The notes beneath the pieces were generated by a model. It did no database searches and was not told the origin of the DNA. It saw only the letters and a program-made list of their open reading frames with translations. Both the position numbers and the translations under genes were made by a program. DNA of 64,000 nucleotides from Pseudeuparius sepicola (lineage: Eukaryota; Arthropoda; Insecta; Coleoptera; Anthribidae), in the NCBI GenBank assembly GCA_963920635.1, contig OY987299.1:69980692-70044691 (forward strand). The letters run 5' to 3'. Shown one piece after another: positions 1 through 64,000 of the stretch; positions within the stretch are counted from its first letter, which is position 1, and the number at the start of each line of letters is the position of its first letter.

Positions 1-348
1 ATACAGGGTGACACAAAAAAGAATACAACAAAACGTTTTACAATCGATGCAACTTCCCAAAAATCGATATTTCAACATTCTGTAACTTTCAAACGAGTGA
101 CACAAATATATGACATTTTCGGTATCGGAAAAAATCGTGGATTTCAAAAATATAAAAATATACAGGGCGTTTCCATAAAAAACTACAAGTTTGGTTTGCC
201 CTACGTTTTGTGACACCCTGTATAAAAACGGTTGACATTTATATGACTATATAAAATTACCCACAACTTTCATTTGAAACGTTTTTCTATCTTGAACAAT
301 TAAAAAGTTAAGGGGGGTGGGATTCTTCCTTGACACACCCTGTATATA
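1..348. repeat. fragment of an ACAGGGTG-ended repeat element
   Basis: The window opens with ACAGGGTGACAC, and imperfect inverse forms (GACACCCTGTA near 211 and 337) occur downstream. ACAGGGTG/CACCCTGT ends recur through the window (7612, 8185, 35095, 35361). This looks like the edge of a non-autonomous element or MITE; the family is not identified and the left boundary lies outside the window. Confidence 0.4.
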
Positions 349-788
349 GACATTGTAGGTCTCAGCAAACTAAATCTTGTTTTAGTTGTGGTACACAAGG
401 TGTGGCCCTGAATGTTTTAAGTTTAGGACAAGAAAACGAGCCAAGCACCAGTGGCACTCAGTCGATAGCTGTCGCTGGTCAAAATGGCCAACAAAACAAA
501 GCAAAAAAGCCCAATCCAACTTCCGCTTAAACTCACCTGAGTGGAAACGTTGTTAAGAATTTTTATAAACAAGCTTATGTAAATATTAAAGCCGTTTTTA
601 TTCAAAAAGACAATGGCAACAGTTGCTATTTACCTATCTCGATTTTTAATGGCACACTTATCGCACTCAAAGACGGAGGCACAAATTTTTCTATTTTAGG
701 ATCCTCAGCCCTTCTACTCCGCAAAAAGTGTAATGTCAAAGTACATTCCGATCCCTCAGTAATTGCCGTATATCGTCACATAATCTAA
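330..788 (+). pseudogene. decayed retroelement gag-protease remnant
   Basis: One reading frame runs through this stretch with a single in-frame TAA at 528-530. The first part has a degenerate zinc-knuckle-like CFSCGTQG (gag nucleocapsid type, later His and Cys lost). About 35 codons after the stop, a segment reading ALKDGGTNFSILG resembles a retroviral aspartic protease active-site loop whose usual Asp-Thr/Ser-Gly is damaged. No reverse transcriptase can be read downstream. I infer a small remnant of an LTR retroelement. The identification rests on two weak motifs in the right order and spacing, so it is tentative. Confidence 0.33.
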
Positions 789-3700
789 CTAAGAGACATA
801 CATTTTTAGAAGTTCCACAGGTACAACCTGACATAATTTTGTATTAAGAGTAGATTAGGTACGCTAACTCTTCAGATTTGCCAATTTTTCTAATTTACCG
901 TCACAGTCAAAAGAAAATAGTTCTCAGTACAGTTGTAGTTGTTTAACCAAAGGTTCCAAATCAAAAGTTAAAAAACATTCATTCAATTAATGATCTATCG
1001 TGTACAGAACAAGCTACTCTGAATAATGTTAACTTGTTTAAGTGCATGGAAGGCAATAGAACCGAGGCAACGTCATAAACTCACGACTGAAACGTATAGG
1101 TACCAAAATTCAAAATATGAATTTGGTAATTATTATGGGAAGGCGCGATTGAATTTCCCAAACTACGCGGTGCGCGGTTCTCCAGCCGTCTTAGCCGATG
1201 CCGCTACGGGCGGCCTGAGCGGTCGAATCTAGCTTAAGCCATACGTCTGCTACGAGAGCGAAAATTCAGAAAAAATGATGTCTATGTAAGTGTGTGACTA
1301 AAGACAAATGTACATTATTCACTTTGGATGCACACTAACACTTATAACAAACCGTGGTTTGCTATAGTTGGGTCTGTTCAATAAAATCCTGTTACCTTAT
1401 TACAATATAATTTATTGATCACAATTTTTGAGAGATGTTACAATTTTGATTGGACAACTTTTAAGTGATAACAGTATAAAATGAATCAACTTTAGAATAA
1501 AGTTAAATTTGAGCAACCATTTAAATACAATAAACTAGAAAATAGAGTTAAATTTTTAGTTAGAAATTGAAAGTTAAATTTTAGTTAAAAATTGGTTTGA
1601 GAACAAATAAAAGATCAAATTGGCTTTACAAATAAACTGACTGTTCAGCTTCGATTATGATTCACTCAGATCTTCTCAGGTGTTTTTCGTCGAAGTAGAG
1701 CTGACCAGGAGTCAACACCTATGCCAACGCAACTCCTCTCGATTGCTACGCAACTCTCGTTACGTTGTTCGTCGTCAGAGGGCTGTGGTCGTAGCGTCCT
1801 CAGAGATGGTGTGCAAGCATGAACAGCATTAGACAAGGTCTAAGCCTTTTACAAAAATTAATAAACCACTAGGTTACGATTAATATTTAAAATTGAATTT
1901 TGATATCAAAGTTATTTAATATTGACAAATAACGATAAAAATAAAATGTTTAGAACTATACTAAACTAAGGGGAACTATGCATAGTTTTTTAAATTTTAA
2001 GATATGATGGATCAACTGACCGGAATAGCAAAGTGCTTAATTAAAATTAAAAATTTTGAGAATGCTCCAGCCCGAATTTTGAAATTTAAGATATTTTAAA
2101 TCAAACTTAACACGAAGAATTTATTTGAGACTTGAACGGTAAGTACGGAATTTAAGAAAATTGATAAAACTAAAGTTGATATGAATTTACTAGAAAAGTG
2201 AAGATATCGGTGTCAGATTTATTTGAGTGGCCCGGTACCACAGAATCGAGACCTAACCCGAAAACTAAATGTGACTAACGTGACCAACACTTGAAAATAT
2301 TCAATAAGATAACAACCGCAAGATGGTGGGTATTCAAAGAAAGACAGTGCTATGTTTTTGAATCAGAGATGGCCGTGGCCTTAGACAAAATGAGTCTTTC
2401 AAAAAAACAGCACGTCAAAAAAACGCTACAGGTGAGTAGTAAAGTCGCTAAACTAAAGCAAAAATCAAAGAAATTACTCACCTGTAGGGTTTTCCAGAAG
2501 AAACAGCCACCACCTGCTCGGTGTGTCCCGCGTTTCATCAGCTAGGCAGCCAAAAAAGGAAATGCCTCGTGCAAGCGTCGCTGCCTCACGACGCCGTGGA
2601 CATAGAAAACAGAAAAACCCAAAAATATTAGTCGCACCAAGTCAATCCCCGATATAAAAATACAAAACCACTCAAATAAATCACCGATGGCAAAAATTGG
2701 GCGAGAATGTCGAAAATTTGGCGGGAAATGGGCAGATGCCTCTCCGAACTTAATACAAGCGAAGGCGGGAGCAAACTCGTCGTAAGGTCGGACCCTCCCG
2801 GCTGGTGGCCGGTAGGACCTACGTCATCCCTCCGCTCTCGACCAATCCAGTTTTAGCATGAAACGTATTTAATAAAGTAAACAGTGTTTATGTTCAAATT
2901 ATGCATCAACAGAACCGAAAAATTGAGTAATTCATAATACAGATTTTAGATACATACCTGCTGATAGGTAAACACACTTTAATTAAAACAGATTAACTAT
3001 CAAGTAAATTTCCACAAATATTCTACCTAACTATATTTTTATTAACATTAAAGATAAGTACACGTAAGTATAAGTAGAAGTTTCCGTTACACATTTCTTA
3101 TTTCTCAGTCTCCGGCCGGGACCGGCCCCGCGGGCGGCGCGGCGAAGGCCAGGTGGGGCTATCCCGGGCTCGTCCATTGATGAACACAAGGGAGGAGGAA
3201 GTCCGACTTCAAAAGTAAATTGACTAACTAGAATGACATGTCCCGATGTCCCTATTTACATATTTCCGGGGGGGGGGGTCACCTGTTACATAGGCTTTAC
3301 CTCTTTTTCACCTTGCCCGCCCGCTGCCAAAACCCACCGACCGCCATTGACCAGAGTTCACTTAATTGGGTATGTTAATCCATTTTTTCGCGAAAATTAC
3401 GCAAGTCTTTGACATATTTGAATTATCATTATGCCCATTTTTTGTTGTAGATAGTGGCTTACCTATGGGTGGGCACTACAGCATTTTTAGCGCCAACTCC
3501 TAGATTACTGACAAAAATTGAATCGCTATATGAAAATGTTATATTTAAAACTGTTTTATTCTAAAAAAATGTTGCTATCTCCAACTGTTTTCGAGAAATT
3601 TGTATTAGAACGGCCAATGCCTGATAAAACATCGCAACCACTGCAAGATTCAAATTTTACAAAAATCAACTTTTATTAATAACTGAAAAGTTTTTTGACA

Positions 3701-4202
3701 TTCATATCCTAAATCTTGCGAAGCTTTCTTAATGCACAAGGATAATGCATTTTTGGGTATTCAAACTTACTAAAAAATATACAATACCAAATCAAAACAA
3801 ATATTTGTTCAGGTTCACAGCTGATTCAGTTGTTAGTGGCCGTTTTTCTTACATGCCACGCATGTCCCATTGTTCACAATAATTACACTATTAATACACA
3901 ACTATAAACTTTATAGAGTTAAAACAAGTAAAAAGGAAATTTGATTTATGTGTATATGAAATTTGTGGATTTCGGGACAAGAAATATTGAAACATCCTCG
4001 GATACATCTATAAGATTAAAATAGATATAGCAGAAAATTAAACAGGATATTCAAAAATTAACTCGTGTTTGGTCTCGTGTCTCGAAAGACATTTGCATTG
4101 ACGCTCGCATATTTGCATATTTCTTGAAAAATCTGGCTTAACTTCTGGAGCATCAAAGAATAAAAGTAAAATTCCTATGACCATGTGTCTATTATATCTT
4201 AG
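789..4202. other. intergenic, AT-rich, no gene seen
   Basis: No convincing gene. Two GC-rich patches (about 2740-2850 and 3110-3200) and a G10 run near 3270 stand out from the AT-rich background, but none has coding structure I can defend. A dispersed repeat lies at about 1483-1752 and is listed separately. Confidence 0.5.
1483..1752 (+). repeat. dispersed repeat, related to 17856-18228
   Basis: This AT-rich segment, ending in a more GC-rich GTAGAGCTGACCA block followed by CAACTCCTCTC, is clearly related in order and wording to the insertion at 17856-18228 inside the satellite array. Two related copies, one of them a clean interruption of an array, indicate a mobile element, possibly a solo LTR or short non-autonomous element. 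Confidence 0.5.
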
Positions 4203-5153
4203 ATACAGGACGTCCAATAAGTTTACTTTTTAAAATTTAATACTGACAATATCTTCTACTTTATACCGTTGAGTGAAGGAATTCTCCTGAGGTTTTTAGT
4301 GATGCCAAACACGCCGGTGGCATCAATTTTAAAGTATATATATTGTAGGAGGCGCTAGCTTCAGTGGCATACTGCACCACATTTTTTTGTGTAAATTGTT
4401 TGCTCTCTTGTTACCTACATAATTATTTAGGTTGTAGAATATTATTTTACATAAAGAAGGTAGGTACTCTGGCTACAATTGTGAAAATTGAAATAGATTC
4501 CAGCTGAGTTATGAAGTCCCTATTAATACAATTTTTATTTTTTAACAAGTATGCTTGTATCAAACTGTTTATTTGCATTTATTTGCATGTTTCATGTCAA
4601 AATTATTGTGTTTATTTGCGGCGGTACGAAGATATTCAGAAAAATATCCTCAGAAGAATTCCAAATAATAGGATCACCTATGCTAACAGTATTTTCATCA
4701 GAAAATAACTTATATTTGTATTGACGAAAATGGGGGACATATTGAACACTTATTGTAATAATTAATAAAAATGTTAAATGTGTTGCATCCGAGGTTGCAT
4801 CTGTTTTTTTATAGGTATATTATTATTGGTTAATAATACAGGAAAGTTAAATAATGCAAATAAACCGTTTGATATAAGCGTATTCAATAAAAAATAAATA
4901 AAAATTGTATCATAACTTCATAACTTGCACTCTATTGCAAAAATCTCGAAAACTGTACATTTTTCGCAATTGTACGGGAGACAAAATTTTTTATACTAAA
5001 ATAAATATACCGCACTGAAGAACAGCGCAGCTAGCTCCCCCTATATTATATTTTAAAATTGACGCCACCAGCGTGTTTGGCATCCCCAAAAACCGAAATG
5101 TAACAAATATCAATAATATACATAATATAAAGTGAAAATGTTAACTCCCTGTA
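4203..5153. repeat. inverted-repeat element (MITE-like)
   Basis: The left arm (about 4203-4385) and right arm (about 5005-5153) are imperfect reverse complements. Shared blocks include GATGCCAAACACGC..GGTGGC and AATTTTAAA.TATA, followed inward by AGCTAGCT-like and CAGTG-containing sequence. The spacer is AT-rich with no coding content. I infer a diverged non-autonomous DNA element; exact ends and target duplication are not clear. Confidence 0.5.
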
Positions 5154-5904
5154 TGAAACTAAAGACGATATAAACCCATGGTTAATATATGGATTTTATT
5201 TTTATTTCTTGAAGTTCTGTATGTTTCAGAAATTATGCAAGGTTTTTCTGAAACACTCTGTAGATAGTTTTAACCAGTGCAAACGAATGTGATTTGGTAA
5301 AAATCATTATAGGAAATCATTCCTATAGATTTCTCATCGGGAGAGGAAGAATGATTTCGAAAAATATAACTAAAAACAGTCGCATACCATCATTTCTGGG
5401 AAGGTATGAGGGGGAAAAAATAAAAATATGTGTGCTTTTAGAATTAGGGTGGCGCACAATTAACGTTATATTTTAAGTAGCAAGCAGTTTCTTTCAGTTA
5501 ATTAAATCGATAACTTTAGTTTATTTATCGAATTTTCAATGTATTTTGCGAAACGTTCTGAATATTCGTTTTTTTTTTTTAGAAAAAAATATGCGCCAGG
5601 GATATGTAGCGTTAGTGATATTAATATATCAATTGAAGTGCATACAATACATAATTGTTTGATTCCATGGCGTGCTACAATTGAGTAAGTTTTTTTAAGT
5701 GTTAAGAGGGCACCCACTAAACCGCGGCATTTTTCCATATTATGATAAAGTAGGCTCCAAGCAATCAATTTTGTTTTTTTTTTGTGTTTTTACACAAGGC
5801 TAGCCCATCAAAAAACATTTTTTCTTTCAAAGAAAGTTCTCGGATCGGGAAAATGCATATTTGTCAAAATATTTCCATGTGGCCCTCTGTCAATAGGACA
5901 CCAT
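5154..5904. other. intergenic, nothing recognised
   Basis: AT-rich sequence with homopolymer runs; no gene, RNA or repeat structure that I can support. Confidence 0.4.
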
Positions 5905-6497
5905 GTATATGTTACGGGTAAAGTAAGGTTAACGGCTCGGTTAACGGTTAAACTTAGGTTTACCCGGGTAAACTGCGAAATACCCAAGAAGCGTGGGTAA
6001 AGTACGAAATATAACCGACATTATAGGTATTTCTGGCTTTACCCGGGTAAACCGCATTCTATCCGGTTTTGTTTGGTTAAAGTGGGGTGTAGGAATTATT
6101 GTTGCGCACGCAATAATAATTCCTACACCCCACTTTAACCAAACAAAATATACAGCTATTTCTCGCTTTACCCGGGTAAAGCCAGAAACCAAAGCGGTAG
6201 GAATTATTATTGCACGCGCAACAATAATTCCTACACCCCACTTTAACCAAACCAGTTTACTTTGCGCCGGCGCAATAATAATTCCTACCGCATTGTTTGT
6301 TGCGCGGCGCAATAATAATTCCTACACCACACTTTAACAAAAAAAAACTGATAGAACGCGGTTTACCCAGGTAAAGCCAAACGTACCTATAATGTCGGTT
6401 ATAATTCGTACTTTACCCACCCTTCTTGGGTATTTCGCAGTTTACCCGGGTAAACCTAAGTTTAACCGTTAACCTTACTTTACCCGTAACATATACA
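5905..6497. repeat. foldback palindrome element
   Basis: The segment begins TATATGTTACGGGTAAAG and ends with its reverse complement. Almost the whole 593 bp folds on itself. Nested inside are repeated TTTACCCGGGTAAA palindromes and several copies of a block reading TAGGAATTATT or its inverse, ending in CCCCACTTTAACC. Overlapping open frames here are by-products of the symmetry. I infer a foldback or MITE-type non-autonomous element. Confidence 0.7.
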
Positions 6498-7091
6498 TAA
6501 ATCGACTTCGAAATTAGGTGTCACAATAAAAAAAACAGCGTATGGGTACGCCTAGTTTTGATATCGATATGATAGATACGGTTTTCAGTGCTATCGTACA
6601 ACAAATAAGTTGAAGCATTGACTAAAGGAAGAATTAATTCGTTGACTGAAGTATTAATACGTCAATCAACGATTAATTACTCATTTACTCAATGATTGAA
6701 GTAATGATTACAGCTGACTTATTAAGTCAGAACAGAATGCACTTATTCCCAGTACTTTTTCTTGCAAAAAAGTTTGTCTTCAAGTATTTATTGATAACCA
6801 AAATTTGTTATCCCGTTCTCACCCAACAGAATGCAGTCATTCGTTGAAACTGAAAATAGTTTTTGTGGATATTTTGTATCTGCATTATTACAATTGTTTG
6901 AGCCTTGTTTGTGGAGGTTTAATAACATCGAAAAACGAAATTTCATTTTGGGTTCCCCCGTCAACTCGAATGGTTTTATGTATTGAACTAACAAGTAACA
7001 AATTTAAAATTTGTCAATTTTTGGGGTCGATGATTTCATCAGTTGAATGTGTTTCTCTTTTTTTCCATAATAAGACTGCACTGCCTGGCCG
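6498..7091. other. AT-rich region upstream of Kr-h1 coding exon
   Basis: No gene. Just before the exon there is a pyrimidine-rich tract and an AG at 7073-7074, and another AG at 7097-7098; either could be the 3' splice site of an upstream Kr-h1 intron whose 5' exons are not identified. Confidence 0.4.
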
Positions 7092-7277
7092 ATGCCAGAC
7101 ATGGTGGGTTACTACGGAGAGGTGCACCAACTGCCGCAAGTGGTGCATGCCGACGTCAAAAAGTTGGTATGTAGCCCGGACCTACCCGCACCTGAATACC
7201 CCTCAGCTACCGTTGGTGTGGAGGCAGCCCAGTGCCCCATCTGCCACAAGACTTATGCTTCAAAAGCAGCGTATCAG
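7092..7277 (+). CDS. Kr-h1: Kr-h1 coding exon a (N-terminal region and first half of zinc finger 1)
   Basis: Krüppel homolog 1, a nuclear C2H2 zinc-finger factor that is the main early responder to juvenile hormone and represses metamorphosis. This exon gives about 46 residues of N-terminal sequence and then CPICHKTYASKAAYQ, the first half of zinc finger 1. The frame ends in phase 0 at a good donor (CAG|GTAGGT), and the missing second half of the finger (AHQRSH) starts the next exon, restoring exact C-x2-C-x12-H-x3-H spacing. In-frame ATGs lie at 7092 and 7101. Possible acceptors at 7073-7074 and 7097-7098 mean the true start may be here or in an upstream exon. The splice junction is firm; the 5' end is uncertain. 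Confidence 0.85.
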
Positions 7278-8089
7278 GTAGGTGTATTGGACATCTTGTG
7301 CACCACAAACACGAATTTAAATATCGTAAATTGGAAATATACTCATCAGAAAAAATATATCTTAGCAGAAGGGTACCTTCGTGCAAAATGCTATTTTTTT
7401 TTTTGAGATAACGGCCATACAAGTATAAATCAAATCAAAATTATACCAAAAAATTATGTTCTTTTGTATACCCTGTTTTCGACATTTCATGGGAACACTC
7501 GTATACAGTTTTAAACCACAATTTTGAAATACATAATAGAACATTTGATTTTATCAAAAAACAGTCCATGTGATATGAACATGAGTTCGGAAATGCTTAA
7601 TAAAAAAGATACAGGGTGTTAAAGTTTTTTTTAAGCGGTTTCATTCTAATACAGACCTCAGAAACGAAAAGCCATACAGTATCCAGGTGTAAAATGCAAC
7701 AAAATGAACCTACTAGCATTTTGCTGTCATATCCAGTGGCGAACTTTTTTGCTCAAAATCAAATTTTTTTTTCTCGTTTGTGGCTTATAACTGGGGCAAG
7801 CTGCATCAATACATTAGACCTTGTGTAGAAAATTTGGGGTTGATCTTTCAAAGAAATTTTTAATAAAAAAAGCGCCGCACATAATAAAATATTACTATAA
7901 TAAATTTGTTCAAATCTATAGTAATATTATAAAGAGTAAAGATTTGTATTTTTTATTTTTGTTTGTAACGAATAAAGTCAAAAAATATTGGATCGATTTT
8001 AAAGATTATTTCACTAATAGAATTGTACATTATCACTGAGTAACATAGGCTATATTGTTAATCGAGTTAAATTAGAGATATAAATAAAT

Positions 8090-8846
8090 AACTGGCGGAA
8101 AAAAGGTCGAAACACTAAAGGTCGAAATTTTAAAAAATCTCGAAGACAGAAAAGGTCGAATCACAAGAGGTCGGATCACAAAAGATACAGGGTGTCCCAA
8201 AAAAATCTTAGGCCAGAAGTGAGCATCACAGTTTTTTGACTCACCCTGTATATTTTGCCGCAAAATATACATGGTGTCTCAAAAAACTGTGACGCTCACT
8301 TCTGGCCTAAGCTGAAATCAAATAAGAAGAAATCACAATAATTTTCGTTTATACAAAATAAGCTTTTCCTGCTTTTGTGTTTCGACCTTTTATTTTCGAC
8401 CTTTGGATTTTCGACTTGTTTCCGCCAATCATTATTTTCAAATTATTGGATACAAATTAGAATTATTTTTTGTCAATTCGACTGTTTGTAATTCGACACC
8501 TGTGATTCGGTCTTTTGCAGTTTTTATATTTTGTGATTCGACCTCTTGTGTTTCGACCTTTTTCCGCCAATCCACAATATTGGTGTTGCCGCGACTCATA
8601 ATTTTCAATTACTCGCTAAAAATTATAATTATTGTTTTTATCAATTCGACCTTTTGTAATTCGACCTTGTGTGATTCGACCTTTTGTGTTTCGACCTTTT
8701 GTAGTTTCGACCTTTTGCCTTTCCATATTTTTTGATTCGACCTTTTGTGATTCGACCTTTTGTAGTTTCTATATTTTGTTTTCGACATTTTGTGATTCGG
8801 TCGATTGTGATTCGACCTTTTGATTTTCGATCTTTTTTCCGCCAAC
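8090..8846. repeat. TTCGACC short-repeat element in Kr-h1 intron
   Basis: The element starts TGGCGGAAAAAAGGTCG and ends with CGATCTTTTTTCCGCCA, an inverted pair. Between them are dozens of variants of a short unit such as TTTTGTGATTCGACC, on the minus strand at the left and the plus strand at the right. Additional TTTCCGCCAA ends occur near 8420 and 8565, suggesting nested or tandem copies. Confidence 0.65.
8182..8313. repeat. nested hairpin with ACAGGGTG ends
   Basis: A near-perfect palindrome with arms of about 50 bp, CTTAGGCCAGAAGTGAGC at one end and its reverse complement at the other, around a CCG centre. It contains CACCCTGTATA and interrupts the TTCGACC repeat. It looks like a small foldback insertion. 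Confidence 0.6.
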
Positions 8847-9322
8847 CATAAATAAATATTTACCAGTGCAAAGCCGGGACAGGCCGCTAGTTTGATATAA
8901 GTAGAGGTTTTAATGATGCTGAATACAATTCTAAAATTAAATTTCTATACAAAATCGTTAATGTATTCTTATAATATATTTATCTTGAGTTCCTGTTTTA
9001 TGTTCACATTAATATTAGGTTAGAACTGGTTGAAAAAAGTATGTTTTTTAAATGCCCAAAAAAATTAAGATAGGTATATTTTTGAACTTTACTCGTACAC
9101 GAAAAGAGGTATTTCAACATTAATAACACATTTTGAGTTTGAAACGATGTAGAGACTTATCAAGAATACAATTATAAATAAAATGAATTCACATTTATGA
9201 TGTACACTGTATATTAGCGGATACTTGTATTAATTCGATTTTCGCTGCACTTTGATGAACCAGCTGCATTATTGTTGTTATAAAAAATACGGCCCGACTG
9301 AAAAGTTTTTCTTTTGTTCCAG

Positions 9323-9748
9323 GCGCACCAACGCAGCCACGCAAAAGAATCCGAAGATCCCTACCGTTGCAATATCTGTGCCAAGACCTTCGCCGTACCT
9401 GCCCGTCTAACTCGCCACTACCGCACGCATACTGGCGAAAAACCGTTCCGTTGCGAGTTCTGCAGCAAGAGCTTCAGCGTAAAAGAGAACCTGAGTGTTC
9501 ACAGGCGCATACACACCAAGGAAAGGCCCTACAAGTGCGAGGTATGTGCTAGAGCCTTCGAACACTCTGGGAAACTGCACAGGCACATGAGAATCCACAC
9601 AGGGGAGAGACCACATAAGTGTGCGGTGTGTTCCAAAACTTTCATCCAGTCGGGACAACTGGTGATACACATGAGGACGCACACGGGAGAGAAGCCCTAC
9701 GTTTGCGGAGTTTGTCAGAAGGGATTCACGTGCTCCAAACAACTTAAG
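9323..9748 (+). CDS. Kr-h1: Kr-h1 coding exon b (zinc fingers 1-6)
   Basis: The exon starts after TTGTTCCAG| with AHQRSH, completing finger 1. It encodes fingers 2-5 in full (CNICAKTF.., CEFCSKSF.., CEVCARAF.., CAVCSKTF..) joined by TGEKP-type linkers, and the first half of finger 6 (CGVCQKGFTCSKQLK). It ends in phase 0 at AAG|GTAAGG. Finger spacing is canonical and there are no stops or indels. The finger order and linkers match insect Kr-h1 rather than generic Krüppel-type proteins. The fingers form the DNA-binding domain. The 201-bp intron 9749-9949 splits finger 6. Confidence 0.93.
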
Positions 9749-9949
9749 GTAAGGGTAACGTTTCAAATAGTTAAACCAGTACCCTTGATATGAGTAGTTT
9801 CGTCTAGAATATCCTCATTATCAAATCCAGGAAGAGCAGAATCCATCGTGTGATCTTTGTAGTATCTTCCGCTTATGGAGGGTACTGGTTATATATTTTA
9901 TTAATCTAATTTTTGCGTATTTAGTCTTATTAAAACTTTTATATTATAG

Positions 9950-10606
9950 GTGCACTCTCGCACGCACACGGGAGAAAAGCCCTACAGCTGTGAGATCTGT
10001 GGCAAGGCCTTTGGCTACAACCACGTCTTGAAGCTCCACCAGGTCGCCCACTACGGTGAAAAAGTCTACAAATGCACAATCTGCAATGATACTTTCACTT
10101 CTAAGAAGAGTATGGAGGCTCACATTAAAAGCCACGCCGAAGGCGCGCCACCTACACCTCCAGCGGAGCCTTTATCAGTCACTGGAAGCGACAAAGAAAA
10201 CCTCACGGAGGCTCCGATTTATTTGAGACTTTCTCCACCTGCTCCTGGTGTGGAACTTCTTGCCGAAGCAGCCACGTCAGTTCCAGCCGCATTCTTGCGT
10301 CGTCCGTTATACTTTCCATCACCTCCAGTACCTTATACGCCGTTAACCAACGGCGATGATATAAGACGTCGTGTAGAAGCGGCGTTGGCAGTGGAAAACA
10401 TAGCGGAAGCACCTCCAACACCTCCAGAATCAACATCGCCAGTACCGTCAGTTTCGCCGCCTGTTTCACCTTCAGTATCGCTTCACCCAGAGCTGAGTTT
10501 ACCCCCAAGGAAAAGATCTAAAATGATCTTGAAATCAATGGAGGCGTCTGTGGGGCTGAGTCCAGTGCGATACAGTTCGGTCATACAGTACGCGCGGGCA
10601 TCTTAA
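9950..10606 (+). CDS. Kr-h1: Kr-h1 terminal coding exon (fingers 6-8 and C-terminal tail)
   Basis: After TTATAG| the exon begins VHSRTHTGEKP, completing finger 6, then fingers 7 (CEICGKAFGYNHVLKLHQVAH) and 8 (CTICNDTF..HIKSH), giving eight in total, the usual Kr-h1 number. A Pro/Ser/Thr-rich low-complexity tail follows, with repeated SPVPS/PPVSP segments, a basic PRKRSK patch that may act as a nuclear localisation signal, and a C-terminal SPVRYSSVIQYARAS close to the conserved end of insect Kr-h1. The TAA stop is at 10604-10606. GC content is higher than in the flanks. The gene looks intact from 7092 to here. Confidence 0.93.
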   Translation: MHSRTHTGEKPYSCEICGKAFGYNHVLKLHQVAHYGEKVYKCTICNDTFTSKKSMEAHIKSHAEGAPPTPPAEPLSVTGSDKENLTEAPIYLRLSPPAPGVELLAEAATSVPAAFLRRPLYFPSPPVPYTPLTNGDDIRRRVEAALAVENIAEAPPTPPESTSPVPSVSPPVSPSVSLHPELSLPPRKRSKMILKSMEASVGLSPVRYSSVIQYARAS

Positions 10607-11740
10607 GCTTTTTAAAAACTTTTTTGTTGTTTCTGTGATAAAAGACTGCGCGGATCAACGTCTTACCTCATGGCAGTGCCTATACGCCGGGCTAGAGGGT
10701 CATACATCTAAATAGGGCATACGTGAAAATGGAAAAGTTTTAAACAAACGGGAACGAAAAATGTGCACGGTCATTTTATGTGTATGAAATAGGTAACACG
10801 TGAAATTTAAACACTAAATGTGATATTTTCTTCATGCAAGTCTATTTTGATAACTTTTCATTTACTGAAGTTTTCCAAGTAGATAATTATTGAGACATAC
10901 CTACATTATTATGTAGAGGTAGTTCAACTCAACAGACCGTCTAACATGTTAAAGCATACCTAAAAGAACTAAACTTTTGCGGCAGCATTACCTTCTGCGG
11001 TCGACATTTAGATTTAAAATACATCAAGTGCTCGTACACCGTCAAATAATAATTATTATACATGAAAATGGTGCTTTCATTTTCGTTCATTCCTTGTAAA
11101 TACGGGTGCGCCTATGTTTTCTTTAGATGAATGGCTGGGGCCTTTGCAATATATTATGTGTGTCGGACCGCTTGTTATTATAGTAGTTTTTATAATTTGC
11201 GTCGTACTCTTTTTTAGTATTTAAACGTTCTGTTCAGCGATATGAATTTCGGGGTGTGAAGGAACGTGGTAGTCGTGTTTTATATAATTCTTTCACTTTT
11301 AGATTAGGTATTGAATGTTTTTTCGTAATCGTATAACTTTGAGAAAGTGTACTGTAATACTAAGTCTGAGCCAGATTGGTTTTCCCTGTCGGAACCAGTG
11401 GTATAAATTATTATTGTATTCCCTAATAATATTATCATCGACAAAGTTATTTGTGTTTGTATGAGCATCGCAAAAATCGAAAAATATATGCATTATATTA
11501 ACACCATTTGTATTATTTATCTATATTTTCCTCATCATATATTTTGTCCAATAAGAATAATAGTAATATAATAATAATTATTATTATACAGGGTTATTTA
11601 TTCATAAATACATTAATTTTAACTACGTCATCAGGAAAGTACATATATGCCGAAAACGCAAAAAATTTTTTTATTGCATGTTTAAATAATAGGGCAATTT
11701 TACGAAGGCGTAGAGGGGCCACGCTTGTAAATTCTTCTAG
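10607..11740 (+). other. Kr-h1 3' untranslated region and downstream DNA
   Basis: No further coding sequence. The first part is presumably Kr-h1 3' UTR, but no canonical AATAAA is evident close to the stop, so the transcript end cannot be placed. Short AT microsatellites occur at 11545-11590. Confidence 0.45.
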
Positions 11741-11985
11741 TATTCACACTTTAAACTCTGAATTCACACTTCAAAGTCTGAATTCACACTTCAAAGTCTG
11801 AATTTAGAGTTTAAAGTCTGAATTCACACTTCAGAGTCTGAATTCACACTTTAAACTCTGAATTCACACTTCAAAGGCTGAATTCAGACTTTAAACTCTG
11901 AATTCACACTTTAAAGTCTGAATTCACACTTTAAAGTCTGAATTCAGACTTTGAAGTGTGAATTCAGACTTTAAAGTCTGAATTC
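11741..11985. repeat. 20-bp tandem repeat (GAATTCACACTTTAAAGTCT type)
   Basis: About twelve head-to-tail copies of a 20-bp unit, each beginning with GAATTC and followed by ACACTTYAAASTCT or AGACTTTAAASTCT. Several variants are internally palindromic (AGACTTTAAAGTCT), so the array can fold. It abuts the left side of the large foldback satellite structure. Confidence 0.85.
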
Positions 11986-13357
11986 AGCGCGCCACCTATC
12001 GGCAGGTAGCGAAACTAAGACGGCCCTTGTGCGAAACCACGTTACGTTACAAGAATGTTTCCTACGAAGGTACTGTTTGTGTGAACTTAGCCACGCTTTT
12101 GCCAGCCACGGTTTTGGACGTAGCGAATGTTAAAGAGGAATTCTATTTCTCGGGCTTCGTGAACCGCAGGCTCAGCAACGGTTTTGGGTTTAGAGCGCTT
12201 ACCGCTGAAGACTGTCTCTGAAAAGTAATATGCCAATAAAATGATGATTTTCAAGTTTTCCAGTCCCGTTTCACGACAATAATACTGCAGCTAGAGAGGA
12301 CATACTTGGGGGTGATTTTGGGTGCAAACAGTTTTCTTTGTCTGTCCGTTTTAAGGGTCTAAAAAATTAAAATTTGACAAACCGAGCGGTATTTTGCCAA
12401 TAAAATGAGATATTTCTATGTTTTCCAGTTCCGTTTCACTACAATAATACTGCAGCTACCCAGCAAACAAATCATCTGTGGCCAATGTCTGGGCCAATGT
12501 CCATTGGTCATTGGTACCTAATATTGGCCCAGAAGACATATGACACTGGCCATTAAAATATAGGTTGGCCTATGCCAGTTTTATGCCGGCAAAATGAAGG
12601 CAATCGTTACGTATTCAAGACGTAAATATCCAGTATTGGCCCAGACCGTATTTGACATTGGCAGTCGACGGGTGAATCCTACATTGATTTGATACTGGCA
12701 AAATACTGGTTTATGGCATCGGGCGGTATTGACCAAAATAGTCACGTCACGTCACAAAAATGCCGCAACGCGATTGGCAAAAACCGTCAGGTGACTTCAC
12801 GGATCCTGCGCTCTTCTGCGGGAGAGAGTAGGAGACCGGAGAGGACGCGAACCGGTGACGGACGTCGGCCATTGTGGTTGTGTAACTTGTGTTTGTTTGA
12901 TGCATTGTTGTGGCCCATGGCCCATAAATATGCTGTGTCTTGTATATTCCAACGTCCTCCTGAGGGTTGTTGTCCAGATTTCAGCCATAGAGGAAGATAT
13001 AAGAATACTCCTTTGTAATCTTTCGTACATGAACTGAAGGTAAGTACCTATACAATTTAATAATCTTCTGGTGTTTTTATAAGGATATGTAGTGTAGATA
13101 TATAATGCCACACAACAATCGTTGTTACGTAGACAAAACCCTCAGCTGGCAAAATGAGAAGAAGAGTCCCACGGTCCGGCAATAAGACGAATAAAACAAC
13201 AAATATAGGAAATAAATGTCAAACCGATAATAACCTCACTTAATTTGCCTGGCGTGTCGGATCATTAACAAAACAATTGTTCCAGCGATCTCCGGCCGGG
13301 TAATTCACATTCAGCACCTTAAAAAAAAACATTATACATCCCAAAAATATTCCACAG

Positions 13358-13656
13358 GTATCAACTGGTGAAATACTGACAATCAAGCCCGGCAACGGAG
13401 CAAATTACTGCCAAGTTTACCAGCACTTCCTAGCACCAAGGCCTCGTATACAAGCCAAGACTGGGTCCGCAATGCATGAAACAGTAAGAATTTCAAAGCT
13501 TCGACCTATTTGGGTTTTAATAACGACTCGTTTTAGTATTCGATGAACTCCCTATGTCTGCGGTTACAATGGAGCCTGGCGACAGTGATTATTGAAGTGG
13601 TCGATGAAAACATATGCAACTCGTGTGAAACAGTTTACCCTATGAAGATGCCAATG
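13358..13656 (+). CDS. candidate spliced exons of an unrecognised gene
   Basis: Two open segments look like exons. The first is 13358-13483 (126 bp, after CCACAG|, before ACA|GTAAGA), and the second is 13537-13656 (120 bp, after GTTTTAG|, before ATG|GTAAAT), separated by a 53-bp intron. Both are phase 0 and open in the same frame, giving 82 residues with a C-x2-C pair (CNSC) in the second. A donor-like GAAG|GTAAGT also lies at 13037. They sit inside the CCCAGCAAAC element, so this could be element-encoded protein or captured host sequence. I do not recognise the protein. Confidence 0.3.
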
Positions 13657-13747
13657 GTAAATACAATGATTCAAACTTAATACTGTGTTTGTTCTTACTT
13701 TGGAAAAGAAGTCTATTCGAAACCAGTATTTGAACACATATATCTTA

Positions 13748-14454
13748 GGAAGTGGCTATTTATACGTCCGACGGATACAAACGTCAGTATACGTCTTGCG
13801 CTCTCATTGGCGGGCTGAGTCACGTGACTTCTTTGGACGTGCATTTAACTCCGTACACGTCCGAAGCCGAAGTAAACTAATATTTAGATACGTCGGAAGT
13901 GCATTTTTCTCAAGCATCTTTGCAATAAGGAGCGTATGCACTGCTCCTTTTTGGGGGATAGACGCTGCCGTATGAAAAAAGTAGTGGTAATAATTTCCAA
14001 TGGTGTAACTCACCCCCGATTTTCTTGAAATTTTGGCTAGGTAGGTACCCCGTATTTTCGCCCGTGCGACGTTTCGGCGTTGTAAACCACCCCCGATTTT
14101 CTTGAAATTTTTGCTACCCCCCGACATTCGCCACCTGCGATGCCCCCGACATTGTCGGGGGGTAGCCAAAATTTCAAGAAAATCGGGGGTGGGTTACATC
14201 ATTGTAAATAATTACCACTTCATTTTTCATTCCGCAGCGCCCATCGCGGAAAAAGTAGGGCATACGCAATATAAAATGAGACAAGATAGATCTGAATAAT
14301 CTCGGACATCATCCAATCGACTTAGTAAACAAGCCGATTCATAATCCATCGGACGGTAGAAGTAAGGTTATGTGTCACGTGGCTCAATCGACCAATGAGA
14401 GCGCAAGACGTATACTGACGTTTGTATCCGTCGGACGTATAAATAGCCACTTCC
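13748..14454. mobile_element. inverted-repeat element with 9-bp target duplication (Mutator-type MITE)
   Basis: Ends GGAAGTGGC/GCCACTTCC continue into arms of about 90-100 bp (TATACGTCCGACGGATACAA and onward). Flanks are a perfect 9-bp duplication TATATCTTA (13739-13747 and 14455-14463). A second internal palindrome built on CCCCCGATTTTCTTGAAATTTT occupies the centre. The 9-bp duplication and long arms fit non-autonomous Mutator-like elements. Confidence 0.75.
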
Positions 14455-14489
14455 TATATCTTAACATATTATTATTTATTTTTTATATA

Positions 14490-15230
14490 CAGAGTGTCTC
14501 ACTTAAGAGTGAAACAACTCTATAACTTCTTTAATTTTTAACCGACCAGAACGAAATTTTTACCAAAGGTAGATGGCATTGTTGCCTACTTATTTCCAAA
14601 AAATTAGTTGCCTACTCCAAAGTCAAAGCCACCTGCGATGCCACAAACCAGGCTAAAAATCCGAAAGTCATATTAGGCTTTTTTTTTTTCAAAAAAAAAT
14701 TACCAAAAAAAGTTGTTCAGAATCGATTCAGAACCAACCCTAAATCCAAAATTTTGTCAAAATCAAAAAATATTAATTTAAAAAAATTAAATTCTAAAAA
14801 CAGCAATTTAATAATTTTCTGTGTTTAGAAAAGTGCGCGATGGAAGTTTTGAAGGCAAATTGTTTTCATAAAGTAATTATTTTAAAATAAAAGCTACAAA
14901 ACAAATTTTAAAAAATTAAATTTTAAATTTTTACTTAAATTTTATTTATTTAATATTTTTTGATTTTGACAAAATTTTGGATTTAGGGTTCTGAATCTAT
15001 TCTGAAAAACTTTTTTTTGTAAAATTTTTTGAAAAAAAAAGTGCCTAATATGACTTGGATTTTTAGCCTCGTTTGTGGCATCGCAGGTGGCTTTGACTTT
15101 GGAGTAGGCAACTAATTTTTTGAAAATAAGTAGGCAACAATGCCATCTACCTTTGGTAAAAATTTTGTTCTGGTCGGTTAAAAATTAAAGAAGTTATATA
15201 GTTGTTTCACTCTTTAAGTGAGACACTCTG
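14490..15230. mobile_element. TA-flanked inverted-repeat MITE
   Basis: Ends CAGAGTGTCTCACTTAA/TTAAGTGAGACACTCTG with TA on both sides. The arms match for roughly 200 bp (for example TTGCCTACTTATTT and its inverse), with an AT-rich centre. CAG..CTG ends with a TA target duplication fit a Tc1/mariner-type non-autonomous element. Confidence 0.75.
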
Positions 15231-15714
15231 TATGTAAATGTATTTTTTAGGTGCTGCGCAATTAAATCTAAAAAGAAAAAATGCAGCAAAAAAAATGGGT
15301 TAGAATAAATAAAAAATCTTAGGTGAGCAAAAGAATGGTTACCTATAGAATATCACAGACCTTGTATATAGGTACTCGTAGGTCTGCGTCTCTATGCTGT
15401 AGAAAAATAGAAACTTACCTACCTAAGACTATGATGTATAATAAATTCAAAGAAAATATATTATTTTTTAAATACATATTAATCTGTTCAGTATAATATT
15501 TAAGAGAGGATACACGATTGCCAAATCTGTCAAATCCTATATTAATGTGAGAAATTTACGTTCCAATATTTAGTCACTTTTGTAATAATTTAAATAGGAA
15601 ATTTGTTTTCATCACCAAGGTTTGATGGTTTGACAGCCATTTGGTTGTCTATCCTTTCATAAGTATTTTACCTAGTGATTTTTATTTGTGTACCCAAAAG
15701 GCTGCTGACAACTT

Positions 15715-16012
15715 GGGCGACTTCACCCAAAATGTTATTTTGTGGATTTTAACGCTATTGTACTTTTTTTCAAAAAGTAATTTACAAGAAAGTTTTTTGT
15801 TGTCATTGGGCACTACAAGAAATTAGTGCGGTAGTCGATAGTTTGTTTTATGCATTTTTTTCTCGAAAACTAGGTACCTACTTACTATCGATTAGGTACC
15901 AAACTAATTTCTTGTAATGACTAGGTGCCCATTGACGACAAAAAAACTTTCTTGTGAATTACTCTTTTGAAAAAAAGGAACAATAGGGTTAAAATCAATA
16001 AATAACATTTTG
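15715..16012. repeat. hairpin repeat
   Basis: Two arms of about 120 bp, containing ACTTCACCCAAAATGTTATT and TTTCTTGTA..ACTAATTTCTTG, are inverse copies around a centre near 15865. It sits near the right end of the CCCAGCAAAC element and may be a small foldback insertion. Confidence 0.6.
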
Positions 16013-17855
16013 GTGAAGTATGTTTAACGGGCCAGCACAAGTATGATACTTAATAAGCAGTTTTACTATATCGTTGGCCACCACTGTAATGGCCACCATA
16101 CATTGGGCCAGTATAATATCAGTATGTTGAACATCCGGCAATGTAACAGTGGCCGACCTCTGGCCAGTGTGACCTATTTGCATTGGCCCAGTATAGATTG
16201 CCACTGATTCGCCGTTACGGCAATTTCTGGCCAGCACCTAATCGGCCACAGATTCGCCGGATGAAAATGTTTGCTGGGTAGAGAGGACATACTTGGGGGT
16301 GATTTTGGGTGCAAAGTTTTCTTTGTCTGCCCGTTTTAAGGGTCTAAAAAATTAAAGTTTGACAAACCGAGCGGTATTTTGCCAATAAAATGAGAATTTC
16401 CCAAGTTTTCCAGTTCCGTTTCACGACAATAATACTGCAGCTAGAGAGGGCATACTTGGGGGTGACTTTTGGTGTAAACAGTTTTCTTTGTCTGCCCGTT
16501 TTAAGGGTCGAAAAAAATTAAAGTTTGACAAACCGAGCAGCATTTTGCCAATACAATGAGAATTTTCCAAGTTTTTCAGTTCCGTTTCACGACAACAATA
16601 CTGCAGCTAGAGAGGGCATATTTGGGGGTGACTTTGGGAGTAGACAGTTTTCTTTTTCTGCCCGTTTTAAGGGTCGAAAAAAATTAAAGTTTAACAAACC
16701 GAGCGGTATTTTGCCAATAAAATGAGAAATGTCCATGTTTTTCAGATCCGTTTCACGACAATAATACTGCAGCTAGAGAGGACATACTTGGGGGTGATTT
16801 TGGGTGCAAACAGTTTTCTTTGTCTGCTCGTTTTAAGGGTCTAAAAAATTAAAGTTTGACAAACCGAGCCATATTTTGCCAATAAAACGAGAATTTTCCA
16901 AGTTTTCCAGTTCCGTTTCACGACAATAATACTGCAGCGAGCGGTATTTTGCCAATAAAACGAGAATTTTCCAAGTTTTTCAGTTCTGTTTCACGAGAAC
17001 AATACCGCAGCTAGAGAGGACATACTTGGGGGTGACCTTGGGTGCAAACAGTATTCTTTGTCTGTCCGTTTTAAGGGTCGAAAAAAATTAAAGTTTGACC
17101 AACCGAGCGGTATTTTGCCAATAAAATGAGAATTTTCCAAGTTTTCCAGTTCCGTTTCACGACAATAATACTGCAGCTAGAGAGGGCATACTTGGGGGTG
17201 ACTTTGGGTGCAAACAGTTTTCTTTGGCTGCCCGTTTTAAGGGTCGAAAAAAGTTAAAGTTTGTCAAACCGAGCGGTATTTTGCCAATGAAATGAGAATT
17301 GGCCAAGTTTTCCAGTTCCGTTTCACGACAATAATACTGCAGCTAGAGAGGGCATACTTGGGGGTGACTTTTGGTGTAAACAGTTTTCTTTGTCTGCCCG
17401 TTTTAAGGGTCGAAAAAAATTAAAGTTTGACAAACCGAGCAGCATTTTGCCAATACAATGAGAATTTTCCAAGTTTTTCAGTTCCGTTTCACGACAACAA
17501 TACTGCAGCTAGAGAGGGCATATTTGGGGGTGACTTTGGGAGTAGACAGTTTTCTTTGTCTGCCCGTTTTAAGGGTCGAAAAAAATTAAAGTTTGTCAAA
17601 CCGAGCGGTATTTTTCCAATAAAATGAGAATTTTCCAAGTTTTTCAGTTCCGTTTATCGACAATAATACTGCAGCTAGAGAGGGCATACTTGGGGGTGAC
17701 TTTTGGTGCGAACAGTTTTCTTTGTCTGCCCGTTTTAAGGGTCGAAAAAATTTAAAGTTTGACAAACCGAGCGGCATTTTGCCTATAAAATGAGAATTTT
17801 CCAAGTTTTGCAGTTCCGTTTCACGACAATAATACTGCAGCTTGAGAGGGCATAT

Positions 17856-18228
17856 TCAACTTTAATATAAAGTTAAATTTGATTAACTATTTAAATACAG
17901 TAAACCAGGAAATAGAGTTAAATTTAAATTAAAAATTGGTTTGAAGCAAAAAGAAAAAGTCAAATTTTCTTTACAAATACTCTGACTGTTCAGCGCTATA
18001 GGTAGGTACTTTAAACTTTGATTCTTAAGTTTGAACTGAGTGTATCGTTGCTTACGCTCTAAGCGAGGTTGTAGTGGGGGTGGAGGCGAGGCTAGGGCTT
18101 CTTCTGGTCCTTTTCTGCTCGTAGAAGCGCTGTTGTTGTGGCTAGCGAGTATCTCAGGGGTTTCGCCAAAGTAGAGCTGACCAAGAAGTCACTCCTATGC
18201 ATACGCAGCTCCTCTCACGGTGGTCGGT
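17856..18228 (+). repeat. dispersed element interrupting the satellite array
   Basis: The 166-bp monomer pattern breaks off at about 17855 and resumes at about 18229. The intervening 373 bp begins CAACTTTAATATAAAG and ends near CTCCTCTCACGG, and is related to 1483-1752. This shows a transposition event into an existing array. Confidence 0.6.
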
Positions 18229-21200
18229 GGGTGTAGACAGGTTTCTTTGTCTGTCCGTTTTAAGGGTCGAAAAAAATTAAAGTTCGACAAACCGAGCGGT
18301 ATTTTGCCAATAAAATGAGAATTTGCCAAGTTTTCCAGTTCTGTTTGACGAGAACAATACTGCAGCTAGAGAGAACATACTTGGGGGTGACTCTGGGTGC
18401 AAACAGTTTTCTTTGTCTGCCCGTTTTAAGGGTCGAAAAAAATTAAAGTTTGACAAACCGAGCGGCATTTTGCCAATACAATGAGAATTTTCCAAGTTTT
18501 CCAGTTCCGTTTCACGACAATAATACTAGAGCTAGAGAGGGCATACTTGGGGGTGACTTTGGGTGCGAACAGTTTTCTTTGGCTGCCCGTTTTAAGGGTC
18601 GAAAAAAAATTAAAGTTTGTCAAACCGAGCGGAATTTTGCCAATAAAATGTGAATTTTCCAAGTTTTCCAGTTCTGTTTCACGAGAACAATACTGCAGAG
18701 GACATACTTGGCGGTGACTTTAAGTGTAGACAGGTTTCTTTGTCTGCCCGTTTTAAGGGTCGAAAAAAATTAAAGTTTGACAAACCGAGCGGTATTTTGC
18801 CAATAAAATGAGAATTTTCCAAGTTTTCCAGTTCCGTTTCACGACAATAATACTGCAGCAGCTAGAGAGGGCATACTTGGGGGTGACTTTGGGTGCAAAC
18901 AGTTTTCTTTGGCTGCCCGTTTTAAGGGTCGAAAAAAATTAAAGTTTGTCAAACCGAGCGGTATTTTGCCAATAAAATGAGAATTGGCCAAGTTTTCCAG
19001 TTCCTTTTCACGACAATAATACTAGAGCTAGAGAGGGCATACTTGGGGGTGACTTTGGGTGCGAACAGTTTTCTTTGGCTGCCCGTTTTAAGGGTCGAAA
19101 AAATTAAAGTTTGTCAAACCGAGCGGTATTTTTCCAATAAAATGAGAATTTTCCAAGTTTTTCAGTTCCGTTTATCGACAATAATACTGCAGTTAGAGAG
19201 GGCATACTAGGGTGGTGACTTTGGGTGTAAACAGTTTTCTTTGTCTGCCCGTTTTAAGCGTCGAAAAAAATTAAAGTTTGTCAAACCGAGCGGTATTTTG
19301 CCAATAAAATGAGAATTGGCCAAGTTTTCCAGTTCCGTTTCACGACAATAATACTAGAGCTAGAGAGCGCATACTTGGGGGTGACTTTGGGAGCAAACGG
19401 TTTTCTTTGGCTGCCCCTTTTAAGGGTCGAAAAAAAAAAAATTTGTCAAACCGAGCGGTATTTTGCCAATAAAATGAGAATTGGCCAAGTTTTCCAGTTC
19501 CGTTTCACGACAATAATACTAGAGAGGGCATACTTGGGTGACTTGGGTGCGAACAGTTTTCTTTGGCTGCCCGTTTTAAGGGTCGAAAAAAATTAAAGTT
19601 TGTCAAACCGAGCGGTATTTTGCCAATAAAATGAGAATTTTCCAAGTTTTCCAGTTCCGTTTATCGACAATAATACTGCAGCTAGAGAGGGCATACTTGG
19701 GGGGTAAGTTTGGGTGCAAACAGTTTTCTTTGTCTGCCCGTTTTAAGGGTCGAAAAAATTAATTAAAACAATACTGCAGCTAGAGAGGACATACTTGGGG
19801 GTGACTTTGGGTATAGACAGTTTTCTTTGTCTGCCCGTTTTAAGGGTCGAAAAAAATTAAAATTTGTCAAACCGAGCGGTATTTTGCCAACAAAATTAGA
19901 ATTTTAATTTTTTTTAACCCTTAAAACGGGCAGGCAAAGAAAAGTGTCTACACCCAAAGTCACACCCAAGTATTTCCTCTCTAGCTGCAGTATTGTTCTC
20001 GTGAAACAGTACTGGAAAACTTGGAAAATTCTCATTTTATTGGCAAAATACCGCTCGGTTTGTCAAACTTTAATTTTTTTCGACCCTTTAAACGGACAGG
20101 CAAAGAAAACTGTTTACACCCAAAGTCACCCCTAAGTATGCCCTCTCTAGCTGCAGTATTGTTGTCGTCAAACGGAACTGGAAAACTTGGAAGATTCTCA
20201 TTGTATTGACAAAATACCGCTCGGTTTGTCGAACTTTAATTTTTTTCGACCCTTAAAACGGGCAGACAAAGAAACCTGTCTACACCCAAAGTCACCCCCA
20301 AGTATGTCCTCTCTAGCTGCAGTATTGTTCTCGTGAAACAGAACTGGAAAACTTGGAAAATTCTCATTTTATTGGCTAAATACCGCTCGGTTTGTCAAAC
20401 TTTATTTTTTTAGACCCTTAAAACGGGCAGACAAAGAAAACTGTTTACTCCCAAAGTCACCCCCAAGTATGCCCTCTCTAGCTGCAGAATTATTGTCGTG
20501 AAACAGAACTGGAAAACTTGGAAAATTCTCATTTTATTGGCAAAATACCGCTCGGTTTGTCAAACTTTAATTTTTTTCGACCCTTAAAACGGGCAGACAA
20601 AGAAACCTGTCTACACCCAAAGTCACCCCCAAGTATGTCCTCTCTAGCTGCAGTATTGTTCTCGTGAAACAGAACTGGAAAACTTGGAAAATTCTCATTG
20701 TATTGGCAAAATACCGCTCAATTTGTCAAACTTTAATTTTTTAGACCCTTAAAACGGGCAGACAAAGAAAACTGTTTACTCCCAAAGTCACCTCCAAGTA
20801 TGTCCTCTCTAGTTGCAGTATTGTTCTCGTGAAACAGAACTGTAAAACTTGGAAAATTTCCATTTTATTGGCAAAATACCGCTCGGTTTGTCGAACTTTA
20901 ATTTTTTTCGACCCTTAAAACGGGCAGACAAAGAAAACTGTTTGCACTCAAAGTCACCCCCCCCCGTATGTCCTCTCTAGCTGCAGTATTGTTCTCGTGA
21001 AACAGAACTGGAAAACTTGGAAAATTCTCATTGTATTGGCAAAATACCGCTCAATTTGTCAAACTTTAATTTTTTTCGACCCTTTAAACGGGCAGACAAA
21101 GAAAACTGTTTGCACCCAAAGTCACCCCCAAGTATGTCCTCTCTAGCTACAGTATTGTTCTCGTGAAACATAACTGGAAAACTTGGAAAATTCCCATTTT

Positions 21201-22862
21201 ATTGGCAAAATACCGCTCGGTTTGTCAAACTTTAATTTTTTCGACCCTTAAAACGGGCAGACAAAGAAACCTGTCTACACCCAAAGTCACCCCCCGTATG
21301 TCCTTTCTAGCTGCAGTATTGGTCTCGTGAAACGGAACTTGAAAACTTGGAAAATTCTCATTTTATTGGCAAAATACCGCTCGGTTTGTCGAACCTTAAT
21401 TTTTTCGACCCTTAAAACGGGCACACAAAGAAACCTGTCTACACTCAAAGTCACCCCCCCCCCGTATGTCCTCTCTAGCTGCAGTATTGTTCTCGTGAAA
21501 CAGAACTGGAAAACTTGGAAAATTCTCATTGTATTGGCAAAATACCGCTCAATTTGTCAAACTTTAATTTTTTTCGACCCTTTAAACGGGCAGACAAAGA
21601 AAACTGTTTGCACCCAAAGTCACCCCCAAGTATGTCCTCTCTAGCTACAGTATTGTTCTCGTGAAACATAACTGGAAAACTTGGAAAATTCCCATTTTAT
21701 TGGCAAAATACCGCTCGGTTTGTCAAACTTTAATTTTTTCGACCCTTAAAACGGGCAGACAAAGAAACCTGTCTACACCCAAAGTCACCCCCCGTATGTC
21801 CTTTCTAGCTGCAGTATTGGTCTCGTGAAACGGAACTTGAAAACTTGGAAAATTCTCATTTTATTGGCAAAATACCGCTCGGTTTGTCGAACCTTAATTT
21901 TTTCGACCCTTAAAACGGGCAGACAAAGAAACCTGTCTACACCCAAAGTCACCCCCCCCCCGTATGTCCTTTCTAGCTGCAGTATTGGTCTCGTGAATCG
22001 GAACTGGAAAACTTGGAAAATTCTCATTTTATTGGCAAAATACCGCTCGGTTTGTCGAACTTTAATTTTTTTCGACCCTTAAAACGGGCAGACAAAGAAA
22101 CCTGTCTACACCCAAAGTCACCCCCCCCCGTATGTCCTTTCTAGCTGCAGTATTGGTCTCGTGAAACGGAACTTGAAAACTTGGAAAATTCTCATTTTAT
22201 TGGCAAAATACCGCTCGGTTTGTCGAACCTTAATTTTTTTCGACCCTTACAACGGGCACACAAAGAAACCTGTCTACACCCAAAGTCACCCCCCCCCGTA
22301 TGTCCTTTCTAGCTGCAGTATTGGTCTCGTGAATCGGAACTGGAAAACTTGGAAAATTCTCATTTTATTGGCAAAATACCGCTCGCTTTGTCGAACTTTC
22401 ATTTTTTTCGACCCTTAAAACGGGCAGACAAAGAAACCTGTCTACACCCAAAGTCACACCCCCGTATGTCCTTTCTAGCTGCAGTATTGGTCTCGTGAAA
22501 CGGAACTGGAAAACTTGGAAAATTATTATTTTATTGGCAAAATACCGCTCGGTTTGTCAAACTTTAATTTTTTTCGACCCTTAAAACGGGCAGACAAAGA
22601 AAACTGTTTACACCCAAAGTCACCCCTAAGTATGCCCTCTCTAGCTGCAGTATTGTTCTCATGAAACGGGACTGGAAAACTTGAAAAATCATCATTTTAT
22701 TGGCATATTACTTTTCAGAGACAGTGTTCAGCGGTAAGCGCTCTAAACCCAAAACCGTTGCTGAGCCTGCGGTTCACGAAGCCCGAGAAATAGAATTCCT
22801 CTTCAACATTCGCTACACCCAAAACCGTGGCTGGCAAAAGCGTGGCTTAGTTCACACAAACG

Positions 22863-24611
22863 AAGGTGCTAGTGTCAATGAATGCGACATAACCTTCAAA
22901 ATTCAAAAATATCCAAACAAAAGTACGGAGAATGATGTGCTCTGTGAAATACGGGAAACAAATAGCATCACGAAAAGACCCAAGAAGCCCAAACATATTT
23001 GCAAACTATTTGTAATGCGTACCCAATATTATGTGCGAAATAACTATAAAGATCGAAAGGAGAAAAAGAAAATTAGAAAGATTCAAGTACTTACGACTGA
23101 ACCAACGAGAACCACCCCCACGGAGACGCAGCCGTAAATAGAGGGCCAAATATGTACCCACTGTTAAAATTAATGTAGTTATGAATAAATTACCCTGTAT
23201 AATAATCTAAATAAAATAATAATAATAATAATACTGATGGCCGCAACCAAAAACCAACTTACGCAAATGCTTAGAGTTGTAGAAGAATTCTCTAGGCACA
23301 TCAGAATGCCGTTTGCACTGGGCAAAAATGCCGCACCTTTAACATCATCGGGGGAAAACTAACAAGTACCGACCTCGGAGCGCCACCAACTTCAGGACTT
23401 GTAACCATGCTAAAACCACGGCAGGCTTACAAACGCCTACGCGCAATACTCCGTTTATTAAAGCCTGTTTTAGAAATAACAATTTTCGCCCAACAAATCC
23501 CCCAATAAGTCGTACAATTTGTTGGTATAAATTGTAGAATTTTTGATTTTTTATTTAGGTTATGATTTTGTAAGGCACTTTAGGCTTTAGAGATGTTGTT
23601 TAGCCTCTTTTGGCGTTTTGCCCGGGCGCCAGGAGTGGTTTTTCTTTTAGGTCCAGAGATGGTTGAGCCAGGGAAGTGTGCAGGGGATGAAATTAAGCAC
23701 CAAATAATAAATACCCCGTATATTGATTACCCTAAACAATAAAATAAACTAAAATTGATTATTTACAAAAAAAATTAAATTGGTCTTCTTCCTCAGCTCC
23801 GGCCCCGTCGTTTCTGAAAGAGTACAGAGGATATTAGTATTTAGAAACCCTAGGTACACTTAGGAGCTATCAAATGTAGCAAACAGGCAGGGCAAGCGCT
23901 AGAGAACGAGCGTGGCACGTAAGCGAAACGGCACCGGTGGCAGCTACAGAATTTTCTAAATGGCCTAGACGGTCAGTCGCCCCGGGATATAATAGGTCCG
24001 GCATCAACTCCCGGCACTATTCCATTCCACGGTGCTGTCTTTCCGGTCTTAAGATAATTTCCAGCATTATCTCCTGGCAATATCCCACGGTTGTATCAGC
24101 GAATGTTATTGCTCGGTTCTACGGTTCGGTTTTCGGTCTTTGAATAGCCCCAGCAGACGCTCCTGGCACTATTCAATCCACAGAGAACAGAATCGGCAGT
24201 TTCTAAGCACAGCGATATATATATCTAGTCTGCTTACTAAATTGGTATAGCCAGACTAAGACACCTGATGGAATAAACGGCCACAGTTTTATCAGCCGAG
24301 GACTGGGACCCGGCGGTGAGATACCGGCTCCCAGCGCCATCTATCGGCGGCCCGGGCGGACACATCTGAACTAGCGGCCGCGGATTAGATGCGTCCGTGG
24401 TGCCCTCGGTCGGCGGCTCGGGCGGACGTAGCGATGACGCGATGCGACGATAGAGGAGTAGGACTTCGCGGTGAGATGTAGGCGGAAAATCAGGGAGAAA
24501 AGCGAGCCAACTTTGTTAGAGACTGTGATTGATGAAGAAAGAAGAACAGCATGGTAACCTCGTTACAATTTATGTCAAATTAAAGAAAATGATGGAACAC
24601 ATGTATCGGAT
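22863..24611. other. intergenic, no gene supported
   Basis: A 145-codon open frame spans 22700-23137, but its first third is the satellite cap and the rest has no recognisable domain. An (AAT)n microsatellite lies at about 23207-23232. A GC-rich patch at 24290-24480 contains GGCGGCYCGGGCGGAC twice, about 70 bp apart. GACCTCGGAGCGCCACCAACTT at 23371 recurs twice at 28438-28497. Confidence 0.45.
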
Positions 24612-26559
24612 CCCAGCAAACAATTATTGATTGCAAGTCAATGTCCCATTGCCGTTTCCCCGGCTGAGCAGATTATGGCCCCTTAAAGACTTATCTTGAT
24701 GGCACCATTATGGCTAGGTTCACTACGGCCGACAGCTGGGCCAACAGTTTGGTCCGTCAATTTCCCAGCACAGGTGCCATCATTAGGCCGGCAATTCCCC
24801 AGCACTTCACCATATTATGGGTTATAGCCGGCCTAATGCCAATACATAAGCTGTTTATTGGTCAGGCCATACGTTGGGCCAATTTCTCCCCAAAATTAAA
24901 TATATTTAGGGAAAATCATGGCCCAACAAAGTCTTTTGGAATTATAATGGCACATGTATACAGTTTGTTTCAACGAATGTTCGGCCCTACGTCCCAACTC
25001 CCGTCCTTGTGTCTCGTGAATATACGACCGATACTTTTATTTTTTATTTTTCAGAAAAAATAGCGATTTTTATTTTCTTGTCAAATATAATTAAAGTTAT
25101 ATAATATATATTTCCAATTTTTCATGTGATCTAAAAAATGCAATAGGAATCATTGAAAGATATTTCTCATATTACACACACAATAAATTTATTCATAGAA
25201 GAACGGCAACAATTTTGTAAATCAAAAAGAAAAACAAGTGAAAAAACTGTATTTAACATAAATTTAAATAAAACATTACTTTAATATAAAAATAATAACC
25301 TCATTTACCTACCAACACTTTGTCACATAAAAAATAAAAATTAAGGAACCTAAATCACATATTTCTCAGTAGTTATTGCAATAATTGCAATAATTAGATT
25401 TTTTATAGTAAACTGGAAAACATTTCTGTTAAATATGTTTATAATTTTGCTATTTTGGTGTTACTTGAAATACACACGCCTCTGTACAATTTTAACTTTA
25501 TAGTGATCCAAAATTTAACTTGAATTAATTAAAAATTAAATGTTTTCTTTTCAAGTAACCCCGTATATATGTATAGGTATAAGATTCAAAATGAAAGCAA
25601 TACGCAGTTTCCAGAATAATTATAAACATATTTAACAAAACGTATTGCAATAATTATAGTGTAATAACAGTGTGTTCGTGAGTACACTTAGGATTAATCT
25701 TCTTCACTGGTGAGCACAGTCGTGTCTCCTAATTTTCGCCTCCTTTCTCTCCATCCTTCTATGTCCAGAGGAGATAGGAACCATAGCTTTGCAGTTATAT
25801 CTACCACAGCAACTGTCAATTCTTTGCACACAGGGTTGTTTCTAGCAATCCCTATTTGAAATTTTACCGAAATAAACACACCAGGCAACAATGGCCAGAA
25901 AATTGGAAAGATGCAAAGGAAACAGCACAAGGTAAGGTCAAACGCTATTTTATATATTAAATTATTAATAAATTTGTTTTATTTTTAGGTATAAGACAAG
26001 ATTGAATTATTTTTGTGACTCGTATTTTCTTATACAGAATTTGAATAAATATAAAAGGCTGCAATAACATTGCAGGGGAGGCTTAAATCGAAAATTTTAC
26101 ATTAAAGACCCCCCTTAAAACTACCTGTATAACACTTTCCCCAAATATTTGCCCATCATTAGGTAACACCTTATTATATAGTGGGCAATAGCACAGAATA
26201 AATAGCTTTGTGAAGCTATTTATTCTGTGGCAATAGGTATGGTGAAATTTTTTAATGACGTCTGTATTAATCAAGCAATTTGATTAAAATAAACTATATT
26301 ATTTAAAAATACATACAATACTTAGGTACTTACATACTATAATTAAGATGGTAAAATGTTACAAACTTCGGACAGAAAACTTGATGATGAGCCATCTCGT
26401 CGGTCGACCCTCATTAGCTGAGTTGGTTTATTGTTGTTCTCAGCAACATTTAACGAAAAGACAGTTTGCTTCATCTGCCTTTTCGGTGGCTTCGAAGCAT
26501 GTTGGTAATTGATCAGCATTACCTCTAAACGACTTTTCCGTTTTTGTGGTACATTTGCG

Positions 26560-26790
26560 GTAAATTGGTACACACCGTATACTTCTCGGCGACGCGTAGA
26601 TAGACCCGCGGGAGCCAGCGACGTGAACACAATAGCGGATGGTTTTGGAGTGAGCGACAGGCGACAGCCGGCCGCCGGCGAGACGCGCGACGAGGGCCGA
26701 TTCGGGCCGAATCGGATTCGATCGGCTCGGTGTAGGGTTCGTAACGGCGGCAATTTTTGGTCGGGCCGTGAATGTGACGTCATATGATGC
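26560..26790. other. GC/CpG-rich island within the element
   Basis: About 230 bp of markedly GC- and CpG-rich DNA (GCCGGCCGCCGGCG and similar) in an AT-rich background. A 158-codon minus-strand frame (26343-26819) crosses it, and its distal part has a basic, protein-like composition without known domains. It could be a captured promoter or exon, or simply unusual composition. Confidence 0.3.
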
Positions 26791-26916
26791 ACGATAGCTA
26801 GTACCATCACAAATAGCATGCTTTGGCTCTAATTTACAATTTATTTATCTTACCTACCTCAAGAAGCAATGGATATACTATGTAAATTTGTGTACACATA
26901 TTCATCAGTGTATATA

Positions 26917-27831
26917 CAGTGCCCGCCAAAAAGTCTGCACCATATGGGAAAAGTTTTTAGTAAATAACTTACGGAAAATTTGTTTGCGGCATCAGGTTTT
27001 GCTTGCTCTAGAACCAAAATTGACATAATCAAATGTTGTGACGTAGTCTTTTTTATATGTCAAATTTGACACTAATGAAAAAAATGTCCGAAAAATGGGC
27101 TTATCTAACCGAATTTGCAAAAAGTCATAAGAAAAAAATGTTTCTTTCGCAATTTTATACCCCTGTGCAAAATTTCAAGAGCCTACTACGATTTTCATAT
27201 TTTGCCCTTTGTTGCCCTTTTCCGTACTTGTTAATCCATAAAAGTCGATCCTATGCAATTTAAAACACTCATTGAGTGAATACATACTGCACAATACTTA
27301 GTTTACGGTCTAAATATCCTTCTTTTCCTTTTTTTGCAAAAAAATTAAAATGGGGGCTTGTTGAAGAAGCACGCTTGGTGCAAAACTGATCTCATTTTTA
27401 TAGATAAACACATAAATTCGATTTACAAACTTATTTCTATAGTAAATAGTTGTAAAAACACACAAATATTTCTGTCATGCTGATCTGATCAGAAATATCT
27501 AGAAAATTTGAAATATTATGTCCAATAATTTCCAACAAAGGGCAAAATATGAAAATCGTAGTAGGCTCTTGAAATTTTGCATAGGAATATGAAATTGCGA
27601 AAGAAACATATTTTTCTTATGACTTTTTTCGAAATTCGGTTAAATAAGCCCATTTTTCGGACATTTTTTCCATTAATGTAAAATTTGACATATAAAAGAG
27701 ACTACGTCACAACATTTGATTATGTCGATTTTGGTTCTAGAGCAAGCAAAACCTGATGCCGCAAACAAATTTTCCGTAAGTTATTTACTAAAAATTTTTC
27801 CCATATGGTGCACACTTTTTAGCGGGCACTG
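26917..27831. mobile_element. Tc1/mariner-type MITE nested in the CCCAGCAAAC element
   Basis: Ends CAGTGCCCGCCAAAAAGT and its near reverse complement (ACTTTTTAGCGGGCACTG), flanked by TA on both sides. The arms match inward for more than 250 bp, including GAGCCTACTACGATTTTCAT. There is no transposase frame. CAGTG ends with a TA duplication are typical of Tc1/mariner relatives. Confidence 0.8.
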
Positions 27832-28110
27832 TATACCTACTTAAAATATTCAGTTGTTCAGGTATGGTTATATGTCGTGCAAATTTCAATGGGCCATTAC
27901 ATAGATCCCATCAGTGATCTATGGATCACAACTAAACTATGGTTTAGTTTCGTGCAGAAGGCCCAACACTGGGCCGATGACGATTTTAAGACTGGTTGGC
28001 AGAATGTAGTGATAAATGTAATGGGCTGTCAACTTCGCCCCATCATAGGCAATTTCCCAACGCTGTCGACAAAGGCCCGGACTTTTGCCATCTGTCTTAT
28101 GTTTGCTGGG

Positions 28111-28720
28111 ATGCTTTTTAAGGTGACATTTTCAGAGGGGTGGGTCCACCAAAACTTAAACAAAAATTATTAATTTTCTGGTACAGTTTTCTCCGTATCT
28201 AAATACATATTTTTGACAAACGAATGTGTAGCAGCAGCAAACATTTATTTACTGATGTAGATACTTGATAATTGCTGAAAGTATCCCGATTTTATATATG
28301 TTCACAGGTTTGGCGTCACTTTGACACCAAGGATTAAATTACAATTTCTCCTAATTTACGCCATTAATGTGAAAACCCAACCTTAGCCAGGTAGTTAAAG
28401 AGGGTTTCTTCAATCCAACACTACAACAACAAGCACAGACCTCGGAGCGCCACCAACTTGAGGCGTACGGACCTCGGAGCGCCACCAACTTGAGGAGTGC
28501 CCAGTTGTGTTTATCACGTTAAATTGGACGCTCTGTATGTAGAAGTTGACTTCTTAGGACACCCTGTACAAATAGTTTTACGTAGTTTCTGTTGAAAATA
28601 AGTTCTCTATATTTTTTATTTATTTTTATATTTTTATGAAGTAGTACCTACTAAAAATGAAAAAATATCTAGAGAAGTTATTTTGAATAGATACCTACAA
28701 GTACCAAGTACCTATACCTA
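28111..28720. other. intergenic with a short direct repeat
   Basis: No gene. GACCTCGGAGCGCCACCAAC is repeated at 28438 and 28470, and again at 23371, so it is a dispersed short repeat. A GACACCCTGTA-like repeat end occurs near 28557. Confidence 0.45.
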
Positions 28721-29570
28721 CAGTGTGGTCATTTAGGATTTTTTTATTAATTGCACAACCAAAATAAAGATATTTCCAAAAGTTGATGCATCTTAACTAA
28801 TTATCATATTAGGTACACTTAGAATGGTTGGTAGGTCAAAAAATATAAAAATTGTACAAGAGTAAAGTACCCTTATTTAAGAAAATTCAGCAAAATGTTA
28901 TTAAAAAAATTTGTTTAGAATTAAAAGCTCTGCCTAAATACCAAACGTGGAATCCTAAGAAAAAAAAATTTCATTAATTAATTTCCAGTTTCTTAATAAA
29001 CATTTAAAATAAAATTTTTGCACCTTAAATGAGAGTTTTTTAATATACACATTATCATTACTAATGTTTTGCTTTGTTCAGACGAATTTTTGCGGAATTT
29101 TAAAGTTTTGTTTAATATCGTTACAACAAACATGAAGTTTGTGATGCCCTAAAAAATTAAAAGTCTAAGTTAATTTTACAAATATGCTTGAATTTGAACA
29201 AAGTTATGGGAAATTGATTTAATTTTGATTAATTTATGAATGTGTTTAGAGTGAATATTAAAAAAGGAAATTATTACTTAATGTTAAAAAAAAATTCTTA
29301 GGAGGCCATGTTTTGGTATTTAGGCAACTTTTAATTCTAGACAACTATTTTTAATAACATTTTACTGAATTTTCTGAAATAAGGGAACTTTAGGTACTCT
29401 TGTACAATATTTATATTTTTTCACCTACCCTGTATGCTGTTTGATTTGCAACCATTCTAAGTGCGCCTAATATGATTATAGAACATGCACCAAGTTTCGG
29501 CAATATCTGCGTATTTTGGTTGTGAAATTAAAAAAAATCTCATATGTTGCACACTTGAATGACCACACTG
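28721..29570. mobile_element. TA-flanked inverted-repeat MITE
   Basis: Ends CAGTGTGGTCATTTAGG and its imperfect inverse ending TGACCACACTG, with TA on each side (28719-28720, 29571-29572). Long arms match inward (TTAAGAAAATTCAGCAAAATG against its inverse near 29370). No coding content. It fits a Tc1/mariner-type non-autonomous element. Confidence 0.75.
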
Positions 29571-29829
29571 TATAAGATATTTGGATTCAGGACTCAGGAA
29601 AGGCAAAATCTATCTGAAAGATGTCTTAAAAGTGATACTCATTTCCAGGAAAACCGGAAGTCGACAATGAATCTGACATACAATCCTGATCTTTGTTGCA
29701 CAATAATAATTGCACTTTTATCGAAAACAAAAATTACATGTGTGCATAAATAACATGTAGTCACAGCCCCATAGTGGTGTGCATGCTCTATCCTGCACGA
29801 GCTGCATACCTACTGGTCCGCTACACTTC

Positions 29830-30460
29830 ATGGTTGAGGCCCCTGAAACAGGATAGTAGCTGAAATTGCTGAAATTATGGTACTTAGGCGTACAATGCAC
29901 TTACCGGAATGGACTCGGAGGCCTGGTTGAGCACATCGGATACTTGAAAGACAGATATTAACAAATTTGGGGGGAATCCAATACACTAGGGTTTAAGATC
30001 GCCTTGGGCCTCGGGGCGCACTTTCATTTGTTTTTCTGTTGTTGCTCAGGTAGTTCACAAGTTGTGGCGCGTAAGGTTGTCCCACAAACCGATAAAGCGT
30101 TGGACAGCAGTTAAGGGGGCGTTCCCCACTGAATCATATTCGGTTGAGGTCCCTGAAACAGGATAATACCTGAAATGATGCTACTTAGGCGTACAATGCC
30201 CTTACCGGAATAGACTCGGAGGCCAATCGGAGGGCATCGATACTTGGAAGACAGATGATATTAACAAACTTGAGGGGGAATCCAATCCACTAGGGTTTAT
30301 AATCGCCTTTGGCCAGGGGGCGCACTTTCATTTGTTTTTTTGTTGTTGCATAACCCCTCGACCAGCTCAGGTAGTTCACAAGTTGTGGCGGGTAAGGTTG
30401 TCCCACAAACAGATAAAACGTTGGTCAGCAGTTAAGGGGGCGTTCCCCACTGAGTCATAT
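29830..30460 (+). repeat. two-copy tandem repeat of about 310 bp
   Basis: The block from GGTTGAGGCCCCTGAAACAGG (about 29832) to GGGGGCGTTCCCCACTGA (about 30133) is repeated from about 30143 to 30456 with a few differences. The unit is moderately GC-rich and not coding. It is likely a tandem duplication or part of a minisatellite. Confidence 0.75.
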
Positions 30461-31250
30461 CGTTGATTGAGGAAGGGGAAGATATCCTACCTTAGGTTGG
30501 CATGCAAATATGACCCTTATGGTCTGTCTGTCACATTCCCACTTGTTACTAAATGTTTCTGTCTCGTTCTCTTACATTTCACCGAGACGCGTCCGTACGG
30601 TGGCACCAAATTCCGAAACCACCGTTCGAGCCGTGGATGGAGGAAGGAATCGGCAATCAACGCTTCGAGCAAAGCGTGGATGGAAGAAGGTTAAATTTTA
30701 CAGGGCAGGAAACTGTACGTACGCGGGTATCGATTGACCCAGCGCTTAGTCATCAGGCATCGTCCCGTCGGGGTCCCGTCCGAGGTCCAGCTGTTTTTGC
30801 TTTTTGCTTTTTGCTGCCGGTTATTAATTTGCTGTGATTCTCGTTTTCTTATTTCCACTTATATTATTGTTACGTGTATTTGGTGGATACAGTAGTGAGC
30901 GGTGGTGTTCTAGTCCGATAATTAGTGTGTGCATAGGTATAAAAAACATTTCATGTTTTGAGCCATCAGATAGACGATAAATAGGTACGGAGGTTAGGAA
31001 GTGAAAATGTGTTTTGTTGTTTCAAAATGAGTGTTTTCTTGTGGTTGTAGATTCGATAGAAATCAACGGTTGTAGGATGGAGGAAGGAATCAATCGACGC
31101 TCAAATTGGAAAGGCAATTACCTAACCGGGCCAAAGCCAAAAGTGTTCGTTTTTGGCTTTCCTAAGGATCCAGTTTTGAGGGCAAAATGGGTGCAAGCCC
31201 TATTTATACAAACAAGGGTGCAAGCCATAAAAAAGGCTTACTTTGTAGTC
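30461..31250. other. intergenic; short GGATGGAGGAAGG repeats
   Basis: Overlapping open frames near 30467-30837 do not resemble a protein. A motif close to GGATGGAGGAAGGAATC recurs at about 30637, 30678 and 31076, suggesting a broken dispersed repeat. Confidence 0.4.
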
Positions 31251-31612
31251 AAGAAAGAAAGTCGGACATCATGTCCATTGGTCTACGTCTTATACGTATG
31301 AAATTTCTTCTCCATTTCCATTTTCATTTTCAATTATTCCTTACGAGAGATTCGTATGTGAGGGACGAAAGGCTTCTCCGTTCGGCTACTATACAAACAG
31401 ACCGACTTAATTTCAACGGTTCAGCGTAGTGTAGTGGTAGAACGTTCGCCTAGCAAGCGAGAGGTCCCAGGTTCGACCCCCGGCGCTGACAGAAAATCCT
31501 TTTTAATTTTTCTGAAATGATGTCCGACTTTCTTTCTTTCATGTCCATTGGTCTACGTCTTATACGTATGAAAGTTCTTCTCCATTTCCATATTTCCATT
31601 TTCATTTTCAAT
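31251..31612 (+). repeat. tRNA-like locus framed by direct and inverted repeats
   Basis: A segment starting CATGTCCATTGGTCTACG (31270) is repeated directly at 31540, about 64-70 bp in each copy. AAGTCGGACATCAT (31259-31272) appears inverted at 31517-31530. The tRNA-like sequence lies between. This arrangement resembles a SINE-like or terminal-repeat element rather than a normal tRNA gene. Confidence 0.6.
31420..31491 (+). tRNA. tRNA-Ala(AGC)-like sequence, probably a pseudogene or SINE head
   Basis: The 72-nt sequence folds as a cloverleaf: acceptor TTCAGCG/CGCTGAC, D-loop AGTGGTA, anticodon stem TTCGC/GCGAG with loop CTAGCAA (anticodon AGC, Ala), T-loop TTCGACC. RNA polymerase III box A- and B-like motifs are present (TAGTGTAGTGG, GGTTCGACCCC). 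There are mismatches at pair 1:72, in the D stem and in the T stem, and the G3:U70 pair required for alanyl-tRNA recognition is C:G. It is therefore unlikely to be a functional tRNA-Ala. Confidence 0.5.
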
Positions 31613-33626
31613 GTTATAACATATATGGATCTTGGAAAACATAACATGTCCGTGACATATTAAAATATTTTAATTTTCTTCATACTGCATATTAAGCAAC
31701 CTAAATGGGCTAATAGATATCTCTTACCAGTTCCTAAGATCCCAATGGTGAGTATCGAATTTGAAACACCCTGATGGTTGCTGGGGTCTGAAACAAAAGA
31801 TTATAAGTATTGTATTTGAAACACCTAGTAAAGTTTCCAAAAAGCCTCACTAACAGGAAAGTAGAACTCTTATTATACCTAATACCTGCTAAAAAATGTT
31901 GATATAATATTGAAATTAGTATTTCGAAGAAATTTGAGTTAAATATTGTAGAGCCCATATATTTCCTAAATGTCCTAATTTCAACAAAAATAATATCTAT
32001 TATATATACTTACCTCTACATACATTTTACAAAAACAGCAGTAGCACGGAAGTATAGGTAACTTTCACACTTTGGTGTATATACTTTTTGGATCATTAAG
32101 TATAGTTTTTATAATAGGTAGGTATTGTTATCATGGGAGCTAAAGGTCGTTAAAAATAAAAGAATATTTATTCAAGAAAATAAACTTTATTCTAAATTTA
32201 AAAGAACAGCTATATACTCTATGACAATTAATCGTCAGTCTAAAAAAGTTAAAAACAATCAATACTTATATCTAGGTATATCACTAACCTTTGTGTGGAA
32301 ATGACAAAAATATTAAAAGTTTAAGACTAATACTATACTATATATCAATATACTATAAAATATACCTACTATGTAAAAACAATTAACAGATAAGTATTAA
32401 TGTCAAACATTAACAAAAAAATAATATAAATAAACTTATATCCCAAATACTTGACGGTACCAAGTCTGCGTCAAACGTAACAGAATTTTAAAGCATTACA
32501 TAATTATTATTATTTTCTTTTGAAATATTTTTATCGTTATTTATTAATAAAAAGTTAGTACAATGACAAAAGTAGTGATATAGATAGAAAGTTACATGTT
32601 CAGTTTCAGAAATTTCCGAAATAAGTATTATTTTTTGCCAATACCTATTGGCAAAAACAAATAAAATTAACAAGACGTTCAAATTTGGCACATGTAAAAT
32701 TGAGAATAAAACAACTTTTTCTAGTAAAACGTTTTGAAATTTTAAGAAATAAGATCATTTTAAGCGATTGTTTAATATCAATTCTGACAGATAGCGAAAG
32801 TCATAATATGACCGCGTTTGAGTAGGCCATTTTTTTATCATTTTTAAAGCAAAAGCTAACGCCTAAGCTAAATTTCAAAATAAATTATTAGTAAAAAATT
32901 TTTGAAGGACACTGATAGCTTACCAGAAGTTATCTACATACATTTTATTACCACAATGAGGGTCCCCGGTCTGCCAACGCTTATCACACCATCCACCGTC
33001 AAACGAAGCCCGAATCACGAGTAGGTATAAACAATTATTATTATTATTACAAATAAACTGTGCCCGAATGAAAGTGAAACTGATGCGCTGCGGCACCGGC
33101 GAGGACGCGGCGGATGAAACCACGGGCGTCTTGAGGCGCGGCAGGCACGCGCACTTCGCTCCCAAGAGCTTCTCTTTATAAATAATAGTCTTTACTACCA
33201 CAGCAATAATCTTTACTACCACAGCAGAAATGATGCATGCGACAGTAACAAAATATATCTGAATATTTTTCTTTCGTCGCAGTGAAACATATGCCTGTAA
33301 TAGTAATGTATGTTCGCAGGGCAGCAAAGAATTTTTTATAAATAACTGTTTTGCTATAACACGAAGGTACTTTTTGGTCGCAGTAACGTACTTAACAGTT
33401 ACAGTAAAGTAGTAGCAGCAAAGTGCGCTCTACTGGAACAGATAAGTGGGTATGCTATCCCTTTTAAAAAACTTGCTACTGTAGACAAAAAAAAGTCAGC
33501 AACGAGTTTTCTCCTGGGGATTTTCTCAGTGTACGTTCCATAATTACCTCAACAATTTGTTATATTGCCGAGTGGGATAGTCGCTGGTTGAAGGCGAAAG
33601 GAAGCGAAGGAAGGGTCACATGTATT
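31613..33626. other. intergenic, AT-rich with one GC-rich patch
   Basis: No gene is supported. A GC-rich block at about 33070-33175 lies inside a 135-codon minus-strand frame (32920-33327) with exon-like composition but no recognised domain; it may be an isolated exon or a repeat fragment. Confidence 0.4.
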
Positions 33627-33959
33627 GTAGGCGCACTGAGAGATTGCCTCCGCGGGGAAGCGGGGAGCGCGGAGAACGATTTGGATCTATTGGCCGACTG
33701 CAACAGTGCAAAAAATGCACCGCGCTTTCGTAATCGCAATTAAAAATAGAACCAAGGCGCGGTTCAGAGGAATGATTATCCCTAGGCGTGCGCGTCGAAA
33801 TTTATAGTTTTGAAATCTCTGAACCTCGCCTTGGTTCTATTTTTAATTGCGAATACGAAAGCGCGGTGCATTTTTTGCACTGTTGCAGTCGGCCAATAGC
33901 GCCGAATCGTTCTCCGCGCTCCCCGCTTCCCCGCGGACGTAATCTCTCAGTGCGCCTAC
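33627..33959. mobile_element. short palindromic MITE, possible 3-bp duplication
   Basis: Ends GTAGGCGCACTGAGAGATT and its inverse, with ATT directly outside both ends. Arms of about 140 bp are strongly complementary, including GCACCGCGCTTTCG and CAAGGCG, around a centre near 33795. A 333-bp, GC-rich foldback with a 3-bp flank fits a PIF/Harbinger-like MITE, but the duplication is too short to be certain. Confidence 0.6.
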
Positions 33960-34534
33960 ATTAGAGTAGTCACTGAAATGTTTATTCTCGTAATAATTTT
34001 TTTGTTGTGATATTTTTATTGTTGAATTATCATTTATCAAATAACTTAAATTGTTGCTCCATTAAAATGTTTTTGTGTTCCACAGATTAGTTGCTAAGTT
34101 ATGTTTGAAATTGTAGTAGTATTTTACCTAGACCCAAAAAACGACAAACTTTGCCGAAGTTTCAGTTATTAAGTGTTTTTAAGATGCTCCTCAGAGATGC
34201 TCGAAGATGTGCCTCAAAATGCATAGCTAATATTAATATTATCTATTATACAGTGAATAAAAAATGCGAAAGTGTGATTTTTCGTCTTCTTTTGAGTAGG
34301 TGGCTGTGAATTCATATTTGACATTTTCTTGGGATTCCAAACAACTTTTCTTAGTGCCATACTACTGTAGTTCTAAAAATAAGGGTACTTTACTCTTGAG
34401 GAATTTTCATATTTTTCAACCTTCCCTGTATACGAATAGAAATTTTAAAATTTTTACGGGTGGATTTTGAGTTTAAGGACAAGCACCAACTTTTATCAAG
34501 AATAATTTGTTTTGAGAAACTTCAAATAAAGAAA
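33960..34534. other. intergenic, nothing recognised
   Basis: AT-rich sequence; a possible element end (TACAGTGAATAAAA) near 34250 may be the outer left edge of the following inverted repeat. Confidence 0.35.
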
Positions 34535-35065
34535 ATTGCAGGGACTCTTTAAAATAAGGGGACCCAGCATTATACTTTCCAAAGTGAGGCCTATTCTTTC
34601 ATCATTCTAATGGTATCAGTGATGCCAAGTATGCCATTTTATTGGAGAATCTATGAATATAACAGGTACTTTGATTGTTAGTAAAAATTAATGATGGTTT
34701 CCATGATTTCTAAAAATTAGACTTGACAATGTTGTGTCTACAATTACAGAATGTGGCAACTGTCAAATGAAACAAATTTATTGTATAGTTGAAATTCTTT
34801 AATTGTCACATCTGAGTGGAAAACTTAAAAAGTGTGAATTATGATGGGAAATTTTTTGCCTCCTTTAAAATCTATGGCACTATATATCACATAAAACCTG
34901 ATGACAGTTGGACACTGTCATATAACATAACCTTGTGCCAGCCCACTTATGTAGTCTCCTTGGAGTATACAGAAAACAAACTTCCCCTCAAGGCATCACT
35001 TTTCCTATGTGATAGACTGTGATATGCTGGGTCCTCTTATTTTAAAGAGTCCCTGGAAAATTCCC
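34535..35065. repeat. inverted-repeat element
   Basis: GCAGGGACTCTTTAAAATAA near 34538 is matched inversely by TTATTTTAAAGAGTCCC near 35037, and the adjoining GGGACCCAGCAT also has its inverse. The interior is diverged and AT-rich. The outer ends may extend to 34250 and 35097, where CAGTG/CACTG next to TA are found. Confidence 0.5.
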
Positions 35066-36061
35066 ATTTGTGTCTAACTTTCTGTCAGACACTGTATACA
35101 GGGTATAACTGAACTGATGGTCAAAAATGAAACCACGTATTCTTGGAGTCAAAAATAAGGGCACTTCTTCATATATTTTTTTCTCCTACGGGCCATAGTT
35201 TTTTTTATACAGAGCGTAGAAGTTTAGAGAAAAATACACGTATTTTTTAGTATCTCTAGAATTATACTAGATATTTTCTTCAAACTTGGCGTCTCACATG
35301 ATCGGATGAGCCGTTAAACTTAAGGTTGAAATGAAGCTTCTGAGGCCCCCAGTTGCGGAGATACAGGGTGTTATTAGAATTTATTACTTCAGAAAAATAT
35401 ATACCCTGTATAATAACATTTTTTAAATTTGTTTTGAATGGTGACTCCAATGTTTAACAAAAATTATCTCTTAGTATTTTTTCATATTCGCAGCCGACGT
35501 AACTGTTCTCCAAAGTTCTACATCAACGCTTTGATACCTTTAATCCTTGTTTATAATAGGTACCTATATAAACAAAGCTTATATCGTCGATTCTCAAACA
35601 ACGGAATATACCTAGGTATAATATTATCTTCATGTTTTGTTATTCGATTATCTATATGATATAGGTACTGAAGTAGCATACCTAGTAAAGCATGTCGTTT
35701 ATTATACACAATATTTCATAAGCGTAAGTATTAACACTGACATACCTAAGCATAAGAAATATGATGTCTAGCTAAATTTATATAGTTGTCATTCATACAG
35801 AAAATTTGGTTTAGACGTCGATGGAAGATTCAATCAACGGTTTAGAGCATAAATGATATAACAAAACTTTAACGAAAAAATTAAAACCGACTTCAAGAAT
35901 TTGCCCGTATGCACATTTCAACTCAAATTTTAGAAATATTTTTCTCTTTCTAAATTGTGTTACCTTTGGAATTTACATTTATTTAGATATGAATACATCA
36001 TATCCTACATACATCATAACCAGGGCCTCCATGGGCGACCCCTCCGGAAGGGCGACAAACA
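35066..36061. other. intergenic with ACAGGGTG-type repeat ends
   Basis: ATACAGGGTATAACTG (about 35095), ATACAGGGTGTTATTA (about 35360) and ATACCCTGTATAATA (about 35400) mark one or more short repeat elements. No gene is seen. Confidence 0.4.
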
Positions 36062-36935
36062 TTGGTCCACCCTGTACTTAAAACATATAGTTTTTTTAAT
36101 GTTTGTTGCATATGTACCTTACTTTTTGTAATAATTTTTTTATAAATTTCAACTACAATAAAAAATCGCGAAGAAACAAAAATGTGGCAATTTTGGACAG
36201 CTAAGTGGTGCTGCAAAAGAAATCAGCATCCATATAGCCAACTTGACGCGCAATATAAAAAATACCTCAAATTGAGCAAAACAATTTAATAGCCCTAGCA
36301 TATTTATTTTAAGAGATAGAGGAAAACTATCATATTGAAAATTGATGGCACTAAGAAGCTTTAAGCAACTGGGTACTCAGTTAGTTTCAGAAAATTACAC
36401 AGGGTGTTCTGCTCTCTTGAGGCTATGCATTTTTTGTTTATTTCTTATTAAGCGATTTTCTCGGTTATTTTAGGCCGCACAGAAAATAGATAAAAAAATA
36501 AAATATGTCGATTTTGGATAGCCAGGTGACGTTAAAAAAGAATGGGCCTCCATGCCCAATTTTTCGCGCTGTGCTAAAAAAACTTGAAATAGACAAAAAT
36601 GTTCATGCCCTCAAGAGAGCCGATGATCCTATGTAATTTGTTAAAACTATCTGAGTACGTGGATGGAGAAAGCTTCTCAGTGTCATTAATTTTCAATATA
36701 AAAGTTTTCCTGTGTCTCTTAAAATAAACATTCCACGGCTATTAATAGTTTTGATCAATTTGAGTTTTTTTATATTGCGCGACAAGTTGGCCATGGATTC
36801 CGATTTCTTTTTCAGCAACACTTATCTGTCCAAAATTGCCACATGTTTGTTCCTTAGGTTTTTTCTTGTAGGGCGCAAAATAAGAGAGAAGATCGCGGCG
36901 GTAGTCATAAAAAAATCATCCTGTATGGTATTTAG
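36062..36935. repeat. large inverted-repeat element
   Basis: The left arm (about 36062-36430) and right arm (about 36595-36935) are imperfect inverse copies. Matched landmarks are TGTGGCAATTTTGGACAG against CTGTCCAAAATTGCCACA and GCTCTCTTGAGG against CCTCAAGAGAGC. Possible ends include CACCCTGTA and ATCCTGTATGG. No coding content. Confidence 0.65.
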
Positions 36936-39900
36936 GCATGTTATTTTATGAGTGATTCACCAAGGCTTTCACGTTATTTCTGTTAGAATTAGAGAAATAC
37001 TTTTATTTTTTTTTGTTTAATTTTTTATTATTTAAATGTTACTTTATGACTGATAAACCAAAAATTTCACATTATTTTTTGTTAGAGTTAGAGAATAAGT
37101 ATTAATTTGTTTTTAGTTTATGGAATAAATGTTTTTTATGTAAATGATCAACATCATTTTAAGTTTTCTATTCGGGGGGGGGGGGGTCCAATATTAAATT
37201 CCATCCCCTACCTATAGTTCTTAAATTATCAAAAAATTCGTGATTTATTGACATTAAACTAGTTTTTAAATCTGTTTAGAATATTTTCAATACATTAGTA
37301 GTAAAAAATATACGATTTTTCAGGGCAAAGTAGGCTGAACTTTTAATATGATTCCCTAGTCTTTGTACATATCCATTCGATAAGATTCCTGCTGGGTCAG
37401 CAGATCACGAGCGTCGGCGGTTCAAGCCGTTTCGGATACACATGCTTTGATACTACTGTTCTATTTTATTGCCTAATGGTTTTTTTACTTATCATCAGAT
37501 TCCAAATTCTACTACAAAATAGGTTCAACTTTTCAGACGTATGCCTTAAGGCAACAACAAACACCTGGTTAATATACAGAAATTTCTCAGATTTTATTAT
37601 AGACGTGGATGCACTGAACGTTAAATAAATTACGTTGTCTGCTATATTTTTTATTTATTATTATTATTAATTAGTGACTTATTGAAACTGAATTTAGACA
37701 AGAACAATTTTCAGAGGACAAAAATTCGTTGAAAATATGATTTTTTTTATATTTTATAACGTTCAATTTTTTTTTTTGGTTATGTAGTTACCCCCTAGCT
37801 TGACCCCAGATGGAATTTTTCTTTTCATCTGATTCTGTTGTAGCGGAAAGCGTTTCCTATGTTATCTCAGTCTATTGAACAACTTTTCTAAATAACCAAA
37901 ACCCATATATATTCGTCTTCCCCATGTAATCTGTACGAATAGAGTAACATAAATGGAACAGCTACATCATTACTTTTTTTGCCTTGTATATTTCCAAAAT
38001 ATCTGTATCATTATTTCCTAAAGTAAGTGTTTTTTTAGGTTCACTGTGATCTAAATGTGAAATTGTTTCCAAAAGATAACTGGTTTCCATTAAATTTAAT
38101 TTTTTATCGAAATTAAACCCAACAGGTAGATTTTTATTGTAAATTGGGCTAGGTACTTGACAGAAAATTTCATGATTTATCACAGTATTTTTAAAAATAT
38201 CGCCCTCCTAATATTTCCATACGAGGAATACCCCTAAAAGCTAACAAACAGACTCTCAAAATGGGTATTCAGTCATGTTGCCGTTTTTCTGGTTAATAAT
38301 TTTTTTTAGAATGCAACTGCCCAGTAACAAATTGTGAATTATATCAAGTATCAAAATAATTATGATTAATCAATATTTTGGGGCAGGATTGACACTCTTT
38401 CATCCATACTTAAGTTATTACACAACGAATTATTTTTTATATACCTACAGCACCTAAGACAATAAAAATTCAAAATTCAAAATAAATAAAAATAAATGAA
38501 AACTTTTCGTTCCTAAGAGGTCAGAGGTGATATCTCATCAAAAATTAAGACCATTTTTTTATTTCCAAACTGTAAATTAGGCTTATTCATATATACAGTT
38601 TAAAACCAAACTGATGCAGTCTGCACTCTGGTAATACAATAACGTTTTTGTTTTCCTGCCGCCTTGCTTCTCTCTATACCTACCTTCTCAGTCGGAATCC
38701 AGCAGTTGTTGTTTAATATAAGGCGTAAAAGTCCGTTTTATCGTGTGTTTTTTGGGATAAAGTGATGTTTTTGTGTGTTTTCGGTTGAAAATTATAGGGC
38801 AGTGTGGAATTCTAATTGGCTGGTGTTGTTTTTTTTTCCGGAATTTGGATGGTTGTTGGATCAATCTAAAGATGTTCGGTGATACCTGATTGGCATAGGT
38901 TGTTAATTAATTACTTTTGTCATTTGGTGTCTCCTGATTTCTTTACCATACCAGCATCTATAGGGACAGAGTGAGTAGCATTTTATATGTTTGCGCAGCC
39001 TTTTTTTCGATTGGTCCTAATAGTTTTTTTTTGGTTATTACCCGATTATTTGAACGGACCCACGGCACACTTAAACTTTTTATTTTAAACATTTATTTGT
39101 GAAACTGTTGGTTTACAAGATAATCAGAGGTTTAAAAATGAGACAGCCGGTATAGTATCGAATTTTCAAGAAAACTACAACTTGTAAAGATTTAATGTAA
39201 AAATATTCTTTAACGAAAAAATATTATATTCCGTTCAACATAGGTACTACAGCTTTTGTTTAAAATGAACTTAAAACTTCACAGGGAAAATGATTATGAG
39301 GTACCCAATTTTGAGGAAATTTTTTAAAAAAATTTCAGTCTTGTAGATAGCTTCTTTCTGGCTGGTTTTAGACAAAAATATACTATATTTACTAGAACCT
39401 CTATAATATATAATTTTTCAGTCTATTATAGATTTTATATGTCAAACAATTCCATGACCGATATAAAAATACTGTTAGATGTTTTGAAGGATGCGCGCTC
39501 CTTTTTATTATTTAAAAATTATTTCATCAAGTAGGAATTCTAGTCTGTTTTCAATACCCCGATAAGATCGGTGCTGGCGTTTTTTTTTAGTTCTAGTTCA
39601 AAAATAAAATGGGGTAAAACTATGTAGTTTTTTCTGAGTCACTTTTAGAATGCACTGCAACTGCTTAACGTCAGAGGCTATGGGTGCTGCCCCGCTTTAC
39701 CTGCCTTCTCAAAATTATTTATACTTATATTGTATTTTATTGCATCGTGGCATTTTTTGTTATCACATTCCAAAAACCTGGTACCACAGATCGGTTTACA
39801 GGGGTCGGGCAACAACAAACGCCTGGTTAATATATAGAAATTTGTCAGATTTTTATACCCCGTTGAGACACTGACCGTTAAATAAACTGCATTGTGTGCT

Positions 39901-40259
39901 ATATTTTTTATTTTTTAGTGGCTGTAGCTGTATTTTATTGCATAATGGTTTTTTACTTATCATCAGATTCAAAATTCTGCCACAAAATAGGTTGAACTTT
40001 TCAGACGTATGCCTTAGGGCAACAACAAAACACCTGGCTAATATACATAGAAATTTCTCCGATTTTTTTTTAAGCCGTTAAGGCACTGAACGTCTGCTAT
40101 ATTTTTTATTATTTATCTATTAACGACTATAGTAGCATGGGCGTTATTTTGTAAACAATAGAAGGTTTGGCACCTAGTTTTTATTTTCAAAAGTGTACAG
40201 TCTAGTATTTTATACCATAAAAGGGTGTTTAAAATATTTTGGATACTTTAGTCGTTAAA
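36936..40259. other. intergenic with dispersed repeat fragments
   Basis: No gene. A block resembling GGCAACAACAAACACCTGGTTAATATA, then AATTTCTCAGATTTT and a (GT)TAAATAAA..TGCTATATTTTTT end, occurs near 37550, 39808, 40018 and in part near 42520, so it is a dispersed repeat. A G11 run lies near 37175. Confidence 0.5.
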
Positions 40260-40995
40260 AATGTTTTTCAATGGCAAGGTAGGTTGAATTTTTTGAGATA
40301 TAGGTATGTTGCTTTCTTCGAAACTAAATTCAATCAGGACAGCTGGCCGCTGCAAAGTAAAATGTTTTCAAGCGAATAATAACGTTTGCTCCGACATATT
40401 TTATTTTTATATGATGCATTTTTCGCGCTGTAAATTTTGCTAGTATCTAGAAATTATTTGCTAGGTTACTGGAACGTATATAGGTCAGTGTATCAAAACA
40501 TGCGAGGACTGAATGCAGATACCACTTAGAAAGTGCCGCCGATTTTTCCTGGTAAAAAGAAAAAGAAAGTGAGTGGAGTAAGCAGAATGAAGTCGGCGAG
40601 TCGAGGTCAAAGGGGGTGTCATGCATGAATTTGCTAAGGCGCGAGATTCCACGTTCAGGGGGGTCGTCGGTTAGAGTCTCGAGACATGCTTCCGGCCGAA
40701 GGTCGCGGCTGGACGTCGGGCGAACCTTCACCGCGGGCGGACGGTTTGACAATGACCTCGCGCTGGGGTCGTACCTGCTGGGGTCGTACCCCTCGAGCAT
40801 CTTCGGCACCCTTCGGACTAGCGCAGACCCTAGTCGGTGCGATCTGATTGGCTTGGTGGAGGCGTAGCGTCGGAGAAAGTCGGGGAGTCTCGCGCAGTCG
40901 CGCCGGAGAAAGTTTGGTCAAGTTTTTACCACGTTTTAGGCCCCATAAGAAATACGTGGAGAAAGTGGGCTCGTACATACATAGCCTATCTACTT
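40260..40995 (+). repeat. direct repeat, copy 1 (paired with 43110-43589)
   Basis: The segment from about 40260 through TTGCTAGGTTACTGGAACGT and down to ATAGCCTATCTACTTG is repeated in shortened form at 43110-43589. This copy has an extra GC-rich block (40680-40910). No gene is supported in it. It is one member of a repeat family in this area. Confidence 0.65.
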
Positions 40996-43109
40996 GCCTA
41001 CCAAGGTTTTTTCCTAACCTTATATATTTTTTGAATCAACCGGTATAAAATATCGTCATTGTTTCTTTCTGTGGGGAACTAAAAAATATTTAGGCGACCG
41101 GTATTTAAAAAAGTAATAACCCCTAGAATTTTTTCCAAACGAGATGAACTGAAACAGCTAGAGGGTATAAAATGGGACAGCCGCGCAATCACCTTTTTCG
41201 GTCTCCAATTTTTTTTTTGGTACAACCTCTACATCGTATTTTTTTACTGAAATTGACATTTTTTCATCATTTTTTTCCAAGTGAAACTGACGTTATTTTT
41301 ACCTTTATATTTTTACCGGTATACAAAACTTATTCGAAAATTCTACCTACATTTTCACGTCTTGGATTTTTTTACAGATTTTGTTCAAACAAAATTTCCT
41401 ATGTTATCTGGGCGCCTTCCGACTAACTATTATAATAACTGTTTTTATCAGTCACTCGAAAAATTCTATCTGCACTTGTATGAAACATTCGTCTAAGTCT
41501 TGTCTTGTATATTTCACCGTCAAGGGGGAAGGGTGGATTTTGTTCGGGCAACTACATGCCAGTCGGACGGAGGCCTTCGGCCTCCGTTCCTCCTGGCACG
41601 TAGTTGCCCACCCGCCACCCCCAACCCACCCCGGGGTAGACTAAGTCCACCCCCCCCAAGGGGTGGCATCGATTGCGCTATATGAGGATTTTTCCGATCA
41701 GCCGATCAGAAGATATATTTGTAAATCACGATATACCTGCAACAGCAGAAAATCCGAGCCCCTGACGTACTAATTGTTTACGTTGTACATCGCATCATAT
41801 ACGGTTCCACGTGGTTTCTTATTTATTATATCATAATGTATCACATTTCCTGCTACCAAGGAGTCTACCTCGGATTTCCACGTGTCTAGTTGAAGATTCC
41901 TGCCTAAATCGTTTGCGTTACATACTGATTTTCTCAAATTTTCCGTTTATTATTCTATCTGCATTTTTTTTTATTTAGAAGATAATTGGGTGAAATTTGT
42001 AGCCTATTGTTCTATATGTGGTTTCAGCAAAATCGCTGAGTGCTCGACCAAACAAAGCAGACGTCTGTCGGTGAACTATTCCACGCGTTTTCTCTTACTA
42101 TATGTTTACTATACGGTCACGCGGTCGCAGCAAATAACCCGATGCGGCGCAACAGCTGAGTTATAATTTTGTGTACTTGAATAATTCGGGGTTTATTTGC
42201 ACAAATAAATTAAAAATTATGGTTCATAAGATCACAAACGCAGAACTTATCGATAACAATTTTACGAGACTTTTTTTTCATTATTAGCCTTTACTTGACA
42301 TAACCTACAATTTTCCAAATTTATGTGTATAAGTTAAGAATCACCCTGTATACACGTAACAGCGGAATAGAGTGATATTATTGCTTAGAGTGAGAGTTTT
42401 TTTATATGATGCTTCAGATGTTTTCCCTTCAACACAAAGATTCTTATAAAAAAAAACACAACAAAAGATTTTTAAACGTTTATTAAAAATTAATTGTGTA
42501 AGTCAATATTGAGACACTGACCGTTAAATAAACTGCATTGTGTTCTATATTTTTTAGTAGTGATCTATTAACGGCTGTAGCATCGGCATTATTTTGTAAA
42601 CAATAGAAAGTTTGTTACCTGGTTTTTACTTGCAACACTGTTCAGTCTATGCCAACAAAATTTCATATCAAAGTATTTTGGAAGAGTGTTTTAAAAATAT
42701 TTTGGATACTTTAGTCGTCAAAAATGTTTTCCATTGCAAAGCAGGTTGAACTTTTTAGGGACGTATGCTGATTTCACAAATTTATCATTCGCAGTTTAAG
42801 CAAATTTCATCGCGTCGCAGTATTCTTAGGGCAAAGTAAGTTGGGCTTTCTTGGTAGATATGTTTTTGCGTCTGATTTTACCCTAAGGCAATAATCCTAC
42901 ACGCCCCGTGGCTAAGACAAGGAAATTTCTTAGATTTTTCTTAGCCATTGAGGAAGTGAATGTTAATCGCGGCGTCTCGGCTCGAAGGTCACGGCTGCCG
43001 CGTGATTTCTCAGTATTCCAGACAAGTCACAACAAAACTTTGCCGCATATTATAAACGCAAAATAACTCGGAATAAAAAAATATGTGGGCGTTGGTCCAC
43101 CGGTGAATT
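40996..43109. other. intergenic, includes a GC-rich hairpin
   Basis: No gene. A hairpin at 41546-41612 and C/G-rich flanks (41600-41670) stand out; the rest is AT-rich with dispersed repeat fragments such as GAACTTTTTAG..CGTATG. Confidence 0.4.
41546..41612. repeat. strong hairpin
   Basis: GGGCAACTACATGCCAG..ACGGAGGCC and GGCCTCCGT..CTGGCACGTAGTTGCCC are nearly perfect inverse copies around a TTC loop. The stem is about 30 bp and GC-rich. Its role is unknown. Confidence 0.7.
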
Positions 43110-43589
43110 TTTTGAGATGTAGATGTAGATAGATATGTTGATTTCTTCGAAACTAAATCCAATCAGGACAGCTTGCCGCTGCAAAATAAAATGTTTTCAA
43201 GCGAATAATAACGTTTGCTCCGACATATTTTATTTTTATATGATGCATTTTTCGCGCTGTAAATTTTGTTAGTATCTAGAAATTATTTGCTAGGTTACTG
43301 GAACGTATATAGGTCAGGGTATCGAAACATGCGAAGACTAAATGCAGATACCACTTGTGCCGCCGTTTTTTCCTGGTAAAAAGAAAGTGAGTGGAATCCT
43401 GTCGGCCGCGGTGAGTCGACAGTAAAGGGGGGTGTGACGTCATGGCTTGCAATTTGCTAAGGCGCGAGATTCCACGTTCAGGGGGGTCGTCAGTGAGAGC
43501 ACCCCAATTTGGTCACGTTTTTACCACGTTTTAGGCCCCATAAGAAATACATGGAGAAAGTGGGCTCGTACGGGCATAGCCTATCTACT
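43110..43589 (+). repeat. direct repeat, copy 2
   Basis: Closely matches parts of 40260-40995, including the CCATAAGAAATACRTGGAGAA stretch, and stops abruptly at 43589 where the retrotransposon sequence begins, marking the 5' truncation point of that insertion. Confidence 0.65.
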
Positions 43590-44350
43590 GGAGTTCTCCA
43601 GGGACATCGGAATGCTGTTTGGACTGGACAATATCATCCGGGGAAAGCTCGAACAAAGCGCACACGAGATGCAGGACGGCCAGGAGATCGAAGCAATGAG
43701 CAAGGGAGATACATACAAGTATCTCGGGATGAAACAAGCTCAAAGGATAGACCATCGAACAATGAAGACTGATTTAACGAATGAATTCATCAAGAGAGTA
43801 AGACAAGTAGTGCGAACTGATCTTAACAGCAGGAATTTGTTTAAGGCCCTGAACACGTATGCGTGCTCTGTACTCAGCTATTCGTTCGGAATAGTAAATT
43901 GGACCAACACGGACATCAACAACCTGCAACGAAAAGTTAGGACACTACTGACAAAAGCTCATAAACATCATCCCCGTAGCGCCGTAGAAAGAACAACTCT
44001 GCCACGTCAACTAGGAGGAAGAGGATTGGCAGATCTCAGCAAGCAATTGGACCAACAAATATTAAATCCGCGTAATTATTTCTACAGGCAGGCCAACAAC
44101 TCCACACTACATAGGGCTATATGCGGAGCAGACGTCTCAACACCGCTACGTCTGACGGAACACGAGCGTCAAAATCACCACCGAACCGACAACGATAAAC
44201 TACAGAGGTGGTGGGGGAAGCCGCTGCACGGGAGGCATCCTAATGAGGTTAACCAGGAACATGTCGACAAGTTAGCGTCGAACTATTGGCTGACCTCGGG
44301 ACGAATGTTCCCCGAGACGGAAGGCTTCCTACTGGCCATACAAGATCAGG
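43590..44350 (+). pseudogene. non-LTR retrotransposon ORF (R2/R4-like), upstream half, cut by the Polinton
   Basis: Encodes the region downstream of the reverse transcriptase catalytic site: a KYLGM motif, then YSFGIVNW and RQLGGRGLADL typical of the thumb/linker of R2/R4-group elements. The catalytic YxDD is absent because the copy is 5'-truncated at 43590. The frame runs through ..AIQDQ at the Polinton target duplication and resumes on the other side at 62351. The second copy at 63166 shows the uninterrupted sequence, confirming the insertion site. It is a dead fragment. Confidence 0.8.
44345..44350. repeat. Polinton target-site duplication, left (ATCAGG)
   Basis: ATCAGG directly precedes the element and is repeated at 62351-62356. 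The unoccupied site (AGATCAGGTTATACC) is seen once in the second retrotransposon copy near 63370. A 6-bp duplication is the Polinton signature. Confidence 0.95.
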
Positions 44351-44439
44351 AGTAGTATAGCAAAGGGGATTCTGGGGCAGAAGTGACGTTTACAAGATGG
44401 CCGCCAAGGCGGGAAATTTGAAAATGACCTTGACCTGCG

Positions 44440-45060
44440 GGTTCAATGAACTTTAAGGGGTCACCTTGTTAACCTTGACCTGAAGGTCAATGAACTTTAA
44501 GAGGTCACCTTATTAACCTTGACCTGCAGGTCAATGAACTTTAAGAGGTCACCTTGTTAACCCCTGAAGGTCAATGAACTTTAAGGGGTCACCTTGACAC
44601 GTGGCACTTTTTCTGGGAACGGAAGTGACATCACAAGATGGCCACCAAGGCGGGAAATTTGAAAATAACCTTGACCTGCGGTTTCAATGAACTTTAAGGG
44701 GTCACGTTCCATTAACCTTGACCTGAAGCTTATCTAGAGGTCAAGGGGTTACCAGATCGATAACCTTTAAGGGGTCATTGACCCGCGGGTTCAATGAACT
44801 TTAAGGGGTCACCTAGTTAACCTTGACCTAAAGGTCAATGAACTTTAAGAGGTCACCTTGTTAACCTTGACCTGAAGGTCCATGAACTTTAAGAGATCAC
44901 CTTGTTAACCTTGACCTGAAGGACTATGAACTTTAAGAGGTCACAGTTAACCTTGACCTGAGGGTCAATGAACTTTAAGAGGTCATCTTGTTAACCTTGA
45001 CCTGAAGGTCACTAAACTTTAAGAGGTCACCTTGTTAACCTGAAGGTCAGTGATCTCATC
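44440..45060. repeat. TIR tandem array with AGGTCA-type half-sites
   Basis: Repeats of roughly 40-48 bp, each containing variants of TTAACCTTGACCTGAAGGTC, AATGAACTTTAAGAGGTCAC. Seven copies fit the inverted-repeat, 1-bp-spacer ecdysone-response consensus (AGGTCAATGAACTT at 44484, 44528, 44568, 44832; G-variants at 44440, 44788, 44962). The right TIR has a matching array at about 61890-62280. Binding is inferred from sequence only. Confidence 0.7.
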
Positions 45061-45228
45061 ACCTTGACACGTGGCACCTTGATATAAAAAACGTAAGCAA
45101 AAATTATGCAGATGTTTGCACTAAAACAGTTGACGTAGCATTTAGGTGGGGGGCATTGGGGTTATAAGGAGGACGCCGTTGGGAGAGCTCACTATACCCA
45201 GTCAACAGTGCTTGAATAATATTGAAAT

Positions 45229-45531
45229 ATGTCTTTTCTGAAACAGTTGAACAAAAATAACTTCGTAAAAGAAATTGTGAGTGCAAGAGAGTTAGTGGTT
45301 GGTGAAAAACATAAAATTTTATCTTTTAGAAGAATTGAAACAAGGTACGGGGAGAAAGTGTTCGTCGAATTTGAAAACTTTCAAACTGCGCTACCTGCAC
45401 GGTTTGTAAAAGAATTGACGTCTGAACGCATTGAAGACATAAGCCGGGAAATCACCAACGGAAAGAAGATCTTCTTGACGAGTCTGGGCCTCATTGGTAG
45501 GACAACGAATATTAAATTTGAGGAAGAATGA
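45229..45531 (+). CDS. TIR-borne conserved small protein, left copy
   Basis: A 100-residue ORF starting MSFLKQLNKNNF. An identical ORF except for one Lys/Glu change near residue 9 lies in the right TIR. The protein is charged with alternating short beta-prone stretches (KILSFRRIETRYGEKVFVEF), which could suit a small beta-barrel nucleic-acid-binding fold, but I do not recognise a family with confidence. A TATA-like GATATAAAAAAC lies at 45081, about 145 bp upstream. Its stop overlaps the next start as ATGA. Preservation of both copies while most Polinton genes are broken suggests recent gene conversion or function. Confidence 0.7.
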   Translation: MSFLKQLNKNNFVKEIVSARELVVGEKHKILSFRRIETRYGEKVFVEFENFQTALPARFVKELTSERIEDISREITNGKKIFLTSLGLIGRTTNIKFEEE

Positions 45532-45680
45532 ATCCCACTGACAAGAGGCGACGCAGACAACACTACAAAAGAAGATTGGAATTTTATCTAAGATCTCTTC
45601 AAAATTTGAAATATGAAATTCAAATGTATGAAATAAATAAAAAGTTCAAAAACATAAATTTAGAAAATTGTAAAAAATAA
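45528..45680 (+). CDS. TIR-borne small basic coiled-coil ORF, left copy
   Basis: A 50-residue ORF beginning in an ATGA overlap with the upstream stop. The N-terminus is very basic (DKRRRRQHYKRR), followed by a predicted helix rich in Leu, Tyr and Lys. The basic patch suggests nucleic acid binding or nuclear targeting. The right-TIR counterpart has an early stop at codon 25, so only this copy is full length. Function unknown. Confidence 0.5.
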   Translation: MNPTDKRRRRQHYKRRLEFYLRSLQNLKYEIQMYEINKKFKNINLENCKK

Positions 45681-45766
45681 AATGTGAAACCTGGTCAATC
45701 TATGATTTACCCCTACAAAATTGAAACTCAAATCTGAATGTTCCGATTGCTTCTGAGCGCCGAACA

Positions 45767-45802
45767 TATAAATACGTCCAAGTGCATTTGACAGGATTCA
45801 TT
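45767..45802 (+). promoter_or_regulatory. TIR inner-edge core promoter, left
   Basis: TATAAA at 45767-45772 followed 33 nt later by an arthropod-type initiator (TTCATTG, A at 45800). It directs transcription inward towards the DNA polymerase gene. The right TIR has the same layout. Spacing fits a TATA/Inr promoter; activity is inferred. Confidence 0.6.
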
Positions 45803-45924
45803 GACACTTGCGTGCGGTTACTTTAATTCCTAGTCTATTTTTGGACATTTTCGTTCATTTTATTTACAAAATTATTCTTCCTTATTTTTTATAAGATTAT
45901 AAGTTGGCTGAAGTAGCCGCATTA

Positions 45925-46550
45925 ATGTTAAGAAATCTAAAAAACGTTGAAAAGTTATAAGTCTAAAGGAATAGCTCTGGATTTATCGCAGTAATACTGT
46001 GTACTGATAAGACCGTTCGAAACCTGTGACAGATAATACTTACCTACTCAAAACTTTATTTATACCTCTAATAAAATGTGAAAAACTGAAATACTTTTAT
46101 TAGTAAAAATTTCTAGAATCGATTGAAATTTTTTAATAAATCTAAAAAACGTTGAATGTATCAAGTTGTAAGTCTAAAGGATAGCTCTGGTTATTAGCGT
46201 ATTAGCAGCAAGATCTTTGTATTGATAAGATCTTTCGAGAGTGTGATAGATAATACTTACTGACTCAACATATTATTTGCTCCTCTAATAAAATATGAAA
46301 AATTTATTGAATTATGAAGAAAATATACTGTTATTAAAAATATGTAGAATCGATTGAAAATTTTAACGAATCCAAAAAACAAACGTTGAAAAAGTATCAA
46401 GTTATAAGTCTAAAGGATAGCTATGGTTTTTATCGTATTTGCAGTAAGAGCTTTGTACTGATAAGACCGTTCTCAATTGTTATAGATAATACTTACCTAA
46501 TCAACATCTTATTTACACTAGCACCTCTAAGGGAGTATAAAAAAGCTTAT
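45925..46550 (+). repeat. three degenerate ~200-240-bp direct repeats
   Basis: Blocks with AAGTCTAAAGGATAGCT, then CTGATAAGA.C.TTC and GATAATACTTACC, recur starting near 45955, 46168 and 46405. They lie between the left TIR and the polymerase gene with no coding frame, and could be leader or promoter duplications. Confidence 0.7.
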
Positions 46551-46749
46551 TAAATGTGATTCATATGGTTGTCAGAAAACAAACTTCAACACAACGAAAC
46601 CCACGAGTTTTCAACCTTACGTGAAAGACTTGTCATTTTCAATCTATTCTTATCTATTAATAAAAGTATTTCATTTTGTGACACGTCAGGTCAACAATCT
46701 ACCGAACAGCGAAATTATACGCTGGTTTCTTGACGCAGCAGGTCAATAA

Positions 46750-47009
46750 TCGACTCACATTGCAAACTGCAACATCAGCTAAATATATGCTAACGCCGCA
46801 GGTCAACAACCATGCTATGTCATCAGATTGTTTTCTGCCGAATAGCATGAAATTTGAAACCGGAAATGAAACATGACACCACGGTGTCAGATTACAAAGG
46901 TGTCAAATTTCATGGGTTTATTGACTCATCGACTCACATTGCAAACTGCAACATCAGCTAAATATATGCTAACGTCGCAGGTCAACAACCATGCTATGTC
47001 ATCAGATTG
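46750..47009 (+). repeat. direct repeat of about 84 bp, two copies
   Basis: ATCGACTCACATTGCAAACT through CATGCTATGTCATCAGATTG occurs at 46750-46833 and again at 46926-47009 with one or two differences. A shorter GACGCAGCAGGTCAAYAATC element also recurs near 46733. Non-coding. Confidence 0.7.
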
Positions 47010-47164
47010 GATATGTATAAATATTTGAAAATGGTTTAATTTTTATATTAGTCTGCGAAGAGCCAATGCAAGTGGTCGCACAATTGGTCTAAGACTCCAA
47101 GAACCTTGTCATCAGTTTTAGAAGTAAGGTTAGAATATTTAGTTGCTCATTTAAGTAAACAAAG

Positions 47165-50100
47165 ATGCTTATAATTTCAAATAGTAACGATGAACAAGAA
47201 ATCACTAAAATCACTAAAGGAATTTGTGAGAATGCTACCAAAGCCTATCAGTTATTACACATAAATCCATTACCGATAAAAATAAATAGGTGGGTTAATT
47301 TTTCAAACAAAAATATTACTCTTTTCAATAAATGTCTTAAGAAACAAAATCTTTCGATGGGTATTCGTCGAAAATTACAATCTTCTTTAGGGTGGATTAA
47401 AGCATTTCGAGCCTCCATCAAGCAGTTATTAAATGAAAACACTCATACAGGAATGGGTTTAGCTCAGGGGAAATTAGCAAAACGCATAAAGTGGGAAAAT
47501 ATCACCTCGGCTTTCGCGAACAGACTGCAGACGAGCATAATAATCAATTTAAAACACAAAGACGTAAAGGAATTTCTAAACGACTGCTCCACAATTTTTA
47601 AATTAAAAATAAAAAAAAATAAAATCTCACTCCATGATTAAAGTGAATACTTGCTTTTGTGCAGAGTTTATAGAAAAGTCTGGAAATGATGAAATTCTAG
47701 AAAATAAGTATTTTAACACCAAAAACTGTGAGATCGATTTAGGAGTAGATTTAGACTACTGGTTCAAAACGAACGTATATGAAAACATTTTAAATTCACT
47801 CGAAGAGTTTGAAGAAGGACAAAGCGGGTATGCCCTTAACAGAATAATATCTCTTGAAGTAAATATTAACAAATATGAATTGGGCAATGGAGCTTCATCT
47901 TTCATAAGGTTACCTAAACAAATTTCTAATAGAAAGGCTTGCTTAAATATACAAAATCAAGATGAGGCGTGTTTTGCCTGGAGCATAGTAGCTGGTCTAT
48001 ATCCGACAAACAAAAAAACCTGTAGAACTTCTTCGTACCCTCACTATTCCGATGTTTTGAATTTAACTGGAATCCAGTTTCCAATGATTATTCCTCAAAT
48101 TGCAAATTTTGAAAAACTCAACATCTCAATTAATGTTTTTTGTTTAGAGATGGATACAAAATATAATTTCTCTGTTGTGCCCAGTCGTCTAACCAAACAG
48201 AAGGTAGACAAACACGTTAACCTCCTATTAATTCAAGATAAATATTTTCCTAAACTAAATTACGATAACTGGGACACCAACGACGATGAAAATGTTGAAA
48301 TAAAATATCACTAAGTTTTGATAAAGGATATGTCTAGACTAATATATAAGGAATTAAATAAGCATCGGTGTAAAAAGTTTCTCTGTGACAGATGTTTAAA
48401 TTACTTTCAAACGCAACAAAAGTTGGAAGAGCATACCGATGAATGTGAAAAAATGAATGAATGTAAAATAATTTTCCCCACGGAAAAATATATTGAATTT
48501 AAAAACTACGTTAACAAAGAAAGCGTTCCATTTTTAATGTACTCCGATTTTGAGTCCATCTTAAAACCATACAATGATTCCCAACGAACGCTAAAGACTG
48601 AAAAATATCAGAAGCATGAAGCGTTTAGTGCAGGATATTTCTTTAAATGCAGTTATGATGATAGTCTCTCTTATTACAAAAGCTATCGAAATACAGACTG
48701 TATGAGTTGGTTCGCAGATCAGTTGGCTGAAGTCGCCGCTGCAGTATCATCAAAATTGAAAAACGTGAAACCAATGAATCAAGTCGTAAGTCTCAAGGAC
48801 GCTACAAAGTCATGTCATATTTGCAATAAAAATTTCCAGCTTACCGATAAGATAGTGCGAGACCATTGTCACCTGACAGGTAACTTCAGGGGATATGCGC
48901 ATAATCAATGTAATCTAAATTATACCAATTCTTTTGTAGTTCCCGTTATCTTTCACAACCTTTCTGGATACGATAGTCATTTTATAATTAGAGATTTAGC
49001 GAAGAGAAATAATGTCTCATTGCTTCCCGTAAACAAAGAACAGTATATTAGTTTCACAATATTTGATAATAATACTAATATTAGATTTCGATTTATAGAT
49101 TCCTTTAGATTTATGAACTCATCACTGAGCACTCTAGTCTCAAATCTCAATGAAAGGAATTTAATAAATACCAGAAATATGTTTCGCGGTTTACCTAAAG
49201 AAAATTTCGAATTGTTAACCCGAAAAGGTATTTTTCCTTATGACTATATAGACACAATTGAAAGACTAGAGGAAACATCTTTACCTAAAATTGGTGATTT
49301 TTATAGCAAACTAAACAATGTTAATATTGATGAAAATGAGTATATACATGCTCAAAACCTTTGGAAAAAATTTAATATTAAAAATTTAGGTGAATATTCA
49401 GATTTGTACCTTAAAACTGATGTGATGCTGTTAGTAGACGTTTTTGAAAATTTTCGTAAAACATGTCACGAGACTTACGGGTTGGATCTTGCACATTATT
49501 ACACAGTTCCGGGATACACTTGGGATTGTATGCTCAAATATACGGGGTGTAGGCTTGAATCTTTTCAAGATATAGATATGCTAATGTTTTTTGAGAAATT
49601 TCAAAGTATCTCCTCTATTTAGATGTAAACAATTTATACGGTTGGGCCATGAGTGAATACCTTCCATACGGAGAATTTGAATGGATCGATTCAAATATCG
49701 ATGTAACTACCGTTCCCGACGAAGGTCCAATAGGCTATATGCTTGAGGTAGATTTAGACTATCCGGAACGTCTGCATGACTTACACAAAGATCTTCTGTT
49801 TTGTGCCGAACATAGTACCCCCAAAAATTCGAAATTATCAAAACTTATGACAACCTTACATCCTAAAGAGAAATATATTTTACATTATAGGAACTTAAAA
49901 CAAGCTATGAATAATGGGTTAGTGCTTAAAAAAAAACATCGTGTTTTAAAATTCAGTCAGGCACCGTGGTTGAAACCATATATAGATGTCAATACACGAC
50001 TCCGCTCGCAGGCCAAAAACGAATTTGAAAAAAATCTTTTCAGGCTAATGAATAACGCGGTCTACGGCAAAACGATGGAGAATATAAGAAAACATCGCGT

Positions 50101-50836
50101 AGTCAAATTAGTTCGAAAATGGGAGGGTAGATATGGTGCAAAAAATCTAATTTCTAGTCCACACTTTAGAAGTAGAACGATCTTCGACGAATGCTTGATT
50201 AGCGTAGAATTAAACAAATCAAAAATAATTTTCAATAAACCCCTCTATATTGGAGCAGCAATTCTAGAGATTTCGAAAACTTGTGTTTATGATTTTCATT
50301 ATGGATATATGCTTCGGAAATTTCAACCGTCTGAATGTAAGCTGCTATATACCGACACGGATTCATTGATTTATGAAATACATTGCCAAGATGTGTACGA
50401 AGATGTTATAAAAAGATATCCACATCGGTTTGATACCAACGACTATTTAGCTGACAACCCATATAATATACCATCTGCGAATAAAAAAGTGCCGGGCCTT
50501 ATGAAAGATGGGAATAACGGAAAAATCATGACTCACTTTGTCGGCTTACGTTCTAAACAATACACTTATAAAGTTCAAGGTGGAACATGCGTTAAGAAGG
50601 CTAAGGGTGTTAAATATAATGTAGTTAAACAAAAAATTCGGTTTGAAGATTATTTGCACACCCTTCAAAATTTTAAAATTAATAGTGAAACACAACGCTG
50701 TATAAGATCTTACAACCACGATGTCTACAGCGTGCAACAGAAAAAAATCGCCCTTAATCCTTTTGATGATAAGCGATTTTTATTAAAGCATTCTCACGAT
50801 ACGCTTCCTTGGGGTCATTATAGTATAATAGATTAA
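47165..50836 (+). pseudogene. polB: Polinton protein-primed DNA polymerase B, broken
   Basis: Family B, protein-primed polymerase that replicates the element. It reads in four open segments: 47165-47641, 47634-48314, 48315-49622 and about 49600-50836. The second and third are in one frame separated by an in-frame TAA (48312-48314). The first joins by a frameshift near 47630. Near 49590 a deletion plus frameshift removes the stretch just before motif A. Visible motifs are exonuclease I (YSDFES, 48540), an endonuclease VII-like DHCHLTGN..HNQCN, exonuclease II (NLSGYDSHF), exonuclease III (YLKTDVMLL), motif A (DVNNLYGW), motif B (MNNAVYGKT) and motif C (YTDTDS, about 50349). The missing stretch should include the conserved Gly-Gly linker motif. 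Not functional. Confidence 0.95.
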
Positions 50837-51010
50837 CACCACTTTTTTACTTTCCGAGCAACTATTTAGAAGCAGAATATCTTACTTACCTTTACTATTC
50901 TCACGATTTGTATTACTGTTTGTATGTATATATGTTTAAGAAATAAAAATCATTTATATTTTTATATTGTTTTATTTCAAAAATACCTTCTGTCAATTAA
51001 AAACTTATCT
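50837..51010. terminator. convergent 3' region between polB and minus-strand genes
   Basis: AATAAA occurs on the plus strand at 50942-50947 after polB, a likely polyadenylation signal. The minus-strand transcription unit ends just to the right, so the two transcripts converge here. Confidence 0.5.
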
Positions 51011-51292
51011 CTACTCAAAAATACAATACATTTCTAAATTGAGCGTTGAACTAAATAATGCTGTAATTAAATCTATAGGATTCAACATGTAATTACATCT
51101 AAACAAAAGCATATTTACTGCATCTAAAAAGTTTAAATAATGTTCGCAAATATTTAGCTTTAACATTACATCGATTTTAGAAGAAATTATCTTATCGAGG
51201 CTTATTAATTCTAAAATATCTGAATGAGAAAAGTAGGAGTCGACGCCCTCTTTTGAAAGCATAGCAACTTTTAACCCATCCACTCTAATCAT
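51011..51292 (-). CDS. unrecognised small Polinton ORF
   Basis: A 93-residue ORF overlapping the end of the upstream ORF by an ATGA. It is moderately hydrophobic and probably helical, with no recognised motif. It could be the continuation of the 51289-51582 ORF after a frameshift or a separate coupled gene. Confidence 0.4.
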   Translation of the reverse strand: MIRVDGLKVAMLSKEGVDSYFSHSDILELISLDKIISSKIDVMLKLNICEHYLNFLDAVNMLLFRCNYMLNPIDLITALFSSTLNLEMYCIFE

Positions 51293-51582
51293 TGTATTAA
51301 TTCTAACATTTTCATTGGATACAAATCTCCTCGATATGGCAGACGAATTAGGTTTATTGAAAAAAATCTTCGACGCATCCTGTTAAAACCTTGCGTATCT
51401 AGGTGGTTAACAATCTTGATAGCTGGAGTGAAATATCGTGCGGCGCTCAATCCACAATGAACAGTAAACACATGATTGGGCTTCAACACAAAGCACGTAT
51501 TTAGAATAAGATCATCATCGTTGGCAGCATCTACAGATGTTGTATCTTCACTAAATTCGGAAGCGTAAGCACTGTCACTCAT
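51289..51582 (-). CDS. unrecognised small Polinton ORF
   Basis: A 97-residue ORF with an acidic Ser/Thr-rich N-terminus (SEFSEDTTSVDAANDDD) followed by a denser segment (HVFTVHCGLSAARYFTPA). It lies downstream of the integrase on the same strand. I do not recognise the family. Its stop overlaps the next start, so the pair may be a single gene broken by an indel. Confidence 0.45.
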   Translation of the reverse strand: MSDSAYASEFSEDTTSVDAANDDDLILNTCFVLKPNHVFTVHCGLSAARYFTPAIKIVNHLDTQGFNRMRRRFFSINLIRLPYRGDLYPMKMLELIQ

Positions 51583-51744
51583 TTTTAAAATATTCGAACT
51601 GCTACTGTAGATATTTCTTGAAGGTAAGTAGTATTTTTTTATGTAGCTGTCTCTTATAGTATACTCCCCTCCACTCTATCCCTTCTACTCTACCCCCTCC
51701 ACTCTACCCCCTTCCATCTACCCCCTCTAAATTTTTATAAAACG
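51583..51744. repeat. CTCTACCCCCTCCA minisatellite
   Basis: Short pyrimidine-rich tandem repeats (CCCCTCCACTCTACCC type) at 51665-51727 lie between the integrase end and the next ORF on the minus strand. Confidence 0.65.
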
Positions 51745-52657
51745 TTATTGCTCTCTATCCACGTGAGATTTGTCAAGACCAAGCCACCGAACTAAAACTT
51801 TTTTTCCTTTCTTACGTAACACTTTTTCAACTAGATAGACGTCGGGATTAACCGTTTTCTGTAGTTCTTCAGCGTAGAATCCACCCCTTATGGGACTTCC
51901 GTTCATATCTTCAACCAAATATGTTGCGGGATTGGTGATTTGAACCCTCACAATTTTAAACAATTCAGTAGTCCAGTTGGGGGTATAACCTTTGTTAAAA
52001 ACGTGCTTCATTTTGCTGATCCTAACTATATCACCAACATTAAATTTTCTATTACCACAAGTCTTCAAGTGGCTATAGACGTTTTTTAATAACCGCTTTT
52101 CGCAACTTTTGCTTACATCTTTAGGTTTCATTTGTGTAGTGCGATGTTTTTGACTATTATAATCATCTGTTAAGGTAGGCAATACATCGATCCATCTATA
52201 TTTTCAGCTCAAACTGAAAAATTTAAAAAGCTTTTCCTTCAAAGTACGTATCACTCTTTCAACAATGGCAGCTTTCTTGACGCTAAATGTGCTATAGTGA
52301 TTAATGTTATACGCTCCCATCAACTGTTTGAAATTCCTTTCCGTGATCAGTTTGAAGGTTTTTCGGACACCGCCGTCCTGAACTTTTAAGGATCTCTGCA
52401 AACGCTCTCGTAACCTCTTCTCCAGTTTTCGTTTTCAACGGTTTACACCAAACAAATTTTGAGAAAGCATCAATAACGACAAGTATAAACTTACAATTTC
52501 TATTATAGGATTTATACTGATCAAGTTGTCCAAGATCGGCTTGCCAGAGATCGTCCAGCCCTTTGATGATAGTTCGTCGTTGAGTATAATTTTTGCGTGC
52601 AGGCTTATGAAGCTCTTTAACTATTTGAATTTTTTCTTTTGAGTGATTGGAGTTCAT
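51745..52657 (-). pseudogene. int: Polinton retroviral-type integrase, broken
   Basis: Catalyses insertion of the element and explains the 6-bp duplication. The catalytic core is readable: first Asp in DLWQADL, second Asp in QTDHGKEF, and Glu in KAAIVERVIRTLKEK, the latter after a frameshift near 52340. An in-frame TGA at 52204-52206 separates the core from the C-terminal part (51745-52182), which has an SH3-like segment (FNVGDIVRISK, GYTPNWTTELF) and a chromodomain-like end (YLVEKVLRKKGK..RWLGL) that stops prematurely. The start overlaps the preceding ORF by ATGA. At least two, probably three, lesions. Confidence 0.92.
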
Positions 52658-53184
52658 GTCGATTTCTTTTGAGACGATCCTTTTGCATCCAGACTATTAA
52701 GTATGGTAGTTAGTTTTTTGTAGTCGCTATTTAGCGAATCAAGTTGAATGGATATTGATTTTAAACGATTTTGATATTCTATATTCAAATTAGTGATTTG
52801 AGTCTGAAGGGATGTCACTTTCTGGTCAATCACGGAAGTTTTTTCAACGTTTTTATTGAGTAGAGTCGTGTTATCGTTTGACGTCGAAGATGAACTCAAT
52901 ACTATCTTATTCAAGCTCGAAATCTTTTTATCGAAATTGCTTGTAAAGATCTTAGAGATATTTTGAAATTTTTCATCGATCGAATTCATTATAGAAGTAC
53001 AGCTAGCATCCACGTATTTTTTTGTTGCGGCGTCGCCACCTTCAGTCGGTAGTTCAACGTTGCACAATTTACGGTTTTGAAGATCGTAGTCTCCTTCTTT
53101 GGTTACCGCAAACAAATTCTGAGTACGAAAAACTTTGACTTCGTTAGGCGCTTTGGAAGAACGTCCGAACTTGTTCAAGCTCAT
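52654..53184 (-). CDS. fibre-like coiled-coil protein of the Polinton
   Basis: A 176-residue ORF from MSLNKFGRS (a Met five codons upstream is also in frame). The N-terminal part is short and basic, then a segment ending TEGGDAATKKYVDA resembles the [T/N]-[D/N]-A-x-x-K-x-Y-V-D signature found in phage and giant-virus fibre proteins just before trimeric coiled coils. The rest is a long heptad-rich region (Leu/Ile/Val spaced with Asn/Ser/Lys). I infer a trimeric spike or fibre on the virion; the family is known in Polintons but not characterised to my knowledge. Intact. Confidence 0.6.
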   Translation of the reverse strand: MSLNKFGRSSKAPNEVKVFRTQNLFAVTKEGDYDLQNRKLCNVELPTEGGDAATKKYVDASCTSIMNSIDEKFQNISKIFTSNFDKKISSLNKIVLSSSSTSNDNTTLLNKNVEKTSVIDQKVTSLQTQITNLNIEYQNRLKSISIQLDSLNSDYKKLTTILNSLDAKGSSQKKST

Positions 53185-53210
53185 TTTGATACTAAACACG
53201 TTTTGTGCAT

Positions 53211-54266
53211 TTATCTGATTATATTAGCTTCTTTGAGCTCATTTATTATTGCTACAATTTCGTTGTCTTTCGATGTATTGCCTGCGTTTTTAGATGCCAC
53301 GAGCAATTTTAAACGGTCAACTAATTCATTGGCATCATCCCAATAAACGTATTCTATGGTTTTTTTTTATTGAAAATCCAATGCATCCCGGAAGTACCCG
53401 AGCCAGATATTGTATTCGCACGGGGCCTCGATTTAGATGTTGAAGTCGTAACGAAAGGTTTTATGATGTCAATATACTTTGAACGATTTGTGCCTTTCAG
53501 TCTTCCAAGAGTATTTAGATGAACTTCGGTATTAACTAAAATATGTCTATACCTATCGTTCTCCTCTTTAGTAGTTATACGTGGATCATCGTAGAAAATT
53601 AAATCGTAGAGTCCCTCGGTACCTTTATAGCGGTGTCCATCAATCAAAATGTCTCCGCTACTTTTATCGAAGTCCATAACTTTTTTTCCTACCATCCATT
53701 GTGACTGTGACGCATTGTAAAGGGGTCCATAAACCGGATCAATTTTTGGAAGTTTTTCATTGTGGTCTAAAATGTACTTCTTAGCTATTTCGGGATAGGC
53801 ATCCAAGTACTCCTCCAAAACCTCCGGTCGAAATGTACTCATGTTAAATGATTCGTTGAAAACGGTATCGTTATCAGTTGTACGGTAGCTTCATAATGTG
53901 ACTCATTGAGGGATTGTTGCTTGTTTCTATTAATACTTGCTATTAACTTATCGAGTTTCTTGCTGATTTTATCCTCAACGTTTTCTTCCTCCTTTTTCTC
54001 GACGCTTCCTTCCTTTTTCTCAACCTTACATAAACCATCATTATCTCTTTTGAGTTCAAACTTCATGTTTTCCGCTCTTTCATTTTTATTTTTTTCAATT
54101 TTTGTAATAGATTTGGTAATAGGTTGAAATACCTTCTCCAAGACCTCATCTTCTTCAAATCTACCTAATTTTAAAGCCGTATACTTTTTCCTGATAGAGC
54201 GAGTAAGATCTTTAATTTTTTTGAGCGTTGGGCTTCAGCAATTTGCTCTTGAGATGTTAACGGCAT
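53211..54266 (-). pseudogene. conserved Polinton protein of unknown role (DUF8207-like), frameshifted
   Basis: An uncharacterised protein family common in Polintons, probably virion-associated. Segments in order are a start at 54266 (MPLTSQEQ), a middle region with FEEDEVLEKVFQPITKS, an acidic/lysine-rich linker (about 53900-54050), a conserved globular region (53354-53842: QSQWMVGKKV, GDILIDGHRYKGTEGLYDLI) and a C-terminal YWDDANELVDRL segment ending at 53211. The frame changes in an A7 run near 54225, near 53850, and in an A9 run near 53355. Two of three breaks are in homopolymers and could be assembly errors. The family assignment is from memory of conserved segments and is moderate. Confidence 0.65.
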
Positions 54267-54296
54267 ATCGTCAGATGCGCTAATGATCCGTAGAAG

Positions 54297-54958
54297 CTAT
54301 TGTCCAGACCTTATATATTTGTCGAATCCCTGTCGATAACGTCCCTCGTTTATGCTAAAGTCTTTCACGATTACCAAAGAGACACAATTATCATTCCAAC
54401 AATGGCGACATATATCTTTAAGCTGTTCGAAGGTTAGGTCAGGTGACACGTGCTCTTCATACACGTGTCTGAGATTTGTCTCATCCTGCTTAAAAAGTAC
54501 TATAAAGTTGCAGTTATCTCGAATCAACTGCTTGGGTATCTTGGAGTAAGTCTGGCAAAGATACACCGCGTCAATACCCTTATGTCTGCACATAGAATAA
54601 TATTCCCTGATTTTATTTTGCTTGTCGCAAGCCACATCGTCGAAAACAATGAGGGAATTTTCTCGAGCATCAGATGGATCTATTAGATCATCGCTGGCTT
54701 TGAATGGAAAATATCCGATACAATCAATATTTTTTAGAACATCTTGTAGTAGCCGATATTTTTCCTGATAGAGCGATTTGCTATATACATACACGTTTTC
54801 AAATTTAAAGTTAAAAGTGCGTTTGTTTTTCCACATCCACAAAAAATTCCACGAATTGAATTTGGAAATAGTTTACCATGTTTCGACTTAAGCTGCTTCT
54901 CAGTCAGAACATCTAAGTTCTCAATAGGGAGCGATGTTTGCTGTTGTTGGATTTGCAT
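54297..54958 (-). pseudogene. Polinton packaging ATPase (FtsK/A32-type), frameshifted
   Basis: Probable genome-packaging ATPase. The 5' segment (54734-54958) contains a P-loop GIFCGCGKTN, and the 3' segment (54297-54842) contains a Walker B SLIVFDDVACD, then YLCQTYSKIPKQLIRDNCN, a conserved sensor-type region. The two lie in different frames with the shift near 54810. The first Gly of the P-loop motif is displaced or substituted compared with the usual GxxGxGKT spacing, so nucleotide binding may also be impaired. Gene order next to the capsid cluster fits. Confidence 0.88.
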
Positions 54959-55007
54959 TATGAATCAGTCTGAATGATCCGACAAAGATACGTCAGTATT
55001 TATAGTT

Positions 55008-55200
55008 TCGAGTCCCTTTGAGTCGTCTAGTCGTTTTTCGAGTCGTCTAGTCGTTTTTAGAGTCGTTTAGTTGTTTTTATAGTCGTTTTTCGAGTCGTTT
55101 AGTCATTTTTCCGAGTCGTTTTTCCAGTCGTCTAGTGGTTTTTCCGAGTCGTCTAGTCGTTTATACAAGTCGTCTAGTCGTTTTTTGAGTCGCTTAGACG
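55008..55200. repeat. GAGTCGTCTAGTCGTTTTT tandem repeat in intergenic spacer
   Basis: About ten degenerate copies of a ~19-20-bp unit, GAGTCGTCTAGTCGTTTTT, upstream of the ATPase gene on the minus strand. It may be a promoter or minisatellite. No spacer variation of CRISPR type. Confidence 0.8.
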
Positions 55201-55283
55201 CTTTAAGCCTTTTCTTGGTAGGATAAGGGGCAGTCAAAAATGAACATTGTTGTAATTTTTATTATTGAAAAAATACAATGTTT

Positions 55284-55777
55284 TCATGGAAGGTATGCCC
55301 TCATTTTATTCCATATAACTTGTCTACACAACGGACATCTATTTATTGATACAAAAAACTAAATGCCCGCAAGGAGACATTAATACCTCTATAGGGTTAG
55401 AGAAACAAATTTTACATAAATTTTTTTCTTCATCTTTACAAGTTTGCTCAGTTTGAGAATAAGCATCAACTTTTTGAGTCCACACCTCATCTTCGGGAAC
55501 GGCATTCGGGCGAATTTCAATCGGGCGAATTTCAGGTAATTCCGCATCAGTAATTCCACACAAAGGGACAGTTCGGAGACCAACTTGCGTGATCGAGCAT
55601 AGGATTATCTTCAGGTTCCCAATGATATCCTTCGATATGACAGTATGGACACTCAACCACATCTTCGTTATTTTTATAGAAAAAACCAGCTTCCGCCAGT
55701 TTTTGCCCCGCAATCACACTACTTGATGGCCAAGACTCAAACGATTTGAGTCTGTCATCAATATTTTTATATGACAC
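55284..55777 (-). pseudogene. iap: IAP-like gene with BIR and RING domains, frameshifted
   Basis: Inhibitor-of-apoptosis type protein. The BIR domain is complete in the first segment (55547-55777): RLKSFESWP, AGFFY, then zinc ligands in VECPYCHIEGYHWEP and HASWSPNCPFV. A linker and the start of a RING finger (CKICFSNPIEVLMSPCGHLVFC) lie in another frame (stop at 55339), and the final Cys pair (RCPLCR) is in a third position after a further shift near 55345, ending at 55284. Single BIR plus C-terminal RING is the arrangement of small viral IAPs. It sits between the ATPase and an unknown gene, on the capsid strand. It would be expected to block host cell death; this copy is broken. Confidence 0.9.
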
Positions 55778-55860
55778 TAGTTCAATTTTTTAATACACGA
55801 TTCGAGTACTACTGGCTAGAGATTCCGCAGATCGTTATTTATATATAAGTATTGTTGGAG

Positions 55861-55975
55861 GGGGAAGTGCTGAGTTCATTTGTTATCAAATTTCAAGTGT
55901 AAGGTGAAATATGAGGAGGGGTAGTGTCGAGTTCATTTGTTCTCAAATTTCAAGTGTAAGGTGAAATATGAAACA
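55861..55975 (-). repeat. direct repeat of about 48 bp, two copies
   Basis: GAGTTCATTTGTTMTCAAAT through GTAAGGTGAAATATGA occurs at about 55872-55914 and 55930-55972, in the spacer upstream of the IAP gene, possibly duplicated promoter sequence. A TATATATAAGT lies near 55840. Confidence 0.65.
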
Positions 55976-56061
55976 ACAATTAAAAATTGCTTTGCTTTAT
56001 TTTTAACATTTTTAGATATTACATTCTACACTTAAATATATATTAAAAAACATTTTTTCGT

Positions 56062-56586
56062 TTACTCCTTCCACCCTTGTGAAGTCGTCGCTTCGATATT
56101 CCTTTTAAATAGAAAATTTTTCAACCAGCTGTCCAACTTTTCACAATTTCTCAAATTGCACATATATTTAGAATGTTTTAGGTGATACAAGCAAAGGGGT
56201 ACATCTTTTTCGAATTTCGGTAAATTTCCAAAATTATTCTCCAGTTCCTCAATATTGATTATTTTCGTAGGATCGATGTCGATAGTCTGCAAGAATGTTT
56301 CTTTCTGATATCCTTTGATGTAGATGATGTCGACATCGAAAATAAACTCTTCTAAAATTTCTAGCACATGATTGCACTAAAAATATCCATTGGAATACCA
56401 TAAACCATGAAAATTGTGTTCCAAATAAGATACTTGCTTTCTGTCCACCGCAGTTAGCAAATAATAATCCTTAGGGGGTTTTATCAGCAGGTGTAAAATT
56501 TGATTGTTAATTTTGATCGACAATTCTTTTGGGTAGAAAAGTCCGTCAATTATAAACCCTTGAGTGTCTACGACTGCGATCTTCAT
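56062..56586 (-). pseudogene. conserved Polinton protein of unknown function, one nonsense codon
   Basis: A frame of about 175 codons with a single in-frame TAG at 56377-56379. The N-terminus reads MKIAVVDTQGFIIDG, then KPPKDYYLLTAVDRK; the second half has IYIKGYQKETFL and a Cys/His-containing C-terminal part (CLYHLKHSKYMCNLRNC). The pattern of an N-terminal VVD strand and a downstream lysine-rich YIKG strand is reminiscent of an RNase H-like fold, but this is only a suggestion. Relatives exist in other insect Polintons as I recall. Confidence 0.6.
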
Positions 56587-56988
56587 TCTTCCGAGTCAAA
56601 CTAGCAACTGGGAGTTTATTGAGGTAAGCGGTCTTACATCAAGTTTCTGACTACTTCGCTTAGCGGCAGATATTCCATAAGATTGTCGTGAATAATTAAG
56701 CAATAGGCTCGAGTGTCTTTAGGAAAACCGACATCTTTTTCTATGTCTAGTTTGACGTCATCAGTGCTGGTCTTAAGGGTCTCATTTCTTCTAGAACAGT
56801 CGATAACAAACAGAGTTACGTTATCTTTGTAATCTTTGTAATCTAGCAGTGGACGTTTCTCACGAACGCCCATAACACTTTAATAAAATTCAACGTAACT
56901 ATTGTAAGCTTCTAAGTAATCATTATTTTTGAAATCCAGCCTCTGCCTTTCCAATGGGAAATATTCACCGTTTAGAATTAACCTCACG

Positions 56989-57002
56989 TCTGATATATTT
57001 AT
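56989..57002. repeat. 14-bp target duplication of the insertion, left
   Basis: TCTGATATATTTAT is found here and at 58259-58272, at the exact points where capsid coding sequence stops and resumes. A duplication of this length suits target-primed reverse transcription. Confidence 0.9.
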
Positions 57003-57199
57003 ATACTATATAAAGAATCAATCAATTACCGAAGCAATTAATTGATCATGGAGTATTATAATGATAGTACACCCGAAGGTGCGGGACAAAGCCACTGGTC
57101 TTGATCGGCAAAGGCTCACGCCACAAATACCGAGACCCGCCATCTGCCGTCTCCACGGCGTCGGTTAACCAACCGAAAACATCGATAGAATAAAAAGAG

Positions 57200-57269
57200 T
57201 GATAGTCGACCATATACAGTACTGTTTCGGGACGGTAATCCCTCATCAGTATGGCTCACCCGACTATCA
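57200..57269 (-). ncRNA. hammerhead ribozyme (type I), copy 1
   Basis: Reverse complement of the copy at 57874, with the same conserved core CTGATGA and GAAA, stem II GGGA/TCCC, and minimal stem III. Predicted cleavage is between 57215 and 57214 on the minus strand. Confidence 0.9.
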
Positions 57270-57499
57270 AGTGGTGTAGACAAACGTGCCTAGACGATAG
57301 ATTTACTATATAAAGAATCAATCAATTACCGAAGCAATTAATTGATCATGGAGTATTATAATGATAGCACACCCGAAGGTGCGGGACAAAGCCACTGGTC
57401 TTGATCGGCAAAGGCTCACGCCACAAATACCGAGACCCGCCATCTGCCGTCTCCACGGCGTCGGTTAACCAACCGAAAACATCGATAGAATAAAAAGAG

Positions 57500-57569
57500 T
57501 GATAGTCGACCATATACAGTACTGTTTCGGGACGGTAATCCCTCATCAGTATGGCTCACCCGACTATCA
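57500..57569 (-). ncRNA. hammerhead ribozyme (type I), copy 2
   Basis: Identical to copy 1, displaced by exactly 300 bp. Predicted cleavage is between 57515 and 57514 on the minus strand. Confidence 0.9.
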
Positions 57570-57873
57570 AGTGGTGTAGACAAACGTGCCTAGACGATAG
57601 ATTTACTATATACCGAAACAGTACTGTATATGGTCGACTATCACTCTTTTTATTCTATCGATGTTTTCGGTTGGTTAACCGACGCCGTGGAGACGGCAGA
57701 TGGCGGGTCTCGGTATTTGTGGCGTGAGCCTTTGCCGATCAAGACCAGTGGCTTTGTCCCGCACCTTCGGGTGTGCTATCATTATAATACTCCATGATCA
57801 ATTAATTGCTTCGGTAATTGATTGATTCTTTATATAGTAAATCTATCGTCTAGGCACGTTTGTCTACACCACT

Positions 57874-57943
57874 TGATAGTCGGGTGAGCCATACTGATGA
57901 GGGATTACCGTCCCGAAACAGTACTGTATATGGTCGACTATCA
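57874..57943 (+). ncRNA. hammerhead ribozyme (type I), copy 3
   Basis: Core CTGATGA (57894-57900), stem II GGGA-TTACCG-TCCC, GAAA (57914-57917 region), stem III ACAG-TA-CTGT, then A17 with predicted cleavage between 57928 and 57929. Stem I pairs CCATA with TATGG next to the core and TGATAGTCG with CGACTATCA beyond an internal loop, the site of tertiary contacts in natural type I hammerheads. The stem III sequence ACAGTACTGT is a perfect palindrome, allowing a dimeric (double) hammerhead. Confidence 0.93.
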
Positions 57944-58173
57944 CTCTTTTTATTCTATCGATGTTTTCGGTTGGTTAACCGACGCCGTGGAGACGGCAGA
58001 TGGCGGGTCTCGGTATTTGTGGCGTGAGCCTTTGCCGATCAAGACCAGTGGCTTTGTCCCGCACCTTCGGGTGTGCTATCATTATAATACTCCATGATCA
58101 ATTAATTGCTTCGGTAATTGATTGATTCTTTATATAGTAAATCTATCGTCTAGGCACGTTTGTCTACACCACT

Positions 58174-58243
58174 TGATAGTCGGGTGAGCCATACTGATGA
58201 GGGATTACCGTCCCGAAACAGTACTGTATATGGTCGACTATCA
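58174..58243 (+). ncRNA. hammerhead ribozyme (type I), copy 4
   Basis: Identical to copy 3 and 300 bp downstream. Predicted cleavage is between 58228 and 58229. Copies 3 and 4 would together release a 300-nt RNA. Confidence 0.92.
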
Positions 58244-58258
58244 CTCTTTTTATTCTAT

Positions 58259-58272
58259 TCTGATATATTTAT
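58259..58272. repeat. 14-bp target duplication of the insertion, right
   Basis: Second copy of TCTGATATATTTAT, immediately followed by uninterrupted capsid coding sequence on the minus strand. Confidence 0.9.
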
Positions 58273-59044
58273 GTGATCGAATTTTGTGGGATCGCTTTTG
58301 CTATTTTCTTTGCGATTAGTTTGAAAACCAACTACAACAAACCTAGGAGATTCCACTGCTGCAGATGTTTTCACTGACCAAATTTCTTTACAAGAGTTTG
58401 CCGTAAGAGTTGGCAATTCATGTATTTCCCACTTTCTAAAGGGTATAATAATGGGTTGATCTCGCTTTATTTGTTTCACTTTTAGTTCTATATTGGTAAT
58501 CAATAATTCTGCTGTCAACTCTGTAGTGGAGTCGGCAGCTTTCTCTAGTAGCAGGCAATTATTGTCGTTGCGGGCTCGAATTAGTCTTATTGTTTGCTTA
58601 CCGCAAATGGCATATTGATAATCATTAAAGAGCCCAAACAAATGTTTAAGCGGTATTCTTACGCTGAATGTTCCGTCCTTATTCAAGATTGGCGCATTGT
58701 CCTTGGGATAGCTCCAACTTGAAGTTACCAAGTACTTTTCATCGTCAGGAGAATAACATAAATATCCCCTCATGGCACTCACAACTCCAGGATCTCTCAC
58801 CATTTCCAACTCTTTGCCATTAAGTTCTTATGAGACAGAATCAAAGAAAAACGATGCACCATTGTTTACAAGCTTGCAAGTACCAGTGCCTGATTTCTTG
58901 TTTATTTTACCTTTTATGAAAATTGCAGCATCATACATCAACAACCAAGCATCACCTTGATTAATGGTTATTTCTACGATATCATTGTTCATGAAGGACT
59001 TTACGAACGGATAATAGGAGCGTGCTTCTAAACGTTGAATAGAT

Positions 59045-59248
59045 TCATCGAACTTTGGTTTCTGATGCACGTCGAACACTTGATGCGTCAATGACATGAT
59101 AACCGAGATATTTTAAGAACAAGCGATTTTCAGGTGTAAGACTCGTATTACGATCTCTACTCTTGTACAGCTCTGCTGGTTGTGAACTTCTCGGCCGACC
59201 GACACTCCTTTTATATGGTCGGTACCTACCATCAAAAACTAACACCAT
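59045..59248 (-). CDS. small basic conserved Polinton protein
   Basis: A 67-residue ORF between the penton-like gene and the major capsid gene. It starts inside the last codons of the former (17-bp overlap) and overlaps the start of the latter by 53 bp. It is basic and Pro/Ser-containing (RPYKRSVGRPRSSQPAEL) with a conserved-looking SLTPENRLFLKYLG segment that I recall in comparable small Polinton ORFs. It may be a DNA-condensing or scaffold component of the virion; this is a guess from charge and location. Intact. Confidence 0.5.
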   Translation of the reverse strand: MVLVFDGRYRPYKRSVGRPRSSQPAELYKSRDRNTSLTPENRLFLKYLGYHVIDASSVRRASETKVR

Positions 59249-59960
59249 TTCTCTTCAGCTCCAATCTGATTATGATTTCTTCCCCGTTGAGATTTACCGA
59301 TCTTGAATCTTGATCTAAAAGTTGCACTGTAATATTGTCGATGGTTTTCCTACTGACAGGCAAATAAATTAGATTCCTAGGTTCGATATTGATACTGTAT
59401 CCCGGGTCTACTGTAGGCATAAACTCAAAAAGAGTATGCGAAGGTGCGTTGTTGTAATATGATCCCGAAATTAAATTGCACTCCACTCTTATTGTTACCA
59501 CTTGCACAATCTCTACTCGGAGGTCTAATTGATGTAAATCTCCGGATTTCAATATTTTATTGGAAAAGCCAAGCAATTTAGCTATAGTATCGGGCTGTTT
59601 AAAATTTACGTTATACAGAGATTTAAGTTCACACTTTAAAGTATTATTGTTAGGTTTCAACGAAAAAATTTCTTCTAGTTCTTGCTGATTATCCAGCGAA
59701 CTTCCTAGTTTTTTCTGAACGTAATTCTCAATATCCCGAATCTCATATGCTCCTGTCGGAATCTCAATTTCTATCTCGCTTCCTCTGTGATCTACGAAAT
59801 ATAGCTTGTTCTGTCCTCCCTCTATATTTGGAATTGAATTCCAAGTAGATAGAGAAATTAACGCTAGCGAATATTCGTACTGAGGATCTAGCTCAAGGGG
59901 CGGAAAAAACGATTTGGAGATGTAGCTACCGTTACCCGTCAAAGTAAACGTCTGCGACAT
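59232..59960 (-). CDS. penton-like minor capsid protein
   Basis: A 242-residue protein from MSQTFTLTGNGSYISK. The open frame extends 26 codons further upstream, but that part overlaps the protease end and is less protein-like, so I chose the inner Met. Beta-rich sequence with SKSFFPPLELDPQYEYSLAL and STWNSIPNI matches the single-jelly-roll minor capsid (penton base) protein of Polintons, which fills the capsid vertices. It sits directly between protease and major capsid genes as expected. One of the few undamaged genes here. Confidence 0.82.
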   Translation of the reverse strand: MSQTFTLTGNGSYISKSFFPPLELDPQYEYSLALISLSTWNSIPNIEGGQNKLYFVDHRGSEIEIEIPTGAYEIRDIENYVQKKLGSSLDNQQELEEIFSLKPNNNTLKCELKSLYNVNFKQPDTIAKLLGFSNKILKSGDLHQLDLRVEIVQVVTIRVECNLISGSYYNNAPSHTLFEFMPTVDPGYSINIEPRNLIYLPVSRKTIDNITVQLLDQDSRSVNLNGEEIIIRLELKRNGVSF

Positions 59961-59992
59961 GACTGAGCAAAAATATGATAATTTCTTCTGTT

Positions 59993-60481
59993 TTATAGGG
60001 TTTTTCCACGTAAAAATTCCAAACAGAGGTGTCCGCAATTTATTTCATCGTATGTTTGATACGAGTTATTGTTGTATACGATATTAGCATGTTTCCCCAA
60101 GTATAGGATCAGTTCTTTCGGTGGCTTCAGCGCCCCGAAACTATCGAAATACTCAACGTTGTTACCTCTTTTCTCATATGCTACCCAATGTGTTCCAGCA
60201 TTACTTTGGACGTCTAAATTCAAAATTGCCGATTCGTTTTTGTTTGGACCAAGTTTTGGAAGCGTGTCTCTCATAAAGACACCTCTAAAATAAGGTATTT
60301 TTATCTTTTTAGCGTAAAAAATTAAATCTTTATCCGTTAGAGGTCTATTGGGTAGCATCAATGGGAGTTTTTTCTTTAAATATAAACCGATTCCTCCGTG
60401 ATTATTTTCCTTTAAGTAAAGCCCAGATCCCGTTTTTCCAATAGCTTCCATTGCCCTATTATGACGTATTTGTTCATCCAT
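59993..60481 (-). CDS. adenovirus-type cysteine protease (capsid maturation)
   Basis: The maturation protease domain related to adenain/Ulp1. It contains GTHWVAY with the catalytic His, EYFDSFG with the acidic residue and the conserved CGHLCLEFL with the nucleophile Cys region, in the usual order and spacing. The N-terminal 40 residues (RHNRAMEAIGKTGSGLYLK) match the linker between a hydrophobic virion segment and the protease, so this ORF is probably the C-terminal part of a larger polyprotein whose upstream portion (60482-61137) is in other frames. The catalytic domain itself is uninterrupted. Start at 60481 is provisional. Confidence 0.85.
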   Translation of the reverse strand: MDEQIRHNRAMEAIGKTGSGLYLKENNHGGIGLYLKKKLPLMLPNRPLTDKDLIFYAKKIKIPYFRGVFMRDTLPKLGPNKNESAILNLDVQSNAGTHWVAYEKRGNNVEYFDSFGALKPPKELILYLGKHANIVYNNNSYQTYDEINCGHLCLEFLRGKTL

Positions 60482-61137
60482 CTTTTCTGCGCGTTTCTTG
60501 CATCTATAACGGTTTTCGCAACAGCGCTAGCACCACCAGCTACCGAACCGAGGGCCCCCAAAGCTCCTAACAGGGGCAGTAGGGGTAAAAAAAAACTGTT
60601 TTCTTTTCACAGGGAATCATTCTCGGTACTCCCACCTTCTTGATGGCTAATCGTGCAGCGCGCAAAGCTGCCTATGAAGTTTTTTTTAAATTCCTGACAT
60701 CATTAAGCTGATCTCTATCAAATGTTTTTTTCAATGACCTCGAGACTTTTCCCACGATATATTTTTTAAAAGAAACCGAACCTTTTTTCGGCTTTATTCC
60801 CATTCCCAATTTTCGTTTAGTTTTCATTGCGGTCGTGACTAGAAGAGCGGCAGCCTTTTCACCAAATTTTGCGTCTTTTGATTTAACACGTCCCCAAGCC
60901 CTATTTTCCAATTCTAAATCGGCTGCGTGTCTCTCCTTTAAAGGTCTATTTTCTGAATATGCAATATCGTGCTCCTTGCACGCAGCGTCTAACTTATTTA
61001 TACCAGCGTCACCTCTCGCAATTCTTTTTTTGTAATTTTGTGCCAGGACCACAAAACTGATATCCAGGAAGATGTAATTCGACGGGCAACTTATTTATTA
61101 GCGTGTTCACCAACCCTTCACCTGTGAAGGATGACAT
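60482..61137 (-). pseudogene. PLA2-like and hydrophobic virion protein, broken N-terminal part of the protease polyprotein
   Basis: From ATG at 61137: a segment with LPGYQFCGPGT (calcium-binding-loop type), then after a frameshift in an A7 run near 61027 the catalytic LDAACKEHDIAY, as in the phospholipase A2 domain of parvovirus VP1 and some Polintons, used to breach endosomal membranes. The basic C-terminal tail reaches an in-frame TAG (60672-60674) and continues in frame as AALRAARLAIKKVG; a further shift in a T8 run near 60594 leads to a Gly/Ala-rich hydrophobic stretch (LLGALGALGSVAGG), then a final shift near 60483 into the protease frame. Confidence 0.75.
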
Positions 61138-61140
61138 TGA

Positions 61141-61176
61141 ACTGATTCCAGTCAAATGCACTTGGACGTATTTATA
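61141..61176 (-). promoter_or_regulatory. TIR inner-edge core promoter, right
   Basis: TATAAA at 61176-61171 and an initiator TCAGT with A at 61143, 33 nt apart, on the minus strand. The ATG of the capsid-cluster gene follows only six nucleotides after the predicted start site. The left TIR carries the same layout, so each end drives one strand. Confidence 0.65.
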
Positions 61177-61340
61177 TGTTCTGCGCTCAGAAGCAATCGG
61201 AACTTTCAGATTTGAGTTTCAATTTTGTAGGGGTAAATAAAAGATAGACTAGATTTCATATTTTATTTTTTACAATTTTCCAAATTTATGTTTTTGAACT
61301 TTTTATTTATTTCATACATTTGAATTTCATATTTCAAATT

Positions 61341-61415
61341 TTAAAGAGATCTTAGATAAAATTCCAATCTTCTTTTGTAGTGTTGTCTGCGTCGCCTCTT
61401 GTCAGTGGGATTCAT
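61341..61415 (-). pseudogene. truncated right-TIR copy of the small basic ORF
   Basis: Same ATGA-coupled start and basic N-terminus as 45528-45680, but codon 25 is a TAA (CAA in the left copy), leaving 24 codons. The sequence after it is still recognisable, so the stop is recent. Confidence 0.6.
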
Positions 61416-61714
61416 TCTTCCTCAAATTTAATATTCGTTGTCCTACCAATGAGGCCCAGACTCGTCAAGAAGATCTTCTTTCCGTTGGTGATTTCCCGGC
61501 TTATGTCTTCGATGCGTTCAGACGTCAATTCTTTTACGAACCGTGCAGGTAGCGCAGTTTGAAAGTTTTCAAATTCGACGAACACTTTCTCCCCGTACCT
61601 TGTTTCAATTCTTCTAAAAGATAAAATTTTATGTTTTTCACCAACCACTAACTCTCTTGCACTCACAATTTCTTTTACGAAGTTATTTTCGTTCAACTGT
61701 TTCAGAAAAGACAT
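61412..61714 (-). CDS. TIR-borne conserved small protein, right copy
   Basis: 100 residues, differing from the left-TIR copy at a single visible position (Glu for Lys near residue 9, MSFLKQLNENNF). Intact. It lies upstream of, and is transcribed towards, the capsid-cluster promoter. See the left copy for description. Confidence 0.7.
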   Translation of the reverse strand: MSFLKQLNENNFVKEIVSARELVVGEKHKILSFRRIETRYGEKVFVEFENFQTALPARFVKELTSERIEDISREITNGKKIFLTSLGLIGRTTNIKFEEE

Positions 61715-62350
61715 ATTTCAATATTATTCAAGCACTGTTGACTGGGTATAGTGAGCTCTCCCAACGGCGTCCTCCTTATAACCCCAATGCCCCCCATCTA
61801 AATGCTACGTCAACTGTTTTAGTGCAAACATCTGCATAATTTTTGCTTACGTTTTTTATATCAAGGTGCCATGTGTCCAGATGATGAGATCACTGACTTT
61901 CAGGTTAACAAGGTGACCTCTTAAAGTTCATTGACCTTCAGGTCAAGGTTAACAAGATGACCTCTTAGAGTTCATTGACCCTCAGGTCAAGGTTAACTGT
62001 GACCTCTTAAAGTTCATTGACCTTCAGGTCAAGGTTAACAAGGTGATCTCTTAAAGTTCATGGACCTTCAGGTCAAGGTTAACAAGGTGACCTCTTAAAG
62101 TTCATTGACCTTTAGGTCAAGGTTAACAAGGTGACCCCTTAAAGTTCATTGAACCCGCGGGTCAATGACCCCTTAAAGGTTATCGATCTGGTAACCCCTT
62201 GACCTCTAGATAAGCTTCAGGTCAAGGTTAATGGAACGTGACCCCTTATAGTTCATTGAACCCGCAGGTCAAGGTTATTTCCAAATTTCCCGCCTTGGCG
62301 GCCATCTTGTGACGTCACTTCCGCCCCAGAATCCCCTTTGCTATACTACT

Positions 62351-62356
62351 ATCAGG
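62351..62356. repeat. Polinton target-site duplication, right (ATCAGG)
   Basis: Second copy of ATCAGG, after which the retrotransposon ORF resumes. Confidence 0.95.
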
Positions 62357-63030
62357 TTATACCAACTCGCAACTACCTAAAATTCATTGTAGGAGATGCA
62401 TCGGTAGTGGATGACAGATGCAGATACGGGTGCCCAACTTCAGAAACAATCCAGCACATAACAGGAGGATGTCAGATGTTCGCATCAACGGAATATAAGG
62501 AACGACACGATTCGGTTGCCAAGATCTTGCACCAGGAATTGGCGGAAAAACTTCTGCTTGTGCAGGCAGAGAGGTTCCCATATTACAGCTACACACCGGA
62601 GCCTGTTCTTGAGAACAGCAACTACAAGATGTACTGGGATCGTACAGTTCTGACAGATCAACGAGTTGCCCATAACAGACCGGACCTTATAATAGTTGAT
62701 AAAATTTCTAGGAAGACAACTCTGATTGATGTGGCCATCCCGAACAACAACAACAACCTGCGTGTGAAGCAAGTCGAGAAGATCGCGAAGTACAGAGACT
62801 TAGAAGAACGAATTAGAAGGCAATGGGAAATGGACAACGTTCAGACGATTCCAATCATCGTGTCAACAACTGGTGTCATACCAAAAAGTTTGCTGAGAAA
62901 CATCAAAGAGCTGGGTCTAACTGATAATCTTTACAGGTCCATGCAGAAAGCGGTACTACTTGCGGCAGCTCGAACCGTCAGGAAATTCATGGGGAGTGCA
63001 GGAACGTCCAACAACATCAATGTCACCTAA
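62357..63030 (+). pseudogene. non-LTR retrotransposon ORF (R2/R4-like), downstream half
   Basis: Continues the frame interrupted at 44350. It shows the CCHC motif CRYGCPTSETIQHITGGC and, after about 90 residues, the restriction-enzyme-like endonuclease core NRPDLIIVDK..TLIDVAIP (PD..D..K type), followed by a KYRDLEERIRRQW helix. These are diagnostic of the R2/R4 group, in which the endonuclease is C-terminal. The stop is at 63028-63030. This half is open but separated from the rest by the Polinton. Confidence 0.85.
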
Positions 63031-63165
63031 GGCCCGATAACATGGCAAGGGTATCGTCCGAGCCAGATCCTTATGGTATCCGGGATACCCGGGATCTGAG
63101 TGAATGTTCCCCAGAGAGGGAGTGCGAATGCCTTTTGGCTAAGTCGATAATAATAATAATAATAA
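63031..63165 (+). repeat. retrotransposon 3' UTR and (TAA)6 tail
   Basis: A short GC-rich 3' UTR ends in (TAA)6 at 63148-63165. TAA tails are typical of the Dong/R4 group. The next retrotransposon copy begins immediately after the tail. Confidence 0.75.
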
Positions 63166-64000
63166 CCGCTACGTCTGACGGAACACGAGCATCAAAATCA
63201 CCACCGAACCGCCGACAACGATAAACTACAGAGGTGGTTGGAGAAGCCGCTGGACGGGAGGCATCCTAATGAGGTCAACCAGGAACATGTCGACAACTTA
63301 GCGTCGAACTACTGGCTGACCTCGGGAAGAATGTTCCCCGAGACGGAAGGCTTCTTACTGGCCATACAAGATCAGGTTATACCAACTCGCAACTACCTAA
63401 AATTCATTGTAGGAGATGCATCGGTAGTGGATGACAGATGCAGATACGGGTGCCCAACTTCAGAAACAATCCAGCACATAACAGGAGGATGTCAGATGTT
63501 CGCATCAACGGAATATAAGGAACGACACGATTCGGTTGCCAAGATCTTGCACCAGGAACTGGCGGAAAAACTGCTGCTTGTGCAGGCAGAGAGGGTCCCA
63601 TATTACAGCTACACACCGGAGCCTGTTCTTGAAAACAGCAACTACAAGATGTACTGGGATCGTACAGTTCTGACAGATCAACGAGTTGCCCATAACAGAC
63701 CGGACCTTATAATAGTTGATACAATTTCTAGGAAGACAACTCTGATTGATGTGGCCATCCCGAACAACAACAACCTGCGTGTGAAGCAAGTCGAGAAGAT
63801 CGCGAAGTACAGAGACTTAGAAGAACGAATTAGAAGGCAATGGGAAATGGAAAACGTCAAGACGATTCCAATTATCGTGTCAACAACTGGTGTTATACCA
63901 AAAAGTTTGCTGAGAAACATAAAAGAGCTGGGTCTAACTGATAGTCTTTACAGGTCCATGCAGAAAGCGGTACTACTTGCGACAGCCCGAACCGTCAGGA
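63166..64000 (+). mobile_element. second 5'-truncated R2/R4-like copy, head-to-tail, runs off the window
   Basis: Begins at the equivalent of 44143 in the first copy and remains open in the same frame to the window edge, covering the CCHC and endonuclease regions. It shows the unoccupied Polinton target (near 63370) and lacks the Polinton. Differences from the first copy are few (for example three added bases near 63208 and three fewer near 63767), so both are young. Confidence 0.85.

Follow-up and report, generated by a model that had tools for sequence, protein, structure and literature searches.

How does a DNA segment with hammerhead ribozymes on both strands come to lie within the capsid gene of a virus-like transposon, and what does its shape say about the way in which such an element returns from RNA to DNA? 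The question is raised by a locus in the beetle Pseudeuparius sepicola, in a 64-kb stretch of contig OY987299.1 that is referred to here, in its entirety, as the window. A sequence-only reading of this stretch had described four hammerheads in a segment bounded by a 14-bp target duplication and had proposed a retrozyme or Penelope-like RNA that parasitises a Polinton.

Anatomy of the Insert

The insert spans 1256 bp (window 57003-58258) and is flanked by a perfect 14-bp direct repeat, TCTGATATATTTAT, whose copies lie at 56989-57002 on the left and at 58259-58272 on the right, just as the earlier reading had it. It is composed of a 300-bp unit with a GC content of 0.453, represented at 57629-57928 on the plus strand, with a numbering that starts at the predicted cut of the hammerhead, GTA^TATGG, between 57928 and 57929. 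A minus-strand array of 609 nt (57004-57612) runs through unit positions 203-300, 1-300 and 1-211, and a plus-strand array of 646 nt (57613-58258) through 285-300, 1-300, 1-300 and 1-30, such that each array is slightly longer than two laps and the layout is head-to-head with two 300-bp units per strand. The outer end of the right array is at unit 30 and that of the left array at unit 211, at two sites termed A and B below, and at the inner junction unit 285 meets unit 203. The copying is nearly perfect: all 646 bases of the plus-strand array equal the unit, and the sole substitution among the 1255 copied bases of the insert is at 57068. The sequence-only reading was therefore right about the segment, its duplication and its hammerheads, and is amended in that the arrays are head-to-head and that 57003, an A at the left junction, is a single nucleotide that does not match the unit. 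A frame scan found no start-to-stop frame of at least 100 amino acids inside the insert, and thus none of the reverse transcriptase or GIY-YIG coding of Penelope-like elements; a scan for Pol III boxes gave one B-box-like match and no A-box.

Hammerhead Ribozymes

The four type I hammerheads lie at 57207-57257 and 57507-57557 on the minus strand and at 57886-57936 and 58186-58236 on the plus strand, and a pattern match, a stem-aware descriptor and a covariance model all place them there, which bears out the claim of two per strand at 300-bp spacing. The core matches are at 57215-57249 and 57515-57549 (minus) and at 57894-57928 and 58194-58228 (plus), and the spacing is exactly 300 bp within both pairs. 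Four matches were reached in none of 100 shuffles of the window. The descriptor, run over both strands of the 64 kb, returned the same four and nothing else, and 100 Markov-1 control sequences gave a mean of 0.04 matches with a maximum of 1. The covariance search that the earlier reading had called for likewise scored the four sites at 31.1 bits (E 5.3e-7), with a model that was built on 20 hammerheads from viral contigs and is not wholly independent, the contigs having been collected by a loose pattern that copies this very core. The next best match, at 26891-26916 on the minus strand (14.4 bits, E 0.11), is probably due to chance. Rfam reported no hammerhead in the window, even at E <= 10; this silence carries little weight because at the gathering threshold Rfam also reported none in three viral loci that contain descriptor-positive hammerheads. 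The same weakness attends its failure to report ribozymes of other classes.

Read by eye, the sequence has the parts of a canonical type I hammerhead with a helix III and an extended stem I: a CTGATGA core, a GGGA/TCCC stem II, a GTA cut site, a stem I of six pairs followed by a 6 by 1 internal loop and seven further pairs, and a helix III formed by a 10-nt palindrome, ACAGTACTGT. In amphibian retrozymes a short helix III favours cleavage of dimers, as reported in the accessible portion of PMC7229834, and by analogy a palindromic helix III would allow dimer cleavage here as well. For an isolated stretch of 71 nt, the predicted energy of the native hammerhead fold is -15.8 kcal/mol vs -26.0 kcal/mol for a rival hairpin, which is favoured if energy alone is considered. 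Across loci of the family described below, diversity is 0.0043 over the 35 positions of the core vs 0.0272 over unit positions 15-245, the run of positions that covers the whole hammerhead ranks as the tenth lowest in diversity among 300, and the exact core is retained in 120 of 146 full units. The opposite strand of the unit has no hammerhead by descriptor, so that each unit bears one, unlike viroid-like RNAs that have ribozymes on both strands.

A Decayed Polinton as Landing Site

The gene that has been interrupted encodes a double jelly-roll (DJR) major capsid protein of a Polinton and is read on the minus strand. Upstream of the insert it occupies 58258-58809 (PF21738, E 1.1e-23), its frame resuming at 58813-59100 past one stop, and downstream of the insert it occupies 56637-57002 with one in-frame stop. 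The profile continues across the insert, from positions 27-210 on one side to two matches on the other, at positions 209-247 (E 0.026, short of the curated cut-off) and at 251-315 (E 2.5e-15), and this agrees with the claim that the capsid gene is interrupted, with the addition that the frame contains two further stop codons besides the insert. The aligned parts of the terminal inverted repeats lie at 44611-45800 (plus) and 61143-62331 (minus) and are 97.2% identical (1157 of 1190 positions). Between them, all on the minus strand, are an integrase fragment (rve, 52307-52657, PF00665, E 6.8e-9), a fragment of a Pox_A32-like packaging ATPase (54297-54842, PF04665, E 3.1e-6) and a further Polinton protein (59232-60038), probably the minor capsid protein to judge from its place, with 266 homologues. 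Popillia japonica and a Rickettsia endosymbiont of Ceutorhynchus are named among the 120 of these homologues that were listed. The organisms among the listed protein matches are nearly all beetles (Popillia, Anthonomus, Diabrotica, Callosobruchus and Acanthoscelides), together with the record of the Ceutorhynchus endosymbiont and one stink bug, Halyomorpha, although proteins of transposons say little about taxonomy. Relatives of the capsid protein were sought in viral contigs, and none was found. Adjoining the left end of the Polinton, a frame at 43447-44355 resembles the C-terminal part of beetle LINE-like reverse transcriptases, some of which carry a zf-RVT domain.

The Polinton that carries the insert is thus decayed, and the insert, with only one difference among its copied bases, is probably younger than the divergence of the terminal repeats. 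The nesting of a hammerhead retroelement in a Polinton, as first proposed, is what we find in the capsid gene; the further idea that the element parasitises Polintons in particular finds no such backing, since flanks that resemble this Polinton occur at only 3 of the 39 other loci that were fetched, and two of these 3 loci are nearly identical copies. It looks as though the Polinton is a chance landing site of the retrozyme. In the part of the literature that was accessible, the passages on hammerheads that stand beside mentions of Polintons (PMC6431247) concern Terminons of the Penelope type.

A Dispersed Family of Non-LTR Retrozymes

The host assembly (769 Mb, 16 contigs) was searched with the insert and with the monomer, and gave at least 301 matches with the former (40 of 678 candidates scored) and at least 223 with the latter (40 of 683 scored). 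The matches to the insert are spread over at least 12 contigs, so the genome-wide search for the 300-bp unit, proposed at the outset, disposes of the possibility that the unit exists merely as a local duplication of the assembly. Inverted repeats can arise as assembly errors, but the dispersal over contigs, the target duplications that differ from locus to locus and the ends that recur among them refute an artefact or a local duplication, whose probability we regard as negligible.

From the listed matches 39 stretches were fetched, which with the window made 40; one of these (L238) is a near-copy of another (L237) and was excluded, leaving 39 loci for analysis. Head-to-head layouts account for 26 of them and single-orientation arrays for 13, and none is tail-to-tail, although the head-to-head share is inflated because the query insert is itself head-to-head. 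Five later loci, the first 5 of 12 new ones visible among the best matches to the monomer, include one that is head-to-head. Four loci (L249, L252, L265 and L269) share at least 200 bp of flank in some pairs and were retained, given that their duplications differ; they are perhaps insertions into copies of one repeat. At L258, three retrozyme blocks of 907 bp recur at a spacing of about 365 bp in a composite tandem repeat.

Beyond the host, the insert had no match in a phage collection, and the exact hammerhead core had none in viral contigs. The loose hammerhead pattern was found in 108 stretches of viral contigs and in at least 119 of prokaryote contigs, at least 227 loci together, among which the descriptor-positive hammerheads are mainly viral and none of which contains a relative of the 300-bp unit at E <= 0.1. 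Several viral contigs (L002, L040, L073, L076 and others) bear several descriptor-positive hammerheads each.

The tandem unit is within the 170-400 bp range and has a GC content below 50%, its copies are numerous and dispersed, the target duplications exceed 4 bp, and no frame in the insert reaches 100 amino acids. By these features the insert is a non-LTR retrozyme, an animal element of known kind. Metazoan non-LTR retrozymes, as the sections at hand of Cervera and de la Pena 2020 (PMC7229834) and of PMC7761336 describe them, share with it the type I hammerhead, the tandem unit of about 170-400 nt, GC below 50%, lack of a coding frame, long target duplications and many copies; there they are described as tandem repeats, the head-to-head arrays and fixed starts of reverse transcription being what is seen here. 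Plant LTR retrozymes, to judge from the available part of PMC4918200, have in common that they are hammerhead retroelements with a circular RNA stage, which is presumed in the present case, and differ in their type III hammerhead, their LTRs with a primer binding site and a polypurine tract, and their 4-bp duplications. This identity was rejected on the grounds of the type I topology and of duplications of 10-16 bp. As to the alternatives posed by the sequence-only reading, the hammerhead retroelement is upheld and a Penelope-like element proper is not, there being neither a frame of at least 100 amino acids nor significant similarity to the two Penelope-like families of this genome that are introduced below.

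Recurrent Paired Ends and Target Duplications

The 39 loci offer 65 outer 3' ends, and these are far from scattered: 32 fall at A (unit 22-35), 24 at B (unit 205-220), 3 at a site termed B' (unit 185-191) and 6 at none of these. Thus 56 of 65 ends lie in windows A and B, which together cover 30 of the 300 unit positions and were drawn after the end positions had been seen; the five later loci add 6 outer ends to the count, and all 6 lie in A or B. One tiny inverted piece, at L294, with an outer end at neither site, was left out of the end count; read by eye, it is a short snap-back of unit sequence where an array of single orientation ends inward. Inner ends are scattered over the unit, with some excess at positions 91-120 (13 of 65).

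Not only do the ends recur, they recur as a pair. Among the 26 head-to-head loci, 20 have one end at A and one at B, 3 combine A with B', 2 combine A with another position and 1 combines B with another, and there is no A/A or B/B pair among them; if ends were independent and equally likely, the probability of this pairing would be 0.5^23 = 1.2e-7. The head-to-head loci that have a clear duplication of 12-16 bp, 21 in number, all conform, 20 as A/B and one (L260) as A/B', and the head-to-head locus of the later five (L296) has a 13-bp duplication and an A/B pair. When trimmed by the duplication, starts at A fall at unit 22-30 (24 loci, mode 27-28) and starts at B at 205-216 in all but one of the 21 head-to-head loci, the exception being L260 at 187, so that A (about 28) and B (about 210) are 182 nt apart on the unit.

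Duplications of at least 10 bp with at most one mismatch flank 24 of the 39 loci (10-16 bp, mode 12 bp) vs 5 of 200 displaced controls, and they are AT-rich (0.84 vs 0.67 in the flanks); 15 of the 39 loci show no clear duplication, and one does among the later five. Microhomology at the junctions averages about 1.8 nt for A ends and 1.6 nt for B ends vs about 0.4 in displaced flanks, an excess that is modest because counting in both directions is estimated to give about 0.9 by chance. At the junctions of the window insert itself, primer and template agree at 1 of 8 nt on the left and 2 of 8 on the right, both below the mean over the unit, and at 4 of 8 on the left if the extra A is included, a value equalled at 44 of 300 unit positions.

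Two ways of making an inverted insertion can be weighed against these ends. The first is that a LINE moves the same element by ordinary twin priming on its RNA, the fixed ends being no more than preferred internal priming sequences. Twin priming on LINE RNA produces inverted 5' parts, and in L1 it yields two target-primed cDNAs in opposite orientation, as would be needed here; normally, though, one cDNA starts from the 3' tail of the RNA and the other at a variable point anywhere, on a linear template and without laps. LINE-like remains are present in the window (43447-44355), the microhomology of 1.6-1.8 nt vs about 0.4 in the controls would suit such priming, and the accessible text of PMC4918200 compares the duplications of Nematostella repeats, 15 bp in length, with LINE duplications and finds them alike. 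That both retrozyme starts are fixed and internal, however, is what Penelope-like elements do (PMC11167929), and we consider the LINE route improbable. The second, snap-back self-priming of a single cDNA, was proposed for rotifer Penelope elements in the part of PMC3846280 that was available, and it would give a head-to-head layout, of which the small piece at the inner end of L294 may be an instance. It would nevertheless leave only one target-primed end, whereas the 21 duplicated head-to-head loci have recurrent start sites at both flanks, and in the window the second array, at 609 nt, is longer than the 428 nt that could at most be copied of the first from unit 203; snap-back is accordingly very unlikely to account for the arrays.

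A Probable Single Template for Two Arrays

If both arrays of a locus were written from one RNA, they should share their variants, and on the whole they do. The mean difference between the left and right arrays of a locus is 0.0118 (median 0.0067, zero in 11 of 26 loci), vs 0.0281 (median 0.0233) over 648 comparisons of arrays from different loci, and none of 10,000 random pairings was as low. The likeness is imperfect: in only 14 of 26 loci is an array closest to its own partner, and the two arrays of L269, L240 and L241 differ by 4.7-5.7%. Successive laps can be nearly uniform, as in L253, where 14 full laps on one side differ by 0.0014 and the other side has 3 identical laps, and they can also diverge, with lap differences within an array of 0.040 in L273 and up to 0.071 in L236. 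As far as can be read from sequence, these data on the whole fit a single RNA circle that was read repeatedly from two entry points, with later change, and homogenisation in the genome could add to the likeness of the arrays.

A circle is not the only template that could be lapped, and the same double priming might instead have used a linear, multimeric transcript that was read from an array in the genome. The genome does contain arrays, of up to 14 near-identical laps, that could be transcribed, and the laps differ by up to 7% in some loci, as they might in such a transcript. Against this, a conserved hammerhead should cut multimers, and in most loci the laps and both arrays are closely alike, so that we deem a linear template about as unlikely as the LINE route.

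Penelope-Like Elements as Candidate Helper

Penelope-like elements have been named as the likely helper from their co-occurrence with retrozymes and the shared type of hammerhead (PMC7229834, in the portion accessible), a proposal also made in the available text of PMC8969392 and of a 2020 review (PMC7761336); the review states, in the excerpt to hand, that retrozyme repeats have no motif from which a helper could be deduced. In the host assembly, a GIY-YIG search gave at least 132 matches (150 of 1365 candidates scored). One family, PLE1, has a period of 3136, three tandem periods and a minimal hammerhead-like motif, and its insertions end at two points about 31 nt apart, as do those of a second family, PLE2.

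Seven head-to-head Penelope-like pairs, a subset of the listed GIY-YIG matches, were examined. Five have perfect duplications (13, 12, 13, 13 and 14 bp), and each of the five has one end with the tail and one without. The remaining two, C9 (L287) and C7 (L288/L289), carry the tail at both ends and were excluded, one because inverted copies of one flank lie on its two sides and the other because it lacks a duplication. Penelope-like elements with one tail end, one no-tail end and a target duplication are found at L278, L282-L283, L285 and L290-L292.

This one-sidedness has precedents. Rotifer Penelope elements carry the tail on one of two inverted pLTRs (PMC3846280, from the part available), and a purified Penelope-like protein of the anole, which prefers AT-rich DNA, cuts either strand, extends both and begins at two sites within its RNA (PMC11167929). 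Against the present reading, the authors of that study noted no difference in start site between the strands and found that insertion in vitro did not require the ribozyme. More generally, the endonuclease-containing Penelope-like elements of these two sources, the first of them again in part, share with the retrozyme the head-to-head layout, duplications of about 8-14 bp, AT-rich targets, a type I hammerhead and two start sites, with the 'tail' on one inverted end. They differ in encoding a reverse transcriptase and a GIY-YIG endonuclease, whereas the retrozyme has no frame of at least 100 amino acids. Their hammerhead is minimal and that of the retrozyme fuller, and their start sites are separated by about 31 nt where those of the retrozyme are separated by 182 nt. 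The retrozyme thus has the insertion anatomy expected of Penelope-like machinery, that is, a head-to-head layout, a duplication of 12-14 bp and two start sites used as a pair. Because the Penelope-like elements of this genome show the same end asymmetry in 5 of 5 duplicated pairs, they are likely to be its helper. What speaks against mobilisation by them is the difference in spacing and the lack of shared sequence, in that the retrozyme has no significant similarity to PLE1 or PLE2 (best E 0.53 and 0.25); two 6-nt words, TTCTAT at A and at the PLE1 tail end and AGTAAA near B and near the PLE2 no-tail end, are too short to weigh.

A Model for Integration

The units, hammerheads, duplications, recurrent paired ends and variants common to both arrays can be read directly from the DNA, and from them we reconstruct a pathway in which the cleavage, the circle, the helper and the order of steps are inferred. 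Transcripts of the 300-bp unit would cleave themselves by the type I hammerhead, and the cleaved RNA would be closed into a 300-nt circle. An endonuclease-reverse transcriptase, most likely of an EN-containing Penelope-like element, would cut AT-rich DNA with a stagger of about 12-14 nt, and the two 3' ends of the cut would then prime on one circle, one at A (about 28) and the other at B (about 210). Each cDNA might travel around the circle for anything from a fraction of a lap to about 15 laps, without a fixed stopping point. Joining of the two cDNA ends would give a head-to-head array within the duplication, and where only one cDNA is kept the outcome would be an array in a single orientation that has one end at A or at B. 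We regard this account, a non-LTR retrozyme of which one RNA circle is primed at A and B by both cut 3' ends with a Penelope-like helper, as the probable one.

A more specific version, which we hold to be only slightly better than an even bet, is that the circle bears two dedicated entry sites for reverse transcriptase that form an obligate pair, one for each cut strand, and that a dimeric complex of the Penelope type writes both cDNAs; the same pairing would explain why Penelope insertions have a tail on one side. In either form, the paired ends suggest that Penelope elements, too, integrate by way of both strands, with their two start sites working as a pair.

As far as the sources at hand extend, the kind of element and the proposal of a Penelope-like helper were already known, and in the accessible passages of the retrozyme literature no earlier account of head-to-head retrozyme arrays or of paired starts was found. 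The paired recurrent ends provide a concrete signature of how animal retrozymes re-enter DNA, they link the retrozyme to Penelope-like machinery by anatomy and not by co-occurrence alone, and they define two sites and one protein family for testing in vitro.

Other Features of the Window

Elsewhere in the window, a 166-bp tandem repeat forms two inverted arrays at 16279-19860 and 19903-22705, with about 40 bp between them; the hammerhead descriptor has no match in this region (16279-22705), and the arrays are possibly the terminal repeats of a foldback-like element. C2H2 zinc-finger frames at 9314-10606 apparently belong to a host gene.
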